From: Hymenobacter perfusus
GTDB taxonomy: Bacteria; Bacteroidota; Bacteroidia; Cytophagales; Hymenobacteraceae
Assembly: GCF_003944765.1 (NCBI RefSeq)
Contig: NZ_RWIU01000005.1
Location: 1-64,000 of the forward strand
Reading direction: 5' to 3'
DNA length: 64,000 bases
Shown here: one piece after another, positions 1 through 64,000 of the stretch
Position numbering within the stretch: the stretch's first letter is position 1
How the letters are laid out: each line of letters opens with the position of its first letter
Position numbers and translations under genes: made by a program
Notes under the pieces: model-generated
Seen by the model: only the letters and a program-made list of their open reading frames with translations
Databases searched by the model: none
What the model was told of the DNA's origin: nothing

Positions 1-1
1 G

Positions 2-109
2 GCTCGCACGCGAGAGGCGCTGGAAAGCGTCATCCAAACTGCCATCGACTGGATAACCGAACAGGACGCAAAAAACTGGTTTGACCATTGTGGCTACCAT
101 GTACACTAA
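2..109 (+). pseudogene. IS630-family transposase, C-terminal end (gene continues left of window)
   Basis: Reading from base 2 gives 35 residues and then a TAA stop at 107-109. The segment contains DWITEQDAKNWFDHCGY followed by HVH. This tail, with a Trp-Ile-Thr block and a closing NWFDHCGY, is typical of the C-terminus of IS630/Tc1-type DDE transposases. The catalytic residues lie outside the window, so it cannot be said whether the element is intact. No terminal inverted repeat could be placed to its right with confidence. The alternative is an unrelated short reading frame, but the motif match makes that less likely. Confidence 0.6.
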
Positions 110-313
110 CCTGAAATCTGCTCTAGGTCCTATTTCGCTGCCTCAACACCGTAGTTTTTGGGTTGGTATTCGAAACGGTTTTTTGGGAGAGTCCCATACT
201 GGTGACAGCAGGGTAGCTAACCGAAAGACAGCGGGAAATGAATAAACAGGAAAAAGCCCGGTCTCATATCTGGCTAGCGCAGATATGGAGCTATACTTTC
301 TGGTCAGCAGCCC
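110..313. other. Intergenic stretch right of the transposase tail
   Basis: About 200 bases without a coding signal. It includes T-rich runs near 155-190. The right end of the insertion sequence should lie here, but no clear inverted repeat or TA duplication can be assigned without the left end. Nothing else was recognised. Confidence 0.4.
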
Positions 314-1504
314 TCATCCTAACAAGTGGGGTACAAACTCTGATAGGTTCGTAATAATGCCCGCCTCGCGCCGAAAACCAATGGCGCAGCCGGAGCCGGC
401 CCAGAACACACCGGCCTGGTAGCGTCGGTGTGCGGTATCGAAGGGCAACTCGGCGAAGCGCTGGTAAATCATCCGTTGCGTGGCGTAGTCGCCTTCAGGA
501 ACTGGTGAGCCGGCAGTTTCCCCGCCCAACTCTACTACGTCCTGGCCCTCCCGGCCCAGCACTGGTTTACGCACCTGATGCCCCGGCATCTCTCCCAGAC
601 TGGCTTCCAGCAGCAGCGGATGGTGCGGAAAGCATTGCCAGAGCCACGCCAGAATAACTTTGCTTTGAAACAGCAGCGTGTAGGCCGGATTGGCAATAAT
701 CAGGTCACGGCTGCGGAGCAATTCCGTCAGGTCGCGGGTGAGGTCGGGTTCCTCTTCGGCCAGTAGTTCCCACGGCACCAGTTTGAACAGGAAACTGAAA
801 CGCTGCCACTTCTCGGGCCCCGTTTGTGCCCACGCGCCCCGATCTTCGCCGGTTACAGTTACCTGCATGGCATCCACGGCACATACATGCGTGTACAGGA
901 ACCCTGCTTCGCGGGCAGCCTCGGCCAGTATGGCGCAGTTGGTAGCATCTTCGGCGCTGCCAGGCAGATGCGCTAGCAGGAGGCTGGGCTCCAGATCGGG
1001 GTTCAATTCCCGCCACTGCGCCAGTTGTGCCTGGAGCCCTTCAAACAGCCCATTGGCCTGCCGGTCATCATCCGCTAAGCCGGCGGCCATCAGGCTGGCC
1101 CACTGAATAACGGCCGTTTCGGGGAGGCTGGTGGCGGTGTCGGCGTTGAATTCGAGCAGTTTGGGGCCGTCGGGGGTGGAGGCTAGATCGAAGCGGCCGT
1201 AGAGGTGCCAGTGCCGGTCGTCGTTCCAGGAGTGACGGACGGCTTCCCAAAGCAGCTCCGGAATGGCCAGTTCGCGCAGCAGCGTGTCGGGAATGGGGTC
1301 CGGAATGCTTTGCACCAGCAGCTCGTAGAGCGTGTCGGCGGCTTGCAGCAACTCGTCGGCGGTGGCTTCGGGCAGCCGAACGGCTTCGCGGGCCACGTAG
1401 TTTTCGCAGGCATCTTCCACGGCCCAGTCCCAGCCCAGTTCCCGGATGGCGGGTTCCACGTTGCCGGCCAAAGGTACCAGCTCGATTGTCGGCGGCTGTT
1501 TCAT
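314..1504 (-). CDS. Glutathionylspermidine synthase-like ATP-grasp enzyme
   Basis: Predicted 396-residue cytosolic protein of the glutathionylspermidine synthase / YgiC family, an ATP-grasp fold that makes amide bonds. The family signature is visible in the middle: GRFDLASTPDGPKLLEFNAD followed by TATSLPE, and an Asn/Glu-rich nucleotide site towards the C-terminus. The length fits the family, about 380-400. The start is placed at the ATG at 1504, just before the conserved part; an in-frame ATG at 1534 would add ten residues. It follows the UPF0323-like lipoprotein by 63 bases and murI beyond that, all on the minus strand, so the three may be one operon. YgiC-type members are not proven to make glutathionylspermidine, so the true substrate is unknown. 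Confidence 0.8.
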   Translation of the reverse strand: MKQPPTIELVPLAGNVEPAIRELGWDWAVEDACENYVAREAVRLPEATADELLQAADTLYELLVQSIPDPIPDTLLRELAIPELLWEAVRHSWNDDRHWHLYGRFDLASTPDGPKLLEFNADTATSLPETAVIQWASLMAAGLADDDRQANGLFEGLQAQLAQWRELNPDLEPSLLLAHLPGSAEDATNCAILAEAAREAGFLYTHVCAVDAMQVTVTGEDRGAWAQTGPEKWQRFSFLFKLVPWELLAEEEPDLTRDLTELLRSRDLIIANPAYTLLFQSKVILAWLWQCFPHHPLLLEASLGEMPGHQVRKPVLGREGQDVVELGGETAGSPVPEGDYATQRMIYQRFAELPFDTAHRRYQAGVFWAGSGCAIGFRREAGIITNLSEFVPHLLG

Positions 1505-1567
1505 ATCAGTATGATAATCGGGAACATATGGCAAAAAGGTCCGTCGGAAAAGCTGAACACGCTGTGC

Positions 1568-2257
1568 TTACCCCCCGAAGCCCCGGCCCCCGTAACCCCG
1601 GCTCCCGAAACCCGAGCTACGGCCGGAACTGGGCGCACTGCTGCGGATGCTGCTACGGCCGTAGCCGGTGCTGCGCGTAACGGTGGTACTGGGCCGGATA
1701 CCAACGGAAGTCGGCGACTGGCGGCTGCCGGTGAAGCCCCGACCAAAGAAGCTGGAGCCACGCTGGCGCTCATCGGCCACCCGGTTGCGCCAGCCCATAT
1801 TTTGCTGCATCAGGCCGGGGTTGGCGTAGTAGCTGGGCTGGGGCGTGAGGAAGCGGCCGGCCATATACCCGATACCGCTCCACATCAGCACATCCATCAT
1901 CCCGGTACTCCGGACGCGGTTTTCGGGGTACTGGCGCGAGTAGTCCTGCATCTGACGCTGCAATGCCTGGCCCTGCAGCGTATCCACGCGCCCATCCAGG
2001 TGGTGCAGGATAGCGGCTACTTCTTCCTTCCCAGCGGGCCGTTCGGCGGTGATTTTCCAGTCGTCGGGCTTTACCTCCGTCATTTCGGTGATGACACCTT
2101 CCGAGTACGAGTCATCGGCCGTCCACTCCTCCCCTGCCGATTCTGCGGTACCGGCGTTATCGGAACAGGCGGGCAGCCCCAGGCCTAAGCTGGCCGCCGC
2201 CGTGACCAGTAACACATTGCGACGCCAGTCGCCGAGGCAGTAATAAGGTTTAGCCAT
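1568..2257 (-). CDS. UPF0323-like lipoprotein with Gly/Ser/Arg-rich tail
   Basis: Predicted 229-residue lipoprotein. A signal peptide ends in the lipobox LPAC with the lipidated Cys at residue 31. The middle (EVAAILHHLDGRVDTLQGQA) is likely helical. It is followed by a short hydrophobic segment (MMDVLMWSGIGYMAGRF), and the last 60 residues are rich in Gly, Ser and Arg, ending GSRGYGGRGFGG. This architecture resembles the UPF0323 lipoproteins of epsilonproteobacteria, which from memory also sit beside a glutathionylspermidine-synthase-like gene, as here. The function is unknown. The start at 2257 is chosen because it gives a normal signal peptide; an upstream in-frame ATG at 2308 would add 17 residues and overlap murI. 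Confidence 0.7.
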   Translation of the reverse strand: MAKPYYCLGDWRRNVLLVTAAASLGLGLPACSDNAGTAESAGEEWTADDSYSEGVITEMTEVKPDDWKITAERPAGKEEVAAILHHLDGRVDTLQGQALQRQMQDYSRQYPENRVRSTGMMDVLMWSGIGYMAGRFLTPQPSYYANPGLMQQNMGWRNRVADERQRGSSFFGRGFTGSRQSPTSVGIRPSTTVTRSTGYGRSSIRSSAPSSGRSSGFGSRGYGGRGFGG

Positions 2258-2298
2258 TGGGAAAGGAGGTTGCGGGTGGAAAGGAATAAATATAGCGG

Positions 2299-3135
2299 TT
2301 ACTCCCATAGCGGGTAATGCTCCAGATGTACCTCCTGCTCAAAGAAGATGCGGGTGCTTTCCTCGAAGGAGCGGGTAAAGTCGGACACGTAAAACTGGTG
2401 GCGCGGCGGCAGAGCTGCTTCCGGAGCCAGCAGCAGTTGGTCGGCCAGGTACTGCCGGACGTGCTGGGCCACCACATCGGAGGCGTCCAGCACCTCGGTG
2501 TGGCCTTGGTAGAATTCGGCAATCTGCCGTTTGATGAGGGGGTAATGGGTGCAGGCCAGCACCAGTGCCTCGATATCGGCCAGGGCCGGGTTACTCAGGT
2601 AGGTTTCAATGACGTTGCCGGAAATGCTGTTGTCGAAGAAGCCTTCCTCAATCATGGGCGCCAGCAGCGGGGTGGCGAGGCTGCGCAGCTCCACCCCGGC
2701 GTCGAGGTCGTCGATTTTCTTGCGGTACACGTTGCTGTTCACCGTTTGCTTGGTGCCAATGAGGCCCACCGTCCGGCCCGCGTATTGCTGCCCCACGTGG
2801 GCCACAATGGGGTCGATGACGTTCAGGACCCGCGCCTTGGAGCCCACGTACTCGCGCACCAGCTCGTAGGCCGCCGCCGAAGCTGAGTTGCAGGCAATAA
2901 GAATCACCTTGCACTGCTGCTTGAGCAGCAGGTCGCATATTTTGACGCTGTAGGCCTGAATGGCGGCTGTGCTTTTGTCGCCGTAGGGCAGGTGGGCCGT
3001 GTCGCCGAAATACACCAGCCGCTCTTGGGGCAGCACGCGGCTCACGGCGCGGGCCACGGTGAGGCCGCCAATGCCGCTGTCGAATACGCCAATGGGCCGG
3101 GTGGCCGGGTCGGATGCAGAAGGAGTTGGAGCCAT
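2299..3135 (-). CDS. murI: Glutamate racemase
   Basis: Interconverts L- and D-glutamate, supplying D-Glu for peptidoglycan. The 278-residue product shows the family signatures: FDSGIGGLTV with Asp19, YFGDTAHLPYG at 42-52, the first catalytic Cys82 in ACNSASA (Ser where CNTASA is usual), and the second catalytic pair Cys195-Thr-His in VLACTHYPL. The start is the ATG at 3135, just before the conserved N-terminus. A longer frame to 3258 runs into a dispersed repeat half-site and is rejected. A promoter-like TACCTTCG lies seven bases upstream (3142-3149). It is followed 41 bases downstream by the UPF0323-like lipoprotein gene. Confidence 0.95.
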   Translation of the reverse strand: MAPTPSASDPATRPIGVFDSGIGGLTVARAVSRVLPQERLVYFGDTAHLPYGDKSTAAIQAYSVKICDLLLKQQCKVILIACNSASAAAYELVREYVGSKARVLNVIDPIVAHVGQQYAGRTVGLIGTKQTVNSNVYRKKIDDLDAGVELRSLATPLLAPMIEEGFFDNSISGNVIETYLSNPALADIEALVLACTHYPLIKRQIAEFYQGHTEVLDASDVVAQHVRQYLADQLLLAPEAALPPRHQFYVSDFTRSFEESTRIFFEQEVHLEHYPLWE

Positions 3136-3184
3136 GACGGCCCGAAGGTACAAGCTCCGGCGGCTTGGCGCACGTTTGGGCTTT

Positions 3185-3255
3185 GTCATGCTGAGCATGT
3201 GGCGCATTGAGCCAGTGTCCGGAGGCGCAGTCGAAGCATCTCTCCCACTTCGTCG
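3185..3255. repeat. Dispersed repeat, partial copy (GTCATGCTGAGC / CGAAGCATCTC type)
   Basis: Contains GTCATGCTGAGC at 3185-3196 and, 33 bases later, GTCGAAGCATCTCTCCCACTT. These are the half-site sequences of the long inverted repeats at 26961-27073 and 31773-31894. Only one arm is present here. It lies between the divergent ends of murI (5' side) and recQ (3' side). Confidence 0.7.
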
Positions 3256-3318
3256 CAATAATATCAGATAGCCGTAGCTAGTCCAGAATCCAGACTCACA
3301 TCTCCAGCAACCAGACTC

Positions 3319-5244
<1,926 letters not shown>

Positions 5245-5248
5245 ACCG

Positions 5249-5256
5249 CAAAGGTA
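5249..5256 (-). promoter_or_regulatory. Promoter -7 box TACCTTTG for recQ
   Basis: Minus-strand TACCTTTG is an exact match to the Bacteroidota primary sigma -7 consensus TAnnTTTG. It lies only four bases before the recQ ATG, so transcription would begin at or very near the start codon. No convincing TTTG -33 element was found. Confidence 0.5.
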
Positions 5257-5350
5257 GCGGCTGCCCCGCTTCGGCGCACTTCCCCGGAAAGCAGTAGGAG
5301 TACCTGGGTCCTGTTTCTCGTGCCTTTCCAAACCACCAAGCTGAACGGCA

Positions 5351-5435
5351 CTGAAGCATCTTTACCGAGGATAGTCAATTACTACCCCAACGAAGCGGTA
5401 GAGATGCTTCGACTGCGCTCAGCATGAAGCTCTTT
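5351..5435. repeat. Dispersed inverted repeat, degenerate copy
   Basis: The left part has TGAAGCATCTTTACCG (5351-5366). The right part, from 5389, reads CGAAGCGGTAGAGATGCTTC, then GACTGCGCTCAGCATGAAG. It is a decayed version of the same inverted repeat found at 26961-27073, located upstream of recQ. Confidence 0.7.
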
Positions 5436-5487
5436 CTACGGACCGCCCACTTACTGCAGGAAGTGACCGGCCAACATTACGGGCAAA

Positions 5488-5524
5488 AAAAAAGCCCGTT
5501 ACCATGCGGCAACGGGCTTTTATA
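5488..5524 (-). terminator. Hairpin terminator
   Basis: AAAAGCCCGTT pairs with AACGGGCTTTT around a ten-base loop, with A/T runs on both sides. It sits 20 bases after the stop of the 266-residue gene and would end its transcript. Confidence 0.85.
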
Positions 5525-5543
5525 GGTAACATGAAGCTAACTG

Positions 5544-6344
5544 CTAAGCGGCAGCGGCCTGACCGTTTTCCCGGTCGTCGATGGCCTTCTTGAGCTTGGC
5601 AATGGCCTGGGTGGCGCGCTCCTCGTCCAGACGGTTGATGTTGAGCAGCATCTTGGTTTTCTCGGGGCGCGAGATAACCGGGTGGTTCAGCAGCCGGATG
5701 ATTTCTTCCTTCTGCGAGGCCGTAGCGTAAGCCGGGGCTGACACTTCTGGGGCAGGCGCTTCGGCAGGTACAGCTTTCATAGAGGCCGGGGCGGCAGCTA
5801 CCGGAGCAGGCGTGGCCGTGGGTACGGCCGTCATGGCGGGCTGGGCCACGGTGGGCGTGTTGCCGCCATACTCCATTTCCTCGGCTGGCGTGGGCTCGTA
5901 GCCGGCGGCGCGGATAATCCAGGCCAGAATGTTGCGGTAGGCCTTGCCGATGGCCCGCGTCTGGGCCATGCTCATGATGGCAAACTCCTGGTAAAACTTC
6001 TTACCCTGCTCCTTATTCGAGCAGATGGCGAAACCCGCCCCCACCGTGTGGCCGCTGCGCATGTCGAACAGCGTCACTTTGGCCTGATACTTAATTTCCT
6101 GCTCGTTTGAAACGTTGATGACGTGGTCCACGATGGGCACAATACCCAGGCGGGAGCCGGCGTACTGCCAGCCCTCCACGTTCACAAACTCCTTGCCCTG
6201 CACCGTGGTGCTGAGCTTATTATCCTTGATGAACTTCGCCAGGTCCGTCGCCAGATGCAACGTTTCGTCGGAGCGCGAGATGTCGTAGCTCTCAACTTTG
6301 GTTTTGCGAACCTGCTCTTTGGTGGTCTTGGTTGCTTCGCTCAT
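5544..6344 (-). CDS. Uncharacterised protein, possible single-strand-annealing recombinase relative
   Basis: A 266-residue soluble protein with no signal peptide. The core (about residues 10-155) contains MSMAQTRAIGKAYRNILAWI followed by IRAAGYEPTPAEEM. This resembles phage and plasmid proteins thought to belong to the Rad52/ERF-like single-strand-annealing group; the link is from memory and unproven. Residues 165-205 are a low-complexity Ala/Pro linker. The last 55 residues (ASQKEEIIRLLNHPVISRPE...) form a small helical domain also seen at the ends of phage recombination proteins. No other phage genes adjoin it, so it appears to be a resident chromosomal gene. It has its own terminator and an AT-rich upstream region. 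Confidence 0.6.
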   Translation of the reverse strand: MSEATKTTKEQVRKTKVESYDISRSDETLHLATDLAKFIKDNKLSTTVQGKEFVNVEGWQYAGSRLGIVPIVDHVINVSNEQEIKYQAKVTLFDMRSGHTVGAGFAICSNKEQGKKFYQEFAIMSMAQTRAIGKAYRNILAWIIRAAGYEPTPAEEMEYGGNTPTVAQPAMTAVPTATPAPVAAAPASMKAVPAEAPAPEVSAPAYATASQKEEIIRLLNHPVISRPEKTKMLLNINRLDEERATQAIAKLKKAIDDRENGQAAAA

Positions 6345-6570
6345 GGCGTCTTTCCGTTAATGTCCTGTAGTACCGTATTTGTTTACGCTAATATAACGGA
6401 CCGACCCCGGAAAAGGTGCAAAAAACACGCGGTTTTTTATCAATTTTTATCATTGATTATCAGGCATTTACAAAATAATATTCCAAAATATTTAGCCAAA
6501 ATTAATTTTTAGCATTTACTACCCTCCCGTGGCAGCAGCTACGGGCTTTCCTCCCGGCCCCGATACAGAA

Positions 6571-6606
6571 AACCCGCTACTCCATCTTCAGACGGAGCAG
6601 CGGGTT
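6571..6606 (-). terminator. Hairpin, likely terminator
   Basis: AACCCGCTACTCC pairs with GGAGCAGCGGGTT around ATCTTCAGAC, with one mismatch. It is the second hairpin downstream of lolD. Confidence 0.6.
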
Positions 6607-6660
6607 ACTTTACACGGCCCGGGGCGGAACGGACGCGTGACCAAGGTCATAACATAAAGA

Positions 6661-6690
6661 AAGGCATACCCACCGAAGCAGGTATGCCTT
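6661..6690 (-). terminator. Hairpin terminator of lolD
   Basis: AAGGCATACC pairs perfectly with GGTATGCCTT around a ten-base loop, 36 bases after the lolD stop. Confidence 0.75.
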
Positions 6691-6725
6691 ATAAACGCGG
6701 CGTAGCGGTACTAGGTTCCAGTTGG

Positions 6726-7382
6726 TTAGCCTTCCCAGATGTTGCCGTCCTTCATGGTAATCTTCCGGTCAGCCATTTCGGCCAGCTGGTCGTTGTGGGT
6801 CACAATTACAAAGGTCTGGCCCAGCTCCTTGCGCAGCAGAAAGAAAATCTGGTGCAGCTCCTGAGCGTTCTGCGAGTCGAGGTTGCCCGAGGGCTCATCG
6901 GCGAAGATGATTTCGGGGGAGTTAATGAGGGCCCGGGCCACGGCCGTGCGCTGCTGCTCGCCGCCGCTCATTTCCGAGGGCTTGTGGTCGGCGCGGCGCT
7001 CCAAGTTCAGCATCCCGAGCAATTCGCGGGCCCGCACCCGGGTTTCCTTTTCCGAGCGCCCCGCCAGATAGGCCGGCAGGCACACGTTTTCGAGGGCCGT
7101 AAACTCGGGCAGCAGGTTATGAAATTGGAAAATGAAGCCGATGTGCCGGTTGCGGAACCGCGCCAGATCGGAGCGGCCCAGAGAGCTGACCGATTCGCCA
7201 TCGAACAGCACCTCCCCCGAATCGGGGTTATCGAGCGTGCCCAGAATGTGCAGCAGCGTGCTTTTCCCGGCCCCGGATGAACCCACGATGGACACGATTT
7301 CCGACTTTTCAATGGTCAGGTCGATGCCCTTGAGCACTTCCAGCGTGTTGTATTTTTTGCGGACGTTGATGGCTTGCAGCAA
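6726..7382 (-). CDS. lolD: Lipoprotein-releasing ABC transporter ATPase
   Basis: ATPase of a LolCDE/MacB-type exporter that moves lipoproteins out of the inner membrane or drives a related mechanical process; 218 residues from the start chosen here. Motifs: Walker [11 protein letters not shown]-loop [18 protein letters not shown], signature [14 protein letters not shown], Walker [13 protein letters not shown], and switch His in VTHND. The ATG at 7463 gives an extra 27 low-quality residues. An exact -7 box TAGATTTG lies inside that extension (7421-7428), so the TTG at 7382, just before [11 protein letters not shown], is the more likely start. No membrane partner is adjacent. Confidence 0.85.
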
Positions 7383-7420
7383 AACGGGACTTGATGTAGT
7401 GGGAGCCGGAGTACGGCAAG

Positions 7421-7428
7421 CAAATCTA
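7421..7428 (-). promoter_or_regulatory. Promoter -7 box TAGATTTG for lolD
   Basis: Exact TAnnTTTG on the minus strand, 38 bases before the TTG start at 7382. It argues against translation from the upstream ATG at 7463. No TTTG -33 element was found at the usual spacing. Confidence 0.5.
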
Positions 7429-7518
7429 CGTAAACTCGGGCGTTGCGGTGGTGCCTGCGACACAATACGCGCCGCGCCGCGCCGCAGCGTCCCGAATCAG
7501 CCTATCTTTCCGCTTCTT

Positions 7519-8637
7519 ATGGTTGTCTTGATGCCTGCTTTTCGTTCGCGCTTTTTGGTGTGGGGGCTGCTGCCGATGGCCCTAATCTTGGCGGGCATGC
7601 TATGGATGCTGCGGCCCCGGCCGGTCGCCTCCCAGCTTCCCCCACTCCCGCCCGCCACTCCCGCCCTCCCCACTGATGACCGCCTGCGCGGCGTCAGCTG
7701 GGTAGCCGGTGACTCAGTTTCCTCCCTCGACCTGGAGCCGCTGCGCCGGGCCCACGTCACCTGGATTGCCCAGACGCCCTTCGGGTGGCAGCCCGGCGCG
7801 GCCGTGCCCGAGGTGCGCCTGAACACCGGCAGCAACCGCCACTACTGGGGCGAGGGTGACCGGGGCGTGCTCCTGACGGCCCAGCGCGCCCGGCAGCAGG
7901 GCATCCGTACTTTGCTCAAGCCCCACCTGTGGCTGCGCAACGGCGGCACCTGGCCCGGCGACATCAACATGACCTCCGCCGCCGACTGGGACGCGTGGTT
8001 TGCCAGCTACTCTGTATTTATCCTGCACTACGCCCATCTGGCGGAAACCGGCCACCTCGAAGGCCTGTGCATCGGCACTGAGCTGGAACACGCCAGCGGC
8101 CCGGCCCACGAGCAGCAGTGGCGGCAGCTGATCCGCCGGATCCGGGCGGTGTACCACGGCCCGCTCACCTACGCCGCCAACTGGAGCGGAGAGTTTGAGC
8201 AGGTGCGCTTCTGGGATGCGCTGGACTTCATCGGGGTACAGGCGTATTTCCCGCTCAGTACCACCAATAGCCCTTCTAAAGATAACCTGCTGCAAGCCTG
8301 GCAAGCCCCGCTCCGACGGTTGGAAGCCGTGCAGAAACGTTACCGAAAGCCCGTCGTCTTCACCGAAATCGGCTACAAAACTACCCCCGACGCAGCCATC
8401 GAGCCCTGGGCCTGGCCCGACCGCATGGCCGTGCTGACCACTCCCGACGAAGCTACCCAAGCGGCCTGCTACGCTGCCATGTTCGAGACGTTCTGGGGCC
8501 GCAAGTGGTTCAAGGGCCTGTTCGTGTGGAAGTGGTACCCCGGCCTGCAGCCCGACGGCTCGGCCCGCCGCCACCTCGACTTCACCCCCCAGCACAAACC
8601 CGCCGAGCGCGTCATGGCCGAATGGTACGGGAAGTGA
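7519..8637 (+). CDS. GH113-like glycoside hydrolase, membrane-anchored
   Basis: A 372-residue protein with an N-terminal signal anchor (FLVWGLLPMALILAGMLWML) followed by a Pro-rich linker and a TIM-barrel domain. It resembles glycoside hydrolase family 113, whose characterised members are beta-mannanases. Glu188 in CIGTELEHA is the likely acid/base and Glu283 in VFTEIGYK the likely nucleophile; WDALDFIGVQAYFPL between them is typical of the family. It probably acts on a glycan outside the cytoplasmic membrane; the real substrate is unknown. Starts at 7519 or 7531 are both possible. TATCTTTC at 7503-7510 may be its promoter box. The stop codon is directly followed by an inverted-repeat element. 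Confidence 0.75.
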   Translation: MVVLMPAFRSRFLVWGLLPMALILAGMLWMLRPRPVASQLPPLPPATPALPTDDRLRGVSWVAGDSVSSLDLEPLRRAHVTWIAQTPFGWQPGAAVPEVRLNTGSNRHYWGEGDRGVLLTAQRARQQGIRTLLKPHLWLRNGGTWPGDINMTSAADWDAWFASYSVFILHYAHLAETGHLEGLCIGTELEHASGPAHEQQWRQLIRRIRAVYHGPLTYAANWSGEFEQVRFWDALDFIGVQAYFPLSTTNSPSKDNLLQAWQAPLRRLEAVQKRYRKPVVFTEIGYKTTPDAAIEPWAWPDRMAVLTTPDEATQAACYAAMFETFWGRKWFKGLFVWKWYPGLQPDGSARRHLDFTPQHKPAERVMAEWYGK

Positions 8638-8642
8638 GTTGA

Positions 8643-8755
8643 GTTGTCCGTTGCGTGTTGCCAGTCTCGGGTTACCTGTTCAGAGAACCATCAACTGACA
8701 ACGCACAACCGGCAACTGAGAACCGGTAACTGGCAACACATAACTCATATCAACT
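8643..8755. repeat. Imperfect inverted repeat of AACTG/CAACA words
   Basis: TGTTGCCAGT at about 8658-8667 is mirrored by ACTGGCAACA at 8728-8737. The flanks carry repeated CAACTGACAAC, CGGCAACTGAG and GGTAACTGGCAA words. It is low-complexity and palindromic overall, and fills the gap between the glycosidase and sucC genes. Confidence 0.65.
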
Positions 8756-8815
8756 CATTTCTGCCTACTTTCGCGGCAGCAAACCACCCCCATAACTGAC
8801 CCTTAACTGACCTCT

Positions 8816-10021
8816 ATGAACATTCACGAGTATCAGGGCAAAGACATTCTGAAGCGCTACGGCGTACGCGTGCAGGAAGGCATCGTGGCCGATACGGCGG
8901 AAGAAGCTGTTGAAGCCGCCAAAAAGCTGACTGAGCAGACCGGCACCAGCTGGTATGTGATTAAAGCGCAGATTCACGCCGGCGGGCGCGGCAAAGGGGG
9001 CGGGGTGAAACTCGCCAAAAACCTGGAGCAGGTGCAGGAAATTGCCGGGAACATCATCGGCATGCAGCTGGTGACCAAGCAGACCGGTGCCGAAGGCCGC
9101 AAAGTACACAAGGTGCTGGTTGCCCAGGACGTGTACTACCCCGGTGAGTCGGAAACCAAGGAATTCTACATGAGCGTCCTGCTGGACCGTGCGACCGGCA
9201 AGAACGTTATCATCTATACCACCGAGGGTGGCATGGACATCGAGGAAGTAGCTGAGGCGCATCCCGAGAAAATCCACCGCGAGCATGTGGACCCGCGCGT
9301 AGGTCTGCAGGGCTTCCAGGCCCGCAAAATTGCCTTCAACCTGGGCGTTGAGGGCGAGGCCTTTAAGGAGATGGTGAAATTCGTAGCCGCCCTGTACAAG
9401 GCCTACGACGACACCGACTCGGCCATGTTCGAAATCAATCCCGTGCTGAAGACGTCGGACAACAAGATCCTGGCCGTTGACGCTAAGGTAACGCTGGACG
9501 AAAACGCCCTCTACCGCCACAAGGATTTCGTGGCCCTACGCGACACCAACGAGGAAGACCCGCTGGAAGTAGAAGCTTCGGCCTCGAACCTGAATTACGT
9601 GAAGCTCGACGGCAACGTGGGCTGCATGGTGAACGGTGCCGGCCTGGCCATGGCTACCATGGACATCATCAAGCTGAGCGGCGGTGAGCCGGCCAACTTC
9701 CTCGACGTAGGGGGTGGAGCCAACGCCCAGACCGTAGAAGCTGGTTTCCGCATCATCCTGAAGGACCCGAACGTGAAAGCCATCCTCATCAACATCTTCG
9801 GCGGCATCGTGCGCTGCGACCGGGTGGCGAATGGGGTGGTAGAAGCCTACAAGAACATCGGCGACATTCACGTGCCCATCATCGTGCGTCTGCAGGGCAC
9901 CAACGCTGAAGAAGGAGCCCGCATCATTGATGAGAGCGGCCTGAAGGTGTACTCGGCCGTATTGCTGAAGGATGCCGCCCAAAAAGTAAAAGAAGTGTTG
10001 GCCGAGCAGAATATTGCCTAG
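8816..10021 (+). CDS. sucC: Succinyl-CoA ligase (ADP-forming), beta subunit
   Basis: TCA-cycle enzyme subunit that couples succinyl-CoA cleavage to ATP formation, acting with SucD, which is not in this window. The 401 residues begin [17 protein letters not shown], the standard SucC N-terminus. The ATP-grasp signature [19 protein letters not shown], the metal-binding MFEINPV and the CoA-ligase segment [11 protein letters not shown] are all present, and the length matches the family. TACTTTCG at 8764-8771 may be the -7 box, giving a leader of about 40 bases. A strong hairpin terminator follows, so it is transcribed alone. Confidence 0.97.
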
Positions 10022-10051
10022 CCTTTCCGATCAGGAAACTGTTTATTTGCC

Positions 10052-10085
10052 AAAACCCGCCCGGTACGTACTGGGCGGGTTTTTG
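10052..10085 (+). terminator. Rho-independent terminator of sucC
   Basis: AAAACCCGCCC pairs with GGGCGGGTTTTT around GGTACGTACT, 30 bases after the sucC stop, and ends in a T run. Confidence 0.9.
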
Positions 10086-10149
10086 TTTGCCCGATTCCTA
10101 AACCTTGGGGGTGAAGCCTGCGTTTAGAGCAATTCACTGGATATATCCT

Positions 10150-11034
10150 ATGATAAATAAGACGTTTACTCTTTTTCTAGCTGCCTTCAGCATTAGTGTC
10201 CTCGCGCAGGCGCAAAGCCCGGTTACCGCCCCCGGCGGCCCCGACTACCCTTATCTAACCACGCTGGACCCGGTAGAATACCCGTTTCTGTTCAGTTCCC
10301 CCAAGTCGGAGTACCTGACGAAGTTCCGGGAGATGTACGGTCTGACAGCCGTGGTAGAAAAGGAAGCCACCGACCTGGGCCGTGCCCGGGCGTTGTGCCA
10401 ATGGGTGCACTTCCGGCTGGAGCACGATGGCCACAAAGTGTTTAAGTCGCAGGATCCGTTTGCAATTCTGAAGGCGGCCCAGGCCGGCGAACTGGTGCAG
10501 TGCGTAGAGTATGGCCTGGTGCTGGCGGCGGCCTTCAATGCCGTGGGCATTCCGGCTCGGCCCTTGTACCTGAAGGCCGAAAATGTGCAAACCAAATCCT
10601 CCGCTGCCGGCCACGCTCTGGCTGAAGCCTGGCTCCCCGATCTGGGCAAGTGGGTAATGGTGGATGCGCAGGCCGATATTATTCCCATGCTCGGCCCTAC
10701 ACCGCTCAACGCGGTAGAGCTCCGGCAGGCGTTGGCTACCGATAACGACGACCTCACCGTACTGACCTCCACGGAGGCCAAGCCGAAGTCGTACTTCAAA
10801 TGGGTAAACCAGTACCTGTTTTACTTTGATACGGTGATGGACAACCGCTACGGCGTAAAGTCAGCGCGCACCGGCCTGATGCTGGTACCGTTGGGGGCCC
10901 ATAAACCAGTTATTTTTCAGCGCACCGAGTCTATTCACAATATTCGCTATACCAACTCCGTGGCCACCTTCTATGCCCTTCCGGTTCAGGCCGACTGGCT
11001 GACAGCCAAATCGGGCAGCCCACTGGCCCCCTGA
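10150..11034 (+). CDS. Secreted transglutaminase-like domain protein
   Basis: A 294-residue exported protein. The signal peptide MINKTFTLFLAAFSISVLAQ is followed by a transglutaminase/peptidase-like core. The expected catalytic triad is visible: Cys118 in LVQCVEYG, His155 in AAGHALAEAW and Asp172 in WVMVDAQ. Such domains may cleave or crosslink proteins or peptidoglycan peptides; the substrate is not evident. The start at 10150 is preferred over 10105 because it gives a clean signal peptide. It stands alone between two terminators. Confidence 0.8.
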   Translation: MINKTFTLFLAAFSISVLAQAQSPVTAPGGPDYPYLTTLDPVEYPFLFSSPKSEYLTKFREMYGLTAVVEKEATDLGRARALCQWVHFRLEHDGHKVFKSQDPFAILKAAQAGELVQCVEYGLVLAAAFNAVGIPARPLYLKAENVQTKSSAAGHALAEAWLPDLGKWVMVDAQADIIPMLGPTPLNAVELRQALATDNDDLTVLTSTEAKPKSYFKWVNQYLFYFDTVMDNRYGVKSARTGLMLVPLGAHKPVIFQRTESIHNIRYTNSVATFYALPVQADWLTAKSGSPLAP

Positions 11035-11067
11035 AACAGTGTATTGCCTTGCAGATAGGGCACGCGT

Positions 11068-11113
11068 AAAATAACCGGTCCGGCCACCTACAGGTAGCCG
11101 GACCGGTTATTTT
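11068..11113. terminator. Bidirectional hairpin terminator
   Basis: AAAATAACCGGTCCGGC pairs perfectly with GCCGGACCGGTTATTTT over 17 bases around a 12-base loop. It lies between the convergent transglutaminase-like and ohr genes and would serve both. Confidence 0.9.
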
Positions 11114-11130
11114 GTGCTCACTCGCGGAAA

Positions 11131-11619
11131 CTACGCGTTACTTTTCTCAGCTACTCCGGCGTTTTCCTCGGCATGTACGGGCAGGGGTTCTCCCTGTACC
11201 CGTAGCTCTACTTCCATGTTACCACGGGTTCCGACCGAGTACGGGCAAATTTTGTGCGCCTGCCGTACCATATCAATGGTTTTCTCCCGGTCAAATGCTT
11301 TCAGGTCCACGTCCAGAATAGCCGACAAGCCGTATCCTTCACCTTCCTGAAACAAAGAAACCGAGCATTTCACCTCGGTCTGCGGATCGAGTTTGTCACC
11401 GGCCCGCTGCGCAATGACCAGCAAGGCCTGCTGAAAGCAGGACGAGTAGCCGGCCGCGAATAGCTCCTCAGGGTTGGTAGCGCCCTTTTTGCCGCCCAGC
11501 CCTTCCGGCACCGACATATCCAGGTCGATAATGCCGGTGGCAGAACGAACGTGGCCGCTCCGGCCGCCAATGGCCGATGCTTCGGCGGTGTATAACGTCT
11601 TCTTTTCGGTGCTTGCCAT
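11131..11619 (-). CDS. ohr: Organic hydroperoxide resistance protein (Ohr/OsmC family)
   Basis: Thiol peroxidase that reduces organic hydroperoxides in the cytosol; 162 residues. The two redox cysteines are in their standard settings: Cys61 in TNPEELFAAGYSSCF and Cys125 in KICPYSVGTRGN. The N-terminal strands (LYTAEASAIGGRSGHVRS) match Ohr rather than OsmC. The last 20 residues are an extra charged tail. No OhrR-type regulator is adjacent. Confidence 0.92.
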   Translation of the reverse strand: MASTEKKTLYTAEASAIGGRSGHVRSATGIIDLDMSVPEGLGGKKGATNPEELFAAGYSSCFQQALLVIAQRAGDKLDPQTEVKCSVSLFQEGEGYGLSAILDVDLKAFDREKTIDMVRQAHKICPYSVGTRGNMEVELRVQGEPLPVHAEENAGVAEKSNA

Positions 11620-11722
11620 AAAATGAGGGTCGATGAGAGAATTTACTCCTCTCCTAACTGCCCTGAGCCATGGAAGGTTACCTCCGGCAGGTATAGGATT
11701 TTGCAGAAAATGGCATTTCAGG

Positions 11723-11754
11723 TTTGGCTGCAGCAGGTTTTCTGGCTAGTTTTG
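11723..11754 (+). promoter_or_regulatory. Promoter of tRNA-Arg
   Basis: TTTG at 11723-11726 and TAGTTTTG at 11747-11754, separated by 20 bases, match both elements of the Bacteroidota primary promoter (TTTG and TAnnTTTG). The -7 box ends 13 bases before the mature tRNA 5' end, a good distance for a short leader. Confidence 0.75.
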
Positions 11755-11767
11755 CGCCTCACTACCG

Positions 11768-11839
11768 GGTTGCGTAGTACAACGGATAGTATGGGAGCCT
11801 CCGAAGCTCTAGATCTAGGTTCGATTCCTAGCGCGACCA
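11768..11839 (+). tRNA. tRNA-Arg (anticodon CCG)
   Basis: A 72-nt cloverleaf can be folded by hand. The acceptor stem is GGTTGCG/CGCGACC with one G-T pair. The D stem is GTAC/GTAT and the anticodon stem GGAGC/GCTCT around loop CTCCGAA (anticodon CCG). The variable loop is AGAT, the T arm CTAGG-TTCGATT-CCTAG, and the discriminator A. The 3' CCA is not encoded. It reads CGG codons, which are common in this high-GC genome. Confidence 0.93.
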
Positions 11840-11842
11840 CTA

Positions 11843-11889
11843 AAAGAAAGCGCCTTCGATTCTGCACCAGAGTCGAAGGCGCTTTCTTT
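11843..11889 (+). terminator. Terminator of tRNA-Arg
   Basis: AAAGAAAGCGCCTTCGA pairs perfectly with TCGAAGGCGCTTTCTTT over 17 bases, starting four bases after the tRNA. Promoter, tRNA and terminator form a self-contained unit of under 170 bases. Confidence 0.9.
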
Positions 11890-11892
11890 GTG

Positions 11893-12362
11893 GGTGCATC
11901 AGTCATTGGGCTCGGGCTTTACAAGGCCAGCCGATCGGCACCGCACGAGGGCAGTAGGCAGCACCGGATATGTTGCCAGCCGCTAGCCAAAGCACTTGGG
12001 AAATACTGCATGCTACATGAGACTGCAAGTGCTTCTTCTATCTTCATGCACGCACAAACAGCCGCCAATTATTTCGTCGGGTATCACGCCTGCGTACTGC
12101 TGTTCCGGGCTTGAAGCATTACCTGCCATTGTCACGCTTATGGTTGTAGTGGGGCACATCCTGTACCATCCCAACTTGCTGGATCCGAGCTTTACGCTCT
12201 AGCCGGGAGAGAAGTGAATGCCGCCTACTCACGTTGCCGTACTTGTTTTCTTCGCCACGCACCCAAGGCCCCACAAGCAGCTACCCATATCCTTTCTGTT
12301 GAGGTTAGCGTAGAAGGCGGGCACTCTCTCAATCAGTGTACTCACCCTAACCCTTCGCTGTA
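11893..12362. other. Non-coding stretch of about 470 bases
   Basis: Short open frames here have no recognisable sequence or codon pattern. No repeat, hairpin or tRNA was seen. The last 60 bases probably contain the promoter of the fasciclin gene. Confidence 0.5.
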
Positions 12363-13085
12363 ATGAATAAGCACTTGCTCTCTACCCTGGCCCTGGCCCT
12401 CACGCTCACTACCGGCTCGGCCGTAGCCCAGGGTAAAATGAAAACCAAGTCGGACGACGAGAAGGTCAAGACGAAAGAGGATGGCATGACCACCAAAACC
12501 AAGATGGCCGATGATGGAAAAACCAAAATCAAAGGCAAATCGAAGGACGGTGCCAAAATCAAGGCAACCACCAAGCCCCGCGAAGGAGCTGACATGAAAG
12601 ACATGACCATGACAACCGGCGCAGGCGTTATGGTAGGCGGCGCGATGATGACTCCCGACAAGGACATTGTAGACAACGCCGTCAACTCCACTGACCACAC
12701 CACGCTGATAGCTGCCGTGAAAGCGGCCGGTCTGGTGGAAACACTCAAAAGCGCGGGTCCTTTCACGGTATTTGCCCCCACCAACGCCGCCTTTGAAAAA
12801 CTCCCCGCCGGTACCGTTACCACGCTGGTGATGCCCGAGAACAAGCAGAAGCTCACCACCATTCTCACGTACCACGTAGTACCCGGCCGACTGCTGGCGG
12901 CCGATCTGAAAGACGGCCAGACCCTGACCACAGTGGAAGGCGAAACGCTGACGGTACACCGCAGCGGCAACATGGTGATGATTCATGATGCCAAAGGCGG
13001 TATGGCCAACGTAACCACGGCCGACGCAGTATCGAAAAACGGCGTAACCCACGTCATCGACACGGTGCTGATGCCGACCAAATAA
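12363..13085 (+). CDS. Exported fasciclin (FAS1) domain protein
   Basis: A 240-residue secreted or periplasmic protein. A signal peptide (MNKHLLSTLALALTLTTGSAVAQ) is followed by about 70 residues made almost entirely of Lys, Thr, Asp, Met and Gly in short repeats (KMKTKSDDEKVKTKEDGMTT, then similar). One FAS1 domain occupies about residues 100-240, with the conserved FTVFAPTNAAFEKLP and the LTYHVVPG motif and the closing THVIDTVLMP. FAS1 domains mediate adhesion or protein contacts. The Lys-rich segment is likely disordered and may bind acidic polymers; that is inference. Confidence 0.88.
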   Translation: MNKHLLSTLALALTLTTGSAVAQGKMKTKSDDEKVKTKEDGMTTKTKMADDGKTKIKGKSKDGAKIKATTKPREGADMKDMTMTTGAGVMVGGAMMTPDKDIVDNAVNSTDHTTLIAAVKAAGLVETLKSAGPFTVFAPTNAAFEKLPAGTVTTLVMPENKQKLTTILTYHVVPGRLLAADLKDGQTLTTVEGETLTVHRSGNMVMIHDAKGGMANVTTADAVSKNGVTHVIDTVLMPTK

Positions 13086-13112
13086 GTTTTTCCGGCACTG
13101 TTTGCTGTACAT

Positions 13113-13145
13113 AAGGCCAGCCTCCTCAGGAGGCTGGCCTTTTTG
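13113..13145 (+). terminator. Terminator of the fasciclin gene
   Basis: AAGGCCAGCCTCCT pairs with AGGAGGCTGGCCTT with a very short loop and a trailing T run. Confidence 0.9.
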
Positions 13146-13296
13146 GTATGCGCCCGTCCTGGTACAACTTCCGGCTTTTCGTGCGTATCTGTTATGATTC
13201 AATTACGAATCGGGGCCGGCAGTGGCCTGAGTACCTGCGAATACTAAAAGATTGCCGACATTTAAGCCTGTTTTTCCTTTACACACCTTTTCGTTG

Positions 13297-15627
13297 ATGA
13301 AACACTTCTTCGCCTGGATGCTGGGGGCGACATTGAGCTTAAGCTCGGTGGCCACTCTGGCGCAAACGCTGCCGCCGGCTCCGGCTACCAACCTGCAGGG
13401 ACAGGCCCTGAAAGACTGGCTACGCCAGAACTGGTACGATGGCAAACGCGTGGTACTGAGCTACAACGACGCACGCGGCAAGATGTACAACTACATCGAC
13501 AACCAGAACGGCCGCGTGGTGTGCGTGTATTCCGGTTACACCGAAACGGTGCGGCTGGACTCTTCGAGTACCAGCACCGGGGTAGTCAGCCGCATCAACT
13601 GTGAGCATACCGTTCCGCAGTCGTGGTTTAATGAAGCGGTGCGGATGCGCTCCGATATTCACCACCTCTTCCCTACCTACGATACCTGGAACTCGGACCG
13701 GGGCTCCGATCCGTTTGCAGAAATTCCGGATGCCCAGACGATGAAGTGGGTGCGCAATACGCAAAGCCAGACCACCATTCCGACCAGCAACATCGACGAG
13801 TACAGCGAGGATACCAACTCACTGTTTGAGCCGCGCGAAGACCACAAAGGTAATCTGGCCCGGGCTATCTTCTACTTCTACACCATGCATCAGGGTCAGG
13901 CCTTTGACTCGGGCAAAGACGTAATTACGGCTGCCGCCGACCTGAACACGTTGTACCAGTGGCATCTGGCCGACCCGGTGGACGCCCGGGAACGGGAACG
14001 GAACCGTCGGGCCGCCAAAAGCCAGGGCAATTTCAACCCCTACATTGCCTACCCCGACCTCGTGGCCCGCGCCTGGGGCTTCCAGATACTGCCTACTTTC
14101 GCCTTCTCGACGGCTACTGGTTCTATTCCGGAAGGCAACACGGGCACCAGCACGTACACCGCTACCGTATCGGTTACCCCGGCTCCTACCACCACCCTCA
14201 CGGTACAGGTTGCCTTTGATGCCGCTAACTCCACGGCCACCCCTGGTCAGGATTTTACGTTTGTTTCGCCTCAAACCCTCACCTTCGCGGCGGGTCAGAC
14301 TTCACAAACCGTTACCGTAACGGTGAATGGCGACACAACCCCGGAAGCCGATGAAACAGTGGCTCTCAACCTGATCAATCCATCTACCGGCGCGGCCGTG
14401 GGTGGCCCGGCCACTCAGGTTCTCACCATTGTGCATGATGATGCCAACCCGGCCCTGCTGCAGTTTTTCACGAGCGTGAGCAGCGGGGTTGAGGGCAATA
14501 CGGGCGTTACCAACTGGACCATTCCCATCACGCTGAGCGGCGGGGCGGGCACCGTGACGTACCCCATTACCGTGCCCGTGACCATTGAAGCAGCTTCTAC
14601 CACCGCTACTGATGGTACCGATTATAGCCTGCCAATCGGGAGCGTAACATTCCAGAACGCGGCAGTTACCACCATGTCTTTCTCCCTGGTAGTGAATGGC
14701 GACCTGGTGCCGGAACCCAACGAAACAGTACGGCTGCGGCTGGGTACTCCCTCGGACCCGAACGTAGTATTCGGCCCGAATCGGACGTACACCTTCACCA
14801 TCCTCAACGATGACCAAGCCCCGGCCGGCTCGCCCTGCACCGATCTGTTTTTCTCGGAATACGTGGAAGGCTCGGCCAGCAACACCAAGGTGATTGAAAT
14901 CTACAACCCTTCTCCGGCTCCCATCAACCTGGCAGGTATTGAGGTGCGCTTGTTTGCCAATGGCAGCACCAGCCCCACTACCACCCAGGCCCTCACCGGC
15001 ACTATTGCTCCCGGCGACGTGTACGTTATTGCCAACACGGGCGTAGCCTCCACGGTGGTAGCCGCCCAGGCGGATCTGCAGTCGAGCGTGGGGTTCTTCA
15101 ACGGGGATGACGCCCTGTTGCTGCTGGACGGCACCGATACGCTAGACGTTATTGGGGTGATTGGCCAGCAGCCGGCCGGTGGCTGGCAGCTGCCCGGCGG
15201 CGGCAGCACTACCAACGCCACGATGGTACGCAAAACGGCCGTAAATGCCGGTCATAAACGCTGGAGTGCTGCGGCGGCCGAATGGCAGTTTGTGGGCACC
15301 GATGTGTTTACCGGCGTGGGCAGCCACACCAGCGGCTGCATCACCACGGGTACTGTTAAGGCAGCCCCGCTAAATGTGGGCATTGAGGTGTACCCGAACC
15401 CTACTACCGGCAACGTGCAGGTGCGTCTACCAGAACTGCGTGGCCGCCACGAGGCCATCATCAGCTTCTATAATGCCCTGGGCCAGGAGGTCCTGCGCAG
15501 TACGCAGCCGGTTACGGCCGCCGAAGCCACGGCGGTAAATGTGCATACCCTGGCCAACGGCCTGTACACCGTGCGCGCCACCGTGGATGGTGTCCGGTAT
15601 ACCAGCCGTGTAGCGGTACAGCACTAG
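13297..15627 (+). CDS. Secreted endonuclease I with Calx-beta, lamin-tail and T9SS sorting domains
   Basis: A 776-residue extracellular multidomain protein. Signal peptide, residues 1-25. An endonuclease I domain (about 35-265) carries the His-Me-finger signature NCEHTVPQSWF and MRSDIHHLFPTYDTWNSDRG. Two Calx-beta repeats (about 270-390 and 395-505) have PEADETVALNL and PEPNETVRLRL at their ends. A lamin-tail-like domain follows (FFSEYVEGSASNTKVIEIYN, about 515-680). A type IX secretion sorting domain (VYPNPTTGNVQVRL to the end) closes the protein. It probably degrades extracellular DNA or RNA for nutrients or in biofilms. ATG 13297 is chosen for the signal peptide. Transcribed alone. Confidence 0.9.
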   Translation: MKHFFAWMLGATLSLSSVATLAQTLPPAPATNLQGQALKDWLRQNWYDGKRVVLSYNDARGKMYNYIDNQNGRVVCVYSGYTETVRLDSSSTSTGVVSRINCEHTVPQSWFNEAVRMRSDIHHLFPTYDTWNSDRGSDPFAEIPDAQTMKWVRNTQSQTTIPTSNIDEYSEDTNSLFEPREDHKGNLARAIFYFYTMHQGQAFDSGKDVITAAADLNTLYQWHLADPVDARERERNRRAAKSQGNFNPYIAYPDLVARAWGFQILPTFAFSTATGSIPEGNTGTSTYTATVSVTPAPTTTLTVQVAFDAANSTATPGQDFTFVSPQTLTFAAGQTSQTVTVTVNGDTTPEADETVALNLINPSTGAAVGGPATQVLTIVHDDANPALLQFFTSVSSGVEGNTGVTNWTIPITLSGGAGTVTYPITVPVTIEAASTTATDGTDYSLPIGSVTFQNAAVTTMSFSLVVNGDLVPEPNETVRLRLGTPSDPNVVFGPNRTYTFTILNDDQAPAGSPCTDLFFSEYVEGSASNTKVIEIYNPSPAPINLAGIEVRLFANGSTSPTTTQALTGTIAPGDVYVIANTGVASTVVAAQADLQSSVGFFNGDDALLLLDGTDTLDVIGVIGQQPAGGWQLPGGGSTTNATMVRKTAVNAGHKRWSAAAAEWQFVGTDVFTGVGSHTSGCITTGTVKAAPLNVGIEVYPNPTTGNVQVRLPELRGRHEAIISFYNALGQEVLRSTQPVTAAEATAVNVHTLANGLYTVRATVDGVRYTSRVAVQH

Positions 15628-15656
15628 CATTACGATAAGCAACGACGCAAGTAAAT

Positions 15657-15697
15657 CAACAGCCCGGCTCCTTAGCGAAAGGAGCCGAGCTGTTGAC
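15657..15697. terminator. Hairpin terminator
   Basis: TCAACAGC-CGGCTCCTT pairs with AAGGAGCCG-GCTGTTGA with one internal mismatch, 30 bases after the nuclease gene. Confidence 0.8.
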
Positions 15698-15720
15698 TTT
15701 TGATGGAACTGCTACCAAAC

Positions 15721-15752
15721 GAGCCGGCCCGCATTGCAGTGCGGGCCGGCTC
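15721..15752. terminator. Second hairpin between convergent genes
   Basis: GAGCCGGCCCGCA pairs with TGCGGGCCGGCTC around a short loop. It lies 54 bases from the stop of the minus-strand stress-protein gene and probably terminates it. Confidence 0.7.
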
Positions 15753-15805
15753 TCACATGCAAAATGGTTTTCTCACAAGCTATAATTATAATGTAGTGCA
15801 GTAGC

Positions 15806-16693
15806 TCAGGCCTCCGATATCGTGAGCACCGGAATCCGGCTGTGCGCGAGTAATCCGGCAGTTACGCTTTGCAAAAACTGCCGGCCGGCAAACATGCGTT
15901 GCCGCGTTACAAACGTCAGCAAGTCCGCCTGATGCCGGTCAGCCGCGTGCCGAATGCCTTCTTCTACGCACGGGTGCCTAGCCGAGGTAACCGTGTGGGC
16001 AACACCTTCCAGCAGCCCCATCTGCCGGATGCGGGAAGCAACGTCCTCCATTGCCGGCGAGGCCTCAGAAGTATATACGTGCAGTCCGATTACCGAGGGA
16101 ATGATGCGGGTTAGTAAGTCATCCACGTCGCTGGGCAGATGGGTGAGCGTAAGCGGCTCGGGGGAAGTTGTAAGCTGGGCCAGCAGGCCCGTAATGGTTT
16201 CGGCGGCCTGGGGCAGCCGTACCGCCCGGCGGTCTGTGTCCAGTACAATCCGTGTTGGAATCCTGCCGGCCCGGTAAGTGTTCGGCACAACCAGCAGCGG
16301 CTGGGCCAGAGTTTTAATCAAATGGAGAGCCGTACTGGTCCCCGCGTGGCGCATGGGTTTCACCGGGTTGCCATTGCCCACTACCACTACGTTCCCGGGG
16401 CCGGTTCCTATCAGAGTGGCTAGTTTCTGTGTGGGCGTTTCCGTGATGAGAGCTGCTGAGCAGGGTAAATGCTGCTGAATTCTTCCCACCAACTCCTGTA
16501 GCAGATGTCGGGCTTCGGCAACGGGGCGAACTTCGCGCAAGCCACCGAAATACGGCGCATCAAAGCCGGCAGCTTCGGGCAAAACGTGCCACAGACGCAC
16601 CTGTCCTCCCACATGACGCCCCAGCACCACGGCGTAGTGCAGGGCGTTGGTAGCCGCCGCTGAAAAGTCCGTCAGAACGTGGAAAGTAAACAT
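15806..16693 (-). CDS. Tandem-domain universal stress protein
   Basis: A 295-residue cytosolic protein made of two Usp folds. The first half begins MFTFHVLTDFSAAATNALHYAVVLG and ends with the family's ligand-loop-like VVVVGNGNPVKPM followed by HLIKTLAQPLLVVP. The second half is more divergent, ending RQFLQSVTAGLLAHSRIPVLTI. The usual GxxGxxxxxxxxG(S/T) ATP loop is degenerate in both halves (ATP binding doubtful). TACCTTTC upstream at 16732-16739 may be its promoter box. A second protein of the same layout lies at 18341-19162. Confidence 0.85.
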   Translation of the reverse strand: MFTFHVLTDFSAAATNALHYAVVLGRHVGGQVRLWHVLPEAAGFDAPYFGGLREVRPVAEARHLLQELVGRIQQHLPCSAALITETPTQKLATLIGTGPGNVVVVGNGNPVKPMRHAGTSTALHLIKTLAQPLLVVPNTYRAGRIPTRIVLDTDRRAVRLPQAAETITGLLAQLTTSPEPLTLTHLPSDVDDLLTRIIPSVIGLHVYTSEASPAMEDVASRIRQMGLLEGVAHTVTSARHPCVEEGIRHAADRHQADLLTFVTRQRMFAGRQFLQSVTAGLLAHSRIPVLTISEA

Positions 16694-16797
16694 AGGCTAT
16701 CTGGCCGAAACCCTGCTGGATTGTCTGTTTAGGAAAGGTACTTCATTACACAATGCCTTGAATTAAGATCCTATTAAAAATAACTTAGCTACTACTT

Positions 16798-17088
16798 TTA
16801 CCCGGTGGTATCGTCCAGCAACGACTGGTAGCGCGGGTTTTTCTGCACAAAATCACGCATAAAGGCGCAACTGGTGCGTACCCTGAACTTTTGCTGGCGG
16901 GCGTAGGCCAGGCCGGCTTTGGCCAGCTCTTCGCCGAGGCCCTTACCGCGTAAGGGCTCATCCACAAACGTGTGCGTAAAATCAATAATATCGGCGGCAG
17001 GCAGGCTGTACGCCAGCTCAGCGGCCTGGCCGTCCTGTTCGAGAATGAACTCGTGATCCTTAATGTGATGCGCGACCTGTGTAGCCAT
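16798..17088 (-). CDS. Small GNAT-like acetyltransferase (YjdJ/NATD1 type)
   Basis: A 96-residue protein of the short GNAT class. It shows IKDHEFILEQDGQAAELAYS, DFTHTFVDEPLRGKGLGEEL (the acetyl-CoA loop RGKGLG) and ARQQKFRVRTSCAFMRDFVQ. The family is widespread and its substrate unknown. The start at 17088 is the first residue that aligns with family members; the longer frame to 17145 is rejected. It is divergent from the acidic-protein gene at 17231. Confidence 0.85.
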   Translation of the reverse strand: MATQVAHHIKDHEFILEQDGQAAELAYSLPAADIIDFTHTFVDEPLRGKGLGEELAKAGLAYARQQKFRVRTSCAFMRDFVQKNPRYQSLLDDTTG

Positions 17089-17230
17089 AGTGAGTGATGA
17101 AAAGATGGAGCGGATCGGCCGGCATAATGTTCCGGGCACCGCCATTTGTCGGGAGTTTACGTATGAGCCAGAGAAGCGGCTACCACGCCGTCATTCTCCT
17201 GTACTCTTCCCTCCTACTTTCTTTACCATC

Positions 17231-17695
17231 ATGCAAACCACTCCCGAGAATTCCTCCTTCACGCCCGATGATGCTACTTCCGGTCAGGCCGCCAGCACCC
17301 CGCAGTACGGCGAGTTTGGCAAACCCACCACTGCAGAAACCCAGCAAAAGGCCGAAAACGCGCAGAGTGTAACGGAAGGTGGCCAGGTTGCTCCGGCGGT
17401 AGCTTTCCCGGAACAGCGTGGCAGCACCCCGCAGAATCTCGACCCGGCCATCGTACGCGAGGTAGAAGAATCGGAATACACGGAGCAGCGCGAAGGATGG
17501 GCCAAGGATGATCCGCGCTACGGCGGCGGCACCCGCAACTGGGCCACCAACGAGCCGGCCAATCAAACTACGGAGCCCGCTCCGGAAGATGATGAGCACC
17601 CCAAGAACCCGAACGTAGGCACCAACGACAACCCCGACGAGTTCAGCGCACTGCGTCCTGACGAAGGCCGTGGCATCCCCGGCTCAGGCAAATAG
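17231..17695 (+). CDS. Acidic, disordered protein of unknown function
   Basis: A 154-residue hydrophilic protein with no signal peptide or membrane segment. It is rich in Asn, Glu, Pro, Thr and Gly, with repeated short segments such as EFGKPTTAETQQKAENA and NPNVGTNDNPDEFSALRPDE. The only ordered-looking part is around DPAIVREVEESEYTEQREGW. TACTTTCT at 17214-17221 may be the promoter box. It precedes a similar acidic gene by 46 bases, and both may be co-transcribed stress or desiccation-related proteins; that is inference from composition and from the flanking universal stress genes. Confidence 0.75.
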   Translation: MQTTPENSSFTPDDATSGQAASTPQYGEFGKPTTAETQQKAENAQSVTEGGQVAPAVAFPEQRGSTPQNLDPAIVREVEESEYTEQREGWAKDDPRYGGGTRNWATNEPANQTTEPAPEDDEHPKNPNVGTNDNPDEFSALRPDEGRGIPGSGK

Positions 17696-17741
17696 GGCTG
17701 ACTGTCGATTTACTCATACCTCTACTTTCAGCCCCCTTTTT

Positions 17742-18014
17742 ATGGCAACTGATAAAAACCAGGACCCCGCTGCTGCTCTCGAGCCCAACTCGGGCGCACA
17801 CCTAAGCGAAGAACAGCGCAAACACCGCGAAGAGCTGTACGGCTACAAGCGTGACGAGGAAGGCACGCTGGATACTTCGGACCGCCTAGAGGACGAAACT
17901 ACCGGCATCCCGACCGGCAGTGCCACCACCGGCCCTGACCCCGACAACTCCAGCATGACTGACGAGATGATGAACCCGGGTTTCAACAACCCCATTGACG
18001 ACAACAACCGCTAG
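17742..18014 (+). CDS. Small acidic, disordered protein
   Basis: A 90-residue protein, highly acidic and polar. The only notable segment is LSEEQRKHREELYGYKRDEE, likely a short helix. The rest is Asp/Asn/Gly/Thr-rich and ends in NPIDDNNR. No signal peptide. TACTTTCA at 17722-17729 is a possible promoter box. It is followed by a terminator. Confidence 0.75.
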   Translation: MATDKNQDPAAALEPNSGAHLSEEQRKHREELYGYKRDEEGTLDTSDRLEDETTGIPTGSATTGPDPDNSSMTDEMMNPGFNNPIDDNNR

Positions 18015-18038
18015 CGGCCCGCGCTACGGTAGATTTCT

Positions 18039-18072
18039 AAAGCCCTTCTGCTACGTGCGGAGGGGCTTTTTT
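18039..18072 (+). terminator. Terminator of the acidic-protein genes
   Basis: AAAGCCC-TCT and GGAGGGGCTTTTTT form a hairpin with a T run, 25 bases after the stop. Confidence 0.8.
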
Positions 18073-18076
18073 CTTA

Positions 18077-18109
18077 GGCACTTAAATTCATTCGCGGAAT
18101 TGAAGTGCC
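18077..18109. promoter_or_regulatory. Imperfect palindrome upstream of the second stress-protein gene
   Basis: GGCACTT-AAATT and AATT-GAAGTGCC form an interrupted inverted repeat around CATTCGCGG. It has no T run and lies over 230 bases before the start at 18341. It could be an operator or a decayed repeat. Confidence 0.35.
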
Positions 18110-18340
18110 GTTTGGTTAACAATGCAGCAAGTTCACAACATTGTTTATACCAACCCTGCTGCCTTACACCAAGTTGACCGAATTCACCGCCGGGTAGCAG
18201 CAGTCCAGGCCGGTGCAGGTGGCCGACACAGCTGGTGGATAATGCGGATCTTTTTAGGAATGGAGTGTAGCGTACAGCTGCTTTTCACGTATACTTCCGG
18301 TAGTATTCTTCCCGCTCCCATCCCAAACATGCCCTGTGCC

Positions 18341-19162
18341 ATGGCCGCTCCGTTTCTTGTCCTGACCGATTTTACTCCGGCTGCCGACCAGGCACTGCGC
18401 TACGCGGCGGCGTTGGCGGCTCCGGTACACGCCTCCCTGATAGTGCTGCATATCCGACGCGAAACACTGCTCGATCCTGACGCCTTCAATGGCAGCATCC
18501 GCCACCTGAGCGAAGGGGAAGTAGCCGCTTCACTGCAGGAACGCACGCAGCCGCTGGGCGTCCCCGTCACGGTGGAGTCGGCGGTGGAAGGAGTAGAAGC
18601 TGCCGTAGCCGATGCCGTACGACGCTACTCTCCCAGCCTTGTTGTACTGGGCAAGCCCGATACCGAAACCACGCCCGATGAGCTGGTCAGCAGCACTTCG
18701 CTGAAGCTGCTACGCGCCACCCGTACGCCGCTGCTGGTGGTGCCCGTGGGTACGCAGGCTGCCGTACCGCCTCTGGCCGTTACTGTGGCCGCCGACAATA
18801 GCTCCATCAGCCTCAAAACGCAGTCGGAGGGCATTCGGGAGGTGCTGGCGCACTTAAAGCCGCGCCTGACGGTAGCCCACGTAGCCGAGCCCGAAAACAG
18901 CGACACCTGCTCGGCCGCGCTGGACGCCGTCACGGCTAGTGGCATGCTGACCGGCATCGAAACCCGCATTCACACCCACGGCGTCCGGCACCGCCGGGTA
19001 TCGGCGGGCATTCTGCAAGCCGCCCAGGAAACTCATGCCGACTTACTGGTACTGGTTGCGCGCCGCCGAAGCTTTCTGGGGCAGCTGTTCAACCGCAGCG
19101 TTACCTCCCAGGTAGTCCTGCACGGCCGCCTGCCCATGCTCCTGCTGCCCGCTTTGGATTAG
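18341..19162 (+). CDS. Tandem-domain universal stress protein
   Basis: A 273-residue two-domain Usp protein. Domain one starts MAAPFLVLTDFTPAADQALRY and has YSPSLVVLGKPDTETTPDEL followed by LLRATRTPLLVVPVG. Domain two ends ADLLVLVARRRSFLGQLFNR followed by HGRLPMLLLP. It shares the layout and closing motif of the protein at 15806-16693, so the two are likely diverged duplicates. The start at 18341 is chosen by alignment to that protein; an ATG four codons upstream (18329) is equally possible. Confidence 0.85.
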   Translation: MAAPFLVLTDFTPAADQALRYAAALAAPVHASLIVLHIRRETLLDPDAFNGSIRHLSEGEVAASLQERTQPLGVPVTVESAVEGVEAAVADAVRRYSPSLVVLGKPDTETTPDELVSSTSLKLLRATRTPLLVVPVGTQAAVPPLAVTVAADNSSISLKTQSEGIREVLAHLKPRLTVAHVAEPENSDTCSAALDAVTASGMLTGIETRIHTHGVRHRRVSAGILQAAQETHADLLVLVARRRSFLGQLFNRSVTSQVVLHGRLPMLLLPALD

Positions 19163-19264
19163 GTGAGATGGTGAAATAGTGAGTTAGTGAGTTTGAAGTT
19201 CAATCCGCGCAGACGGCACAAGCAGAACGTAAAACTCACTAAATCACCATTTCACTGAATCACC
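19162..19264. repeat. Inverted repeat of GTGA words overlapping a gene end
   Basis: The left arm GGTGAGATGGTGAAATAGTG (continuing AGTTAGTGAGTTT) starts at the last base of the stress-protein stop codon. The right arm (19231-19264) is its near-perfect reverse complement. The right arm overlaps the last codons of the GNAT gene on the minus strand, whose stop is at 19252. Confidence 0.8.
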
Positions 19265-19752
19265 TTGCTACGGCGTTCCAGCAGGCAGACGTTGCGCCAC
19301 TGGCCGTGAAGCTGGCCCAGCTTTTCACGGACGCCAACCAAGCGGAAACCGGCCTGCTCGTGCAGGCGCAGGCTGGGCAAATTTTCCTCAATAATACCGG
19401 CCTGCAGCGTCCAGATACCCTGCTGCTCCGACTGCCGCACCAACTCTCGCAGCAGTTGCAGGCCCACACCCTGGCCCCGGGAATTTGCTCCTACGTACAC
19501 GCTTACCTCGGCCACACCGCTGTACACGCACCGCCCCGAAACCGGGGTGAGGGCCGCCCAACCGGCTACCTCCCCGGCGGCCGTCAGGACCACTAGGCGG
19601 CTGTGGAGCAGATGGGCCGCGTCCCAGGCTTTCCAGTCGGGCACTTCGGTATTGAGCGTGGCCTGGCCGGTGGCAATGCCTTCGGCATAGATGGCTGCTA
19701 CGGCCGGGTAACGGGCGGCCGTGAGCGGGGCAAGCTGGAGCGTTTCGGTCAT
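19252..19752 (-). CDS. GNAT N-acetyltransferase, phosphinothricin-acetyltransferase-like
   Basis: A 166-residue acetyl-CoA-dependent N-acetyltransferase similar to the PAT/ArsN1 group, which acetylates amino-acid analogues. It shows AAIYAEGIATGQATLNTEVP, the beta-bulge AEVSVYVGANSRGQGVGLQL (acetyl-CoA loop RGQGVG) and HEQAGFRLVGVREKLGQLHG. The substrate cannot be read from sequence. Its last residues (KVIQ and stop) lie within the arm of an inverted repeat, so the natural C-terminus may have been altered by it. Confidence 0.85.
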   Translation of the reverse strand: MTETLQLAPLTAARYPAVAAIYAEGIATGQATLNTEVPDWKAWDAAHLLHSRLVVLTAAGEVAGWAALTPVSGRCVYSGVAEVSVYVGANSRGQGVGLQLLRELVRQSEQQGIWTLQAGIIEENLPSLRLHEQAGFRLVGVREKLGQLHGQWRNVCLLERRSKVIQ

Positions 19753-19858
19753 GACATCGGGCGCAGGAATAGACTGGCGAAGGTAGAAGAATCGGGCATT
19801 CGGTAACAGTATGGCGGTTCTGGCCGTTCAGCAGGGTTCATGTTACGCTATGCTCCCG

Positions 19859-21016
19859 ATGGAATCTACCTCTTCTGCTGACTCGCGACGGCGCTTTCTG
19901 CGCCAGGCCGGCCTGAGTGCCGCGCTGGCGGCCGTGGCCGGTCCGGCCGCCGCGCTACCCTTCTCCGAACCTGTTTCCGCTATGCAAAACGACAATCAGA
20001 AAAAACTTGGCTTCGCCATCGTAGGCCTCGGCAAGTTTGCCCAGGAACAGATGATGCCTTCCTTCAAAGACTGTAAGCACGCCCGCATCACGGCCCTGGT
20101 GAGCGGCTCGCCGGACAAAGCCCAAAAGCTGGCCGCCGAGTACGGCGTGGAGGCCAAGAACATCTACAGCTACGATAATTTCGACTCCATCAAGGACAAT
20201 CCGGCCGTAGACGTGGTGTACATCGTGCTGCCGGTGGGGCTGCATGCCGAGTATACTGTACGCGCCGCCAAGGCTGGCAAGCACGTGCTTACTGAGAAGC
20301 CGATGGCCAACACGCCCGAAGACTGCCAGAAGATGATTGAGGCCTGCAAAAAGGCCAACGTGAAACTGATGGTAGCCTACCGCGCCCAGTATGAGCCGTT
20401 CAACCTCGACGCCATTGCCCGCATCCGCAAGGGCGAGTTAGGCAAGGTGATGCAGATTACCGCCGACCACGGCCGCATCGTGGACCCCACCGGCGACAAG
20501 GCCGACACTTGGCGGATACAGAAGAAGCTGGCCGGCGGCGGTTCTTTGATGGATCTGGGCATCTACTCGCTCAACGCCGCCCGCTACCTCACCGGCGAAG
20601 AGCCCGTGGAAGTAACCGCCCTGGAAATGAGCGACAAAGCCGACCCGCGTTTTAAGGAAGTAGAAGACCGGATTCATTTCACCCTCCGTTTCCCGAGCGG
20701 TATTCTGGCCACCTGCACTAGTTCCTACAGCACCGAAGGCGTGAAACGCTACCGCGTGTTCGGCCAGAAAGCTTGGCTCGACCTCGACCCCGCCACTGAT
20801 TACTACGAGCATAAAATGACCATCGGCGACAAAGACGGGCAGCAGCAACCCAAGATCAAGGAGGGCAACCAGTTTGCCGCTGAGGTGGACCACATGGCTG
20901 AGTGCGTACTCCAGAACAAAACGCCCAAAACGCCCGGCGAAGAAGGCCTGAAGGACATCCGCCTAATCATGGCCATCTACGAAGCCGCCCGCACTGGCAA
21001 GAAGGTGAAGGTGTAG
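19859..21016 (+). CDS. Tat-exported Gfo/Idh/MocA-family oxidoreductase
   Basis: A 385-residue NAD(P)-dependent sugar oxidoreductase, glucose-fructose-oxidoreductase-like. The N-terminus carries a twin-arginine signal (SRRRFLRQAG followed by an Ala-rich stretch), so it is exported folded, with cofactor. The Rossmann motif is FAIVGLGKFAQ, and EKPMANTPEDC carries the catalytic Lys of the family (EKP). The C-terminal part (GGSLMDLGIYSLNAARYLTG) is the dimerisation and substrate domain. It probably works on a periplasmic sugar or sugar acid. ATG 19859 is chosen as the start because it directly precedes the Tat motif. Confidence 0.9.
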   Translation: MESTSSADSRRRFLRQAGLSAALAAVAGPAAALPFSEPVSAMQNDNQKKLGFAIVGLGKFAQEQMMPSFKDCKHARITALVSGSPDKAQKLAAEYGVEAKNIYSYDNFDSIKDNPAVDVVYIVLPVGLHAEYTVRAAKAGKHVLTEKPMANTPEDCQKMIEACKKANVKLMVAYRAQYEPFNLDAIARIRKGELGKVMQITADHGRIVDPTGDKADTWRIQKKLAGGGSLMDLGIYSLNAARYLTGEEPVEVTALEMSDKADPRFKEVEDRIHFTLRFPSGILATCTSSYSTEGVKRYRVFGQKAWLDLDPATDYYEHKMTIGDKDGQQQPKIKEGNQFAAEVDHMAECVLQNKTPKTPGEEGLKDIRLIMAIYEAARTGKKVKV

Positions 21017-21022
21017 CCGCGC

Positions 21023-21183
21023 GTCATTGCGAGGCGAAGCCGAAGCAATCCGTCCTTTACGGGGCACTACTCCCTGACCTATTCAAAAGCCCCTGACGCC
21101 AGCACGGACGTCAGGGGCTTTCTGCTTTTTCAGGGCTTTGCGCTCCGGGAAAGGACGGATTGCTTCGCGCTGCTCGCAATGAC
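21023..21183. repeat. Long inverted repeat (GTCATTGCGAGG / GAAGCAATCC type) enclosing a terminator
   Basis: The left arm 21023-21058 begins GTCATTGCGAGGCGAAGC and continues to CGTCCTTT. The right arm 21150-21183 is its near reverse complement, ending GCTCGCAATGAC. Between them is a separate hairpin at 21086-21121. The element fills the space between two convergent genes. Confidence 0.85.
21086..21121. terminator. Bidirectional terminator inside the repeat
   Basis: AAAGCCCCTGACG pairs perfectly with CGTCAGGGGCTTT around ten bases. It serves the convergent oxidoreductase and TonB-receptor genes. Confidence 0.85.
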
Positions 21184-21202
21184 AGAGCCGCACTTTGACT
21201 TT

Positions 21203-23326
21203 TTACTTTTTCTCTTTTCCCTGCCGCAGGCTCAGGCCGGCGTACCAGTTGCGGGCGGGGGCGGGCTGGAAATAGCGTCCCCCGAAAGCGTTGAGGTCGT
21301 TGCCCAGGGAGTAGCGGCGGTCCGTGAGGTTTTCGGCCCCGCCGAACAGGTCTATGGTGAAGCCGCCGAAGCTGCGGCGCCAGCCCCCGCGCGTGCCGAA
21401 CGTCCAGTAGCCGGGCGCGGCTTCGGTATTGGCGTCGTTCACGAAGATGCGGGCCTGGTGGTTGACGGTGGGGCTCAGGTAGAAGCCCAGCGGAGCTACC
21501 AGCTCGAGGCCGGCGGTGAGGGTGTGGGGGGCGGTGCCGGTGAGGCGGTTGCCGCTGAAGTCCTGCCCGCCGCTTTCGTAGCTCCCGAAGCGGTAGTGGT
21601 TGTAAGCGTAGCTGACGAAGTAATCCAGGCCCGCGCCAGTGGTTACCACCGTGCATGGCACATCAGGTACTTCTTTCACCTGTTGCCACAGTGTACCCTT
21701 CAAAGACACCTCCACCCCGCGCTGGCGGGTGTTGCCGGCGTTGGCGAAAAGCTGGGTACCCAAATCGGTAGTGCGGGTGGTGATAGTCTGGCGCTGGCGC
21801 TGGTCGTAGATGGCCACGTCGTAGCGCAGCCGCTCCCGCAGCAGCATGCCGCGCGCGCCCACCTCGTAGCTGGTGCCGCGCTCGGCCTGCAAGGCGCGGT
21901 TGATGGAGCCGTCGGAAGGGCGGATTTCTTCTTCGGTGGGCGGCGAGAAGCCGGTGCTTACGCTGCCGTACACCGCCAAGGCCGGGCCAAACTCGCGCAA
22001 CAGAGCCACGCGCGGCGACACCTCGGGGCGGAAGTTGCGCTCCAACGCGTAGCCTGTGGGGTTGGTAGCGGCGTCGGACAAGCGGCTGATGCGGTAGCGT
22101 AGGCGGTTGTAGCTGGCTCCGGCCGTGAGCAGCAGCCCGGCCGGCAACTCGTAATCGGCCTGGGCGAAGGCGAAACCGGTGAGCGTTCGGATTTCATCGT
22201 CGTAGCGCAGGGTGCCGGGCTGGCCGGCGCGGTTCTGGTAGTTGCGGGAGCTTTCGAAGCCAGTCTGGGCCTCGGCCCCGGCTTGCAGGCGCAGGGTACG
22301 GCCGGCCAGGGCGGTGCGGTAGCTGGCCACCGTGCGCCCGCCACCACCCAGCAGCGTGTTGCGCTCGAAGTCTATCAGGTAGGGCGTGTTGATGCGGCTA
22401 CCGCTCAGGTAGAGTGTGGTGCGCAGGCTCAGCCGGTCGGTAAAACGGGCTTCGTGGGTGGCCCCGAGCAACGCGGTGCGGGAGGCGTAGTAGGTGCGCT
22501 GCGCCACGGTGCCAGGCGCGGTGGCCGTGCCGGGGCGGGCCTGGCGGGGGTCGGTGAGGAACTGGGCGCGGGTGAGGCCGCCGGGCAGCTGGTAGTTGAT
22601 ATCGGCGTACAGCGCGTGCAGGCCCACAGTCTGCTTTTCGGTGAGCTGCCACTCGCCGTCGAGAGCCAGCACGTCGCGGCGCAGGGCACTTTGCTGGCGG
22701 TAGCCGTCGAGGCTCTGGCGGGCGTAGGTGGCGCGCAGGTAGCCGGTGGCCGAGCCGGTTTCCACACTTGCCACGTAGCGCCGCAGCCCGAAGCTGCCCG
22801 CCGTGAAACCCACCTGGGCGGCGCTGGTACCGGGCGCGGGCCGCCGACCACTCAGCAGCACGGCCCCGCCGGTACCGGCCCCGTACACGCTGGCGGCGGG
22901 CCCTTTCACTACTTCCAGCCCGCCCAGCAGCGCGGGGTCGAGCAGGTTGAGGGGGGTGCTGCCGCTGGCCTCGGTGAACGGAATGCCCTGGTAGTACACC
23001 TTGGTGTTGCGCACCCCGAACGGGGAGCGGAGCGTGCTGCCCCGCACGCTGAGTCGGTAGCTGCCGCTGGCTCGCTCCTCCAGCCGCACGCCGGGCAGCG
23101 TGTTGACGGCCTGGGTGAGGGCGTTCTGCGGAAACCGTTCAAAGTCGCGGGCCGCGAGGGTGCTGACGGCGGCGGCAGTGCGCCGCAGCGGCAGCTGCTG
23201 GCCGTAGCCCGTGACGGTGGCCTCGGGCAGGATTACGGCGCGGGTGGTATCGGATGGGGCGGTTTGGGCTTGAGCTGCGAAGGAAAACAGTAGCAGCGGG
23301 GCAACGGGACGGTACAGGGGGAGCAT
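21203..23326 (-). CDS. TonB-dependent outer-membrane receptor
   Basis: A 707-residue outer-membrane receptor. A short signal peptide ends AAQAQ. A plug domain follows (VTGYGQQLPLRRTAAAVSTL, NTLPGVRLEERASGSYRLSV, LEVVKGPAASVYGAGTGG), then a 22-strand-type barrel with alternating aromatic and polar residues. It has no SusC-style N-terminal carboxypeptidase-regulatory domain and is smaller than SusC, so it belongs with siderophore, vitamin or metal receptors; the ligand is not evident. It ends LSLRQGKEKK rather than in the usual terminal aromatic residue. TACGTTCG at 23350-23357 may be the promoter box. Confidence 0.9.
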   Translation of the reverse strand: MLPLYRPVAPLLLFSFAAQAQTAPSDTTRAVILPEATVTGYGQQLPLRRTAAAVSTLAARDFERFPQNALTQAVNTLPGVRLEERASGSYRLSVRGSTLRSPFGVRNTKVYYQGIPFTEASGSTPLNLLDPALLGGLEVVKGPAASVYGAGTGGAVLLSGRRPAPGTSAAQVGFTAGSFGLRRYVASVETGSATGYLRATYARQSLDGYRQQSALRRDVLALDGEWQLTEKQTVGLHALYADINYQLPGGLTRAQFLTDPRQARPGTATAPGTVAQRTYYASRTALLGATHEARFTDRLSLRTTLYLSGSRINTPYLIDFERNTLLGGGGRTVASYRTALAGRTLRLQAGAEAQTGFESSRNYQNRAGQPGTLRYDDEIRTLTGFAFAQADYELPAGLLLTAGASYNRLRYRISRLSDAATNPTGYALERNFRPEVSPRVALLREFGPALAVYGSVSTGFSPPTEEEIRPSDGSINRALQAERGTSYEVGARGMLLRERLRYDVAIYDQRQRQTITTRTTDLGTQLFANAGNTRQRGVEVSLKGTLWQQVKEVPDVPCTVVTTGAGLDYFVSYAYNHYRFGSYESGGQDFSGNRLTGTAPHTLTAGLELVAPLGFYLSPTVNHQARIFVNDANTEAAPGYWTFGTRGGWRRSFGGFTIDLFGGAENLTDRRYSLGNDLNAFGGRYFQPAPARNWYAGLSLRQGKEKK

Positions 23327-23462
23327 GCGGCAGTGTGAGTAGCCTTGCCCGAACGTAGGGGCGAAACCGAAGGTTGGCCGACGCAGCCGGAACCGGCGAC
23401 AATAGATTGTATCACCTCAGCTGGCCGAAGCCCGCCCCGACGCGCAGCATGCAGCGAGGTAG

Positions 23463-23945
23463 CTAGTGGGTTTCACCCGGAGTTTGCGCGTACTGGTACA
23501 ACAGGCCGGCAGCAGCTTGCAGTAAGGGGATATCGGTAGTGCGTTCCTGGCACCGCTGCATATCGTAGTGGCACAGGGTACCGAAGGGCTGGCCCGCCGC
23601 ATCCCGGATCAGCACGCCGCAGTACGAGACAACCGGCGTATCAATCAGGCCCTGTACCTGGGTATCAGTAGCTGCTTCCTGAATTTCCAGGGGTTGTTGG
23701 CGCTGGCCTACCAGGGAGCAGAAGGTAGCTGACATAGGCACCGGCTCGGCCCGCTGCGGCGTGGGCGTGAACTGGTCAAACAGGGCATCGTTCTGCAACA
23801 CAACGCCCTCAAACCGATATAGGCCGGTGAACCGATGCGGAGTGCGGCTGTTCAGGTATTTCAGGGCGTTGTGCACGCCCTGCTGCTGCAGAATACCGGT
23901 AAACTCCGCAATTTCCCGCGACAAGGAATTCTGTTCGTCACTCAT
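23463..23945 (-). CDS. GAF domain protein
   Basis: A 160-residue soluble protein that is essentially one GAF domain. It has TPHRFTGLYRFEGVVLQN at the front, a central ATFCSLVGQRQQPLEIQEA and the diagnostic YCGVLIRDAAGQPFGTLCHYD. GAF domains bind small ligands or sense redox or light; with no output domain it may act through a partner. Its start is supported by a TACCTTTG box 91 bases upstream (24037-24044). Confidence 0.85.
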   Translation of the reverse strand: MSDEQNSLSREIAEFTGILQQQGVHNALKYLNSRTPHRFTGLYRFEGVVLQNDALFDQFTPTPQRAEPVPMSATFCSLVGQRQQPLEIQEAATDTQVQGLIDTPVVSYCGVLIRDAAGQPFGTLCHYDMQRCQERTTDIPLLQAAAGLLYQYAQTPGETH

Positions 23946-24036
23946 GTAGTAGCGTGGTAGTGCAATTAATGCCCGTTAAGCCAGCGGCGCCGGTTTCGGG
24001 CACGATAGAAACCCAAGGAATAGCCTGCGGTTTCAG

Positions 24037-24075
24037 CAAAGGTACAGCTTGCGCTCCAGTGGCCCGGTATTTTTG
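24037..24075. promoter_or_regulatory. Back-to-back promoter boxes between the GAF gene and the tandem paralogs
   Basis: TACCTTTG on the minus strand (24037-24044) faces the GAF gene. TATTTTTG on the plus strand (24068-24075) faces the gene at 24193. Both are exact TAnnTTTG matches, 23 bases apart. Neither has a clear TTTG -33 element. Confidence 0.45.
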
Positions 24076-24192
24076 GCTTGCTGCCCCGGTAGCCTCTACC
24101 GCAACCGAGCCCTCCACCACAAAAGGTGGCAAGCCGAAGCGCGGCAGCGGCGGATTCTGTTTATTTTCACCCTCGCTTCATTACTTACCGCT

Positions 24193-24927
24193 ATGCCTGC
24201 TGCCCTCTACCTCCCCCGCCGCCACCGCCGACACTTGCTGTTTCCGCCGGGCCTGCTGGCGTTGGCCGGGCTGTTGTGGCTGGGGTGCGTGACTATGGTT
24301 AGAATAGTACCGCCGAAGAAAACTGTGCTAGAATTTGCTGCGTGGCCGCCCAAAGTGTGTTCTGTTGATTCCGATGTGCCAGCATTTGTAGCAGAAGCAT
24401 GGCGAGGCTCACCTGCTTGCCTGCCACTTACAGCATTAGAGAAGTTTCGGCCTTGGTATACTTCCTGGTTTACAGGCAGCGTATTCTCTGATTACTTCGC
24501 CTTACAAAACACCCGATTTGTTGCGCGTGATTTAGAGCAAAATCCCGATCTAGATCAAGGATTTCGCGTGCATTTCGCTCCCCAAGCAACGTACAATAAC
24601 CTAGTTCAGGTGCTGGATTTGTTTAACCAAGAGAATGTTCGCAAGTCCTGGGTTGATTTTTATCATTTACCTGTAACGATGTACAGTTACACCGAAAAGC
24701 CCTTATTAGAAGAGCAGAGCTATAGTTCAGGAGATTTTAGATGCTTACTATGCGGTGATGTTATGCCGTATATCCCAACTACTTCAGAAGTAATTAAGCG
24801 TTGGCTTGCAGAATACCGGGCCGCTATCCTCTCCCCCGTTTGGCGCAACACCTGGCTCCTACTGCTGCTCCTCAGCGCTCTATCCATCCGGCAACTGACG
24901 CGCCTGCGGGCTGCTTACCGCTACTAA
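24193..24927 (+). CDS. Two-helix membrane protein of unknown family, paralog A
   Basis: A 244-residue protein. The N-terminus is basic (MPAALYLPRRHRRHLLFPPG), followed by a membrane helix (LLALAGLLWLGCV), about 160 residues probably outside the membrane, a second helix near the end (WLLLLLLSALSIRQL) and a short basic tail. The outer part contains GFRVHFAPQATYNNLVQVLD followed by LFNQENVRKSWVDFY, a pattern loosely like the periplasmic fold of ExbD; that is inference. The first 33 residues are identical to those of the next gene, while the rest diverges strongly. The core DNA is markedly AT-richer than both ends and than the neighbouring genes. No known family was recognised. Confidence 0.75.
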   Translation: MPAALYLPRRHRRHLLFPPGLLALAGLLWLGCVTMVRIVPPKKTVLEFAAWPPKVCSVDSDVPAFVAEAWRGSPACLPLTALEKFRPWYTSWFTGSVFSDYFALQNTRFVARDLEQNPDLDQGFRVHFAPQATYNNLVQVLDLFNQENVRKSWVDFYHLPVTMYSYTEKPLLEEQSYSSGDFRCLLCGDVMPYIPTTSEVIKRWLAEYRAAILSPVWRNTWLLLLLLSALSIRQLTRLRAAYRY

Positions 24928-24938
24928 ACCTTACCGCT

Positions 24939-25613
24939 ATGCCTGCCGCCCTCTACCTCCCCCGTCGCCACCGCCGCCACTTACTGTTTCCGCCAGGCCT
25001 GCTGGCGCTGGCGGGGCTGCTGTGGCTGGGGTGTGTGGCGGTACCGAGGATAGTGAGGCCTACTCAATATGTGAAGGAAGTTGTCTTTTTTCCCCTTCAT
25101 GTACCTGCCGATTCGTTTGGCGGATTCCCCACGCCTCAACAAATTGAGGACCTAGGTACATGGCAAAGCATTACCCTGTCGGGCAACCCGTGGGCTGATT
25201 ATTTTGACGTGAAAATAGTTGAAAACGCAGGTCTTTTGCTGGCTGAAAAACAGCTTCAGCATCGGGCGCTGCATGTATATCTGAACGCGTCAACTTCCTA
25301 CAATACATTTATTCAACTGTTGGATATACCTAATCAATTGGGCATTGAGCGGTATTTTATAGACTTACGGAAGATGCCTTACAGTATCAACTTATTGGGT
25401 AATATTCCTCACCCAAATTATCCTTCATTTATCTGTGGCACAGAATACATGAAGCCAATAAAACCCTTTTCCGAAATGGCAGAAGAATGGATTACAGAAA
25501 GCTGGGCTACCGTATTTGCCCCCGACTGGCGCAACACCACGCTTCTGCTGCTCCTCCTCACCGCCCTGTCCATCCGGCAACTGCGGCGGCAGTGGCGGGC
25601 GGTGGCAAGCTAA
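24939..25613 (+). CDS. Two-helix membrane protein of unknown family, paralog B
   Basis: A 224-residue tandem paralog of the preceding gene, starting 11 bases after its stop, so the two are surely co-transcribed. The 5' 107 bases, including TTACCGCT before the ATG, are about 90% identical between the copies. The 3' end (WRNTTLLLLLLTALSIRQL) is also conserved. The middle aligns only weakly, around HVYLNASTSYNTFIQLLDIP against the ExbD-like stretch of paralog A. Its core is likewise AT-rich. Function unknown. Confidence 0.75.
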   Translation: MPAALYLPRRHRRHLLFPPGLLALAGLLWLGCVAVPRIVRPTQYVKEVVFFPLHVPADSFGGFPTPQQIEDLGTWQSITLSGNPWADYFDVKIVENAGLLLAEKQLQHRALHVYLNASTSYNTFIQLLDIPNQLGIERYFIDLRKMPYSINLLGNIPHPNYPSFICGTEYMKPIKPFSEMAEEWITESWATVFAPDWRNTTLLLLLLTALSIRQLRRQWRAVAS

Positions 25614-25671
25614 ACCATAACCCCGGGCGGAAAAACGCAGTTAAGCCCAGCGCAACCTATTCACCTGCGTG

Positions 25672-26898
25672 ATGCTTCCGAAACTGACGATACCCCTGGC
25701 CACCGCCCTGCTGGCTGGCTTTACGGCCCCGGCCCAGAACGTGCCCCCGGCCGCCACCCCGTTCCAGATGACGGGCAACATCTACCTGCCCAACAAGCTG
25801 CCGGCCACGCCCGAGCGCATCGCCAGTCTGAAAGTACCCACCGGCTTCACCATCAGCAAATACGCCGAGGGCCTCGATATGCCCCGCATGCTGGCCGTGG
25901 CCCCCAACGGCGACGCCTACGTGAGCAACCGCGTGAAAGGCACTATCATGCTGCTGCGCGACGCCAACAAGGACGGTAAAGTGGAAACCACCCAGCAGGT
26001 GGCCCAGAAGCCCCACCTGCACGGCCTGGCCCTCCGGGACGGGAAGCTCTACATTGCCGCCATCCGGGAGGTGTACGTGGCCGACGTGAAGGCCGACGGC
26101 ACGCTAGGCGAGCTGAAGACTTTGTACAAAGACCTGCCCGACGCCGGTCAGCACGCCAACCGCACGTTGCAATTCGGCCCCGATGGGCTGCTCTACCTCT
26201 CGGTGGGCAGCACCTGCAACGCCTGCGACGAGGACAACCCCGAAAGCGCCACCCTGCTCCAGCTGAAACCCGATGGCTCGGGCCGGCGCGTGTACGCCCA
26301 GGGCCTGCGCAACACCATCGGCTTCGACTGGCATCCGGTTACCAAACAGCTCTACGGCCTCGACCACGGCATCGACTGGTTGGGCGACGAGGACCAGATG
26401 GAGGAGTTCAACCAGATCAAGGACGGCGGCCACTACGGCTGGCCCTCCATCATTGCCGACGGCAAGCATTACCCCGCCAACAAGCCCAAAACCGGGGAAA
26501 CCTATGAGCAGTTTGATGCCCGCACGGTGCGGCCGTTGCTCACCTACAAGGCCCATTCCGCGCCGCTGGGCATGGTGTTCTACCGGGGGCAGCAGTTTCC
26601 GCAGCCGTTCCGGCAGGATGCGTTTGTGACCATGCACGGCTCCTGGAACCGCGCCCAGCCCTCGGGCTACAAAATCGTGCGGGTGAAGTTCAACGAGCAG
26701 GGCCAGCCCCAGCAGTTCGAGGACTTCATCACGGGCTGGCTGGTGGAAAACGACAAGTCGGAATTCGGCCGTCCCTGCAGCATTGTGGAGGCCCCGGATG
26801 GCTCGTTGCTGGTCTCCGACGACGACAACGGCGTGATTTACCGCGTGGCCTACGCCGCGCCGGGCAAGGAAAGCAAGAAGGCAAAGAAACGCGGGTAA
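25672..26898 (+). CDS. Sorbosone-dehydrogenase-like PQQ/beta-propeller protein
   Basis: A 408-residue exported protein of the L-sorbosone / soluble glucose dehydrogenase family, a six-bladed propeller that usually binds PQQ and calcium in the periplasm. Features: a signal peptide ending APAQ, MPRMLAVAPNGDAYVSNRVK, the blade HANRTLQFGPDGLLYLSVGS, AQGLRNTIGFDWHP, LDHGIDWLGDEDQMEEFN, and FVTMHGSWNR near the end. Whether it is an active sugar dehydrogenase or only a propeller cannot be read from the sequence. ATG 25672 is used; a GTG directly before it is also in frame. The tail KESKKAKKRG is unusually basic. Confidence 0.87.
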   Translation: MLPKLTIPLATALLAGFTAPAQNVPPAATPFQMTGNIYLPNKLPATPERIASLKVPTGFTISKYAEGLDMPRMLAVAPNGDAYVSNRVKGTIMLLRDANKDGKVETTQQVAQKPHLHGLALRDGKLYIAAIREVYVADVKADGTLGELKTLYKDLPDAGQHANRTLQFGPDGLLYLSVGSTCNACDEDNPESATLLQLKPDGSGRRVYAQGLRNTIGFDWHPVTKQLYGLDHGIDWLGDEDQMEEFNQIKDGGHYGWPSIIADGKHYPANKPKTGETYEQFDARTVRPLLTYKAHSAPLGMVFYRGQQFPQPFRQDAFVTMHGSWNRAQPSGYKIVRVKFNEQGQPQQFEDFITGWLVENDKSEFGRPCSIVEAPDGSLLVSDDDNGVIYRVAYAAPGKESKKAKKRG

Positions 26899-26960
26899 TG
26901 GCCATTCCGGCGGGTGCCTGCCCGTGAAAGGATAGGTAGCCACCGGAATAACATTTTCCC

Positions 26961-27073
26961 AGAACGTCATGCTGAGCCTGCCGAAGCATCTCTACCGCAA
27001 TGGTAAATCCCACGTTTGCCGAGCAGCGCAACGAAGCGGTAGAGATGCTTCGGCAGGCTCAGCATGACGTTCT
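26961..27073. repeat. Dispersed inverted repeat, 38-nt perfect arms
   Basis: Left arm 26961-26998 (AGAACGTCATGCTGAGCCTG, then CCGAAGCATCTCTACCGC) and right arm 27036-27073 are exact reverse complements, with a 37-base centre. It lies between the convergent sugar-dehydrogenase-like and porin genes, 32 bases from the porin stop. It is the cleanest copy of the GTCATGCTGAGC element in the window. Confidence 0.95.
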
Positions 27074-27105
27074 TCTTTCAGCAGTTTCCCTGCCACACTC
27101 CTTCC

Positions 27106-28569
27106 CTACAAAATCACCTGGAGCTGCATGGTGGCTTCGGGGCGGTAGTTGAGGTTGTTGATGTTGGTAAAATCGGGTCGGGCGCGGTAGTTGAGCGTGA
27201 TTTTGGCCTGGTGGCCATCGAGTAGCACGTTCACGCCGCCGTCCACGATGTGCACGTCCTGCAGGCGGCCATCGGTGCGGCGCAAACCCTCGTAGCGGCC
27301 GTGGATGTATCCCGCGTAGGGCTGCAGGCGCACTTTAGGGCCAAGCAGTTTTTTGGGGAGCAGAAAGCCGGTCTGGATGGTTTGGGCGGTGCCGGTGCCG
27401 AGCATGGGCACGGCGTTGCCGCGCAGGGCCGCCGAGCCGGTGCCGGGGTTCAGGGTGCCGCCGTAGCGCACGTAGTTGGGGCCCATGCGGTAGTCGTAGG
27501 CGGCGGCGTACACCGTAAAGGCGGTCTGGTTGCGGGCGGTGGTGTCCACGGGCGTATCGAAGAAGATGTCGGCCGAGAGCACGCGCATGTCGTGGCGGTT
27601 GTAGGAGATGTCCCAGGCGCGGGCGGGCAGCGTGGCGGGGTTGTCGGTGGGGCGCGAGTAGAGGCCACCGGCGTGGTAGAGGAAGCCCGCCCCGATGTTG
27701 AACACGCGTTTGGCCCCCAGGTAATTGCCCACCGCAAACGGCACTAGGTTCAGCTCCTTATCCAGCAGCTCCACATCAAAGTAGCCCTGCCAGATTTTGC
27801 CCCGGCTGCGCGGGTTGAACTGCGCCACGTTAGTGGTCAGCGTGGCCGGCGTGCTGCCGGTATTCGTCCGAAACGCGTCATTCACCGACAGCCGGTAATC
27901 GAACTTTTTGACCCGCCCGCGCACGTACAGCCCAATGCCCCGGCCGGTCTGGTCGATGGCGTCGAGGGAGGGCGACTGCACGCCGGGCACGTCGAGGGTT
28001 ATCAGCGAGAAGGCGGCGAAGCTGGTCTGGCGCGAGATGCCGTTGTAGTAGTGCAGGCCGCCGCCGGCGCTCAGGTACTGGCTCACCTTGTACTCCACCA
28101 GCGCGTCGTGGATGTAGAACTGCGGCTTCTTGCCGGGGCCGGTGGGCTCGCCGGGCGCGCCGCCCGAAATGGTGCTCTGCCCGTTGATGCCCAGCTGCGT
28201 GACCACCAGAAAGCGTGGATTCAGCTGCGCCACCAGCAGCACCCGCGAGCGACGGATACCGAAGTCAATTTGGTCACTCTGCGGCTCTTCCTCGGCCGAG
28301 AGCGTGCCGGAGTTGTTCTCATTATAGCGCACCCACAGCTGGTGGGCCGTCATGATGCGCACGTATTTGGAGCCGTCGGGCGAGATACTGATTTTCATGC
28401 CGCCCGCGTACGGGGCCGATTTGGCGGGCGCGGGCACCGGGGCCGGAGCAGTAGCCGGGGCCGGATTTGGAGCCTTGCCGGTGGTGGGCGGCACGATAAT
28501 CTGGGCATGAGTTAGCGGAGCCAGCAGCAGCAAAAGCGCCGCCAGCTTCAGGCGTAGAAAGTTCGTCAT
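27106..28569 (-). CDS. Outer-membrane porin, phosphate-selective-porin-like
   Basis: A 487-residue outer-membrane protein. The signal peptide ends LTHAQ, then a Pro/Ala linker (APNPAPATAPAPVPAPAKSA) precedes a barrel of many short amphipathic strands, such as SKYVRIMTAHQLWVRYNENN, IDFGIRRSRVLLVAQLNPRF and AKITLNYRARPDF. The strand pattern and the N-terminal strand with FGIRRSR resemble porin O/P-type proteins of Bacteroidota. As the last gene of the organic-acid uptake cluster it may admit dicarboxylates through the outer membrane; that is inference from context. Confidence 0.75.
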   Translation of the reverse strand: MTNFLRLKLAALLLLLAPLTHAQIIVPPTTGKAPNPAPATAPAPVPAPAKSAPYAGGMKISISPDGSKYVRIMTAHQLWVRYNENNSGTLSAEEEPQSDQIDFGIRRSRVLLVAQLNPRFLVVTQLGINGQSTISGGAPGEPTGPGKKPQFYIHDALVEYKVSQYLSAGGGLHYYNGISRQTSFAAFSLITLDVPGVQSPSLDAIDQTGRGIGLYVRGRVKKFDYRLSVNDAFRTNTGSTPATLTTNVAQFNPRSRGKIWQGYFDVELLDKELNLVPFAVGNYLGAKRVFNIGAGFLYHAGGLYSRPTDNPATLPARAWDISYNRHDMRVLSADIFFDTPVDTTARNQTAFTVYAAAYDYRMGPNYVRYGGTLNPGTGSAALRGNAVPMLGTGTAQTIQTGFLLPKKLLGPKVRLQPYAGYIHGRYEGLRRTDGRLQDVHIVDGGVNVLLDGHQAKITLNYRARPDFTNINNLNYRPEATMQLQVIL

Positions 28570-28657
28570 GGGGAGTTGTGGCGGGGTCGAAATCGAGCAA
28601 GGCGCGGCCCGGCTGCCCTATCAAGGCAGAGAAAATCGGTCAGCAGGAAAGGGAGAT

Positions 28658-28760
28658 GTAGCGCGAACTTTGTAGTTCGCGTCCCCGCGCCGTTCGGGTA
28701 GTTGTAGCGGCGCGGGGACGGTTCTGGCGGCAGTAGCGCGAACTACAAAGTTCGCGCTAC
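28658..28760. repeat. Compound hairpin element of three palindromes
   Basis: Three adjacent inverted repeats occur. GCGAACT-TTGT-AGTTCGC lies inside 28658-28681. GTCCCCGCGCCG (28681-28692) pairs with CGGCGCGGGGAC (28708-28719). GTAGCGCGAACT-ACAA-AGTTCGCGCTAC (28733-28760) is perfect. The left palindrome is a shorter version of the right one in inverted order, so the element is palindromic as a whole. It lies between the dctA stop and the porin start. Confidence 0.9.
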
Positions 28761-28774
28761 TGCCGCCTCACAAC

Positions 28775-30103
28775 CTAGGCGTGAATTTCCACGCGGGGAA
28801 TGAGGGCGGCCGGCTCGGGCTGCAGTTCCTCCGGCACCGAGCGGCCCTGCAGGGCCAACTGGTGGCGGGCTTCGTCGAACTCGCCCTCACTCTTGGCGAC
28901 CACCAGCGTGGCAATGCCGTTGCCGATGACGTTGGTAATGGCCCGCGCCTCGCTCATAAACCGATCCACGCCCAGCAGCAGGGCCACGCTTTCCACCGGA
29001 ATAACTTTAGTAGCCGCCAGCGTGGAAGCCAGCACAATAAAGCCCGACCCCGTCACGCCCGCCGCGCCCTTACTCGTCACCACCAGAATGGCAATCAGGG
29101 TAAGCTGCTGGGTGAAGGAAAGCGGGATGTTGAACGCCTGGGCCAGGAAAATGACGGCAATGGACAAGTAAATCGAGGTGCCGTCGAGGTTGAAGGAGTA
29201 GCCGGTCGGAATCACGAGGCCGGCTACGGAGCGGGAGCAGCCGTAGCGCTCCATCTTGTCAATCATGCGCGGCAGGGCCGACTCCGACGAGGATGTGCCC
29301 AGCACCAGCAGGATTTCCTCCTTGATGAAGCGCAGGTAGGGCATCAGGCGCAGGCCGTAGTAGCGCATAATCAGGTTCAGTACCCCAAAAATGAACAGGA
29401 ACATGGTGGCGTACACCACCAGCATCAGCTTGCCCAGCGGCAGCAGCGTGGCAATACCGTATTTGCCGATGGTGAAAGCCATGCCCCCAAAGGCGCCCAG
29501 CGGAGCCAGTTTCATCACCATCGCCAGCACCCCAAACATGGCGTGCGAGAGCCGGTCGAAGGTTTTCATCAGCGGCTGGGCCTGCTGGCCCATGCGGTTG
29601 AGGGCCAGCCCGAACAGCACCGAAAATAGCAGCACCTGCAGAATGTCGCCCTTGGCGAAAGCGCCCACCACGTTGTCGGGCACCATGTGGGTGAAGAATT
29701 CCACCCAGTTCATCTCGCCGGCCTGGGACGTGAATTTGGACGCTTCCTCGGCCTTTTTCGAGTCCTGCATGACGGCTTGGGCCGTGGCCTGCACGCCCGC
29801 GCCGGGCTGGGTCACATTGGCCACCAGCATACCGATAGCCAGGGCCAGCGTCGTCACGATTTCAAAGTACAGCAAGGCCTTACCACCCACGCGGCCCACC
29901 TTTTTCATACTGCCCATACCCGCAATACCGATAACCACCGTCAGGAAGATAATGGGCGTTATCAGCATCTTAATCAGGCTGATGAATGTATCGGCCACGG
30001 GCTTGAGCGCCGCCCCGAAGGCCGGAAACAAAGCCCCGACGGCAATGCCCAAAGCAATGGCCGTGAGCACCTGCACGGTAAGGTTGGAAAACAGCTTTTT
30101 CAT
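28775..30103 (-). CDS. dctA: C4-dicarboxylate / amino-acid:cation symporter
   Basis: A 442-residue inner-membrane transporter of the DAACS family. It imports fumarate, succinate, malate or acidic amino acids with protons or sodium. Family signatures: [20 protein letters not shown], the serine-rich re-entrant hairpin [19 protein letters not shown], the helix-7 motif [15 protein letters not shown], and the C-terminal [20 protein letters not shown]. These fit DctA better than glutamate transporters, but the exact substrate is not proven. It follows the KgtP-like gene and precedes a porin gene. Confidence 0.9.
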
Positions 30104-30159
30104 GAGGCGGGATTGATGGGGTGGGAAGTCGGTTTAGGGGAAGCAGGCGAGCTGTATCT

Positions 30160-30250
30160 GTCATCCTGAGCCTGCGAAGGACCTTATCACCTATGAACAA
30201 CACAGGTGTGATGTAGCCGTGGCAAGGTCATTCGCGCTGCTCAGGATGAC
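30160..30250. repeat. Inverted repeat (GTCATCCTGAGC type) overlapping the kgtP stop
   Basis: GTCATCCTGAGC (30160-30171) is mirrored by GCTCAGGATGAC (30239-30250), with weaker inner symmetry (AAGGACCTT and AAGGTC). The right arm runs through the last codons of the MFS transporter gene, supplying its final Ser-Ser and TGA stop (30241-30243). Confidence 0.9.
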
Positions 30251-31617
30251 AATTTAGCCGGCTGCTCAGCCATCGGAGAATTGTCGAGATGGGACGTTTT
30301 GGTGGTTTCAGCCATACCCAGGAACACCAGCAGCGAGACGCCAATGCAGCCGGCGATGTACCAGTAAAAATAGGCCTCGTGCCCCACGCCCTTGCTCCAG
30401 AGGGCCAGATACTCGGCCGTGCCGCCGAATACGGCCACCGTCAGGGCGTGCGGCAGCCCGATGCCCAGGGCCCGGATTTCCGTCGGAAACAGCTCGGCTT
30501 TTACTATCACATTGATGCCGCTGTACCCGCTCACAATCACCAAAGCCAGCAGCAGCAGCCCGAAAGCGGCCAGCGGCGAGGTGGTGTGACTGAGGGCCGT
30601 GAGCAGCGGCACCGTACCCAGCGCCCCGCCCACCCCGAAGAACAGCAGCAAGGGCCGCCGCCCGATGCGGTCCGACAGCGCCCCGAACACCGGCTGTAAG
30701 GCAGCAAACACCAGCAGCGACAGAAAGCACACGTTGGTGGCGGCCTCGCGGGTCATGTGGGCAGTGTTCACCAGGAACTTAAGCATGTAGGTGGTGAAGG
30801 TGTAGAAGGCCAGTGTACCGCCCATCGTGAGGCCGACCACCGTAAGCACGGCGCGGGGATGCCGCGCCAACACCCGCAGACTGCCGCGCTGGTCCTCGGC
30901 AGTTTCGGGCTGGGCCGTGAAGGCGGCGGTTTCGTCGAGGTTGTGGCGCAGGTACAGGGCTACAACCGACAGCAAAGCCCCAATCACGAAGGGAATGCGC
31001 CAGCCCCAGGCCAGCAGCTGGGCCGGTTCCAGTACCCGCTGCAGTACCAATTGAATGCCCAAAGCCAGCAGCTGGGCCCCGATAAGGGTGAGGTATAGAA
31101 AGCTGGAATAGAAGCCGCGGCGGCGCGAAGTAGCCATTTCGGCCAGGTAAGTGGCCGACACGCCGTATTCGCCGCCCACGCTCAGGCCCTGTAGCAGCCG
31201 GGCCGTAAGCAGCATCACCGGCGCCACAATGCCCACGGTCTGGTAAGTCGGCGTGAGGGCAATCAGCAATGAACCGAGCGACATGAGCAGCACCGACAGC
31301 GTCATGGACTGCTTACGGCCCACTTTATCGGCAATGCGCCCGAACATCCAGCCCCCGATGGGCCGCATCAGAAAGCCCAGCGCGAAGATGCCGGCCGTCT
31401 GGAGCAGCTGGGCCGTAGTGTCGCCGGCCGGGAAGAACGAGGCCGAGAAGTACAGGGAAAACGAGGAGAAAACGTACCAGTCGTACCACTCCACCAGGTT
31501 ACCCACCGAGCCGCTCAGGATGGCCCGCAGCCGCCGGGGCGACACCCGCTCCCCACGCCCCGCCCCGGCCGGCGGCGCGGCAGTAGCTGAGGGAGCAGGA
31601 GAAACGGCGGTAGACAT
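30241..31617 (-). CDS. kgtP: MFS organic-acid:proton symporter, alpha-ketoglutarate permease-like
   Basis: A 458-residue 12-helix transporter of the metabolite:H+ symporter group. It is strikingly similar to E. coli KgtP in SGSVGNLVEWYDWYVFSSFS, QLLQTAGIFALGFLMRPIGG, the loop GRIADKVGRKQSM and GLSVGGEYGVSATYL. Likely imports 2-oxoglutarate or a similar acid. The N-terminal 25 residues (Ala/Pro-rich, GAGRGERVSPRR) are longer than usual. The C-terminal residues and stop come from a palindromic repeat. It lies in the organic-acid cluster between the sensor kinase and dctA. Confidence 0.88.
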   Translation of the reverse strand: MSTAVSPAPSATAAPPAGAGRGERVSPRRLRAILSGSVGNLVEWYDWYVFSSFSLYFSASFFPAGDTTAQLLQTAGIFALGFLMRPIGGWMFGRIADKVGRKQSMTLSVLLMSLGSLLIALTPTYQTVGIVAPVMLLTARLLQGLSVGGEYGVSATYLAEMATSRRRGFYSSFLYLTLIGAQLLALGIQLVLQRVLEPAQLLAWGWRIPFVIGALLSVVALYLRHNLDETAAFTAQPETAEDQRGSLRVLARHPRAVLTVVGLTMGGTLAFYTFTTYMLKFLVNTAHMTREAATNVCFLSLLVFAALQPVFGALSDRIGRRPLLLFFGVGGALGTVPLLTALSHTTSPLAAFGLLLLALVIVSGYSGINVIVKAELFPTEIRALGIGLPHALTVAVFGGTAEYLALWSKGVGHEAYFYWYIAGCIGVSLLVFLGMAETTKTSHLDNSPMAEQPAKLSS

Positions 31618-31772
31618 AAGCGAGGCAGTTGTTAGCTAGTGAGTAGTTACTTACTGGTTGGTGTAAGCAAATGACGAACTCAATCTTGAAGGAATTTTGA
31701 GGGAATGTTATGGTTTCTATGAAATTTTGCGCCGCTGACAGCAGGGTGCAAGCATTGAAACTGATGCATATT

Positions 31773-31894
31773 AAGAACGTCATGCTTTATCTGATGTCCG
31801 CTTGTCGAAGCATCTCTACCGCTTCGTTGAACGGCACAGACGAAGCGGTAGAGATGCTTCGGCAAGCGGACATCAGATAAAGCATGACGTTCTT
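31773..31894. repeat. Dispersed inverted repeat, 55-nt arms
   Basis: Arms 31773-31827 and 31840-31894 are reverse complements with a single mismatch, around a 12-base centre. Outer ends match the 26961 element (AAGAACGTCATGC), the inner part GAAGCATCTCTACCGCTTCG also matches, but the segment between (TTTATCTGATGTCCGCTTG) replaces the usual TGAGCCTGC. It separates the sensor kinase and kgtP genes. Confidence 0.95.
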
Positions 31895-31931
31895 TTTACT
31901 TGTTCCACTCATCACCACCACCAAACACTAG

Positions 31932-33212
31932 CTACTGCCCGGCCGGAATCGGCGCGAAATCCAGCCGGATGCGGTGCCAGCCCTCGGCGTAGGTGTAGCT
32001 GATGCGGTGACCGTACAACTCGCTGATGCGGCGCACGATGGCCAGTCCGATGCCGATGGAATCGAGGGCGGCGTTGCCTTTTTTGAAGCGACCGAACAGC
32101 TCTTCTACCGGCGCGGTGGGCGCGTGGCCGGTATTTTCCAGCAGCAGAAATTCCGGGGTGAGCTGCAGCCGGATTTCGCCGCCGGGCTGGTTGTGGCGGA
32201 TGGCGTTGCTGAGCAGGTTGTTGAGCAGCAGCCGCGCCAGGGCCTCGTCCAGGGGTACCACTACGCCGGACGCAATGCGCTGGGTGGTGCGCAGGTTCTT
32301 CATCTCGGCCAGGTCGGCGAAGGCGGCTTCGGTGGCGGGTACCAGCTGGCTCAAGTTGGTAAAGGTGTCGGGGCGGGTGTCGAAGTGCTCCAGCTTGGCC
32401 AGCAGCGTGAGCGAGTGGTTGATGCGGCTGAGGCGCTCCAGCTCGTCGTGCATGGCCGTGAGCAGGCGCAGCTGCGCCTCCGTCAGCTCCGAATCCATGA
32501 GCAGCTCCAGCTTCGCCTTGATGGCAGCAATGGGCGTTTGCAGCTCGTGGGAGGCATTTTCGGAGAATTCCTTGAGGCCTTGGTAGTCGCTCTGGGCGCG
32601 GGTGGTCATGCGCAGCAGAAACTCGTTGAGCACGTTGAACTCGGTGGTACGGCTGGGCTCCAGGGCAATGCGCTGCTGCTGGCTGAGCTGAAACTGCTGA
32701 ATGCCGCGCAGCGTCTGGGTGAAGGGCCGCAGAATCCGCCAGGAAATCACCTCGCTAAGAATCACCACCAACGCCAGCAGAAACACAAACGTCCAGGCAA
32801 ACACCAGCATCAGGCCGGTCAGGTAGGCGTCGCGCGGCTCCACCACGGCCGCCCGGCTGGTCACGCGGTACACCTGCCCGCGCACCACCGGGTAGGTGGT
32901 CACACGCACCATCCGCACTTCTGATTGCAATGCCGGCTCCCATTCGTTGCGCAGCCGCACCAGCGGCGCGTGGCGGGCCGTATCGGCGGGCACGCCACGC
33001 GCCACCCGCACGTTGGCCCGCGACGGATGCCCCGCGTAGCTGCCCCCGCGCCGCAGTTGCCCCGTCACCACCGCGTTCAGCCCCTCCAGCTTGCCAATCG
33101 TGGCCTGCGTGGCGCTGCGTGAAAGGGCCGCGTACACAATGGCAAACCCAATGCTCAGCACGAAAAACGTGATGATGGCGTAGGCCAGCGTGTAGCGGTA
33201 ATTGAGTTTCAC
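31932..33212 (-). CDS. Sensor histidine kinase
   Basis: A 426-residue inner-membrane kinase. Helix 1 is YTLAYAIITFFVLSIGFAIV. A periplasmic sensor of about 110 residues follows, then helix 2 (LTGLMLVFAWTFVFLLALVVI). The dimerisation domain has His222 in SENASHELQTPIAAIKAKLE. The ATPase domain has NLLSNAIRHNQPGGEI and the G-box GIGLAIVRRISELYG. The start is set at the GTG at 33212 because the upstream ATG frame reads through a repeat; a start within the repeat is unlikely. Its partner is the adjacent OmpR-type regulator. Possible ligand: an organic acid, judging by the downstream transporters. Confidence 0.9.
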   Translation of the reverse strand: MKLNYRYTLAYAIITFFVLSIGFAIVYAALSRSATQATIGKLEGLNAVVTGQLRRGGSYAGHPSRANVRVARGVPADTARHAPLVRLRNEWEPALQSEVRMVRVTTYPVVRGQVYRVTSRAAVVEPRDAYLTGLMLVFAWTFVFLLALVVILSEVISWRILRPFTQTLRGIQQFQLSQQQRIALEPSRTTEFNVLNEFLLRMTTRAQSDYQGLKEFSENASHELQTPIAAIKAKLELLMDSELTEAQLRLLTAMHDELERLSRINHSLTLLAKLEHFDTRPDTFTNLSQLVPATEAAFADLAEMKNLRTTQRIASGVVVPLDEALARLLLNNLLSNAIRHNQPGGEIRLQLTPEFLLLENTGHAPTAPVEELFGRFKKGNAALDSIGIGLAIVRRISELYGHRISYTYAEGWHRIRLDFAPIPAGQ

Positions 33213-33266
33213 GGCGGTTAGGATGGGTGAATGGGTGGACTGGTGGATGAATGAACGGGTGGAAAA

Positions 33267-33317
33267 AACGTCATGCTGAGCGGAGTGCAACGAAGCCGAA
33301 GCATCTCGCCCGCTTCG
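33267..33317. repeat. Dispersed repeat, half copy
   Basis: AACGTCATGCTGAGCGGAGT then CGAAGCCGAAGCATCTCGCC, the same two half-site blocks as the full elements, without the mirrored arm. Confidence 0.8.
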
Positions 33318-33330
33318 CCTAACGATTCAC

Positions 33331-33356
33331 TAGCCCAGGGTTTAAACCCTGGGCTA
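33331..33356. repeat. Perfect 26-nt palindrome
   Basis: TAGCCCAGGGTTT and its exact complement AAACCCTGGGCTA meet with no loop at TTTAAA. It lies 70 bases after the response-regulator stop. The absence of a loop and of a T run makes it an atypical terminator. Confidence 0.95.
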
Positions 33357-33426
33357 CGGAGCGGATGTTACGGGCTGCTTGCTGTACCGCTTGCCGTCGT
33401 CACACGTCAAACTCACCACCTCACCG

Positions 33427-34107
33427 TCATTCCGGGGCGTTGAATTTGTAGCCGAAGCCGTAGACGGTGCTGATGTAGTCCTGGCCGCCGGCGTCGGTGA
33501 TTTTCTTGCGCAGGTTTTTGACGTGCTGATACACGAAGTCCACGCTGTCGAGGTTGTCGGTGTAGTCGCCCCAGAGGTGGGCCGCAATGGCCTGGCGGCT
33601 CAGCATGCGGCCCTTGTTGTGGATGAAGTAGAGCAGCAGGTTGGTTTCCTTGCGGGTGAGGCTGAGCAGCTTGCCATTCACGCGGCACTCCAGCGAGTCA
33701 AGGTCGGCGGTGAGGTCCTGAAACGTGAGGACGTTGTTTTTCTGGGGGCTGCGGCGGCGCATGATGGCCTTGATGCGGGCGTGCAGCTCGGGCAGCGGGA
33801 AGGGCTTGGTGATGTAGTCATCGGCCCCTTCGCTGAGGCCGGTGAGCTTGAAATCCAACGCGTTCTGGGCCGAAATAATAATCACGCTGCTGTCCACGCC
33901 ATCCTTGCGCAGCAGCTTGAGCAGGTTGATGCCGTTGCCGTCGGGCAGCATGATGTCGAGCAGCACCACGTCGTAGGTGAAAAGGATGAGCTTTTCGCGG
34001 GCCTCATCGAAGGTGGCGGCCACCTCGCAGATGTAGTGCTCCTGCACCAGGTAGCCGGCAATGCTGCGGGCCAGCTCCGCGTGGTCTTCAACCAAGAGAA
34101 TTTTCAT
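33427..34107 (-). CDS. OmpR-family response regulator
   Basis: A 226-residue DNA-binding regulator. The receiver domain has the phospho-acceptor Asp51 in YDVVLLDIMLPDGNG, the conserved Ser79 and Lys101 in YITKPFPLPEL. The C-terminal winged helix shows LSLTRKETNLLLYFIHNKGR and VDFVYQHVKNLRKKITDAGG followed by YISTVYGFGYKF. It leads the run of kinase, KgtP-like, DctA-like and porin genes, all on the same strand, and probably controls them. Confidence 0.95.
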   Translation of the reverse strand: MKILLVEDHAELARSIAGYLVQEHYICEVAATFDEAREKLILFTYDVVLLDIMLPDGNGINLLKLLRKDGVDSSVIIISAQNALDFKLTGLSEGADDYITKPFPLPELHARIKAIMRRRSPQKNNVLTFQDLTADLDSLECRVNGKLLSLTRKETNLLLYFIHNKGRMLSRQAIAAHLWGDYTDNLDSVDFVYQHVKNLRKKITDAGGQDYISTVYGFGYKFNAPE

Positions 34108-34220
34108 ACGGCGGCAAACGGCGTTACCGGCGCGGAAAAAGCCGGGAGCGGCTGGATACCGGTAAAAGTATCAAAAACCCCTGCCCCGCTCCGCATCTGA
34201 AGTGTGCTTGGTGGCACTGC

Positions 34221-35036
34221 TCACAGAATGTGGAACTCCACGGGCAGCTCATACGGCACCGCCACGGCCCGACCCGCCACTACGGCCGGCTCCCAGACCG
34301 GCATGATTTTGAGCAGCCGCAGCACTTCCGTATCAGTACTATTGGTGAGGCCTTTGAGGATTTCCGGGTTTTGGACCTGCCCCCGCTTGTCCAGTACAAA
34401 CCGCGCCCACATATTGCCTTCTACCTGGTTGCGCAGGTCCATAGCCGGGTAGCGCAGGTTGCGGGCCAGCCACTGTCGCAACGCTTTTTCGCCGCCCACA
34501 AACCGGGCGGGCCGCTCGAAGGCAAACCAGGTAGTGTCCCGGCCGGTGCGGGTGTAGCAACGGCCGGTCCGGCGCAGGCCGGCCCGGTAGGTTTCCGTGC
34601 GCAGCAGGCGGCCCGAAGGATACCAGGCCCGCAACGCGCCGTGCCGCTGCCCCTGCCGGTACGTCAGCTGCCAGTGCGGCCGGCCGGTAGGGTACCAGGC
34701 CTGCACTACTCCGTGGAGCCGGCCGTGGCTGTACGGGTAGCTGGCTACCCGCCGGCCCGTAGCGGCGTGCCATTCGATGCTGAGGCCGTGCCGCTGGCCG
34801 GCGCGGAGCTGGCTGTATTGCTCCTGATGCAGGCGCTGGCCGTTGGGCTGGTAGGTGGTGATGGTGCCGCCCGCGCCCTGCCGGCGCACTACGGTATAGG
34901 TAGCGGCCGAGTCAGGAAAGGCAGTGCGGCGGCCGGTGCCAGTGTAGTACGTGCGGGCCGAGGGCTGAGCAACTACCTGGGTAACGGCCAGCAGAACCAG
35001 TAGGAGGCTACCGGCGAAAAATAGTAGACGAAGCAT
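34221..35036 (-). CDS. MORN-repeat protein with C-terminal TonB domain
   Basis: A 271-residue exported protein. A signal peptide (LRLLFFAGSLLLVLLAVTQVVAQ) is followed by four or five MORN-type repeats of the YwqK kind (QRHGLSIEWHAATGRRVASY, GRLHGVVQAWYPTGRPHWQL, QRHGALRAWYPSGRLLRTET). A TonB C-terminal domain occupies about residues 185-271 (FVGGEKALRQWLARNLRYPA, GNMWARFVLDKRGQVQNPEI). No N-terminal membrane anchor remains after cleavage, unlike classical TonB. Starts at 35036 by signal-peptide position. It is divergent from the gene at 35107, with 70 bases between them. Confidence 0.85.
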   Translation of the reverse strand: MLRLLFFAGSLLLVLLAVTQVVAQPSARTYYTGTGRRTAFPDSAATYTVVRRQGAGGTITTYQPNGQRLHQEQYSQLRAGQRHGLSIEWHAATGRRVASYPYSHGRLHGVVQAWYPTGRPHWQLTYRQGQRHGALRAWYPSGRLLRTETYRAGLRRTGRCYTRTGRDTTWFAFERPARFVGGEKALRQWLARNLRYPAMDLRNQVEGNMWARFVLDKRGQVQNPEILKGLTNSTDTEVLRLLKIMPVWEPAVVAGRAVAVPYELPVEFHIL

Positions 35037-35106
35037 GTGGAATTGGGTCGAGAGTGGCATCAATACCCGGTAGATGCCCAACCCACGCTTATTCCACACC
35101 GAGCCA

Positions 35107-35931
35107 ATGGCAAATGCTGCTTACTACCTCGCCATTCCCCAGCCCTGCCACGAAGACTGGCGGCAGATGACGTCCACCCAGCAGGGCCGCTTCTGCCAGG
35201 CCTGCCGCAAGGAGGTGCTGGATTTCACCGACATGGCCCCGGCCGATATTCTCCACGTTATCCGCCAGGCTACGGACGGCAGCGTGTGCGGCCGTATTCC
35301 GGCCCAGGTGCTGGAAGAAAGCCGCCGTCAGGCCGAAGCGGCGGTAGCAGGGCCGAACTGGTCACATTGGCCGCAGCTGCGGAGCGCCCGGCGGTGGCTG
35401 GCGGCCGTTGGGCTGCCGCTACTGGCCGCTTCCCCCCTGCTGGCCCGCGCTTTACCGCCCGCACCGGCCACCGTGGCGCCGGGGCCCCGTAGCCGGCCAG
35501 CTACGCTACGGCTGCGGGTGTATGACCCCGCTACCGGGCAAGGGCTGGGTTTTGCGCAGGTACAGCTGTGGCGGGCCGATGCATTACTCCTCACCACCCA
35601 GGCCGAAGCCGATGGCACCGCGCAACTCCCTTTACCCAGTGCCGCCTCCGATTCGCTGCGGCTGGTGGTGCAGGTGCCGGACTACCGCGTGGCGGATGAG
35701 CTGCTGGAGGAACATAGCCTTCACGGTACCCTGGCCATCCCAATGCAGCGCGGAGCCATGCAATTACCTGTAGTTCAGAAGGCAGTGGAGGCCCCACAGA
35801 TGCACCGTATGGAGTGGAGTGGCGGAATCAGCTCCATTGTGATATACGAGCCTACTCCGGTGCAGCGGGTAGCGCAGGCCCCCAAGCGGTTGTTCTGGTG
35901 GCTGCGGCAGCGGCTACGGAAGAACCCGTAA
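35107..35931 (+). CDS. Membrane protein with N-terminal Cys motif and outer carboxypeptidase-like domain
   Basis: A 274-residue protein. The N-terminal cytosolic part has a likely metal site: Cys14-His15 and Cys30-x2-Cys33 in PCHEDWRQMTSTQQGRFCQA followed by CRKEVLDFTDM. This short motif recurs at the front of many Bacteroidota proteins. A single membrane helix follows (about 94-115). The periplasmic part (ATLRLRVYDPATGQGLGFAQ) is a carboxypeptidase-regulatory-like beta-sandwich, and the C-terminus is basic (KRLFWWLRQRLRKNP). The layout suggests transmembrane signalling; the function is unknown. Confidence 0.78.
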   Translation: MANAAYYLAIPQPCHEDWRQMTSTQQGRFCQACRKEVLDFTDMAPADILHVIRQATDGSVCGRIPAQVLEESRRQAEAAVAGPNWSHWPQLRSARRWLAAVGLPLLAASPLLARALPPAPATVAPGPRSRPATLRLRVYDPATGQGLGFAQVQLWRADALLLTTQAEADGTAQLPLPSAASDSLRLVVQVPDYRVADELLEEHSLHGTLAIPMQRGAMQLPVVQKAVEAPQMHRMEWSGGISSIVIYEPTPVQRVAQAPKRLFWWLRQRLRKNP

Positions 35932-36000
35932 AACTCCGGGAGCCAAACGGGCGTTTCTCGCGTTATTACTGCGCTTCCGGTTTCTGCCCCTGCCCTCCCT

Positions 36001-36552
36001 ATGCCCGCTCTTTCCCCCGATCTGCGCAAAGCCCTGCTGGCCCTTCCTGCCAAAGAAAAAGACCAGCTGCTGGCTCGCCTCGTAGCCCAGGATGCTACGC
36101 TGGTGGAGCAGCTTACCTTCCGGCTGCTGGAAGACGACGACGCGCTGGAAAACCGTCGTCACCGCCTGCGCCAGCAGGTGGACGACCCCGTGCGCGGCTT
36201 CCACCAAACCCCCAACGACCTGCTGCACATCACCCGCCAGCTCCAGCAGCGCTTGGCCTACCACGCCAGAATCACAGGTGATACGCTGGGCGAAATAGAG
36301 CTGACGCTACGTCTGCTCACCAACGTGCTGCGCCACCAGCCCGAGGCCACCAGCCGCCTGCACGGCCCCACCCAGCCGCTGCTCCAGCACCTGGCCCGCC
36401 GCACCCAGGAAGTACTCAAAGCCATCGGCAAGTTGCATGAGGACTACCGCGTAGAGTTTGCGCCGGCCGTGCGGGAATTGCTGCCGCTGCTCTACGCCTC
36501 AGCGGCAGCCCCGCTGGCCCGGGAGTTGGGTATTGCCATGAGTTGGGAGTAA
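36001..36552 (+). CDS. Hypothetical helical protein
   Basis: A 183-residue soluble protein, predicted mostly helical. The first 60 residues (LRKALLALPAKEKDQLLARL, then VAQDATLVEQLTFRLLEDDD) look like a short regulatory segment, and the rest has amphipathic helices rich in Leu, Arg and His (NDLLHITRQLQQRLAYHARI). No signal peptide and no known domain was recognised. It lies 69 bases after the Cys-motif protein gene and ends 26 bases before a convergent gene. Confidence 0.75.
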   Translation: MPALSPDLRKALLALPAKEKDQLLARLVAQDATLVEQLTFRLLEDDDALENRRHRLRQQVDDPVRGFHQTPNDLLHITRQLQQRLAYHARITGDTLGEIELTLRLLTNVLRHQPEATSRLHGPTQPLLQHLARRTQEVLKAIGKLHEDYRVEFAPAVRELLPLLYASAAAPLARELGIAMSWE

Positions 36553-36578
36553 GGGAAATACTACTCCCTCACTCAGAT

Positions 36579-37031
36579 TCAATCCAGCGCCCGGAATACG
36601 ATGGGCATGGTGTACGATACCCACACGGGTTGCCCGTGCACGCGGCCAGGCGTCCACCAGGGCATAATGCGCACCAGCCGCAGGGCTTCTTCATCCAGGC
36701 CGCTGCCCAGTCCTCTCACTATTTCCGCGTCGCGGATGCGGCCCTCATCAGTGACAATAAACCGAATGAAGACCCGCCCCGATATGCCGCGCCGCAGGGC
36801 GTCCTCGGGGTACTTCAGCTCCTTGCGCAGAAATTTCTGGAAGGCCTCAGCGCCTCCGGGGAAGGCGGGCATTTCATCGGCCGCGTGATACACGGTGGGC
36901 GCCCCAGCCGGGGCCGAGGCAGCAGGGGCTCCAGCGGCCGTCTGGCTACTTTCCGTGAGGGCCACCGCCTGCGCCCATGTAAAACCCGGCAGCAGCAGCA
37001 GCGCCAGTAAGGGAAGTAGTTTTGCGAGCAT
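36579..37031 (-). CDS. Small exported TonB-domain protein
   Basis: A 150-residue protein with a signal peptide ending GFTWAQ, an Ala-rich linker and a TonB C-terminal domain (AFPGGAEAFQKFLRKELKYP, GRVFIRFIVTDEGRIRDAEI, RIMPWWTPGRVHGQPVWVSY). It has no transmembrane anchor, so it is more likely a periplasmic TonB-like protein than the energy transducer itself. It carries the same domain as the MORN-TonB protein nearby. Confidence 0.88.
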   Translation of the reverse strand: MLAKLLPLLALLLLPGFTWAQAVALTESSQTAAGAPAASAPAGAPTVYHAADEMPAFPGGAEAFQKFLRKELKYPEDALRRGISGRVFIRFIVTDEGRIRDAEIVRGLGSGLDEEALRLVRIMPWWTPGRVHGQPVWVSYTMPIVFRALD

Positions 37032-37214
37032 AGCAGCGGCGTATCTGACGGATGACAGACAAAGCTAGGCTACTGCTTTCCGGCCGGAATGAGCGGAGGG
37101 TTATGATTATATTGTGGAATTGTTGGTAACATACGTCGCATCCTTTTCCCTCCGGAAGCGGTACAGTTCTCAAGGGCAGTTTCTGCCGCTGCTGGCTTTT
37201 TACCCTCTTTTCTT

Positions 37215-37553
37215 ATGGCTACCACTCCCATTCCTGACCACATGCGCGTTCCGGCCAACCTCAGCGCCGAAGCCCTCCAGCACGCCCTGACGGAGCTGGA
37301 TACCAAAATCCGGACGCTGCACAACCGGGCCAATGCCACCACCGCCGGCTCCTCGGCTACTTACCAGCAGCACGCCGAAGCCCTGGAAGCCAAGCGCGCC
37401 CGCCTGGCGGAGCGGCTGCACGCCACCACCAGCCCCGCCGGCACGCTCCCGGCTGCGGCATCTGCTGACGCTCCCAAACAGCACGAATCAACCTGGGAGG
37501 AAGTATGGCGGGGCATCGAAACGCTGCGTCAGGACCTGCGCAATATTATCTGA
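37215..37553 (+). CDS. Hypothetical small protein with coiled-coil region
   Basis: A 112-residue soluble protein. Residues 15-80 are predicted helical (LSAEALQHALTELDTKIRTL, TYQQHAEALEAKRARLAERL). A Pro/Ala-rich linker and a short terminal helix (STWEEVWRGIETLRQDLRNI) follow. No known domain. It is divergent from the TonB-domain gene. Confidence 0.7.
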   Translation: MATTPIPDHMRVPANLSAEALQHALTELDTKIRTLHNRANATTAGSSATYQQHAEALEAKRARLAERLHATTSPAGTLPAAASADAPKQHESTWEEVWRGIETLRQDLRNII

Positions 37554-37567
37554 GCGCGGGGTCAGTT

Positions 37568-37629
37568 CCGGCCCGGCAGGCTGTGCCTGCCGGGCCGGGG
37601 CCGGACGCTCCATTGGGGCGTCCTTTTTT
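37568..37629 (+). terminator. Two adjacent hairpins, the second a terminator
   Basis: CCGGCCCGGCAGGC pairs perfectly with GCCTGCCGGGCCGG around TGT (37568-37598). Then GGACGC pairs with GCGTCC around a short loop and is followed by seven T residues (37602-37629). Confidence 0.85.
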
Positions 37630-37799
37630 TGTATCAGTCGGCGGGCGGACTGTTCGCGGGGTGGCCCTGCCGTTCGGGCGGAAGTTCTGACCACTCGGGC
37701 CGGGAATTTACCGCTCCCGGAAAAGTAGTTTCGGAAGGCGGGCGGAGCGGCTAGGTTTGAATCAGAAATCAACCTCTAACCCTCAGCCACTACCTCGCT

Positions 37800-38744
37800 A
37801 TGAACCTGACCGCCCGCCTCCGCCCCATTTTCGCTGCCCTGCTGCTGGCCGCCTCCGCTACTTCCGCCACTGTGGCGGCACCCGCCCCGACCGCGCGGCT
37901 CACCTTCACCGCCGATACGCCCGCAGCGCACCCCAACTTCACGGTGCGGGTGGTAGGCAAAGGCTGGCCGGTGCTGCTGATTCCGGGCCTGACCTGCCCC
38001 GGCGCGGTGTGGGACGAAACGGTGGCTCATTACCAGAAGCAGTACCAGTGCCACATCATCAGCCTGACCGGTTTCGGCGGGGTGCCCGCCCAAGCCAGCA
38101 CCGACAATATGCTGCTGAACGTGCGCGACCAGTTGCTGGCCTACATCAAAACCCAGAAGCTGACCAAGCCCGTCGTCATCGGCCACAGCCTGGGCGGGTT
38201 CATGGCCCTCTGGATGAGCAGCACCCAGCCCGAAGTCGTGGGCCCGTTGGTTATCGTGGATTCGCTGCCCTTTATCGGGGCCATTCAGAACCCGGCGGCC
38301 ACCGTGGAGCAGGTGCGCCCGATGGCCGAGAACATGCGCCGGCAGGTGGCTGCCGGCCAGCCCAACGCCGCCCAGCAGCGCCAGATGGCCGTTACCATGG
38401 TCACCGATACGGCCCGCATCAGTCAGGTCACGCGCTGGGGCGTGCAGTCGGCGCCGGCGGCCGTGGCCCAGGCTATGTACGATATGTACACCACCGATTT
38501 GCGCGCCGACCTGGCCCGGATTCAGCAGCCGGTGCTGGTGCTGGGCTCTTGGGCCGCTTACCAGAGCATGGGGGCCACCAAGGAAAGCACTAAGGCCATC
38601 TTCACCCGGCAGTACGCCCAACTGCCCCGGCACCAAGTGGAGATGTCGGAAGCCGGCCGGCACTTCCTCATGTACGACGATACACAGTGGTTTTTCCAGC
38701 TTTCGGATGCGTTTTTGAAGCAAAACGCAGTGGCCGGTAAGTAG
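37800..38744 (+). CDS. Secreted alpha/beta hydrolase
   Basis: A 314-residue exported hydrolase. The signal peptide is Ala-rich (to about residue 27). The oxyanion-hole strand is GWPVLLIPGLTCPGAVWDET, the nucleophile is in VIGHSLGGFMALW, the acid is probably near VLVLGSWAAY, and the catalytic His is in EAGRHFLMYD. It is probably an esterase or a similar hydrolase acting outside the cytoplasm. It lies 52 bases upstream of the LytS-type kinase gene and may share its transcript. Confidence 0.87.
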   Translation: MNLTARLRPIFAALLLAASATSATVAAPAPTARLTFTADTPAAHPNFTVRVVGKGWPVLLIPGLTCPGAVWDETVAHYQKQYQCHIISLTGFGGVPAQASTDNMLLNVRDQLLAYIKTQKLTKPVVIGHSLGGFMALWMSSTQPEVVGPLVIVDSLPFIGAIQNPAATVEQVRPMAENMRRQVAAGQPNAAQQRQMAVTMVTDTARISQVTRWGVQSAPAAVAQAMYDMYTTDLRADLARIQQPVLVLGSWAAYQSMGATKESTKAIFTRQYAQLPRHQVEMSEAGRHFLMYDDTQWFFQLSDAFLKQNAVAGK

Positions 38745-38796
38745 GCATTGCCTTATCCCGGCTAACTTACTCCCGCATTCCTCACTGGCCCCATCT

Positions 38797-39915
38797 ATGT
38801 TTTCCTACGCTTCCGTACCTGCTCCCAGCCGTTTGTACTGGCGCGCGCAACTGGTAGGCTGGGCGCTGTACTTCGGCTTCAACGTGGCAATATTCTCGGC
38901 CTTTGGTCGGTTTTCCGTTGAGTTACTGCTGATTGTATCGGCCATTGTACTGCCAATGATGGGGCTGACGCACTGGCTGCGCTACCACATCCGGGCCAAC
39001 GGCTGGGAGCAGCTGGCTCCGCTGCCTCTCACGGGTCGGCTGCTGGTAACGCACGCCGTGCTGTCGGTGCTGAGTCAGGTGGTTATCTGGGCCCTGCTGA
39101 TCTGGGTGGTGCGGCCGGGGCCCGATGGCAAACCCCACGGCTGGGCGCAATTCATTGGCTACGCCCTCAACGTAAATTTTGTACTCTGGCTGTGGTCAGG
39201 CTTTTATTTCGGCTGGCACTTTTTCCACCGCTACAAGCAGGCCGAGGTAAACCAATGGAAGCTGGCCGCCGCCGTGCGCGAGGCCGAGATGCGGACCCTC
39301 AAGGCCCAGATCAACCCGCATTTCATGTTCAACGGGCTCAACAACATCCGGGCGCTGGTGATGGAGGACCCTGCCCGCACCCGCGACATGATTACGCATC
39401 TTTCCGACCTGCTGCGCTATTCCATTCAGCTGAATTCGGCCGAGCAGGTGCCGCTGCGCCGGGAGCTGGAAATTGTGGAGCATTACCTGCAGCTGGAAGC
39501 TTTGCAGCTGGAAGAGCGCCTGCGCTACACCCTCGATGTGGACCCGGCCGCCCTCTACGTGCCCATTCCGCCCATGACGTTGCAGCTGCTGGTGGAAAAC
39601 GCCATCAAGCACGGCCTCGCGCCCCGGCCGGCGGGCGGCTTTATCCACCTCACAGCCCAGCTCAACGACTCCAACACGCTGCACGTCACGGTGCGCAACA
39701 CCGGCCGCTACGAGCCCCGCCCCGGCCACGAGGGCGTGGGCGTGCGCAACGCCCGCGAGCGGCTGCAGCTGCTGTTTGGGGCAGCTGCCCACCTGCACCT
39801 CACCAACGACCCGCACGCCCCCGATACCGTGGTGGCCCACCTGCAGCTCCCGGTCCGGCTGCCCGCCCCCGATCCGGCATCTGCCCGCGCCCTCGCCTAT
39901 CCTCCTTCAGCTTAA
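38797..39915 (+). CDS. LytS/YehU-type sensor histidine kinase
   Basis: A 372-residue membrane kinase with four N-terminal membrane helices (residues 16-142). The cytosolic kinase domain carries the family signature LKAQINPHFMFNGLNNIRAL with phospho-acceptor His175. The N-box is LVENAIKHGLAPRPAGG and the G-box GHEGVGVRNARERLQLLFG. It works with the LytTR regulator 15 bases downstream. The signal sensed is unknown. Confidence 0.95.
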   Translation: MFSYASVPAPSRLYWRAQLVGWALYFGFNVAIFSAFGRFSVELLLIVSAIVLPMMGLTHWLRYHIRANGWEQLAPLPLTGRLLVTHAVLSVLSQVVIWALLIWVVRPGPDGKPHGWAQFIGYALNVNFVLWLWSGFYFGWHFFHRYKQAEVNQWKLAAAVREAEMRTLKAQINPHFMFNGLNNIRALVMEDPARTRDMITHLSDLLRYSIQLNSAEQVPLRRELEIVEHYLQLEALQLEERLRYTLDVDPAALYVPIPPMTLQLLVENAIKHGLAPRPAGGFIHLTAQLNDSNTLHVTVRNTGRYEPRPGHEGVGVRNARERLQLLFGAAAHLHLTNDPHAPDTVVAHLQLPVRLPAPDPASARALAYPPSA

Positions 39916-39930
39916 CCCTGCCTCTATCTG

Positions 39931-40680
39931 ATGAATGCTTTGCTCGTTGATGATTCCCGCCTGGCCCGAACCGAGCTGCGTCACCTGCTGCGTGCCTTCC
40001 CCGACGTGACCGTAGCAGGCGAAGCCCGCCACGCTGAAGAAGCCCGCACCCAGCTACGCGCCCTGCAGCCCGACGTGCTGTTTCTGGACATCCACATGCC
40101 TGGCGAAACCGGCTTTGAGCTGCTGGCATCCCTGGAAACCGCGCCCCACGTCATTTTCACCACCGCCTACGATGAGTACGCGCTGCGGGCTTTTGAGGTA
40201 AACGCGCTGGATTATCTGCTCAAGCCCATTCAGGAAAACCGGCTGGCGGCGGCCCTGGCCAAAGCCCGGGCCAAGCTCACCGCGCCGGTGCCCGCCCTGG
40301 CCCCGGCGGCCGGCCCCGAGCCGGACGAGCCCGCGCCTACCCCGCTCACCGAGCAGGACCAAGTATTTGTGAAGGATGGGGAGCGGTGCTGGTTTGTGCG
40401 CCTGGCGGATATCCGGCTGTTTGAAATCAACGGCAGCTACACCCAGATCTACTTCGAGCAGCACCGGCCTCTCATTCCGCGCACGTTGCAGCACCTGGAG
40501 CAGCGGCTGGATAACCGCGTGTTTTTTCGGGCCAACCGACAGCAGATTATTAACCTAAAATGGGTGGAAAGCATTGAGCCCTGGTTCAGCAATACGCTTA
40601 AAATCAAGCTACGCGGCGGGCCCGAGGTGGAGGTTTCGCGGCAGCAGTCGGTGCGGTTCCGGGAAATGCTGAGTTTGTGA
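39931..40680 (+). CDS. LytTR-family response regulator
   Basis: A 249-residue regulator. The receiver domain has Asp7-Asp8, phospho-acceptor Asp53 in DVLFLDIHMPGETG and Lys in YLLKPIQENR. An Ala/Pro linker leads to the LytTR DNA-binding domain (DQVFVKDGERCWFVRLADIR, GSYTQIYFEQHRPLIPRTLQ, RVFFRANRQQIINLKWVESI). Co-transcribed with the kinase. A small hairpin follows at 40684-40702. Confidence 0.95.
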   Translation: MNALLVDDSRLARTELRHLLRAFPDVTVAGEARHAEEARTQLRALQPDVLFLDIHMPGETGFELLASLETAPHVIFTTAYDEYALRAFEVNALDYLLKPIQENRLAAALAKARAKLTAPVPALAPAAGPEPDEPAPTPLTEQDQVFVKDGERCWFVRLADIRLFEINGSYTQIYFEQHRPLIPRTLQHLEQRLDNRVFFRANRQQIINLKWVESIEPWFSNTLKIKLRGGPEVEVSRQQSVRFREMLSL

Positions 40681-40683
40681 GGC

Positions 40684-40702
40684 AGACTCGAAAACCGAGT
40701 CT
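40684..40702 (+). terminator. Short hairpin after the LytTR gene
   Basis: AGACTCG pairs with CGAGTCT around AAAAC, four bases after the stop. Without a T run it is a weak terminator candidate. Confidence 0.4.
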
Positions 40703-40822
40703 AACATCGGACGGGATTATTCCGTTCTGGGTGAATCCTTTTGAGTTTTATCGGAGTACACGGATGAGTAAGTAGCTGATTCCCGGTTGAATCGGCCTCC
40801 ATTCCACTCGCCACCGTTCTGT

Positions 40823-41086
40823 ATGAAATACGTCCTACTTACCTCTGCCTTTGCACTGCTGCTGCTCGGAACTTCCTGTTCCAGTGAAGATAAAATGTTG
40901 GAACGTCCCAGCCGCTACGGCTCCGTTTCGATGGACCGCGCCAAGCGAGACAACAACAAAGCCCGCTTCCGCAAGGAGCGCAAACCGATTGGTCTGGGCC
41001 TCAACGTAGACCCCAACGCCAAAAACCCCTATAAGTACCGCACCGTGGATGCCCCGAAAAAGTACAAATACGCCAAGCCCCGGTAG
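40823..41086 (+). CDS. Small basic lipoprotein
   Basis: An 87-residue protein with a lipoprotein signal ending LLLGTSC (Cys at residue 19). The mature part is strongly basic and polar (MDRAKRDNNKARFRKERKPI, then KNPYKYRTVDAPKKYKYAKP). No domain was recognised. It is followed by a strong terminator and is transcribed alone. Confidence 0.8.
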   Translation: MKYVLLTSAFALLLLGTSCSSEDKMLERPSRYGSVSMDRAKRDNNKARFRKERKPIGLGLNVDPNAKNPYKYRTVDAPKKYKYAKPR

Positions 41087-41100
41087 CACTTGATGCGCCA

Positions 41101-41153
41101 GCCAAACCCCATCGTTTGTCCCGTGTTGCCACGGCCCGACGATGGGGTTTGGC
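41101..41153 (+). terminator. Terminator of the small lipoprotein gene
   Basis: GCCAAACCCCATCGT pairs perfectly with ACGATGGGGTTTGGC over 15 bases around a 23-base loop. A short T run follows. Confidence 0.8.
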
Positions 41154-41235
41154 TTTTGGCGACACTTGATAAATAGCTACTGCTTGTTTCGCGCGGCGCT
41201 GGAGGTGGCACAGCCATTTCCAGCTTATGGGCCGT

Positions 41236-41934
41236 TCATTTTTCCTTCAGCAGCAGGGCAATGTCCTCTTGCATGCGCTCGGCATCCAGGAGCAGAGTGC
41301 CGTTGTAGAGGCCACGCAGGTGACCGTTGCGGTCTACTAGCACAACATGCTCAGTATGCAGAAAGCGACTGGTATCAGCGGCCGGCGTCAGGCTCTGGTC
41401 GGCGAAGTACTGAGCGCGGGCCAGCTGGTAGATGGCCGTTTTGCGGCCCGTCAGCAGGTGCCAGCGCGTCCCATCAATGCGCCGGCTTCCGGCGTAGGCC
41501 CGCAACACCGACTCTTGGTCATGTTCCGGCATGACGGAATAGGATACGATCCTCAGACCGGATTCAGGGGCAAAATGGCGCAGCACCTGGGCCAGGTTAT
41601 CGTTCATGCGCGGACAGATACCGGGACATTCGGTAAAGAAAAAATTAGCCAGGTACACATGGCCGGCCAAAGTGGCATTGGTCACGGTCTGCCCGCGCTG
41701 GTCAGTGAACCGGAACGGCCCGACTACGTGCAGGGTGTCGGCAGGCGGTTGCCCGGGCGCGTACCAGTGCGGCGTAAAGGTGGCATCGTGGTAAAAAGGC
41801 AGCCGCATGACGGCCTCTTCCTGCCGGGCCGGGGCGCTGGGAGCTGCGGAAGCGGAAGGCGCATCGGAGCGGCAGCCAGCTAGCAGCAGCAGCCCCGCGA
41901 GGCCGCCCGGTAAACAATAGATAGAGGAAAGCAT
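41236..41934 (-). CDS. SCO-family copper chaperone lipoprotein
   Basis: A 232-residue membrane-anchored thioredoxin-fold protein. It delivers copper to cytochrome oxidase or reduces its CuA site. Lipobox LLAGC with Cys21. The copper-binding CxxxC is Cys103-Pro-Gly-Ile-Cys107 in FFFTECPGICPRMNDN, and the third ligand His is in SRFLHTEHVVLVDRNG. The start at 41934 gives the lipoprotein signal. Two 30-base direct copies (41942-41971 and 42007-42036) lie just upstream. Confidence 0.9.
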   Translation of the reverse strand: MLSSIYCLPGGLAGLLLLAGCRSDAPSASAAPSAPARQEEAVMRLPFYHDATFTPHWYAPGQPPADTLHVVGPFRFTDQRGQTVTNATLAGHVYLANFFFTECPGICPRMNDNLAQVLRHFAPESGLRIVSYSVMPEHDQESVLRAYAGSRRIDGTRWHLLTGRKTAIYQLARAQYFADQSLTPAADTSRFLHTEHVVLVDRNGHLRGLYNGTLLLDAERMQEDIALLLKEK

Positions 41935-41941
41935 GCGCAAC

Positions 41942-42036
41942 GGGCAAAAAGAAGATAGTTCAGGCTGTACCGAGCTGATTATGTAGCCAGCCAATGGAGT
42001 ATTCCTGGGCAAAAGGAAGACAGTTCAGGCTGCACC
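41942..42036. repeat. Direct repeat, two 30-nt copies upstream of the SCO gene
   Basis: GGGCAAAAAGAAGATAGTTC (then AGGCTGTACC) at 41942-41971 recurs as a copy with 27 of 30 matches at 42007-42036, with a 65-base period. The first copy ends seven bases before the SCO start codon. Read on the minus strand they contain TATCTTC and GTCTTCC plus TTTTTGCCC. It may be a duplicated promoter or operator. Confidence 0.75.
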
Positions 42037-42091
42037 CGCCTGTACCTTGCGGATGCGGCCCTGTGGTCCGGCCAAGTTGCCGGATTGGCCG

Positions 42092-42703
42092 CTACAACTT
42101 ATCGGTGGCGCAGTGCTTGGCTCCGATAAAGCCGTATTGGCGGCCGTTGCGGGCTTCGTAGTTGGCCCGCAACGTACCATCGGGGAGCCAGAGTTGCTGC
42201 CGGCCCGCTTCCTGGCCGCTGGCGTAGTGGCCGCGCCGGCCGGGCTGCCCATTGGCGTACCACTCTTCCACCAGCCCCTCGTACTGCCCGGCCCGGAAGT
42301 GGCGCCGGAAGCGCGGGCGGCCATCGGGCCACCAGCCTTCCACAAGGCCGTCTTCCCGACCACCCACGTACTGCCGCTGCTCCTGGCGCTGCCCCCGGCC
42401 GTACCATTGCCGAGCTACACCGTGCAGGCGGCCGGCTTGGTAGGGCTTCGTGGCCAGCGTGTCGCCGGCCGGGCTCAGCTCGAAAAGGGTGCCCGTGTAC
42501 AGCTTTCCCTGGTAGGTGAGGGTTTCGGCGGTCAGTTGCAGGCCCGGAGCCTGCACTGGCAGCCGGGCCGGGGAGCCGCCGCAACCAGCCAGCAGGCAGG
42601 TCAGCAGCACTGCCCCGCCAACCGCCCGGGCACACCGGCCGCTACTGCGTGATGGTGCCGGGCGTTCCGAAGAAACCGTCGCCGTTGAGGTAAGGATCGG
42701 CAT
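42092..42703 (-). CDS. MORN-repeat lipoprotein (YwqK-like)
   Basis: A lipoprotein of about 200 residues. The lipobox LLAGC is preceded by RCARAVGGAVLLTC. The mature part contains MORN-2-type repeats (GRLHGVARQWYGRGQRQEQR, REDGLVEGWWPDGRPRFRRH, GQYEGLVEEWYANGQPGRRG). The start is uncertain. ATG 42703 gives a 203-residue product overlapping the end of the YHYH gene by 62 bases. A GTG at 42610 would leave a signal sequence too short to be convincing. Such repeats are found in many exported Bacteroidota proteins; function unknown. Confidence 0.65.
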   Translation of the reverse strand: MPILTSTATVSSERPAPSRSSGRCARAVGGAVLLTCLLAGCGGSPARLPVQAPGLQLTAETLTYQGKLYTGTLFELSPAGDTLATKPYQAGRLHGVARQWYGRGQRQEQRQYVGGREDGLVEGWWPDGRPRFRRHFRAGQYEGLVEEWYANGQPGRRGHYASGQEAGRQQLWLPDGTLRANYEARNGRQYGFIGAKHCATDKL

Positions 42704-43391
42704 TGGTGATGTGGTAGTGGTAGATACCGGTGGGGTAGTCGGTGGTAGCATGCGCGTGCCCGTGATAGGCGTCGAGGCGGGTGTTGAGCACGGCCACGCC
42801 GTTTTCGATGGGACCGTACACCGGGAAGCCATCCAGCAGGAAACCCAGCAGCACGTCGCGGCCCTTGAGCACAGTGAGGAAGGTAGGCTCCACATGGTAG
42901 TGGTACGCGCCGTTGGCTTGCGGATGCCCGTTATACTGATCAAACGAGTTGATTTCGTTGGTCAGCGGCTGGGCTGGCCCGGCATACTGGTTGAAGAAAG
43001 CCACCCCGTTCAGGGAAACGCCAATGCTACCCAGCGGCGTAGCCGATTTCCGGGCAGCCTCCTGCGGGTTCAGCGGTATGCGGTACGTGTAATTCTGCGC
43101 CGTAATCCGATTCGGATTCGCGCGGTAGTCGGCATTGGATCCGTTGTAGGCCTCGTAGTTCGCTCCCGTGTAATAGGGACTCTTGTGGTCGGGTAGGTTG
43201 TTGGTTTTGATTACCACGAAGCTGCCGTCCAGCGTGATAGAGGCGGCACCGTAGATCTTCTTGTACACGGCTGGCACAGCCGGATCTACCGTGACGGGCG
43301 AGGTGGCCGGAGCAGTGTCGTCGGATTTGGAGCAGGCCAACAGGCTCAGCACGCACATGGGGGGCAGCAGCAGGAGCAAAAACGGGCGCAT
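42642..43391 (-). CDS. YHYH-domain lipoprotein
   Basis: A 249-residue lipoprotein with lipobox SLLAC. The mature domain carries the double YHYH signature: GAYHYHVEPTFL and GIYHYHITNADPYLNGDGFF, plus VYGPIENG between. The family is exported and may bind metal through its histidines, but has no settled function. The MORN-lipoprotein gene overlaps its end, and the SCO gene lies downstream on the same strand, so copper or redox handling is a reasonable guess from context. Confidence 0.88.
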   Translation of the reverse strand: MRPFLLLLLPPMCVLSLLACSKSDDTAPATSPVTVDPAVPAVYKKIYGAASITLDGSFVVIKTNNLPDHKSPYYTGANYEAYNGSNADYRANPNRITAQNYTYRIPLNPQEAARKSATPLGSIGVSLNGVAFFNQYAGPAQPLTNEINSFDQYNGHPQANGAYHYHVEPTFLTVLKGRDVLLGFLLDGFPVYGPIENGVAVLNTRLDAYHGHAHATTDYPTGIYHYHITNADPYLNGDGFFGTPGTITQ

Positions 43392-43869
43392 AGGGCAAGG
43401 AATAAAAAGAGGGCCAGATGGAGTAGCAGCGTCACCTGAGCTGAACCGTAGAGCCCGGATATAGGCTGGGGTTTAACTGCCCCTTTCAAAATATAGCCTT
43501 TTTATTGTAGTCGTTGCCGGAACACCGAATCGTCCTGGCAGCGATTCAATGTCCGCCCCCGATATTCAAAACCGCCGCAGTCGGTCCGGAAACCGGAAGC
43601 GCCATTTTGCGTGTGACTAGCGGAACCCGACTGCGCAGACGCCCCGCGTTTTCAACTCGAACCGGCAAACGGCACCCGCATAGACCGCGCCACTGCTTTA
43701 GTGACATAAATGCACGTCAGTTACCGCCGCAACAGCAGTCGAAAAGAAAGCCTTTTCCGTAGGAATACGGTACCAGAGGCCGTAGCTTCATCTACTTTCC
43801 GCAGGCTGAATCCGCTGCTACGGAGCAGTACGTTTACTTTAGCTGAACCCCACCTTTACACTGGCTTCT
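43392..43869. other. Non-coding gap of about 480 bases
   Basis: Separates the divergent YHYH and subtilase genes. It contains a short AT-rich section near 43485-43510 and no convincing reading frame or hairpin. Both promoters should be here; no exact TAnnTTTG box was found. Confidence 0.5.
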
Positions 43870-46698
43870 ATGCAGCTTCCGCTACCCGCCCTGCTCCTAC
43901 GCTGTCTGCTGATTGCAGGTGTACTGAATATTTACAGATTACCAGCTTCCGCCCAGACAACCTCACCGCCCGCGCCCGTTAAAACGGTACTGGCCGGCCG
44001 GTTGGTATTCAAACTGAAAGCGGCACCCACCCTGCGGCACTCTGCATCCGGCCAAACCGGTAATGCGGCACTGGATGCGGCGCTGGCGCGGGTGCAGGCC
44101 CAGAATGTGCAGCCCAAATTCCCGCACGCCCAGCTGCCGGGCCCCGACCAGCCCGGGGCCGTTGACCTGGGGCTGGTGTACCAAGTCACGGTGCCGGCCA
44201 CGGCTTCCGTGGAAGCGGCCTGCCAGGCCCTGCGCAAAACCGGCACCGTGGAGTACGCTGAGCCGGTGTATTACTATCCGCCCCTGCTGCAAACTTCCGA
44301 CCCATTAGCCGATTCCACGCGGGCCGGAGGGCAGTATCACCTGAAAAATATCCGCGCCTACCGGGCCTGGGACGTTACGCAGGGCGATACCAGCCTCGTC
44401 ATTGGCATTGTTGATGGTGGCACCCGACTTACCCACGAAGACCTGGCTTCGCAGATTCAGGTGAACCGCCTGGACCCGATTGACGGAATCGACAACGACC
44501 AGGATGGCTACGTGGACAATTATTACGGCTGGGATTTTGCCGACAACGACAACGACCCCACCCGCGAGGCCAACAGCGTGCACGGCATTCTGGTGGCCGG
44601 CTGCGCTTCAGCGGCAACCAACAATGGCAAAGGCATAGCCGGGGTAGGCTTCAAGTGCCGGTTCATGCCGCTGAAAATCTATTCCAGCAACATTACGGGC
44701 TCTTTTGCGGGCTACGAGGCCATTGTATATGCCGCCGACCACGGCTGCCGGGTTATCAACCTTTCCTGGGGCGCGGCGGGCGGCCGTTCCCAGTATGAGC
44801 AGGATATCATCACCTACGCCGCCATCAACCGCGACGCGGTGGTGATAGCCGCCGCCGGCAATACGCCCGCCGACCTCGACTTCTACCCCGCCAGCTACCA
44901 GCACGTGCTGTCGGTAGCCACCACTACGCCTACGGATGAGCGAAGCACCAACGCCACGTTTAGCCGCCGCGTGGACGTGTCGGCGCCCGGCACCCAGATT
45001 CTGACTACCCTGGGCAACTCGGATACCGACTATTTCGCGGTGGGTGGTTCCTCGTTTGCGGCCCCGTTGGTGGCCGGGGCGGCCGGTCTTGTACGCACCC
45101 GGTTTCCGCAGTACAATGCCGCTCAGGTAGCGGCCCAGCTGCGTCGCACTACTGATAACATTGATGCCCTTCCCGGCAATGCCGCCTACGCCGGCCGCAT
45201 CGGGTCGGGTCGGCTCAACGTGCTGCGGGCCGTCACGGAAACCCGTCAGCATTCCGCCCGATTGGTAACGCGCACATTCGCTCCCAACCGCCGGGCCTAT
45301 GCCCCCGGCGACACATTGCGGCTGACCGTGCAGGTCCAGAATTTGCTGCAGCCCGTAAGCAACCTGACCGTCACGCTTTCTTCTCTGTCGCCTTATTTGC
45401 TGGTGCGGCAAAGCACTTTTGCGGCGGGGGGCTTGGTTACGCTGGAGCAACGCGCCAATGCGGCGGCTCCTTTCCGGCTGGCAGTAGCGGCGACGGTTCC
45501 GCTCAACACCAAAGCAGTAGTGCGCTACCGGTTTCAGGACGCGGCTACCGGGTACCAGGAAGACCAATACGAAACCATCCTGCTGAATCCTGATTACGTG
45601 GTGCTGGATGCCGGCAATCTGGCCCTGACGCTCACCAGCCGGGGCAATATCGGCTACGATGGTTTGGGCTCCGAGGCAGGCGAAGGAGTGAACTACCGGC
45701 AGGGCGCACCCTTGTTATCGGAAGGCGGCTTGCTGCTGGCCACTTCTGCCACCCGCGTATCGGATAACGTGCGCAACGACCGGCGTGGGGCCGATGCAGA
45801 CTTCTTGGCCCTAAGCCGGGCGTATCTGCTGGCCCAGCCCATGCGCGCAACCCAGGAAGCAGCCGGTATCTTCCGCGACTCTCTCCTTGGCCTCACGCAG
45901 GGCCGCACCGTGGGGGTACGGGTCCGGCAGCACGCCTACGCCGAAGCCACGGCCCCGCACCGCGACTATGTTGTTCTGGAATACCAGCTCACCAACCTCA
46001 CCGCCGACACCCTGAAACCGTTGCACGTCGGGCTGTTTATGGACTGGGACCTGCCCGGGGAAGCCGGCCGTAACGTGGTAGAGTGGGATGCCGCCCGACG
46101 GCTGCAGTACCTGTTCGATCCGTCGGCTGCTCAACTTTTCACTGGTCTGCGGCACCTATCCGGCGGCCAGACCAGTGCGTACGCCATTAATAACCAAGCC
46201 CCCACCGCCGCCGTGCGCCTTGCCGATGGCTTTAGCGCGGCCGAAAAGTTCATCACCCTCAGTACGGGCACCCAGAACGCCCGCCTCCTAACGCCCACCG
46301 ACGCCTCCCAGGTCACCGGCGCCGCTCTCCCGTTCCTGGCCCCCGCCGATTCCGTCATGGTAGCGTTTGCCGTGCTGGCCGCTCCCAGCCTCAGCCAGCT
46401 GCAGACTGCTGCTGATGCCGCTGCCACCCGTTACCAGCAGTTGCTGCCCACCCGTGCGCCACAGCTGGCGGGCGTGGCCCTGTACCCGAACCCCACCACC
46501 GGCCGCACCCAACTTACTCTCCCGGCAGGCCCCGCCACAGTACAGCTGTTTTCAGGACTGGGGCAATTGCTAAGCACCTGGCACGTCACTACCGGCGCCA
46601 CCGTACTGGACCTGAGCCACTATGCTCCGGGTATGTACCTGATACGCGTTCAAACCCGTACCGACAGCATTACGCTTCGTGTGTTGCGGCAACCGTAA
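43870..46698 (+). CDS. Secreted subtilisin-like S8 protease with T9SS sorting domain
   Basis: A 942-residue extracellular serine protease. Signal peptide, residues 1-29. A fervidolysin-like prodomain follows (LAGRLVFKLKAAPTLRH... to about 145). The catalytic domain has Asp182 in VIGIVDGGTRLTHED, His238 in NSVHGILVAGCASA, and Ser395 in GGSSFAAPLVAGAAGL, where GTS is usual (Ser for Thr). A long beta-rich middle region follows (about 460-860), and a type IX secretion sorting domain closes it (VALYPNPTTGRTQLTLPAGP to the end). Transcribed alone. Confidence 0.92.
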   Translation: MQLPLPALLLRCLLIAGVLNIYRLPASAQTTSPPAPVKTVLAGRLVFKLKAAPTLRHSASGQTGNAALDAALARVQAQNVQPKFPHAQLPGPDQPGAVDLGLVYQVTVPATASVEAACQALRKTGTVEYAEPVYYYPPLLQTSDPLADSTRAGGQYHLKNIRAYRAWDVTQGDTSLVIGIVDGGTRLTHEDLASQIQVNRLDPIDGIDNDQDGYVDNYYGWDFADNDNDPTREANSVHGILVAGCASAATNNGKGIAGVGFKCRFMPLKIYSSNITGSFAGYEAIVYAADHGCRVINLSWGAAGGRSQYEQDIITYAAINRDAVVIAAAGNTPADLDFYPASYQHVLSVATTTPTDERSTNATFSRRVDVSAPGTQILTTLGNSDTDYFAVGGSSFAAPLVAGAAGLVRTRFPQYNAAQVAAQLRRTTDNIDALPGNAAYAGRIGSGRLNVLRAVTETRQHSARLVTRTFAPNRRAYAPGDTLRLTVQVQNLLQPVSNLTVTLSSLSPYLLVRQSTFAAGGLVTLEQRANAAAPFRLAVAATVPLNTKAVVRYRFQDAATGYQEDQYETILLNPDYVVLDAGNLALTLTSRGNIGYDGLGSEAGEGVNYRQGAPLLSEGGLLLATSATRVSDNVRNDRRGADADFLALSRAYLLAQPMRATQEAAGIFRDSLLGLTQGRTVGVRVRQHAYAEATAPHRDYVVLEYQLTNLTADTLKPLHVGLFMDWDLPGEAGRNVVEWDAARRLQYLFDPSAAQLFTGLRHLSGGQTSAYAINNQAPTAAVRLADGFSAAEKFITLSTGTQNARLLTPTDASQVTGAALPFLAPADSVMVAFAVLAAPSLSQLQTAADAAATRYQQLLPTRAPQLAGVALYPNPTTGRTQLTLPAGPATVQLFSGLGQLLSTWHVTTGATVLDLSHYAPGMYLIRVQTRTDSITLRVLRQP

Positions 46699-46958
46699 GC
46701 AACTCAGTAGTGTCATTGAACGCAGACTCAACTCCATCACCCGTCTTAACAAGTAGCAGAGCGTTTCATACCAAGAAAATTAGCAATAAAGTATTCTCAT
46801 AGAGGATTTGCGCCACCATCTACTGTCATTACTTTAGGTGCTTTCTTTAAAAAAAGTCAATTTATCATTGCTTTAACGCAAACAACAAATCAACAGTAGG
46901 CAATATTTTATACACTAATTTTTTTAGCTTATCTGTATCAATATTCTTATCTTTGGAT
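46699..46958. other. AT-rich intergenic region
   Basis: About 260 bases, clearly AT-richer than the genome around it, with runs such as TCTTTAAAAAAAGTCAATTT. TATCTTTG at 46948-46955 is an exact TAnnTTTG box but ends only three bases before the next start codon. No coding signal. Confidence 0.5.
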
Positions 46959-47207
46959 ATGTCGAAAACGAAGCTTCCCCATCCTCTTCCCTTGCAACAA
47001 TACGCTCGTTGTATTGATGCCAGCCAACGTCCTGCCGACCATATCGGTGACTGGCCGGCCTCCGGGCAAGTGTACCCTGTTCAGATGCGGCGCAATGCCC
47101 GCACAGGCACTGTTCAAGTGCATGTGCTTGGGTTCTACGCGGAACGCCCTTATGGAGCATTCGCCCAGCACCGCTTCGAGCCGGTGGCTCAGATCTGGCT
47201 TAACTAA
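46959..47207 (+). CDS. Small conserved-looking hypothetical protein
   Basis: An 82-residue soluble protein, beginning MSKTKLPHPLPLQQYARCID and ending AQHRFEPVAQIWLN. It has one Cys and a balanced codon pattern like its neighbours. No domain was recognised. The start at 46959 is chosen because it follows an exact promoter-like box; a TTG two codons earlier is in frame. Confidence 0.6.
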   Translation: MSKTKLPHPLPLQQYARCIDASQRPADHIGDWPASGQVYPVQMRRNARTGTVQVHVLGFYAERPYGAFAQHRFEPVAQIWLN

Positions 47208-47318
47208 TCTTTCTCTCCACCTTCTTATCGGCTGTTTTCGGAAAATGCTCCGGAAGCAGCCGTTTTTGTTTCGGAAACTCGCGTAGGTAACGCCTTATAT
47301 TTTCCGAACAAAAACCGC

Positions 47319-47356
47319 CCCCCGGGTTCAAGGAGTTAACTCCTTGAACCCGGGGG
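47319..47356. repeat. Perfect 38-nt palindrome
   Basis: CCCCCGGGTTCAAGGAGTT and its exact complement meet with no loop at GTTAAC. It lies 25 bases after the carbonic anhydrase stop and is similar in style to the palindrome at 33331-33356. It could form a hairpin only with a strained centre. Confidence 0.95.
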
Positions 47357-47381
47357 CCGGTTGGCTTACGCAGAGCATAGG

Positions 47382-48101
47382 TTATACCCGCTCCGATTCT
47401 TCTTTGGCTTGCTTGGCAATTTCCTCGGCGGGGTTTTCCTGGTCCTGCTCATAGGTGAACAGGGGCTCGTCGCCCAGATTATAAATAGCCTGGATATCAT
47501 GAAGCATCTTCTCGTAGTCGAGTTTCAGATCCTTCAGCAGGCCGGTTTTCAGATCAAATACCCAGCCATGCACGATGGGCGTCTGGCGCTTGAGGTAGCT
47601 TTTCTGCACCACGGCCGTTTTAATTACGTTGGCGCACTGCTCCTGCACGTTCAGCTCCACGAGGCGGTCATAGCGGGCATCGGCGTCTTCAATGGCGTCC
47701 AGTTCAACGTGGTGCAGGCGGTATACGTCCCGAATGTTACGCAGCCAGGGATTCATAATTCCCAGGTCCTTTGACTGCATGGCGGCCTTCACGCCGCCAC
47801 AGCCGTAGTGGCCACACACCACAATGTGTTTCACATGCAGGTGCGCCACGGCGTATTCCACCACCGACATGGCGTTGAGGTCGAGGTTATTGACTAGGTT
47901 GGCCACGTTCCGGTGCACAAATACTTCCCCCGGAGCCACGCCCATTAGCTCTTCCGCCGTTACGCGCGAGTCGCTGCACCCAATGTAGAGGTAATCAGGC
48001 TTCTGGTCGGAGGCCAGATGCTCAAGGAAATTGGCGTTGGAACCGGTGTTGGTGGCTACCCACTTGCGGTTGTTGTCGAAGATTTCGTCGTACGTCGTCA
48101 T
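47382..48101 (-). CDS. can: Beta-carbonic anhydrase
   Basis: Zinc enzyme interconverting CO2 and bicarbonate in the cytosol; 239 residues. The zinc ligands and dyad are in place: Cys42, Asp44 and Arg46 in YIGCSDSRV, and His98 and Cys101 in VVCGHYGCGG. VFVHRNVANLV is also typical of the family. The C-terminus is extended by about 25 acidic residues. ATG 48101 is the start, since the family begins close to it. The DUF2459 gene lies 72 bases upstream on the same strand. Confidence 0.95.
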   Translation of the reverse strand: MTTYDEIFDNNRKWVATNTGSNANFLEHLASDQKPDYLYIGCSDSRVTAEELMGVAPGEVFVHRNVANLVNNLDLNAMSVVEYAVAHLHVKHIVVCGHYGCGGVKAAMQSKDLGIMNPWLRNIRDVYRLHHVELDAIEDADARYDRLVELNVQEQCANVIKTAVVQKSYLKRQTPIVHGWVFDLKTGLLKDLKLDYEKMLHDIQAIYNLGDEPLFTYEQDQENPAEEIAKQAKEESERV

Positions 48102-48173
48102 AGTAGGTTCATACGTTTTTTGGATTGCCAAGATACATGACCGGCGTAAATTTATGGTCGAGCTTGGGGCCGG

Positions 48174-48866
48174 CTACCGGTAGTGCCAGAAAATCCCGAA
48201 GTCGAAGGGCGTCCATAAAGCCGCCTTCTGGCCGGCTTTTTTCAGGCCTTCATTAGCCCAGCTGTTGCAGGTATAGAACAGGTTGTAGGTGCGTTTGGCC
48301 TCGTAAAAAGCATCGTGCTGCCCGTAGCTATGGCCCGCAATGTGCTGCACGCGGCCCTGCGCGTCATGGGCGAAGCTGCTTTCGATGAACTGAATCAGTC
48401 GGGCATATTCGGCGCGGCTTAGGTGTAGCGGCACGCAGTCGGGGCCCAGGGTGGGGCGATGGTGGAAGGTGGTGTGCATGGCGGTGGTGCTCATCCAGAA
48501 CATGGCTTTCACGGCAGTGCTGGGCTTCAGCTCAGCCCAGGTGGGCGTATCGAGGTAGAAGCCTTTATCTCCCCAGCCAAAGCCCACGAACTGCATAGAG
48601 GTGTCGGCGGCGGGTGTGTGGGCGTAGGATACCAGCCGGGTCCAGTCCATCTGGGGGCTGCGCACGGGCACTACCAGGTCGGTATGCACGCCATTGGAAA
48701 GCAGGTAGGCCTCCACTTCATCCGGGGCGGCATCCGGGTTTTCAGCGGCTACCGGAACGGCTGATAATCCGGCGGCGGCCACCAGATACAAAGCCACCGC
48801 GCCCAGGATGCCGCCGCCCGTCCAGGCAACTCCTTTGGCTATTTTTCGAACTACCGGCGTTATCAT
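48174..48866 (-). CDS. DUF2459 / TIGR02117-family protein
   Basis: A 230-residue membrane-anchored protein with one N-terminal helix (GGILGAVALYLVAAAGLSAV). The rest matches the DUF2459 family in LLSNGVHTDLVVPVRSPQMD, QFVGFGWGDKGFYLDTPTWA, the His-rich TAMHTTFHHRPTLGPDC, and TYNLFYTCNSWANEGLKKAG. Conserved Cys and His residues suggest a papain-like (NlpC-type) fold; the function is unknown. The ATG at 48866 follows the homologous N-terminus; the longer frame to 48962 is rejected. Confidence 0.85.
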   Translation of the reverse strand: MITPVVRKIAKGVAWTGGGILGAVALYLVAAAGLSAVPVAAENPDAAPDEVEAYLLSNGVHTDLVVPVRSPQMDWTRLVSYAHTPAADTSMQFVGFGWGDKGFYLDTPTWAELKPSTAVKAMFWMSTTAMHTTFHHRPTLGPDCVPLHLSRAEYARLIQFIESSFAHDAQGRVQHIAGHSYGQHDAFYEAKRTYNLFYTCNSWANEGLKKAGQKAALWTPFDFGIFWHYR

Positions 48867-48991
48867 AAGGCAAACTGAAAAGGTGGAAAGCTGCCCCTCA
48901 TACGCGGCCCAGCCAAAAAAGCTGAACCAGACTATGGGCCGGTCCGGCCTTGGGATGCACAAACAGGTAACGCCCGGCGGGCACCGGCCGT

Positions 48992-48999
48992 TACCTTTG
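48992..48999 (+). promoter_or_regulatory. Promoter -7 box TACCTTTG
   Basis: Exact TAnnTTTG, 19 bases before the ATG of the 135-residue membrane protein at 49019. No -33 TTTG was found at the usual spacing. Confidence 0.5.
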
Positions 49000-49018
49000 G
49001 GGCTTTCTCCTTTCTGCC

Positions 49019-49426
49019 ATGCCCGCGCCCGACGACCACCTCTACACCATCCCGGCCCCGTATCGGCGCATGGAAAACCTGCACATCCTGTTCTGGCTGC
49101 TCAAGGATATCGGGTGGTGCATGCTCTGGAAACCGCTGGGCATCAGCATGATTTTCCCGACGCTGGCCATTGCCCTCATAATCACCTGGCGTACCCGCCA
49201 TATAGCTGCCGAGCTGGCCCACAACTTGGCCATCGTGTTCTGGATTTCGGCTAACTCCTACTGGATGATCAGCGAGTTTCTGGAATTCGATACCGCACGG
49301 ATATGGGGCAACGTCACGGGCAAGCATCTGGCGCTGCTGCCGTTCCTGACGGGCCTCCTGATTCTGCTGTATTATTATCTGGTGCAGCGGCCCCGGGAAA
49401 GCCAGGCGGAGCAGATTCCGGCGTAG
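49019..49426 (+). CDS. Small membrane protein of unknown function
   Basis: A 135-residue protein with three predicted membrane segments (LGISMIFPTLAIALIITW, LAHNLAIVFWISANSYWMIS, LLPFLTGLLILLYYYLVQ) and a charged C-terminus. The pattern ENLHILFWLLKDIGWCMLWK before the first helix is reminiscent of a conserved Bacteroidota family without a function. It converges on the 958-residue VIT gene with 14 bases between the stops. Confidence 0.7.
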   Translation: MPAPDDHLYTIPAPYRRMENLHILFWLLKDIGWCMLWKPLGISMIFPTLAIALIITWRTRHIAAELAHNLAIVFWISANSYWMISEFLEFDTARIWGNVTGKHLALLPFLTGLLILLYYYLVQRPRESQAEQIPA

Positions 49427-49440
49427 TTGCTGGTCCGGCG

Positions 49441-52317
49441 CTACGCCGGCTGCAGCCGCAGCAGATACCGTAGGGCCAGCCCCACGGCCGCCAGCACCAA
49501 AAATCCGATGTAATCATCCAGCGGTACGGCCGTCGGCTGGTTCGATTCGCCTTCATCCACATCGAGGGCAGCTTTTCCACTGAGGACTTGCTCCTGTTTT
49601 TGTTTCAGGGCGGCTTTTTGGGCCGGATTTTCGAGGGCCAGATACGCCGTAAAAGGCGTCAGGATGCCAGCCTGAAAGCTGGCTCGCACGAATGGAACGC
49701 GCTGGGCTTCGGCGGCCTCCGGGTGAAACGCCTGCCACTGCTGGTAGCCGTGCAGCAGCAGGCCCGTTTGCCACCGCCCCGAAGCTGCCAACGTGGGCCG
49801 CAGCGCGGCGGCAGGTTGCGTCAGCACTATTTCGGCCAGCGTATCATCGGCCAGATACGCCCGGGGCCGGACCGCCGTAGGCCAGGCGCGGACCGGCGGA
49901 GCCTGGGCCAGCAAGGAAGTGCCCGCCGCCACCTCAAAAAGTGCCCGGCTGGCTTCGTGGCGAAGCGAGTGAGCCGTCAGGTGGCCGTTGGCATCGAGCA
50001 CGTAGAACCGGTCAGATTCCGGGTAGGCGGCCCGGAGTTCGGCGAGGTCCGTCTCCAGCACGGCGGCGGCCAGGTCATCGGTAACTACCACGGGGATTGG
50101 GTAAGCGGCACGGGGGCGCAGGAAACCCTGCACCAATAGCTGACGCAAAGCGCCATCCAGGTAGAAGCCGCCGGTATTCTCGTGGCTCGCCAGCTCCTGC
50201 TGCCAATTGGCGCCAGCCGCTACCGGGGTAGCATAGGCATCTACCAACGTAAAGCGGGTGGTTGTATCCGCCAGAACGCTGGCTCCGAACTGCTGCTCCA
50301 GACGGCGGGCATACGCCTGCTTGTGCTGCTGCTGGCGCGCCGAAACATCCAGCAGAAAGTGGTAGTACGGCCGGCGCTGCACCAGCGGCAGGCGCTGTTT
50401 GGCTATGCCGCTCATATAGGCTACTTCTCCCCCATTGGCCACGACCGGCACCGTAACCGGCACTTTGGCGTCTGTACCCAACCGGACTTTGCGGCCATCC
50501 AGTAGTAACGTAACCGGTTCTTTGTGCAGCAGCTGGAAGCCGGTTACGCGGGACGCGCGCCCCACCACGGGGTACACCCGCAAACTCAGCTGGTGATTGT
50601 TCTGGTAAGCCAGCAGGCCCGGGTCGCGCACTTGGGTTTCGTTGAGAATCTGGGCGTAGACCCACGCGGCGGCCTTTTTCTCGGCCAGAATGCCATGCTC
50701 CCGCCGGCCATTCATATCCAGGTAATAGTCGCCCACCCAGCAGCCGGCGGGCAAGTTCAGCAAGGTGGTGTACTCGCCGGCACGCTGGGTGGTATCGGTG
50801 TTGGCCACGCGCAATTCTACCTCGCTTACCCAGGCCTGCTGGCGGGCATCGTAGATGCTTTTGGTGGTGACATCGGTCAGGGTCGGAACGGTGGGCGGCG
50901 GTAGGTCGAAAGTGCGGGCGGCGGTTTCTGTGTCTTCGGGCAGCACGCCCAGGAACACCTGCTCCAGGTCGGCTATTTTGGTATCCGACAGCGTGAGGTT
51001 ATCCAGCACCAGCCAGTTGAAATACAACGACAGGTACGGGACATGCGAACCAAACGGACCACCTCCACTGCTACGGTCCTTGTGCTGCTTCACCACCGCC
51101 AACGTGCGGGCCAGGGCCGGCTCATCCAAATCGTACCGACGACTATAGTCAGGGGCGTAGCGGTAGTCGAGGGCCTGGTGCAGGGTATGGCGGTCAGACA
51201 GGTAATGGGCCGTGATGAGCAGCGGCAGCGTACCGATTCCGCCCAGCAATACCAGCAGTAGCACTCGTCCCGAAAACACGGGCCGCAGCCGCTGCCAGTC
51301 GGCGGCCAGTTCGCGCACGTGCACCAGCAGCAGCACCAGCGGCGTGAGCATCAGAAACCCCGTCCCGATCAGGATAACGGCCAGCAACGACAGCGGCAGG
51401 AACGGCAGAAACACCAGAAAGAAATAGAACGTGTAGCCCAGCAGCACGCTGCGCCCGAACAGCAGCAGCAAGTGCAGCCACCGGTTTAGGCTGGCCGGCA
51501 GACACAGCAGCACTCCGTTCAGCACCGCCAGCCCATAAAACCACGGGCTGCTGAAGTTGCCGAAAATGCCGGCTTCCGTGCCACCGAAACTACCCCAGAA
51601 CAGCCCGTTGTTTACCATCAGACCCAGCAGCGGCAGCACAATACCCAGCAGTATTTTCCAGAGCAGACTAAACTCGCGCCCATATTCGCCGCGCCGCAGT
51701 TCCAGAATGTATACTACCCGCACCAGATAAAACAGAAACATCACGGTACCCACTACCAAGCCCGTCACCAGCAGGCTGCTACCGAGCCAGTCGGGCAAAA
51801 TACTACCCAGCAGCAAGCCGCCTGGCAGCATAATCAGCACGAGCCAGCTCAACGGTGCGGCCAGGGCCAGCCCCACGTTGGTCAGTACTGAGTAGTCCTT
51901 TCCTGCCGGCGTGAGGCGCACCACCAGTGCGTAGCCGGCGTGAGCCAGAGTGGGCATCAGAAACGTGATGAGGTATACCAGCGGATCGGTGGGCACCATC
52001 CAGCGCGGCACGTCCCGGGGTAACAGTTCAGTATCCAGGCTCACGCCAGTGCAGATCAGGGCCGAGTATACCACGAGCGTCAGCAGGCAATACAGCGTAC
52101 TCACCTCGCGCTGCCGCCGCCATTGCCTCAGTGCGTAGCCCAGCGTACTCAGTGCTACCGCGGCCAATGCGCCGCCCAGCCAGCTCCAGGTGCTTACACT
52201 ACCCGCCGGTAACAGGCTGTGGATAACCGAAAACTGCCCGTAGCACAGTAGGGCCAGCACTACAATGGCCGTCGTATTGAGCAGCAACAGCCACTTGGGG
52301 TGCAATAGATTACGCAT
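49441..52317 (-). CDS. XrtN-system VIT-domain membrane protein
   Basis: A 958-residue integral membrane protein. The first 380 residues hold about ten membrane helices. A VIT-like domain lies at roughly 480-620 (WVSEVELRVANTDTTQRAGE, HGILAEKKAAAWVYAQILNE, VTGFQLLHKEPVTLLLDGRK), and a von Willebrand-like or beta-rich part follows. The C-terminus is an acidic linker (LDVDEGESNQPTAVPLDDY) then one helix (IGFLVLAAVGLALRYLLRL) and a short tail, the layout of exosortase-sorted proteins. It resembles the VIT protein of the Bacteroidota exosortase N system; no exosortase gene is seen in the window. Confidence 0.75.
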   Translation of the reverse strand: MRNLLHPKWLLLLNTTAIVVLALLCYGQFSVIHSLLPAGSVSTWSWLGGALAAVALSTLGYALRQWRRQREVSTLYCLLTLVVYSALICTGVSLDTELLPRDVPRWMVPTDPLVYLITFLMPTLAHAGYALVVRLTPAGKDYSVLTNVGLALAAPLSWLVLIMLPGGLLLGSILPDWLGSSLLVTGLVVGTVMFLFYLVRVVYILELRRGEYGREFSLLWKILLGIVLPLLGLMVNNGLFWGSFGGTEAGIFGNFSSPWFYGLAVLNGVLLCLPASLNRWLHLLLLFGRSVLLGYTFYFFLVFLPFLPLSLLAVILIGTGFLMLTPLVLLLVHVRELAADWQRLRPVFSGRVLLLVLLGGIGTLPLLITAHYLSDRHTLHQALDYRYAPDYSRRYDLDEPALARTLAVVKQHKDRSSGGGPFGSHVPYLSLYFNWLVLDNLTLSDTKIADLEQVFLGVLPEDTETAARTFDLPPPTVPTLTDVTTKSIYDARQQAWVSEVELRVANTDTTQRAGEYTTLLNLPAGCWVGDYYLDMNGRREHGILAEKKAAAWVYAQILNETQVRDPGLLAYQNNHQLSLRVYPVVGRASRVTGFQLLHKEPVTLLLDGRKVRLGTDAKVPVTVPVVANGGEVAYMSGIAKQRLPLVQRRPYYHFLLDVSARQQQHKQAYARRLEQQFGASVLADTTTRFTLVDAYATPVAAGANWQQELASHENTGGFYLDGALRQLLVQGFLRPRAAYPIPVVVTDDLAAAVLETDLAELRAAYPESDRFYVLDANGHLTAHSLRHEASRALFEVAAGTSLLAQAPPVRAWPTAVRPRAYLADDTLAEIVLTQPAAALRPTLAASGRWQTGLLLHGYQQWQAFHPEAAEAQRVPFVRASFQAGILTPFTAYLALENPAQKAALKQKQEQVLSGKAALDVDEGESNQPTAVPLDDYIGFLVLAAVGLALRYLLRLQPA

Positions 52318-52394
52318 AAAGCAAAGCGAATAAGACTACGGACCAAGCCCGGCTACCTGCCCGGCTACCTAAGTCGGACAAACATAACATAAAG

Positions 52395-52413
52395 TACTTT
52401 GTATTTCAAAGTA
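52395..52413. promoter_or_regulatory. Operator-like inverted repeat TACTTTG-N5-CAAAGTA
   Basis: Seven-base arms are perfectly mirrored around TATTT, in an AT-rich patch 78 bases upstream of the XrtN-type VIT gene. On the minus strand its arm also gives a promoter-like TACTTTG. Inverted repeats of this kind are typical binding sites of dimeric regulators such as PadR-type proteins; the regulator is not in the window. Confidence 0.55.
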
Positions 52414-52468
52414 TTAATCAATAAACTATTTCATGTAGGGGCTGCGGAGTCGACTGTAACGCAAAAAA

Positions 52469-52502
52469 GCGGCCTCGCTCCCTTCCCGGGAACGAAGCCG
52501 CT
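52469..52502 (-). terminator. Hairpin terminator of the lipoprotein gene
   Basis: AGCGGC-TCG and CGA-GCCGCT form an interrupted hairpin around CTCCCTTCCCGGGAA, 20 bases after the stop. Confidence 0.7.
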
Positions 52503-52521
52503 GTCTGTTCATCATACAAGT

Positions 52522-52998
52522 TTACTGCCCGCTTTTCATCTCTACCTCCACGCGTACGGTTTCAGCAGGAGCTAGCTTGGGAACCAGGGCGTGATACGTC
52601 AGGATGGGCGCGTCATTGGTCATGCCTGCCTGAAATATTACTTTCAGAAACGACTGGCCGGTTTCACATTCCCGCTGGTAAGCATACGTGATGGTAGAGC
52701 TGCCACTGCTGGAGCCTTTGTTGCCAATCACCAAGTCGTACTTCGTGAAGTCCACCTGCGGATGGCAGTCACCGGTTACCTGCTGATCGAACTCCGCCTG
52801 GGAACGGATGACAGTGTAGGTCTGAGGCAGATTCACGCTCAGCTGCCGTGGCGTGTTTGTGCAGCCGTATTCCTTTTCCAGGCTGGTAATTGATATGGGG
52901 GCACTTACACAAGGTTCTACGTCGCCGCCACAAGTGGTGCAGCCGGTAAACAGCAACGCATACACTGCGCTTGTTCCCAAAGTAAAAAGCTGTTTCAT
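52522..52998 (-). CDS. Lipoprotein with a possible protease-inhibitor-like fold
   Basis: A 158-residue lipoprotein with lipobox LLFTGC. The mature part begins TTCGGDVEPC and has several cysteines. The core (VIRSQAEFDQQVTGDCHPQV, then DFTKYDLVIGNKGSSSGSST) resembles beta-rich exported proteins in which a conserved phrase I.SQ.EF is followed by D...Y.LV.G; family unknown. No partner gene. An inferred role in envelope protein handling is speculative. Confidence 0.65.
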   Translation of the reverse strand: MKQLFTLGTSAVYALLFTGCTTCGGDVEPCVSAPISITSLEKEYGCTNTPRQLSVNLPQTYTVIRSQAEFDQQVTGDCHPQVDFTKYDLVIGNKGSSSGSSTITYAYQRECETGQSFLKVIFQAGMTNDAPILTYHALVPKLAPAETVRVEVEMKSGQ

Positions 52999-53081
52999 AC
53001 CTGTTTACTAACTGAGGTTGATTGCGTTATTCAACTTACAGAGCTTGTCTTTACTCCAAACGTTGCACTTCATACAGGCAA

Positions 53082-53122
53082 AAAAACGGCCGCCTCCCCT
53101 ATCCGGGAAGGCGGCCGTTTTT
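53082..53122 (-). terminator. Terminator of the aconitase gene
   Basis: AAAAACGGCCGCCT pairs with AGGCGGCCGTTTTT around a 13-base loop, 19 bases after the aconitase stop. Confidence 0.9.
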
Positions 53123-53140
53123 ACTTGGGCTACCGGCTGC

Positions 53141-55423
53141 TTACGCTACCTGACCCGACTCTTTCAAGCGAATCAGATTCAGAGCCGAACCGGCTTTGAA
53201 CCACTCAATCTGGCCTTCATTGTAGGTGTGGTTCACCGTAATGAGGTCCGTGTCGCCATCGGAGTGGTGCAGACGCACTTCCAGCGGCTTGCCGGGAGCA
53301 AACGTGGTCAGGCCGAGGATGTCGATGGTGTCGTCCTCCTCAATCAGGTCGTAGTCGGCCTTGTTGGCGAAGGTCAGGGCCAGCATGCCCTGCTTCTTGA
53401 GGTTGGTTTCGTGGATACGGGCGAAGGATTTCACCAGCACGGCGCGCACGCCGAGGTGGCGGGGCTCCATAGCAGCGTGCTCCCGCGAGGAGCCTTCCCC
53501 GTAGTTCTCGTCACCTACTACCACCGAGCCGATGCCCTGGGCTTTGTAGTTCCGGGCTACCTGCGGTACCGTGCCGTGGGGCGTACCCGAGGTCAGCAGG
53601 TCCTTAACCGAGTTAGCCTCGCCGTTGAAGGCGTTGGTAGCCCCGATGAGCATGTTGTTGCTGATGTTGTCCAGGTGGCCACGGTATTTCAACCACGGGC
53701 CGGCCATCGAAATGTGGTCGGTGGTGCATTTGCCCTGAGCTTTGATAAGCAGACGCAACCCTTTCAGGTCGGTGCCTTCCCAGGCTTTGAACGGGTCAAG
53801 CAGCTGCAGACGGTCCGAAGCCTCATCTACCAGCACCTGCACACCCGAGCCATCTTCAGCGGGTGCCTGGAAACCGGCGTCTTCCACGGCAAAGCCACGG
53901 GGCGGCAGCTCAATGCCTACCGGCTCATCAAACTTCACCTGCTGGCCGTCCTTGGTGGTCAGCGTGTCGGTGAGGGGGTTGAAGGTCAGGTCGCCGGCAA
54001 TGGCGAAGGCCGTCACGATTTCGGGCGAAGCCACGAAAGCGTGGGTGTTCGGGTTGCCGTCGTTGCGCTTGGCAAAGTTACGGTTGAAGCTCGTGATGAT
54101 GGAGTTGCGGCGTTTGGGGTCGTCGGTGTGACGGGCCCATTGGCCGATGCACGGACCGCAGGCGTTGGCCAGCACCACGCCGCCCATCTGGGCGAAGGTG
54201 TCCAGCAAACCGTCGCGCTCCACGGTGTAACGCACCAGCTCCGAGCCGGGCGTTACGGTGTACTCCGCCTGTACGGTCAGGCCCTTGTCGGCAGCCTGCT
54301 TGGCAATGCTGGCGGCGCGGGTGATGTCCTCGTACGAGGAGTTGGTGCAGGACCCGATCAGGCCTACTTCCAGCTTCTCGGGCCAGCCGTGCTCTTTTAC
54401 GGCGGCGGCGAACTGCGAAATCGGCCAGGCGGCGTCCGGCGTGAACGGGCCGTTCACGTAAGGCTCCAGCTCCGACAGGTTGATTTCGATCAGCTGGTCA
54501 TAAAACTCAGCGGGGTTAGCCAGCACTTCGTCGTCGGCGCGCAGATGCGCAGCTACGCCAGCGGCGAGGTCGGCAATTTCGGCCCGGCCAGTGCCGCGCA
54601 GATAGTCGCCCATCTTCTCATCGTAGCTGAACACCGAGGTGGTTGCCCCGATTTCCGCGCCCATGTTGCAGATGGTGCCTTTGCCGGTAGCCGACAAGTT
54701 GTTGGCTCCTTCACCGAAGTATTCCACGATGGCACCGGTACCGCCTTTCACGGTCAGGATGCCGGCTACTTTCAGGATAACGTCTTTGGCCGACGTCCAG
54801 CCCGAGAGCTTACCGGTCAGCTTCACGCCGATTACCTTCGGGAACTTCAGCTCCCAGGCCATGCCCGACATTACGTCCACGGCATCGGCGCCACCCACAC
54901 CAATGGCAATCATGCCAAGTCCACCCGCGTTGGGCGTGTGCGAGTCCGTTCCGATCATCATGCCGCCGGGGAAGGCGTAGTTTTCGAGTACCACTTGGTG
55001 GATGATACCAGCACCGGGCTTCCAGAAGCCGATGCCATATTTGTTGGAAACCGAAGCCAGGAAGTCATACACCTCTTTGTTCTCGGAGTTGGCAATGGCC
55101 AAGTCTTCGGTAGCGCCTTCTTTGGCCTGAATCAGGTGGTCGCAATGCACGGTGCTGGGAACGGCAGCCTGGGGCTTGCCGGCCTGCATAAACTGGAGCA
55201 GCGCCATCTGGGCGGTAGCATCCTGCATGGCCACACGGTCGGGAGCGAAATCGACGTAGGAAACGCCCCGCTCAAACGCCTGCGAAACCGTGCCGCCGTA
55301 GAGGTGAGCGTACAGGATTTTCTCCGTCAGGGTAAGCGGGCGGCCAACGGCGGTACGGGCGGCCTCAATGCGGGAGCCCATGCCAGCGTACACAGCCTTG
55401 ATCATTTCTAAGTCAAACGCCAT
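53141..55423 (-). CDS. acnA: Aconitate hydratase (mitochondrial-type)
   Basis: TCA-cycle enzyme converting citrate to isocitrate; a 4Fe-4S protein of 760 residues. Visible cluster cysteines are in [14 protein letters not shown] and [14 protein letters not shown]. Other signatures: [40 protein letters not shown] and the C-terminal swivel [20 protein letters not shown]. It resembles the mitochondrial-type form common in Bacteroidota. It has its own promoter and terminator and is transcribed alone. Confidence 0.96.
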
Positions 55424-55473
55424 AATTCAAAAGGGAAAAAGTGGAGAGAACGTGCCTATCATAGACAGGTACG

Positions 55474-55505
55474 CAAATATAGGTACCGGTCGTTGCGTAG
55501 CCCAA
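55474..55505 (-). promoter_or_regulatory. Promoter of the aconitase gene
   Basis: Minus-strand TTGG (55502-55505) and TATATTTG (55474-55481), separated by 20 bases, match the two elements of the Bacteroidota primary promoter. The leader to the ATG is about 45 bases. Confidence 0.65.
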
Positions 55506-55654
55506 CTTTTCGGGGCCCGGAAGCCGGGCCAGGGCCGCATTTAGAATGATTCTAACGGCTGGCGGCAAAAGTTGGCCTACATTCGCGGCCTTCAGAGGTA
55601 AACTAATATGCCCCGGCCGTAGTTTAGCCCCGAATCAACTTAACCCTACTTTGT

Positions 55655-56992
55655 ATGCCCGTTGCCATTGAATTTCGCAAGGCAGTACTCGGGGCCGGAC
55701 TCGCGCTGGCCGCGGTGGCCTGTCAGTCCAACTCTCCTTCCACCGAAACCCCGGCCGCCGGTGAGGCGGCAGCCGGTTCTACGACCCTCTCGGCCGGCAC
55801 CTGGCGGGGCGTGCTTTCGGCCCAGGGCCAGGAAATTCCGTTTCTATTTGATGTAAACACTGACGGCGGCAAGCCCACCGTGACACTGCGCAACGGTGAG
55901 GAGCGCCTGAAGCTCGATGAAATCAGCTCGGCCGGTGACTCCACCACCATCCGCCTGGGCGTGTTCGATGCCGCGCTGGTGGTCCAGACCGATGGGGCTG
56001 ATAAGCTGAAAGGAACTTGGGTGAAGTACGACGGCAAGGAGCCATACCGCGTGCCGTTTGCGGCGACCAAAGGCGGAGCGGAAACTACTTTGTTTGCTGG
56101 TTCAACTCAGAACAAGTCGGTTTTCGGTGACCTGAAAAAGGGTGCTACGTTCCGAACGGTTTTCAAAGGAGCTGATGGCGACACGACACCCGCGGTAGGT
56201 ATTATCACGCAGGATTCCGTGAATCCGACTCGGTTGACCGGCACGTTTCTGACCAGCACCGGCGACTACCGCTACTTGGCGGGCAACCTCGTGACACTGG
56301 CCGATGGGCAGCATATTATGCTATCCACCTTCGATGGCAGCCACGGCTTCCTGTTTGATGGCAAGCTTGACAAACCCGAAAACATCAACAACATTACCGG
56401 CCACTTCTACAGCGGCAAATCCGGCCACGAAACCTGGACCGCTGTGCTCGACCCCAACGCCAAACTGCCCGACGCCAACGCCCTGACCGGCATGAAGCCC
56501 GGCCAGAAAAAGCTGAACTTCAAGTTCCCCAGCATCTACGAAGGCGGCAGCATCTCCCCTTCTGACCCCAAGTACAAGGGCAAAGTGGTGGTGCTACAGG
56601 TGCTGGGCTCGTGGTGCCCGAACTGCATGGACGAAACCAACTTCCTAGCCCCCTGGTACGAGAAGAACAAGCAGCGCGGCGTGGAAATCATCGGGCTGGG
56701 CTACGAGCGTACCACCGACCAGAAAGTGGCGTCGCAGAAACTGTTGAAGATGAAGCAGCGCATGAACATCGGCTACGATCTGGCCGTGGCCGGACAGGCT
56801 TCGTCGGCGGAAGCCAGCAAGTCACTGCCGCAACTGCAGAAGGTCCTGGCCTTCCCCACCACCATTTTCCTGGATAAGAAGGGCGAGGTGCGCAAGATTC
56901 ACACCGGTTACTCGGGCCCCGGTACCGGCAAGTACTACGAGCAGGAAGTAGCCGAATTCAACAAAACCATCGACCAGCTGCTGGCGGAGTAA
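55655..56992 (+). CDS. TlpA-like thioredoxin-fold lipoprotein
   Basis: A 445-residue periplasmic redox lipoprotein. Lipobox AVAC with Cys23. A beta-rich N-terminal domain (about 40-270; TWRGVLSAQGQEIPFLFDVN) is followed by a thioredoxin-like domain with the active site W320-Cys321-Pro-Asn-Cys324 in VLGSWCPNCMDETNF and a closing cis-Pro region FPTTIFLD. It is probably a thiol oxidoreductase for cytochrome c maturation or general disulfide reduction. The large N-terminal domain is characteristic of Bacteroidota versions. Its stop is 11 bases before a perfect palindrome that must serve as terminator. Confidence 0.9.
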   Translation: MPVAIEFRKAVLGAGLALAAVACQSNSPSTETPAAGEAAAGSTTLSAGTWRGVLSAQGQEIPFLFDVNTDGGKPTVTLRNGEERLKLDEISSAGDSTTIRLGVFDAALVVQTDGADKLKGTWVKYDGKEPYRVPFAATKGGAETTLFAGSTQNKSVFGDLKKGATFRTVFKGADGDTTPAVGIITQDSVNPTRLTGTFLTSTGDYRYLAGNLVTLADGQHIMLSTFDGSHGFLFDGKLDKPENINNITGHFYSGKSGHETWTAVLDPNAKLPDANALTGMKPGQKKLNFKFPSIYEGGSISPSDPKYKGKVVVLQVLGSWCPNCMDETNFLAPWYEKNKQRGVEIIGLGYERTTDQKVASQKLLKMKQRMNIGYDLAVAGQASSAEASKSLPQLQKVLAFPTTIFLDKKGEVRKIHTGYSGPGTGKYYEQEVAEFNKTIDQLLAE

Positions 56993-57003
56993 TTCCAACT
57001 ACA

Positions 57004-57060
57004 TTGCGTTAATTGAAAGGGCCGTTTTCATGATGAAAACGGCCCTTTCAATTAACGCAA
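57004..57060. repeat. Perfect 57-nt palindrome between convergent genes
   Basis: 28-base arms (TTGCGTTAATTGAAAGGGCC, then GTTTTCAT) are exact complements around a single G. It lies 11 bases after the TlpA-like stop and 41 bases before the GNAT stop, so it probably terminates both. The arms are longer than a normal terminator needs. Confidence 0.95.
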
Positions 57061-57103
57061 CATCATGCTTCAACTGCGGCTGCGCGCAGCATGACGTTGC
57101 ATT
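57059..57103. repeat. Dispersed repeat remnant overlapping the GNAT gene end
   Basis: CAACATCATGCT and AGCATGACGTTG form a 12-base inverted repeat with one mismatch. The outer sequence matches the (C)AACGTCATGCT ends of the long elements. It abuts the 57-nt palindrome. Confidence 0.6.
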
Positions 57104-57674
57104 ATTTATCCAAAGAAACCCGTGCGCGTTCCAGCAGCACAATCGGCTCGTTGTGGTAAGTGGTGCGGGCAAATTCGTGGAAGCCGAACTTACGGGCCAC
57201 GTTCAGGGAAGCCGCGTTATCAGGGTCGATAATGCAGGTGAGGCGAGCAGCGGGGAAGCGCGGCTCAATCCAGGCCAGAGCCGCCTGCAAGGCCTGCGTG
57301 GCGTAGCCCCGGCCGTGCAAACGTGGGGCAATGGTCCAGCCCGCTTCCAGCGTATCCTTGAGGGAAGGCGTCAGGTCGCGCTGAAAATCAAAGAAACCTA
57401 CGCTGCCAATATAGCGGCCGGTGGCCTTTTCCTCGATGGACCACGCCCCATAGCCGAACATGGCCCAGTGCCCCAGCTGGCCCAACATGCGCCGCCATAC
57501 TTCTTCCTCCGTCTGCGGTTTGTTGCCCAAGAAGCGGTAAAATACCGGGTCGTTGTGGAGAGCCGTAAACTCCGGCAGATCGGAAACCTGGGGGCCGCGC
57601 AGCAGCAAATCGGGGGTTTCTAGGCGGGGCACCAGGGCGGCGGGGTCGGCAGGCAGGGATAAGAAAGGCATCAT
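57102..57674 (-). CDS. RimJ/RimL-type GNAT acetyltransferase
   Basis: A 190-residue acetyl-CoA-dependent acetyltransferase. It has LETPDLLLRGPQVSDLPEFT at the start, GAWSIEEKATGRYIGSVGFF and the beta-bulge loop APRLHGRGYATQAL, followed by IIDPDNAASLNVARKFGFHE. The family acetylates protein N-termini or small amines. The ATG at 57674 or at 57671 is the start. Confidence 0.87.
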   Translation of the reverse strand: MMPFLSLPADPAALVPRLETPDLLLRGPQVSDLPEFTALHNDPVFYRFLGNKPQTEEEVWRRMLGQLGHWAMFGYGAWSIEEKATGRYIGSVGFFDFQRDLTPSLKDTLEAGWTIAPRLHGRGYATQALQAALAWIEPRFPAARLTCIIDPDNAASLNVARKFGFHEFARTTYHNEPIVLLERARVSLDK

Positions 57675-57701
57675 GCGGGAAAGTATAGTAAAATAGCCAG
57701 C

Positions 57702-59111
57702 TCAATTTTCTGCCACCCCGGATACATCCAGCCACAGGGGGCCCTTAGGCCGTAATGTAACAAGCGGATCAGTCTCGGCCGGCGTAGCGGAAACCGGCCG
57801 GAACTCGAAGTGGCGCAGGGCCTCCAGCAGCACCAACTGGATTTCGGTCAGGGCAAAGTGGTTGCCCACGCACATGCGCGGCCCGCCACCAAACGGGAGG
57901 TAAGCGTAAGCCGGAATGGGCGGCTGCTGACCGGGGGTAAACCGCTCAGGCCGGAAAGCATCGGCATCCGGCCACAACGCTGGGTGCCGATGAATACCGT
58001 GGATATAGATAGAAAACAACGTGCCTTTGGGGATTGGCAGCCCGCGAAACTCGTCATCTTCCAGCGCCACCCGGTCCAGAATCCAGGCGGGCGGGTATAG
58101 GCGCATCGTTTCCTGAATTACCTGCTGCGCGTAAAGCAGCTGCGGCAGCTCGGCAAAAGCCGGGGCACGGTGGGCCATGCCGGCCGTGCTCCGCTCCTGC
58201 CGCACCTGCGCGGCCGCTTCCGGATGGTGGGCCAGCAGATAAAACAGCCAGCTGAGCGCGTTGGCACTGGTTTCGTGGCCCGCCAGCAGCAGAATATTAG
58301 CTTCATCCAGCAGCTGGTCCTCGGTCATTGGCTCGCCACTATCCTCATACCGGGCATCCAGCAGCATCTGCAGCAGGTCGTCGGGTACGGGTGCTCCGGC
58401 AGTCGGGGCCATTTGGCGTTGCCGGATGTAGCCGCGCACTAGTTCCCGCAGTTCCCGGCTGAGCGCATCATGCCGCCGAAAAGTGCCAATGGCGCTAAAC
58501 CACGGCTTGAGGTAGGGCTGGCGCACGGTACGCACATAAAACGCCTGAATCCGCGTCAGAATAGATGACAACCGGTTCTGCTCCGCATCGGTCATGCTGG
58601 TTCCGAAGGTAGCGCGGGCAATAATATCAAAGGCTACCTGCGTCATTTCCGCGTGGATATCCAGCCGGAGCGGACCTCCGGCGGCGGCCAGACGGGCGCG
58701 CAGGCGCTGGCTCCATTGTTCGGCAGCGGCCTGCATGAGCTGGGTGAGGGCCGTGAGGCGCTGCTTGTGAAAGCCCGGCTGAATCAGTCGGCGCTGCCGG
58801 AGCCAGTCGGCTCCTTCGTTGGTGAGCAGCCCCCGCCCCAGGTAGCGAATGAGGCCGTGGGTAAGGTCGGATTTAAGGTAGCGGCGGTGGTTTTTCTGGA
58901 GTATATGCTGGGCCAGCGCCGGGTCGCGCGTGACAATGCAGGGCCGCACGCCGCCCAGGTGCAGGCCCACCGTGTCGCCGTGCGTAGCCAGGGCACGGTC
59001 GAGGTTTTGGATGGGCCGGCGGGCCATAGCCAATGAACCCAGCAAAGTGCGCCAGCGGGGTACCCGGGGCAAAGCAGCAGCGGCGGGCACAGAAGTAGTC
59101 GAGACAGACAT
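57702..59111 (-). CDS. Cytochrome P450
   Basis: A 469-residue heme monooxygenase. The heme-binding motif is FGGGPRMCVGNHFA with Cys414. The I-helix oxygen-activation motif is AGHETSANALSWL, and ExxR is in VIQETMRLYPPAW. There is no membrane anchor at the N-terminus, and no dedicated ferredoxin or reductase gene is in the window. The substrate is unknown; the family resembles CYP102/CYP4-like bacterial forms. It is upstream of the GNAT gene by 27 bases on the same strand, so the two may be co-transcribed. Confidence 0.95.
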   Translation of the reverse strand: MSVSTTSVPAAAALPRVPRWRTLLGSLAMARRPIQNLDRALATHGDTVGLHLGGVRPCIVTRDPALAQHILQKNHRRYLKSDLTHGLIRYLGRGLLTNEGADWLRQRRLIQPGFHKQRLTALTQLMQAAAEQWSQRLRARLAAAGGPLRLDIHAEMTQVAFDIIARATFGTSMTDAEQNRLSSILTRIQAFYVRTVRQPYLKPWFSAIGTFRRHDALSRELRELVRGYIRQRQMAPTAGAPVPDDLLQMLLDARYEDSGEPMTEDQLLDEANILLLAGHETSANALSWLFYLLAHHPEAAAQVRQERSTAGMAHRAPAFAELPQLLYAQQVIQETMRLYPPAWILDRVALEDDEFRGLPIPKGTLFSIYIHGIHRHPALWPDADAFRPERFTPGQQPPIPAYAYLPFGGGPRMCVGNHFALTEIQLVLLEALRHFEFRPVSATPAETDPLVTLRPKGPLWLDVSGVAEN

Positions 59112-59273
59112 CCGGTAAAATAAGCGTCAGCTTTTTAAGTTTTGGAAGGTACAATCCTGCTGGCCAGACCACGACGACCACTACCTAACCCATTTCCTGG
59201 TTTCCCGCGTACAGACAGGTAGGCCCGCCGGCCAGTTCCCGTTCTTTCTCCAACAACCAACCCGCGCTTACTT

Positions 59274-59573
59274 ATGTGGATTCAACAGAAAAGCACTCCC
59301 GCCCCCGTCGATGAGCTCCAGGGCCGCACCGTGGGCCTCAAATTCGAATGCAACAAGTGTAACACCGAGGTTTTCACCGACCTCATCGGCGTACCCGCAG
59401 CCGAACATTTTGCCAACACTGCAGATACGGAAGGTCAGTACGAAACCGAGGAAATCAAATGCCCCGGCTGCGACATGACCCACGAAATCACCGTCAAGAG
59501 CAACCACGACGGAGTACACTTCGATGTATCGGAAGTGAAACCGGAAAGCGTAGCCTACCAAGTCAAAGCCTAA
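59274..59573 (+). CDS. Small protein with two CxxC pairs
   Basis: A 99-residue soluble protein. Two CxxC pairs, in KFECNKCNTEVF and EIKCPGCDMTHEIT, form a likely zinc ribbon spaced about 38 residues apart. The segment between (LIGVPAAEHFANTADTEGQY) is polar and the C-terminus is beta-rich. Its function is not known; a role in nucleic-acid or protein binding would be guesswork. The start at 59274 is the only ATG of the frame. It is followed by a strong terminator. Confidence 0.8.
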   Translation: MWIQQKSTPAPVDELQGRTVGLKFECNKCNTEVFTDLIGVPAAEHFANTADTEGQYETEEIKCPGCDMTHEITVKSNHDGVHFDVSEVKPESVAYQVKA

Positions 59574-59605
59574 CTGACAGCCTGTAGAAACAGGCCATCT
59601 ATCTT

Positions 59606-59648
59606 GCAAAAAGCCCTTGACAGCGTAAAGGCGTCAAGGGCTTTTTGC
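59606..59648 (+). terminator. Bidirectional terminator
   Basis: GCAAAAAGCCCTTGAC pairs perfectly with GTCAAGGGCTTTTTGC over 16 bases. It lies between the convergent zinc-ribbon and polyprenyl-synthase genes. Confidence 0.92.
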
Positions 59649-59682
59649 GGAAAAGCGTAGCCTCTGTGGCGGACTTGGCGAG

Positions 59683-60663
59683 TTATTTCTCCCGCTCGAT
59701 AGTGTAGTTGATGAGTTGTTCCAATGAAGTCCGGGAAGCCGATTCAGGAAAGGTGCGCAGGATTTCCAGGGCTTCGTTGCGGTAGCGCTCCATTACCCGG
59801 ATAGCATATTCCAGCCCCCCCGACTGCTTCACAAACTCAATAACAGCCTGCACCCGGTCTTTACGGCCGTCGTTATTTTTCACGTTGAAGATAACGCGGC
59901 GCTTGGTGAGCCAATCAGCCTGTTGCAGGGCGTAGATGAGGGGCAGCGTCATCTTTTTCTCCTTGATATCAATGCCCACAGGCTTCCCGATTTCGGCGGT
60001 ACCGAAGTCGAACAGGTCGTCCTTGATCTGGAATGCCATCCCCACTTTCTCCCCGAAAAGCCGGGCCCGCTCAATGGTTTCCTTGTCGGCCCCGGCCGAG
60101 GCGGCACCTACGGCGCAGCAGGACGCAATGAGAGAGGCGGTTTTCTGCCGGATGATATCGAAGTACACGTCCTCCGTAATGTCGAGGCGGCGGGCCTTTT
60201 CAATCTGCAGCAGCTCTCCTTCACTTAGCTCCTTCACGGCGTTGCTCACAATTTTGAGCAGCTCGTAATCGTCGTTTTCGAGGCTTAGCAGCAGGCCTTT
60301 GCTGAGCAGATAGTCGCCCACGAGTACGGCAATCTTGTTTTTCCAGAGGGCATTGATGCTGAAAAAGCCGCGCCGGTAGTTGCTTTCGTCCACCACGTCG
60401 TCGTGTACGAGGGTGGCCGTATGCAGCAGCTCAATTAGGGCCGCGCCCCGAAACGAAGCTTCCGGCAGCGGGTCGCCGCCGCTGATTTTGGCCGTGAAGA
60501 ACACGAACATGGGCCGGATCTGCTTGCCCTTGCGCTTCACAATGTACCCCATGATTTTATCCAGCAGCAGCTGCTTGGTTTGCATGGACTGGCGGAATTT
60601 CTGTTCGAATTCCTCCATCTCGGCGGCTATGGGAGCCTGTATCTGATCCAGCGTAACAGTCAT
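59683..60663 (-). CDS. ispB: Polyprenyl diphosphate synthase
   Basis: Makes the long polyprenyl diphosphate used for menaquinone side chains; 326 residues. First Asp-rich motif LVHDDVVDESNYRRG; second region FQIKDDLFDFGTAEIGKPVG. GKQIRPMFVFFTA and the CLD-type lid are also present. The chain length cannot be read reliably from sequence. The start at 60663 is chosen by family alignment. The promoter box TACCTTCG (60683-60690) sits in an inverted repeat shared with the divergent hydrolase gene. Confidence 0.93.
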   Translation of the reverse strand: MTVTLDQIQAPIAAEMEEFEQKFRQSMQTKQLLLDKIMGYIVKRKGKQIRPMFVFFTAKISGGDPLPEASFRGAALIELLHTATLVHDDVVDESNYRRGFFSINALWKNKIAVLVGDYLLSKGLLLSLENDDYELLKIVSNAVKELSEGELLQIEKARRLDITEDVYFDIIRQKTASLIASCCAVGAASAGADKETIERARLFGEKVGMAFQIKDDLFDFGTAEIGKPVGIDIKEKKMTLPLIYALQQADWLTKRRVIFNVKNNDGRKDRVQAVIEFVKQSGGLEYAIRVMERYRNEALEILRTFPESASRTSLEQLINYTIEREK

Positions 60664-60681
60664 GCGGGTATTTTGGGCGCT

Positions 60682-60817
60682 GCGAAGGTAAGTGGATTGT
60701 TGAATTGTTGGACGGCTGAACCGACGAATGGCGGAATGGTTGAATTGCCAGATGGATGACCATTCAGTCATCCGACCACTCGCTCATCCACCAGTTCAAC
60801 AATCCGCTTACCTTCGC
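60682..60817. promoter_or_regulatory. Mirror-image divergent promoter region
   Basis: GCGAAGGTAAGTGGATTGTT (continuing GAA; 60682-60704) and its reverse complement at 60795-60817 match over 23 bases with one mismatch. Each arm contains a TACCTTCG box facing its own gene: ispB to the left, the hydrolase to the right. The centre (60705-60794) has further GGATGA/TCATCC inverted words. Confidence 0.8.
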
Positions 60818-60821
60818 TGCT

Positions 60822-61694
60822 ATGGCAACTCAACCGACATCCGTTGATTTTCTGCTTTCCTGCGCCCGCCACAGCCGGCCATTCACGGCCGATGCACGGT
60901 TTGTGGCCGACGGGCAACCCAAACCGGTAGCAGTGTTCGTGCACGGGTTCAAGGGCTTCAAAGATTGGGGCCACTTCAACCTGCTGGCCGATTGGTTTGC
61001 CCGGCAGGGTTTTGTATTCGTGAAGCTGAACCTCTCGCACAATGGTTTGGTAGTAGGCGGCAGCGGCGACCTGGAGGATATGGAAGCTTTCGGCCGCAAC
61101 AACTTCAGTCTGGAGCTCGATGACATTGGGGCCCTCCTGGATTGCCTGCATACGCCCGACCAAGCAGGTATTCCGGCGGCGGAAATGGATCTGACTCGGC
61201 TGGCGCTCATCGGCCATAGCCGAGGAGGCGGTTTGGTGCTGCTAAAAGCGGCCGAGGATGCGCGCGTAAAAGCCGTAGCATCCTGGGCGGCCATCAGTGA
61301 CGTGAATCCGGGCTGGTCGGAGCCGCTTATGCAGCAATGGCAGCAACAGGGCGTGTTTCACGTTGAGAACAGCCGCACCAAGCAGCAACTCCCGCTGTAT
61401 TTCCAGATTGTGGAAGATTACCACCAGAACCGGTTGCGGCTCGATATCCGCCACGGCCTGCGCCGCAAGCTCAAGGGCCGCCCCATCCTCATTCTCCACG
61501 GCGACCAGGATGAAACCGTACCGGTAGAACGCGCTTATCAGCTCAAAGAGTGGCAGCCAGCCGCCGAGTTATGCATTCTGCCCGGCGTGACGCACAACTT
61601 CGGCGGCGGCCACCCCTGGCCCTCAACCAAGTTGCCTGCCGAAGCGCAACAGGCTGCTGAAGCTACGGTGGAGTTTCTGCGGCGCGTACTGTAA
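60822..61694 (+). CDS. Cytosolic alpha/beta hydrolase
   Basis: A 290-residue hydrolase without signal peptide. The oxyanion region is VFVHGFKGFKDWGHFNLLAD; the nucleophile Ser is in LALIGHSRGGGLVLLKAA; the acid Asp is in ILHGDQDETVPVERAY, and the His is in GVTHNFGGGHPW. It resembles serine hydrolases of the BAAT/dienelactone type. The substrate is unknown. It ends four bases before folK and is probably co-transcribed with it. Confidence 0.9.
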   Translation: MATQPTSVDFLLSCARHSRPFTADARFVADGQPKPVAVFVHGFKGFKDWGHFNLLADWFARQGFVFVKLNLSHNGLVVGGSGDLEDMEAFGRNNFSLELDDIGALLDCLHTPDQAGIPAAEMDLTRLALIGHSRGGGLVLLKAAEDARVKAVASWAAISDVNPGWSEPLMQQWQQQGVFHVENSRTKQQLPLYFQIVEDYHQNRLRLDIRHGLRRKLKGRPILILHGDQDETVPVERAYQLKEWQPAAELCILPGVTHNFGGGHPWPSTKLPAEAQQAAEATVEFLRRVL

Positions 61695-61698
61695 GCTC

Positions 61699-62178
61699 AT
61701 GCCTACTGCCTACCTGCTGCTGGGCTCCAACCTTGGAAACCGAACCGCCATTCTCCACAAAGCAGTCCGGGAGCTGGGCGCTTCGGCGGGCGTTGTGCTG
61801 GCCGTTTCGGGCCTGTATGAAACGGCGGCCTGGGGCCTGGAGGAACAGCCGGCTTTCCTGAACCAAGCCGTGAGTATCCAAACCACTCTCCCCCCCAATC
61901 AGCTCCTGGCGGCCTGCCAGGCCGTTGAGCAGCAGGCCGGGCGGGAACGACTGGTACGTTGGGGAGCCCGCACGCTGGACGTGGATATTCTGCTGTATGA
62001 TACGCTGGTGCTGGACACGCCACAGTTGCAGCTACCGCACCCGCGTCTGCCGGAACGCCGGTTTGCCCTAGTGCCGCTTGCTGAAATTGCCCCTGATATT
62101 CTGCATCCGGCTTTGGACCGTACAGTAACAAGTCTGTTGACAACCTGCCCCGACCCGCTGGAAGTGCAACGACTTTAA
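61699..62178 (+). CDS. folK: 2-amino-4-hydroxy-6-hydroxymethyldihydropteridine pyrophosphokinase
   Basis: Folate pathway enzyme that pyrophosphorylates the pterin before dihydropteroate synthesis; 159 residues. It has LLLGSNLGNRTAILHKAV at the start, YETAAWGLEEQPAFLNQAVS, the key RWGARTLDVDILLYDTLVLD, and LPHPRLPERRFALVPLAEIAPD, all standard family blocks. The length is normal. Confidence 0.96.
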   Translation: MPTAYLLLGSNLGNRTAILHKAVRELGASAGVVLAVSGLYETAAWGLEEQPAFLNQAVSIQTTLPPNQLLAACQAVEQQAGRERLVRWGARTLDVDILLYDTLVLDTPQLQLPHPRLPERRFALVPLAEIAPDILHPALDRTVTSLLTTCPDPLEVQRL

Positions 62179-62182
62179 ACAG

Positions 62183-62220
62183 AAAGAGGCCGACCGAAAA
62201 TATCGGCCGGCCTCTTTTTT
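62183..62220. terminator. Terminator between folK and fabD
   Basis: AAAGAGGCCG-CCGA pairs with TCGG-CGGCCTCTTT around AAAATA, with a T run. It stops the folK transcript and may stop the convergent fabD transcript. Confidence 0.88.
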
Positions 62221-62235
62221 GGTTTCTCAGCGCAG

Positions 62236-63123
62236 TTATACTCCAGCTGAGCTGACAGCCGCTTCCGGGGCAATCTTCTTCACCAGCCCTTGCAGCACTT
62301 TGCCAGGGCCGCACTCCACAAATTCCGTTGCGCCATCCTGCACCATGCGCTGTACACTCTGGGTCCAGCGGACAGGCGCCGTCAGCTGCCGCACCAGATT
62401 CTCCCGGATTTCATCGGGGTTGGTGTGCGGAGCCGCATCCACGTTCTGATACACCGGGCAGATACCGGCCGAGAAGGTAGTACGGGCAATGGCCTCCGCC
62501 AAAGCCGTTTCCGCCGATTTCATGAGGGGAGAGTGGAAGGCACCGCCCACCGGTAATGGTAGGGCCCGCTTGGCTCCGGCGGCTTTCAGTTGCTCACACG
62601 CCAACTCAATGCCGCGCTGAGAACCGGATACCACCAACTGACCGGGGCAGTTGTAGTTGGCTGCTACCACCACGTTGCCACCCTCGGTAATTTCCTGGCA
62701 AATACGGGCCGTGGTGGCATCATCCAGCCCCAGAATAGCGGCCATGGTGCCGGGCTGCTCCTGGCAGGCCGCCTGCATGGCGTTGGCCCGCCGCGCAACC
62801 AGCTGCAAAGCGTCTTCAAAGCGCAGCACCTTGGCCGCAACCAGTGCCGAAAACTCCCCCAGGGAGTGACCTGCCACCATATCGGGGCGGAAATCGGGCA
62901 ACACAGCAGTCAGCGCCACCGAATGCAGGAAAATAGCCGGCTGCGTCACATCGGTACGGCGCAAATCCTCTTCAGAGCCCGAGAACATCACCTCGGTCAG
63001 GGAGAAGCCCAGGATTTCGTTGGCCTGATCCATCAGCTGCCGGGCGGCCGGGTGTTGCTCGTATAGCTCGCGGCCCATGCCACTGAACTGGCTACCCTGG
63101 CCGGGGAAAATAACTGCTTTCAT
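62236..63123 (-). CDS. fabD: Malonyl-CoA:ACP transacylase
   Basis: Transfers malonyl from CoA to acyl carrier protein, the entry step of fatty-acid synthesis; 295 residues. It begins MKAVIFPGQGSQFSGMGREL, carries the nucleophile Ser87 in VAGHSLGEFSALVAA, and the catalytic His in PVGGAFHSPLMKSA. RRANAMQAACQEQPGTMAAI is also typical. The start at 63123 is set by alignment; the upstream ATG at 63225 would add 34 residues of unlikely sequence. Confidence 0.96.
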   Translation of the reverse strand: MKAVIFPGQGSQFSGMGRELYEQHPAARQLMDQANEILGFSLTEVMFSGSEEDLRRTDVTQPAIFLHSVALTAVLPDFRPDMVAGHSLGEFSALVAAKVLRFEDALQLVARRANAMQAACQEQPGTMAAILGLDDATTARICQEITEGGNVVVAANYNCPGQLVVSGSQRGIELACEQLKAAGAKRALPLPVGGAFHSPLMKSAETALAEAIARTTFSAGICPVYQNVDAAPHTNPDEIRENLVRQLTAPVRWTQSVQRMVQDGATEFVECGPGKVLQGLVKKIAPEAAVSSAGV

Positions 63124-63251
63124 GGTCGTTTTTTTGGCCTGCTGCTTGTTGGCGCGAAGGCCCGCACAGCAGGTAAGGAATGAAATTGGGAGGCGCAAGC
63201 TGCAGAAATAGCCCGGAAAGCGCAACGCCCGGCACTACGAGCCACCAGGTT

Positions 63252-63584
63252 TTACTTCACCATCACCGTGCTCACGGCTCCGGTCTGCTTGTCAATCTCA
63301 ATGGCCGAGTTATCAGGCATGCGGCCGACGCGGTCAGAGCGTTTTACCAACACCTGCCAATGCGGTCCGGCTTCCATCACCTGCAACGTACTGAGCTGGT
63401 ACACCGCTGAGTCGGCCTGGGAACGGAAGTAGCGCGTGGCAATAGTCGCCGCCTGGGTTTCCGTAACCGGGGCCGCATCAGCAGCGGTTTCCGTGGTCAC
63501 TGGGGCTTCCGTGGTAGTAGTTTGCTGGGGTGAGGTGCAGGCTGCTGACAGCAACAGGACGCTGAGCGAAAGAAGATTTTTCAT
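63252..63584 (-). CDS. Small lipoprotein of unknown function
   Basis: A 110-residue lipoprotein with lipobox LLSAAC. The mature part begins with a Thr-rich linker (TSPQQTTTTEAPVTTETAAD). The C-terminal 55 residues (ATRYFRSQADSAVYQLSTLQ, ... SAIEIDKQTGAVSTVMVK) have the strand pattern and terminal DKQTGAV phrase of PepSY-like domains; that is only a suggestion. A terminator follows. Confidence 0.75.
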   Translation of the reverse strand: MKNLLSLSVLLLSAACTSPQQTTTTEAPVTTETAADAAPVTETQAATIATRYFRSQADSAVYQLSTLQVMEAGPHWQVLVKRSDRVGRMPDNSAIEIDKQTGAVSTVMVK

Positions 63585-63600
63585 AAGTGAAGGGAGTAAA

Positions 63601-63636
63601 AAAAGCCGGATGAACCAACTGGCTCATCCGGCTTTT
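63601..63636 (-). terminator. Hairpin upstream of the lipoprotein gene, terminator of the right-hand gene
   Basis: AAAAGCCGGATGA pairs perfectly with TCATCCGGCTTTT around ACCAACTGGC. It lies 26 bases after the stop of the gene entering from the right edge. Confidence 0.9.
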
Positions 63637-63661
63637 ACGCAATTAAGCGGCCTGGCAGCTA

Positions 63662-64000
63662 TTAGTGATTAACCTGCACCCACCCTTTAAAGGTGCGCTT
63701 GGTTCGGTTCGTATCCCGGAACTCCACTTCGGCCTGATAGAAGTACATGCCATCCGACACCTTACCGTTGGAGCCCGACTCGGTACCGCTGCCGCCACCC
63801 GTCCAGTTGATGAGCGGGTCTTTGTCGCTTTCGTACACTTTCACTCCCCAGCGGTTGAAAATCTTCACAGAAGTGCGGGTGATGGGGCTGAAGACCTTGG
63901 GCCGGAAGGTGTCGTTTTTACCGTCGCCGTTGGGGGTAAAGATGTTGGGTAGCAGGAACAGCAGGCAGTTATCCTTGCATTCCTTGTTGCTGAGCGCACT
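63662..64000 (-). CDS. C-terminal part of a secreted protein with type-B T9SS sorting domain (runs off window)
   Basis: The frame is open to the right edge; 112 residues are visible. It shows LLPNIFTPNGDGKNDTFRPK, then VKIFNRWGVKVYESDKD, and FYQAEVEFRDTNRTKRTFKG closing with WVQVNH. This is the gliding-motility-associated C-terminal domain (type B sorting signal), which targets proteins to the type IX secretion system and often to gliding or cell-surface structures. The N-terminal part and true identity are outside the window. Confidence 0.88.
   Translation of the reverse strand, partial: SALSNKECKDNCLLFLLPNIFTPNGDGKNDTFRPKVFSPITRTSVKIFNRWGVKVYESDKDPLINWTGGGSGTESGSNGKVSDGMYFYQAEVEFRDTNRTKRTFKGWVQVNH

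Follow-up and report, generated by a model that had tools for sequence, protein, structure and literature searches.

The two adjacent genes described here, which we call A and B, raise the question of how neighbouring paralogues can begin with the same protein sequence, end in a related helix and have so little in common in between, and of what such proteins might do. They lie in a 64,000-nucleotide stretch of Hymenobacter perfusus DNA, the whole of which is referred to below as the window, and their parts and surroundings are listed in Table 1. An earlier note made from this sequence alone described them as adjacent, and they are indeed both encoded on the plus strand, head to tail, with 11 bases from the stop codon of A to the ATG of B. 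The identical 33-residue N-terminus it reported is exact (33 of 33 residues), and its description of weakly aligning cores followed by a related C-terminal helix is supported by amino acid identities of 21% in the core and 69% in the C-end. Its figure of roughly 90% identity over about 107 bases at the 5' end fits the first 99 nucleotides (90/99, 91%), the value over the first 107 being slightly lower (92/107, 86%). The first helix of A spans residues 19-36 in the structure model, and the slot-2-type C-end of B matches that of the last copy in loci L040, L034 and L038. A 160-aa minus-strand gene at window positions 23463-23945, between the receptor and A, has no Pfam match at 0.01.

Table 1. 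Coordinates of the gene pair, its parts, landmark genes and N-end remnants (window positions unless a locus is named)
Feature	Position	Strand	Description
Gene A	24193..24927	+	244-aa ExbD-like protein, hydrophobic helix at either end, exchangeable core
Gene B	24939..25613	+	224-aa tandem paralogue of A
Conserved N-end of A (33 codons)	24193..24291	+	RR-rich stretch and first hydrophobic helix; left edge of exchanged block
Conserved N-end of B	24939..25037	+	same 33 residues as A
AT-rich exchangeable core of A (residues 37-212)	24301..24828	+	
AT-rich exchangeable core of B	25047..25514	+	
ExbD-like beta-alpha-beta-alpha-beta-beta domain of A (residues 88-166)	24454..24690	+	block pLDDT 93-98
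Matching domain in B (residues 74-153)	25158..25397	+	element order as in A; structure model
C-end of A	24829..24924	+	second hydrophobic helix and basic tail, slot-1 type
C-end of B	25515..25610	+	second hydrophobic helix and basic tail, slot-2 type
Divergent TonB-dependent receptor	21203..23326	-	locus landmark in Hymenobacter
Glucose/sorbosone dehydrogenase family gene	25669..26898	+	right flank, downstream of B
N-end scar, genome G030	L170:1216-1318		
N-end scar, genome G109	L183:1869-1970		reverse complement

A profile of 76 members located the family in 96 of 120 Hymenobacter genomes, with 114 matched stretches in all. A single copy is present in 82 of the 96 and two or more copies in 14 (G087 and G093 each counted as one split copy), so that the family does not form an obligate pair. 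Main neighbourhoods were fetched for 80 of 95 matched genomes. The family alignment, A1, holds the 76 open reading frames of at least 215 aa out of 98 family frames, and alignment A3 holds 63 of these 76; 57 loci have a linked TonB receptor, 55 of which entered the receptor tree, and in 20 of the 24 genomes without a family match the regions beside the receptor were read. In a sample of 60 genomes of the bacterial family, 15 of which belong to the genus, the profile matched in 40, and every one of the 22 genes read among the weaker matches has the ExbD motif, which makes these genes ordinary ExbDs. In the window's own genome a protein search returned only A and B plus one chance-level stretch (E 0.089), and plasmids and viral contigs yielded no family match to a single query, the relative L047. 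A mobile element or donor pool was rejected on the strength of these single-query searches, in which distant donors could be missed. Some members from a neighbouring genus (L134, L135, L138 and L139) end soon after the ExbD fold, at about 168-182 aa and without the C-terminal part, and in L134 and L135 the short member stands in tandem with a full-length copy.

How the cores come to differ was addressed by DNA comparison of 66 pairs of loci that share the left flank and have one full copy each in A1. The 29 pairs whose core identity is at most 0.40 are all homologous through the flank and the N-end and lose homology at gene nucleotides 80-171, all 17 pairs at 0.55 or more remain homologous past nucleotide 300, and the other 20 fall in between. 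On the right side homology returns in 21 of the 29 unlike-core pairs, in four of them within the last 107 nucleotides of the gene and in 17 at 0-74 nucleotides past the last codon. The pair L054/L061 illustrates both edges, with 92.3% identity over 5.1 kb on the left, up to gene nucleotide 91, and 92.5% over 4.7 kb on the right, starting 33 and 10 nucleotides past the last codon. Core identity was measured in two ways, from A1 columns (receptor bins and the 21% between A and B) and from separate pairwise alignments (nearest relatives and the 66-pair comparison), and for L054/L061 it is 0.28 by one measure and 0.36 by the other.

Synonymous sites provide a second line of evidence. The TonB receptor, which has one strong match in 116 of 120 genomes and can therefore serve as a yardstick of divergence, differs between L054 and L061 by a synonymous divergence of 0.18, and the N-end by 0.19, with the core saturated. 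Six pairs without a common locus (L054/L061, L058/L068, L034/L038, L036/L075, L085/L108 and L063/L099) have an N-end dS of 0.19-0.87, over about 31 codons, a receptor dS of 0.18-0.77 in the four that have the receptor, and a core dS beyond estimation. Because divergence is measurable in the N-end and receptor while that of the core is beyond estimation, in-place evolution is excluded for these six pairs. The sharp breaks at the edge of the N-terminal block, together with core synonymous sites at or near saturation in the exchanged part only, agree with the earlier proposal of conserved membrane ends holding an exchangeable core. The opposite pattern that the proposal had named, smooth divergence without swapping, was not seen, the best core identity ranging from 0.20 to 0.86 in 14 locus pairs with 90-96% receptor identity.

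The trees point in the same direction. In the receptor tree L054 goes with L061, and L058, L062 and L068 form a group; in the core tree the partners are L058 and L061 on the one hand and L062 and L068 on the other. The AU test rejects the flank grouping for the cores, with p-values of 0.03 (L054, L061), 0.001 (L058, L062, L068) and 8.8e-10 (L036, L075) that are not strictly a priori since the groups were picked after the core identities had been seen; L036 and L075 were treated as sisters from their flank DNA identity (87-90%, against 82% for either with L035) and not from the receptor tree. Mean core identity climbs as the receptors become more alike, being 0.25 where receptor identity falls in the 65% bin and 0.55 where it falls in the 95% bin. 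The maximum in the 65% bin is 0.42, and with no core close across distant species long-range transfer is without support. Several large lineage groups stay together in the core tree as well. Since core identity tracks receptor identity and the core tree keeps lineages, exchange is confined to relatives, a restriction that recombination in homologous arms would impose, and some of the divergence is gradual. In 13 pairs of the same core type, core dN/dS is 0.17-0.36, and receptor dN/dS is 0.10-0.23 in the ten that have it; same-type cores are thus under purifying selection and less constrained than the receptor. Two 150-nt core windows in L044/L045 are 94-97% identical against about 85% around them, which is suggestive only of a recent core transfer, and the other pairs profiled for recent transfer gave no clear tract (the L057/L059 profile is of the other copy in each array and not of the core pair used for the synonymous comparison). 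From these comparisons we consider it very probable that cores have repeatedly been replaced as a block among related species, with ends and flanks kept.

Replacement can be mimicked by the differential loss of old tandem copies, since A-like and B-like cores stand side by side in the window. On this account an ancestral multi-core array shrank by crossover in the shared ends, without transfer between genomes; it overlaps with the explanation that we prefer, and its chances seem to us only somewhat short of even. The 14 genomes with at least two copies fit an array, as does the presence of both core types in the window, given that of L036 and L075, which are closest to each other in flank DNA, one has retained an A-like and the other a B-like core. 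Loss has also left marks, in that 2 of the 20 sites read in gene-less genomes retain an N-end remnant, without core or C-end, just before the dehydrogenase gene (Table 1); among 95 N-end DNA matches in 80 loci, two lie away from a family gene. The array is also consistent with the comparison between the window and L040 (genome G110), which has 93% receptor identity to the window and two copies. Slot 1 of L040 carries a B-type core that, at 67%, is the closest relative found for the core of window B, and the core in slot 2 is unlike A or B, with its best match in L097 (45%). The C-ends match by position, with a dS of 0.27 in slot 1 and 0.18 in slot 2 versus 0.57 between window B and slot 1, and identity is 87% across the slot-1 C-end and the spacer and on into the second N-end. 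Cores and slots are therefore decoupled, because the C-ends match by position while the B-type core sits in slot 1 of L040. A crossover within the C-end accounts for this arrangement. An ancestral array of three members that underwent crossovers in N-end and C-end would give it as well, so exchange may have run in either direction. Against array loss as the full account stand the three core groups found at one locus in the lineages of L054, L058, L061, L062 and L068, none of which has tandem copies, and the many types into which the 76 cores fall, which calls for a large ancestral array; this account, moreover, depends on the same recombination in shared ends.

The identity of the proteins is best approached through profile comparison, by which the earlier statement that no known family could be recognised proves too strong: the family is a remote ExbD relative, and the weak ExbD-like phrase noticed in the core reflects real homology. 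Alignment by hhalign of the 76 family proteins with 22 true ExbDs of the same bacterial family gave a probability of 97.2 and an E-value of 4.8e-11 over 128 columns. Among 39 neighbour-cluster controls, 38 reached at most 18.6%, and the remaining one, cluster 31 (91.6% over 22 columns), shares the family N-end. True ExbDs are picked up by the family profile itself, and Pfam ExbD matches 12 of the 76 members weakly, at E 1 or better (best E 0.016). Pfam has no match for A or B up to E 5, no NCBIfam family covers either protein (best E 0.0059, scattered in one or two of the 76), a sequence search of solved structures gave two weak matches (best E 0.028), and Foldseek found nothing below E 0.001 (best 0.013, an RNase E domain). 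In a second fold search the best match, with Z 6.4 and 3.1 Å over 78 residues, is below the level where single matches are trusted and shares its rank with small alpha/beta folds of the SepF, Smr, IF3 and Alba types; ExbD/TolR is not among the matches listed. We read the fold-search matches as a common arrangement and base the ExbD relation on the sequence profile, which makes descent of the family from ExbD highly probable.

In the family profile the likeness to ExbD/TolR (PF02472) reaches from helix 1 almost to where the periplasmic fold ends. The consensus retains two ExbD-like stretches, one resembling 'V.QLT.P' that follows the helix and another of the form 'Y..LV..LD..N....KY'. In the structure models (mean pLDDT 83.5 for A and 80.3 for B) both proteins consist of an end helix, strand, helix, strand, helix, two strands and two C-terminal helices, leaving aside short helices before the first strand. 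ExbD itself has a single N-terminal membrane helix, with a proton-carrying Asp, and a free periplasmic C-terminus. In the present family the DxTPxVD motor motif is absent from all 76 members and an acidic residue in helix 1 is present in four; in the 22 true ExbDs, a set chosen by motif, D26, T28, P29, V31 and D32 are invariant, and a passage of PMC6778125 terms Asp25 of ExbD essential. The family differs further in its exchanged cores, in the lack of a Pfam match for the window proteins and in an additional C-terminal helix in most members: a hydrophobic stretch (Kyte-Doolittle of at least 1.6 over 17 residues) is found there in 52 of the 76 and not in 24, and both window models have the helix. 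Because the motor motif and the helix count fail, we do not file the family as ExbD despite its descent. Two true ExbD genes with DMTPMVD lie side by side in the window's genome (L123:2820-3982) and are its ordinary Ton-type subunits. Two divergent family members (L101:6187-6876 and L112:4983-5657) differ from the rest in their N-end and carry an Asp in helix 1, and are perhaps nearer the ancestral ExbD state.

Both termini are basic, with a mean of 5.4 K/R/H in the first 16 residues and 2.8 K/R in the last 15. Under the positive-inside rule basic ends stay on the cytoplasmic side, and the core should for that reason be periplasmic. A different reading of the N-end, which we regard as possible though unlikely, is that of a lipoprotein signal in which a Cys near residue 32 is acylated and a lipid anchor takes the place of the N-terminal membrane helix. 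Conservation of this residue (Cys at positions 31-33 in 70 of 76 members) makes the reading possible, and the basic start, the hydrophobic stretch and an LGC seen by eye add to it. Fusions also favour it: in L055 (4343-4975) and L050 (6455-7102) the first 20 or so N-end codons are fused in frame to the signal region of an unrelated exported protein, directly upstream of a normal copy. The residue ahead of Gly, however, is Leu, which differs from the usual lipobox, and Ser or Thr replaces the Cys in L091, L094, L100 and L105. The fusion partner in L055 is DUF3575 by Pfam, L060 (5677-6372) holds by eye a degenerate version of the fusion, and L062 and L101 carry the same exported protein with its own signal region. 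These fusions show the 5' block moving as DNA and starting another exported protein.

The base composition of the genes follows the same division into ends and core. The GC content of A is 0.69 in the N-end, 0.45 in the core and 0.65 in the C-end, that of B is 0.72, 0.43 and 0.70, and that of the surrounding locus is 0.62, so that the AT-rich cores between GC-rich ends reported earlier are borne out by the values per part and by the sliding GC profile. In all 76 members the AT content of the core exceeds that of its own locus, and in 69 it exceeds that of both ends, which puts the pattern beyond chance. Mean third-position GC over the 76 members is 0.49 for cores, 0.80 for N-ends and 0.69 for C-ends, and the 20 largest neighbour gene clusters have means of 0.64-0.84, each above that of the cores. 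With core third-position GC below all 20, the AT-rich core is a lasting, family-wide feature; foreign origin, weak codon selection or GC-raising conversion limited to the ends could each be its cause.

That 15 of the 114 matched stretches contain stops and 24 of the 120 genomes are without the gene makes the family gene dispensable, and it could be argued that an ExbD-derived gene under weak selection is simply kept by a stable locus and exchanged passively. The stops and absences fit such an account, as do a copy split by about 1.1 kb of other DNA in L141 and a third-position AT drift of the kind expected from relaxed codon use. We nevertheless find it unlikely, since 96 of 120 genomes keep at least part of the gene, dN/dS within a core type is 0.17-0.36, as given above, and the fold elements persist at 21% identity; the GC-rich ends of the same gene would also be left unexplained. 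The split copy, that of genome G087 (L141:5073-6201), contains open frames of 100 and 274 aa, which are IS-like sizes.

The surroundings of the gene invite a functional link to the TonB receptor, which is present in 57 of 80 neighbourhoods and stands upstream on the opposite strand in 53. Nine relatives from other genera (L125-L133) have no such receptor beside them, so the receptor neighbourhood says little about function and the link is weakened. The receptor is probably not the ligand either, because the outgroup relatives sit elsewhere and the receptor is unchanged when the core changes. Another conserved neighbour, present in 57 of 80 loci and mostly downstream of the family gene, is a protein of about 185 aa (cluster 1; the example at L070:5793-6350 is without a Pfam match). 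It is very improbable that A and B are working ExbD subunits of a dedicated Ton system for the adjacent receptor; ExbD homology, the nearby receptor and cluster 3, found in 36 of 80 neighbourhoods and with a TonB C-terminal domain (Pfam) in one member, fit that role, but the motor motif and, in all except four members, the acidic residue of helix 1 are missing, the receptor is at least 90% identical in cases where the core differs, and the outgroup members lie elsewhere. Rapid in-place divergence of the core under positive selection, without replacement, has the least to recommend it, for although the ends are constrained, the core evolves fast even within a type (identity 0.64-0.89) and mean core identity drops with receptor identity, smooth fast core evolution is ruled out for the swapped pairs by a core proportion of synonymous differences of at least 0.72 in 10 of 11 swapped cross-genome pairs (L079/L092 has 0.65, with homology there running to about nucleotide 480) at a receptor dS of 0.18-0.77 in the eight of 11 that have a receptor, and by the low dN/dS within core types.

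Block exchange is known for surface and toxin genes, and among the papers listed by our literature searches none describes it for an ExbD-type protein. A passage of PMC2935791 describes Rhs tip displacement, in which constant and exchangeable parts are evolutionarily decoupled, have distinct GC and are exchanged among relatives, with homologous recombination in the constant part as the proposed route. Measured against that passage the family is similar, its constant part being inherited with the flanks, its variable part replaced and the two differing in GC. Unlike in the Rhs case, the variable part lies inside the gene, with a constant end on either side, or else extends to the gene end, and the family is a small ExbD derivative with no recognised toxin or immunity gene and no long row of displaced tips seen. 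Loci of allele replacement in pilin-type surface proteins consist of one chromosomal site with conserved flanks, a conserved N-terminus and a non-orthologous remainder, features that recur here; by every family search made the present family is not a pilin. PADLOC gave no match to an anti-phage family, its best E-value (0.0056, BstA, in 2 of the 76) being read as chance, and PHROGs gave no match at 0.01.

What the data show is that the family is homologous to ExbD and has lost its motor motif, that cores have been replaced as blocks while ends and flanks were kept, and that cores of one type are under purifying selection. The explanation that we favour, and consider reasonably probable, is that the tandem genes A and B belong to a core-exchange locus and encode ExbD-descended, twice-tethered and motorless proteins. 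Each protein would be tethered to the inner membrane at both ends, with the ExbD-derived domain in the periplasm between them, a topology predicted from the sequence. The GC-rich 5' block of about 100 nucleotides, with the start codon, the RR-rich stretch and the first helix, would be kept in place, and on the right either the C-terminal helix or the DNA that directly follows the gene would stay. The middle would then be replaced as one block by recombination in these shared arms, the likely route, with a tandem copy or the DNA of a related species as the partner. Rare core types may be favoured, and each lineage would thereby keep a different binding domain.

As for function, the role that appears most likely, and that we put forward tentatively, is that of a motorless ExbD derivative recognising a variable periplasmic target, which may be Ton/Tol-type machinery or an antagonist exploiting it. 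Apart from the pattern of diversification, the analysis found nothing that speaks for or against the immunity, receptor or self-recognition roles suggested in the earlier note. A more speculative and rather doubtful extension of the core-exchange reading is a genus-wide envelope allotype locus, at which the interchangeable periplasmic domain of a disarmed ExbD derivative, held at both ends, marks the lineage. That domain would decide compatibility with phages, bacteriocins or neighbouring cells that exploit Ton/Tol, and the GC-rich 100-nt 5' block would act both as membrane anchor and as recombination arm.

In summary, the core-exchange locus offers a natural system for the study of domain swapping by recombination, with a fixed site, a constant arm of 100 nucleotides and cores that differ at more than 60% of residues, and it is useful for asking why third-position GC differs so strongly inside one gene. 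It also provides a testable target for the pressure that acts on the periplasm of environmental Bacteroidota. If our interpretation is true, a piece of the Ton/Tol motor family would have been recruited as a diversified envelope component across a genus.
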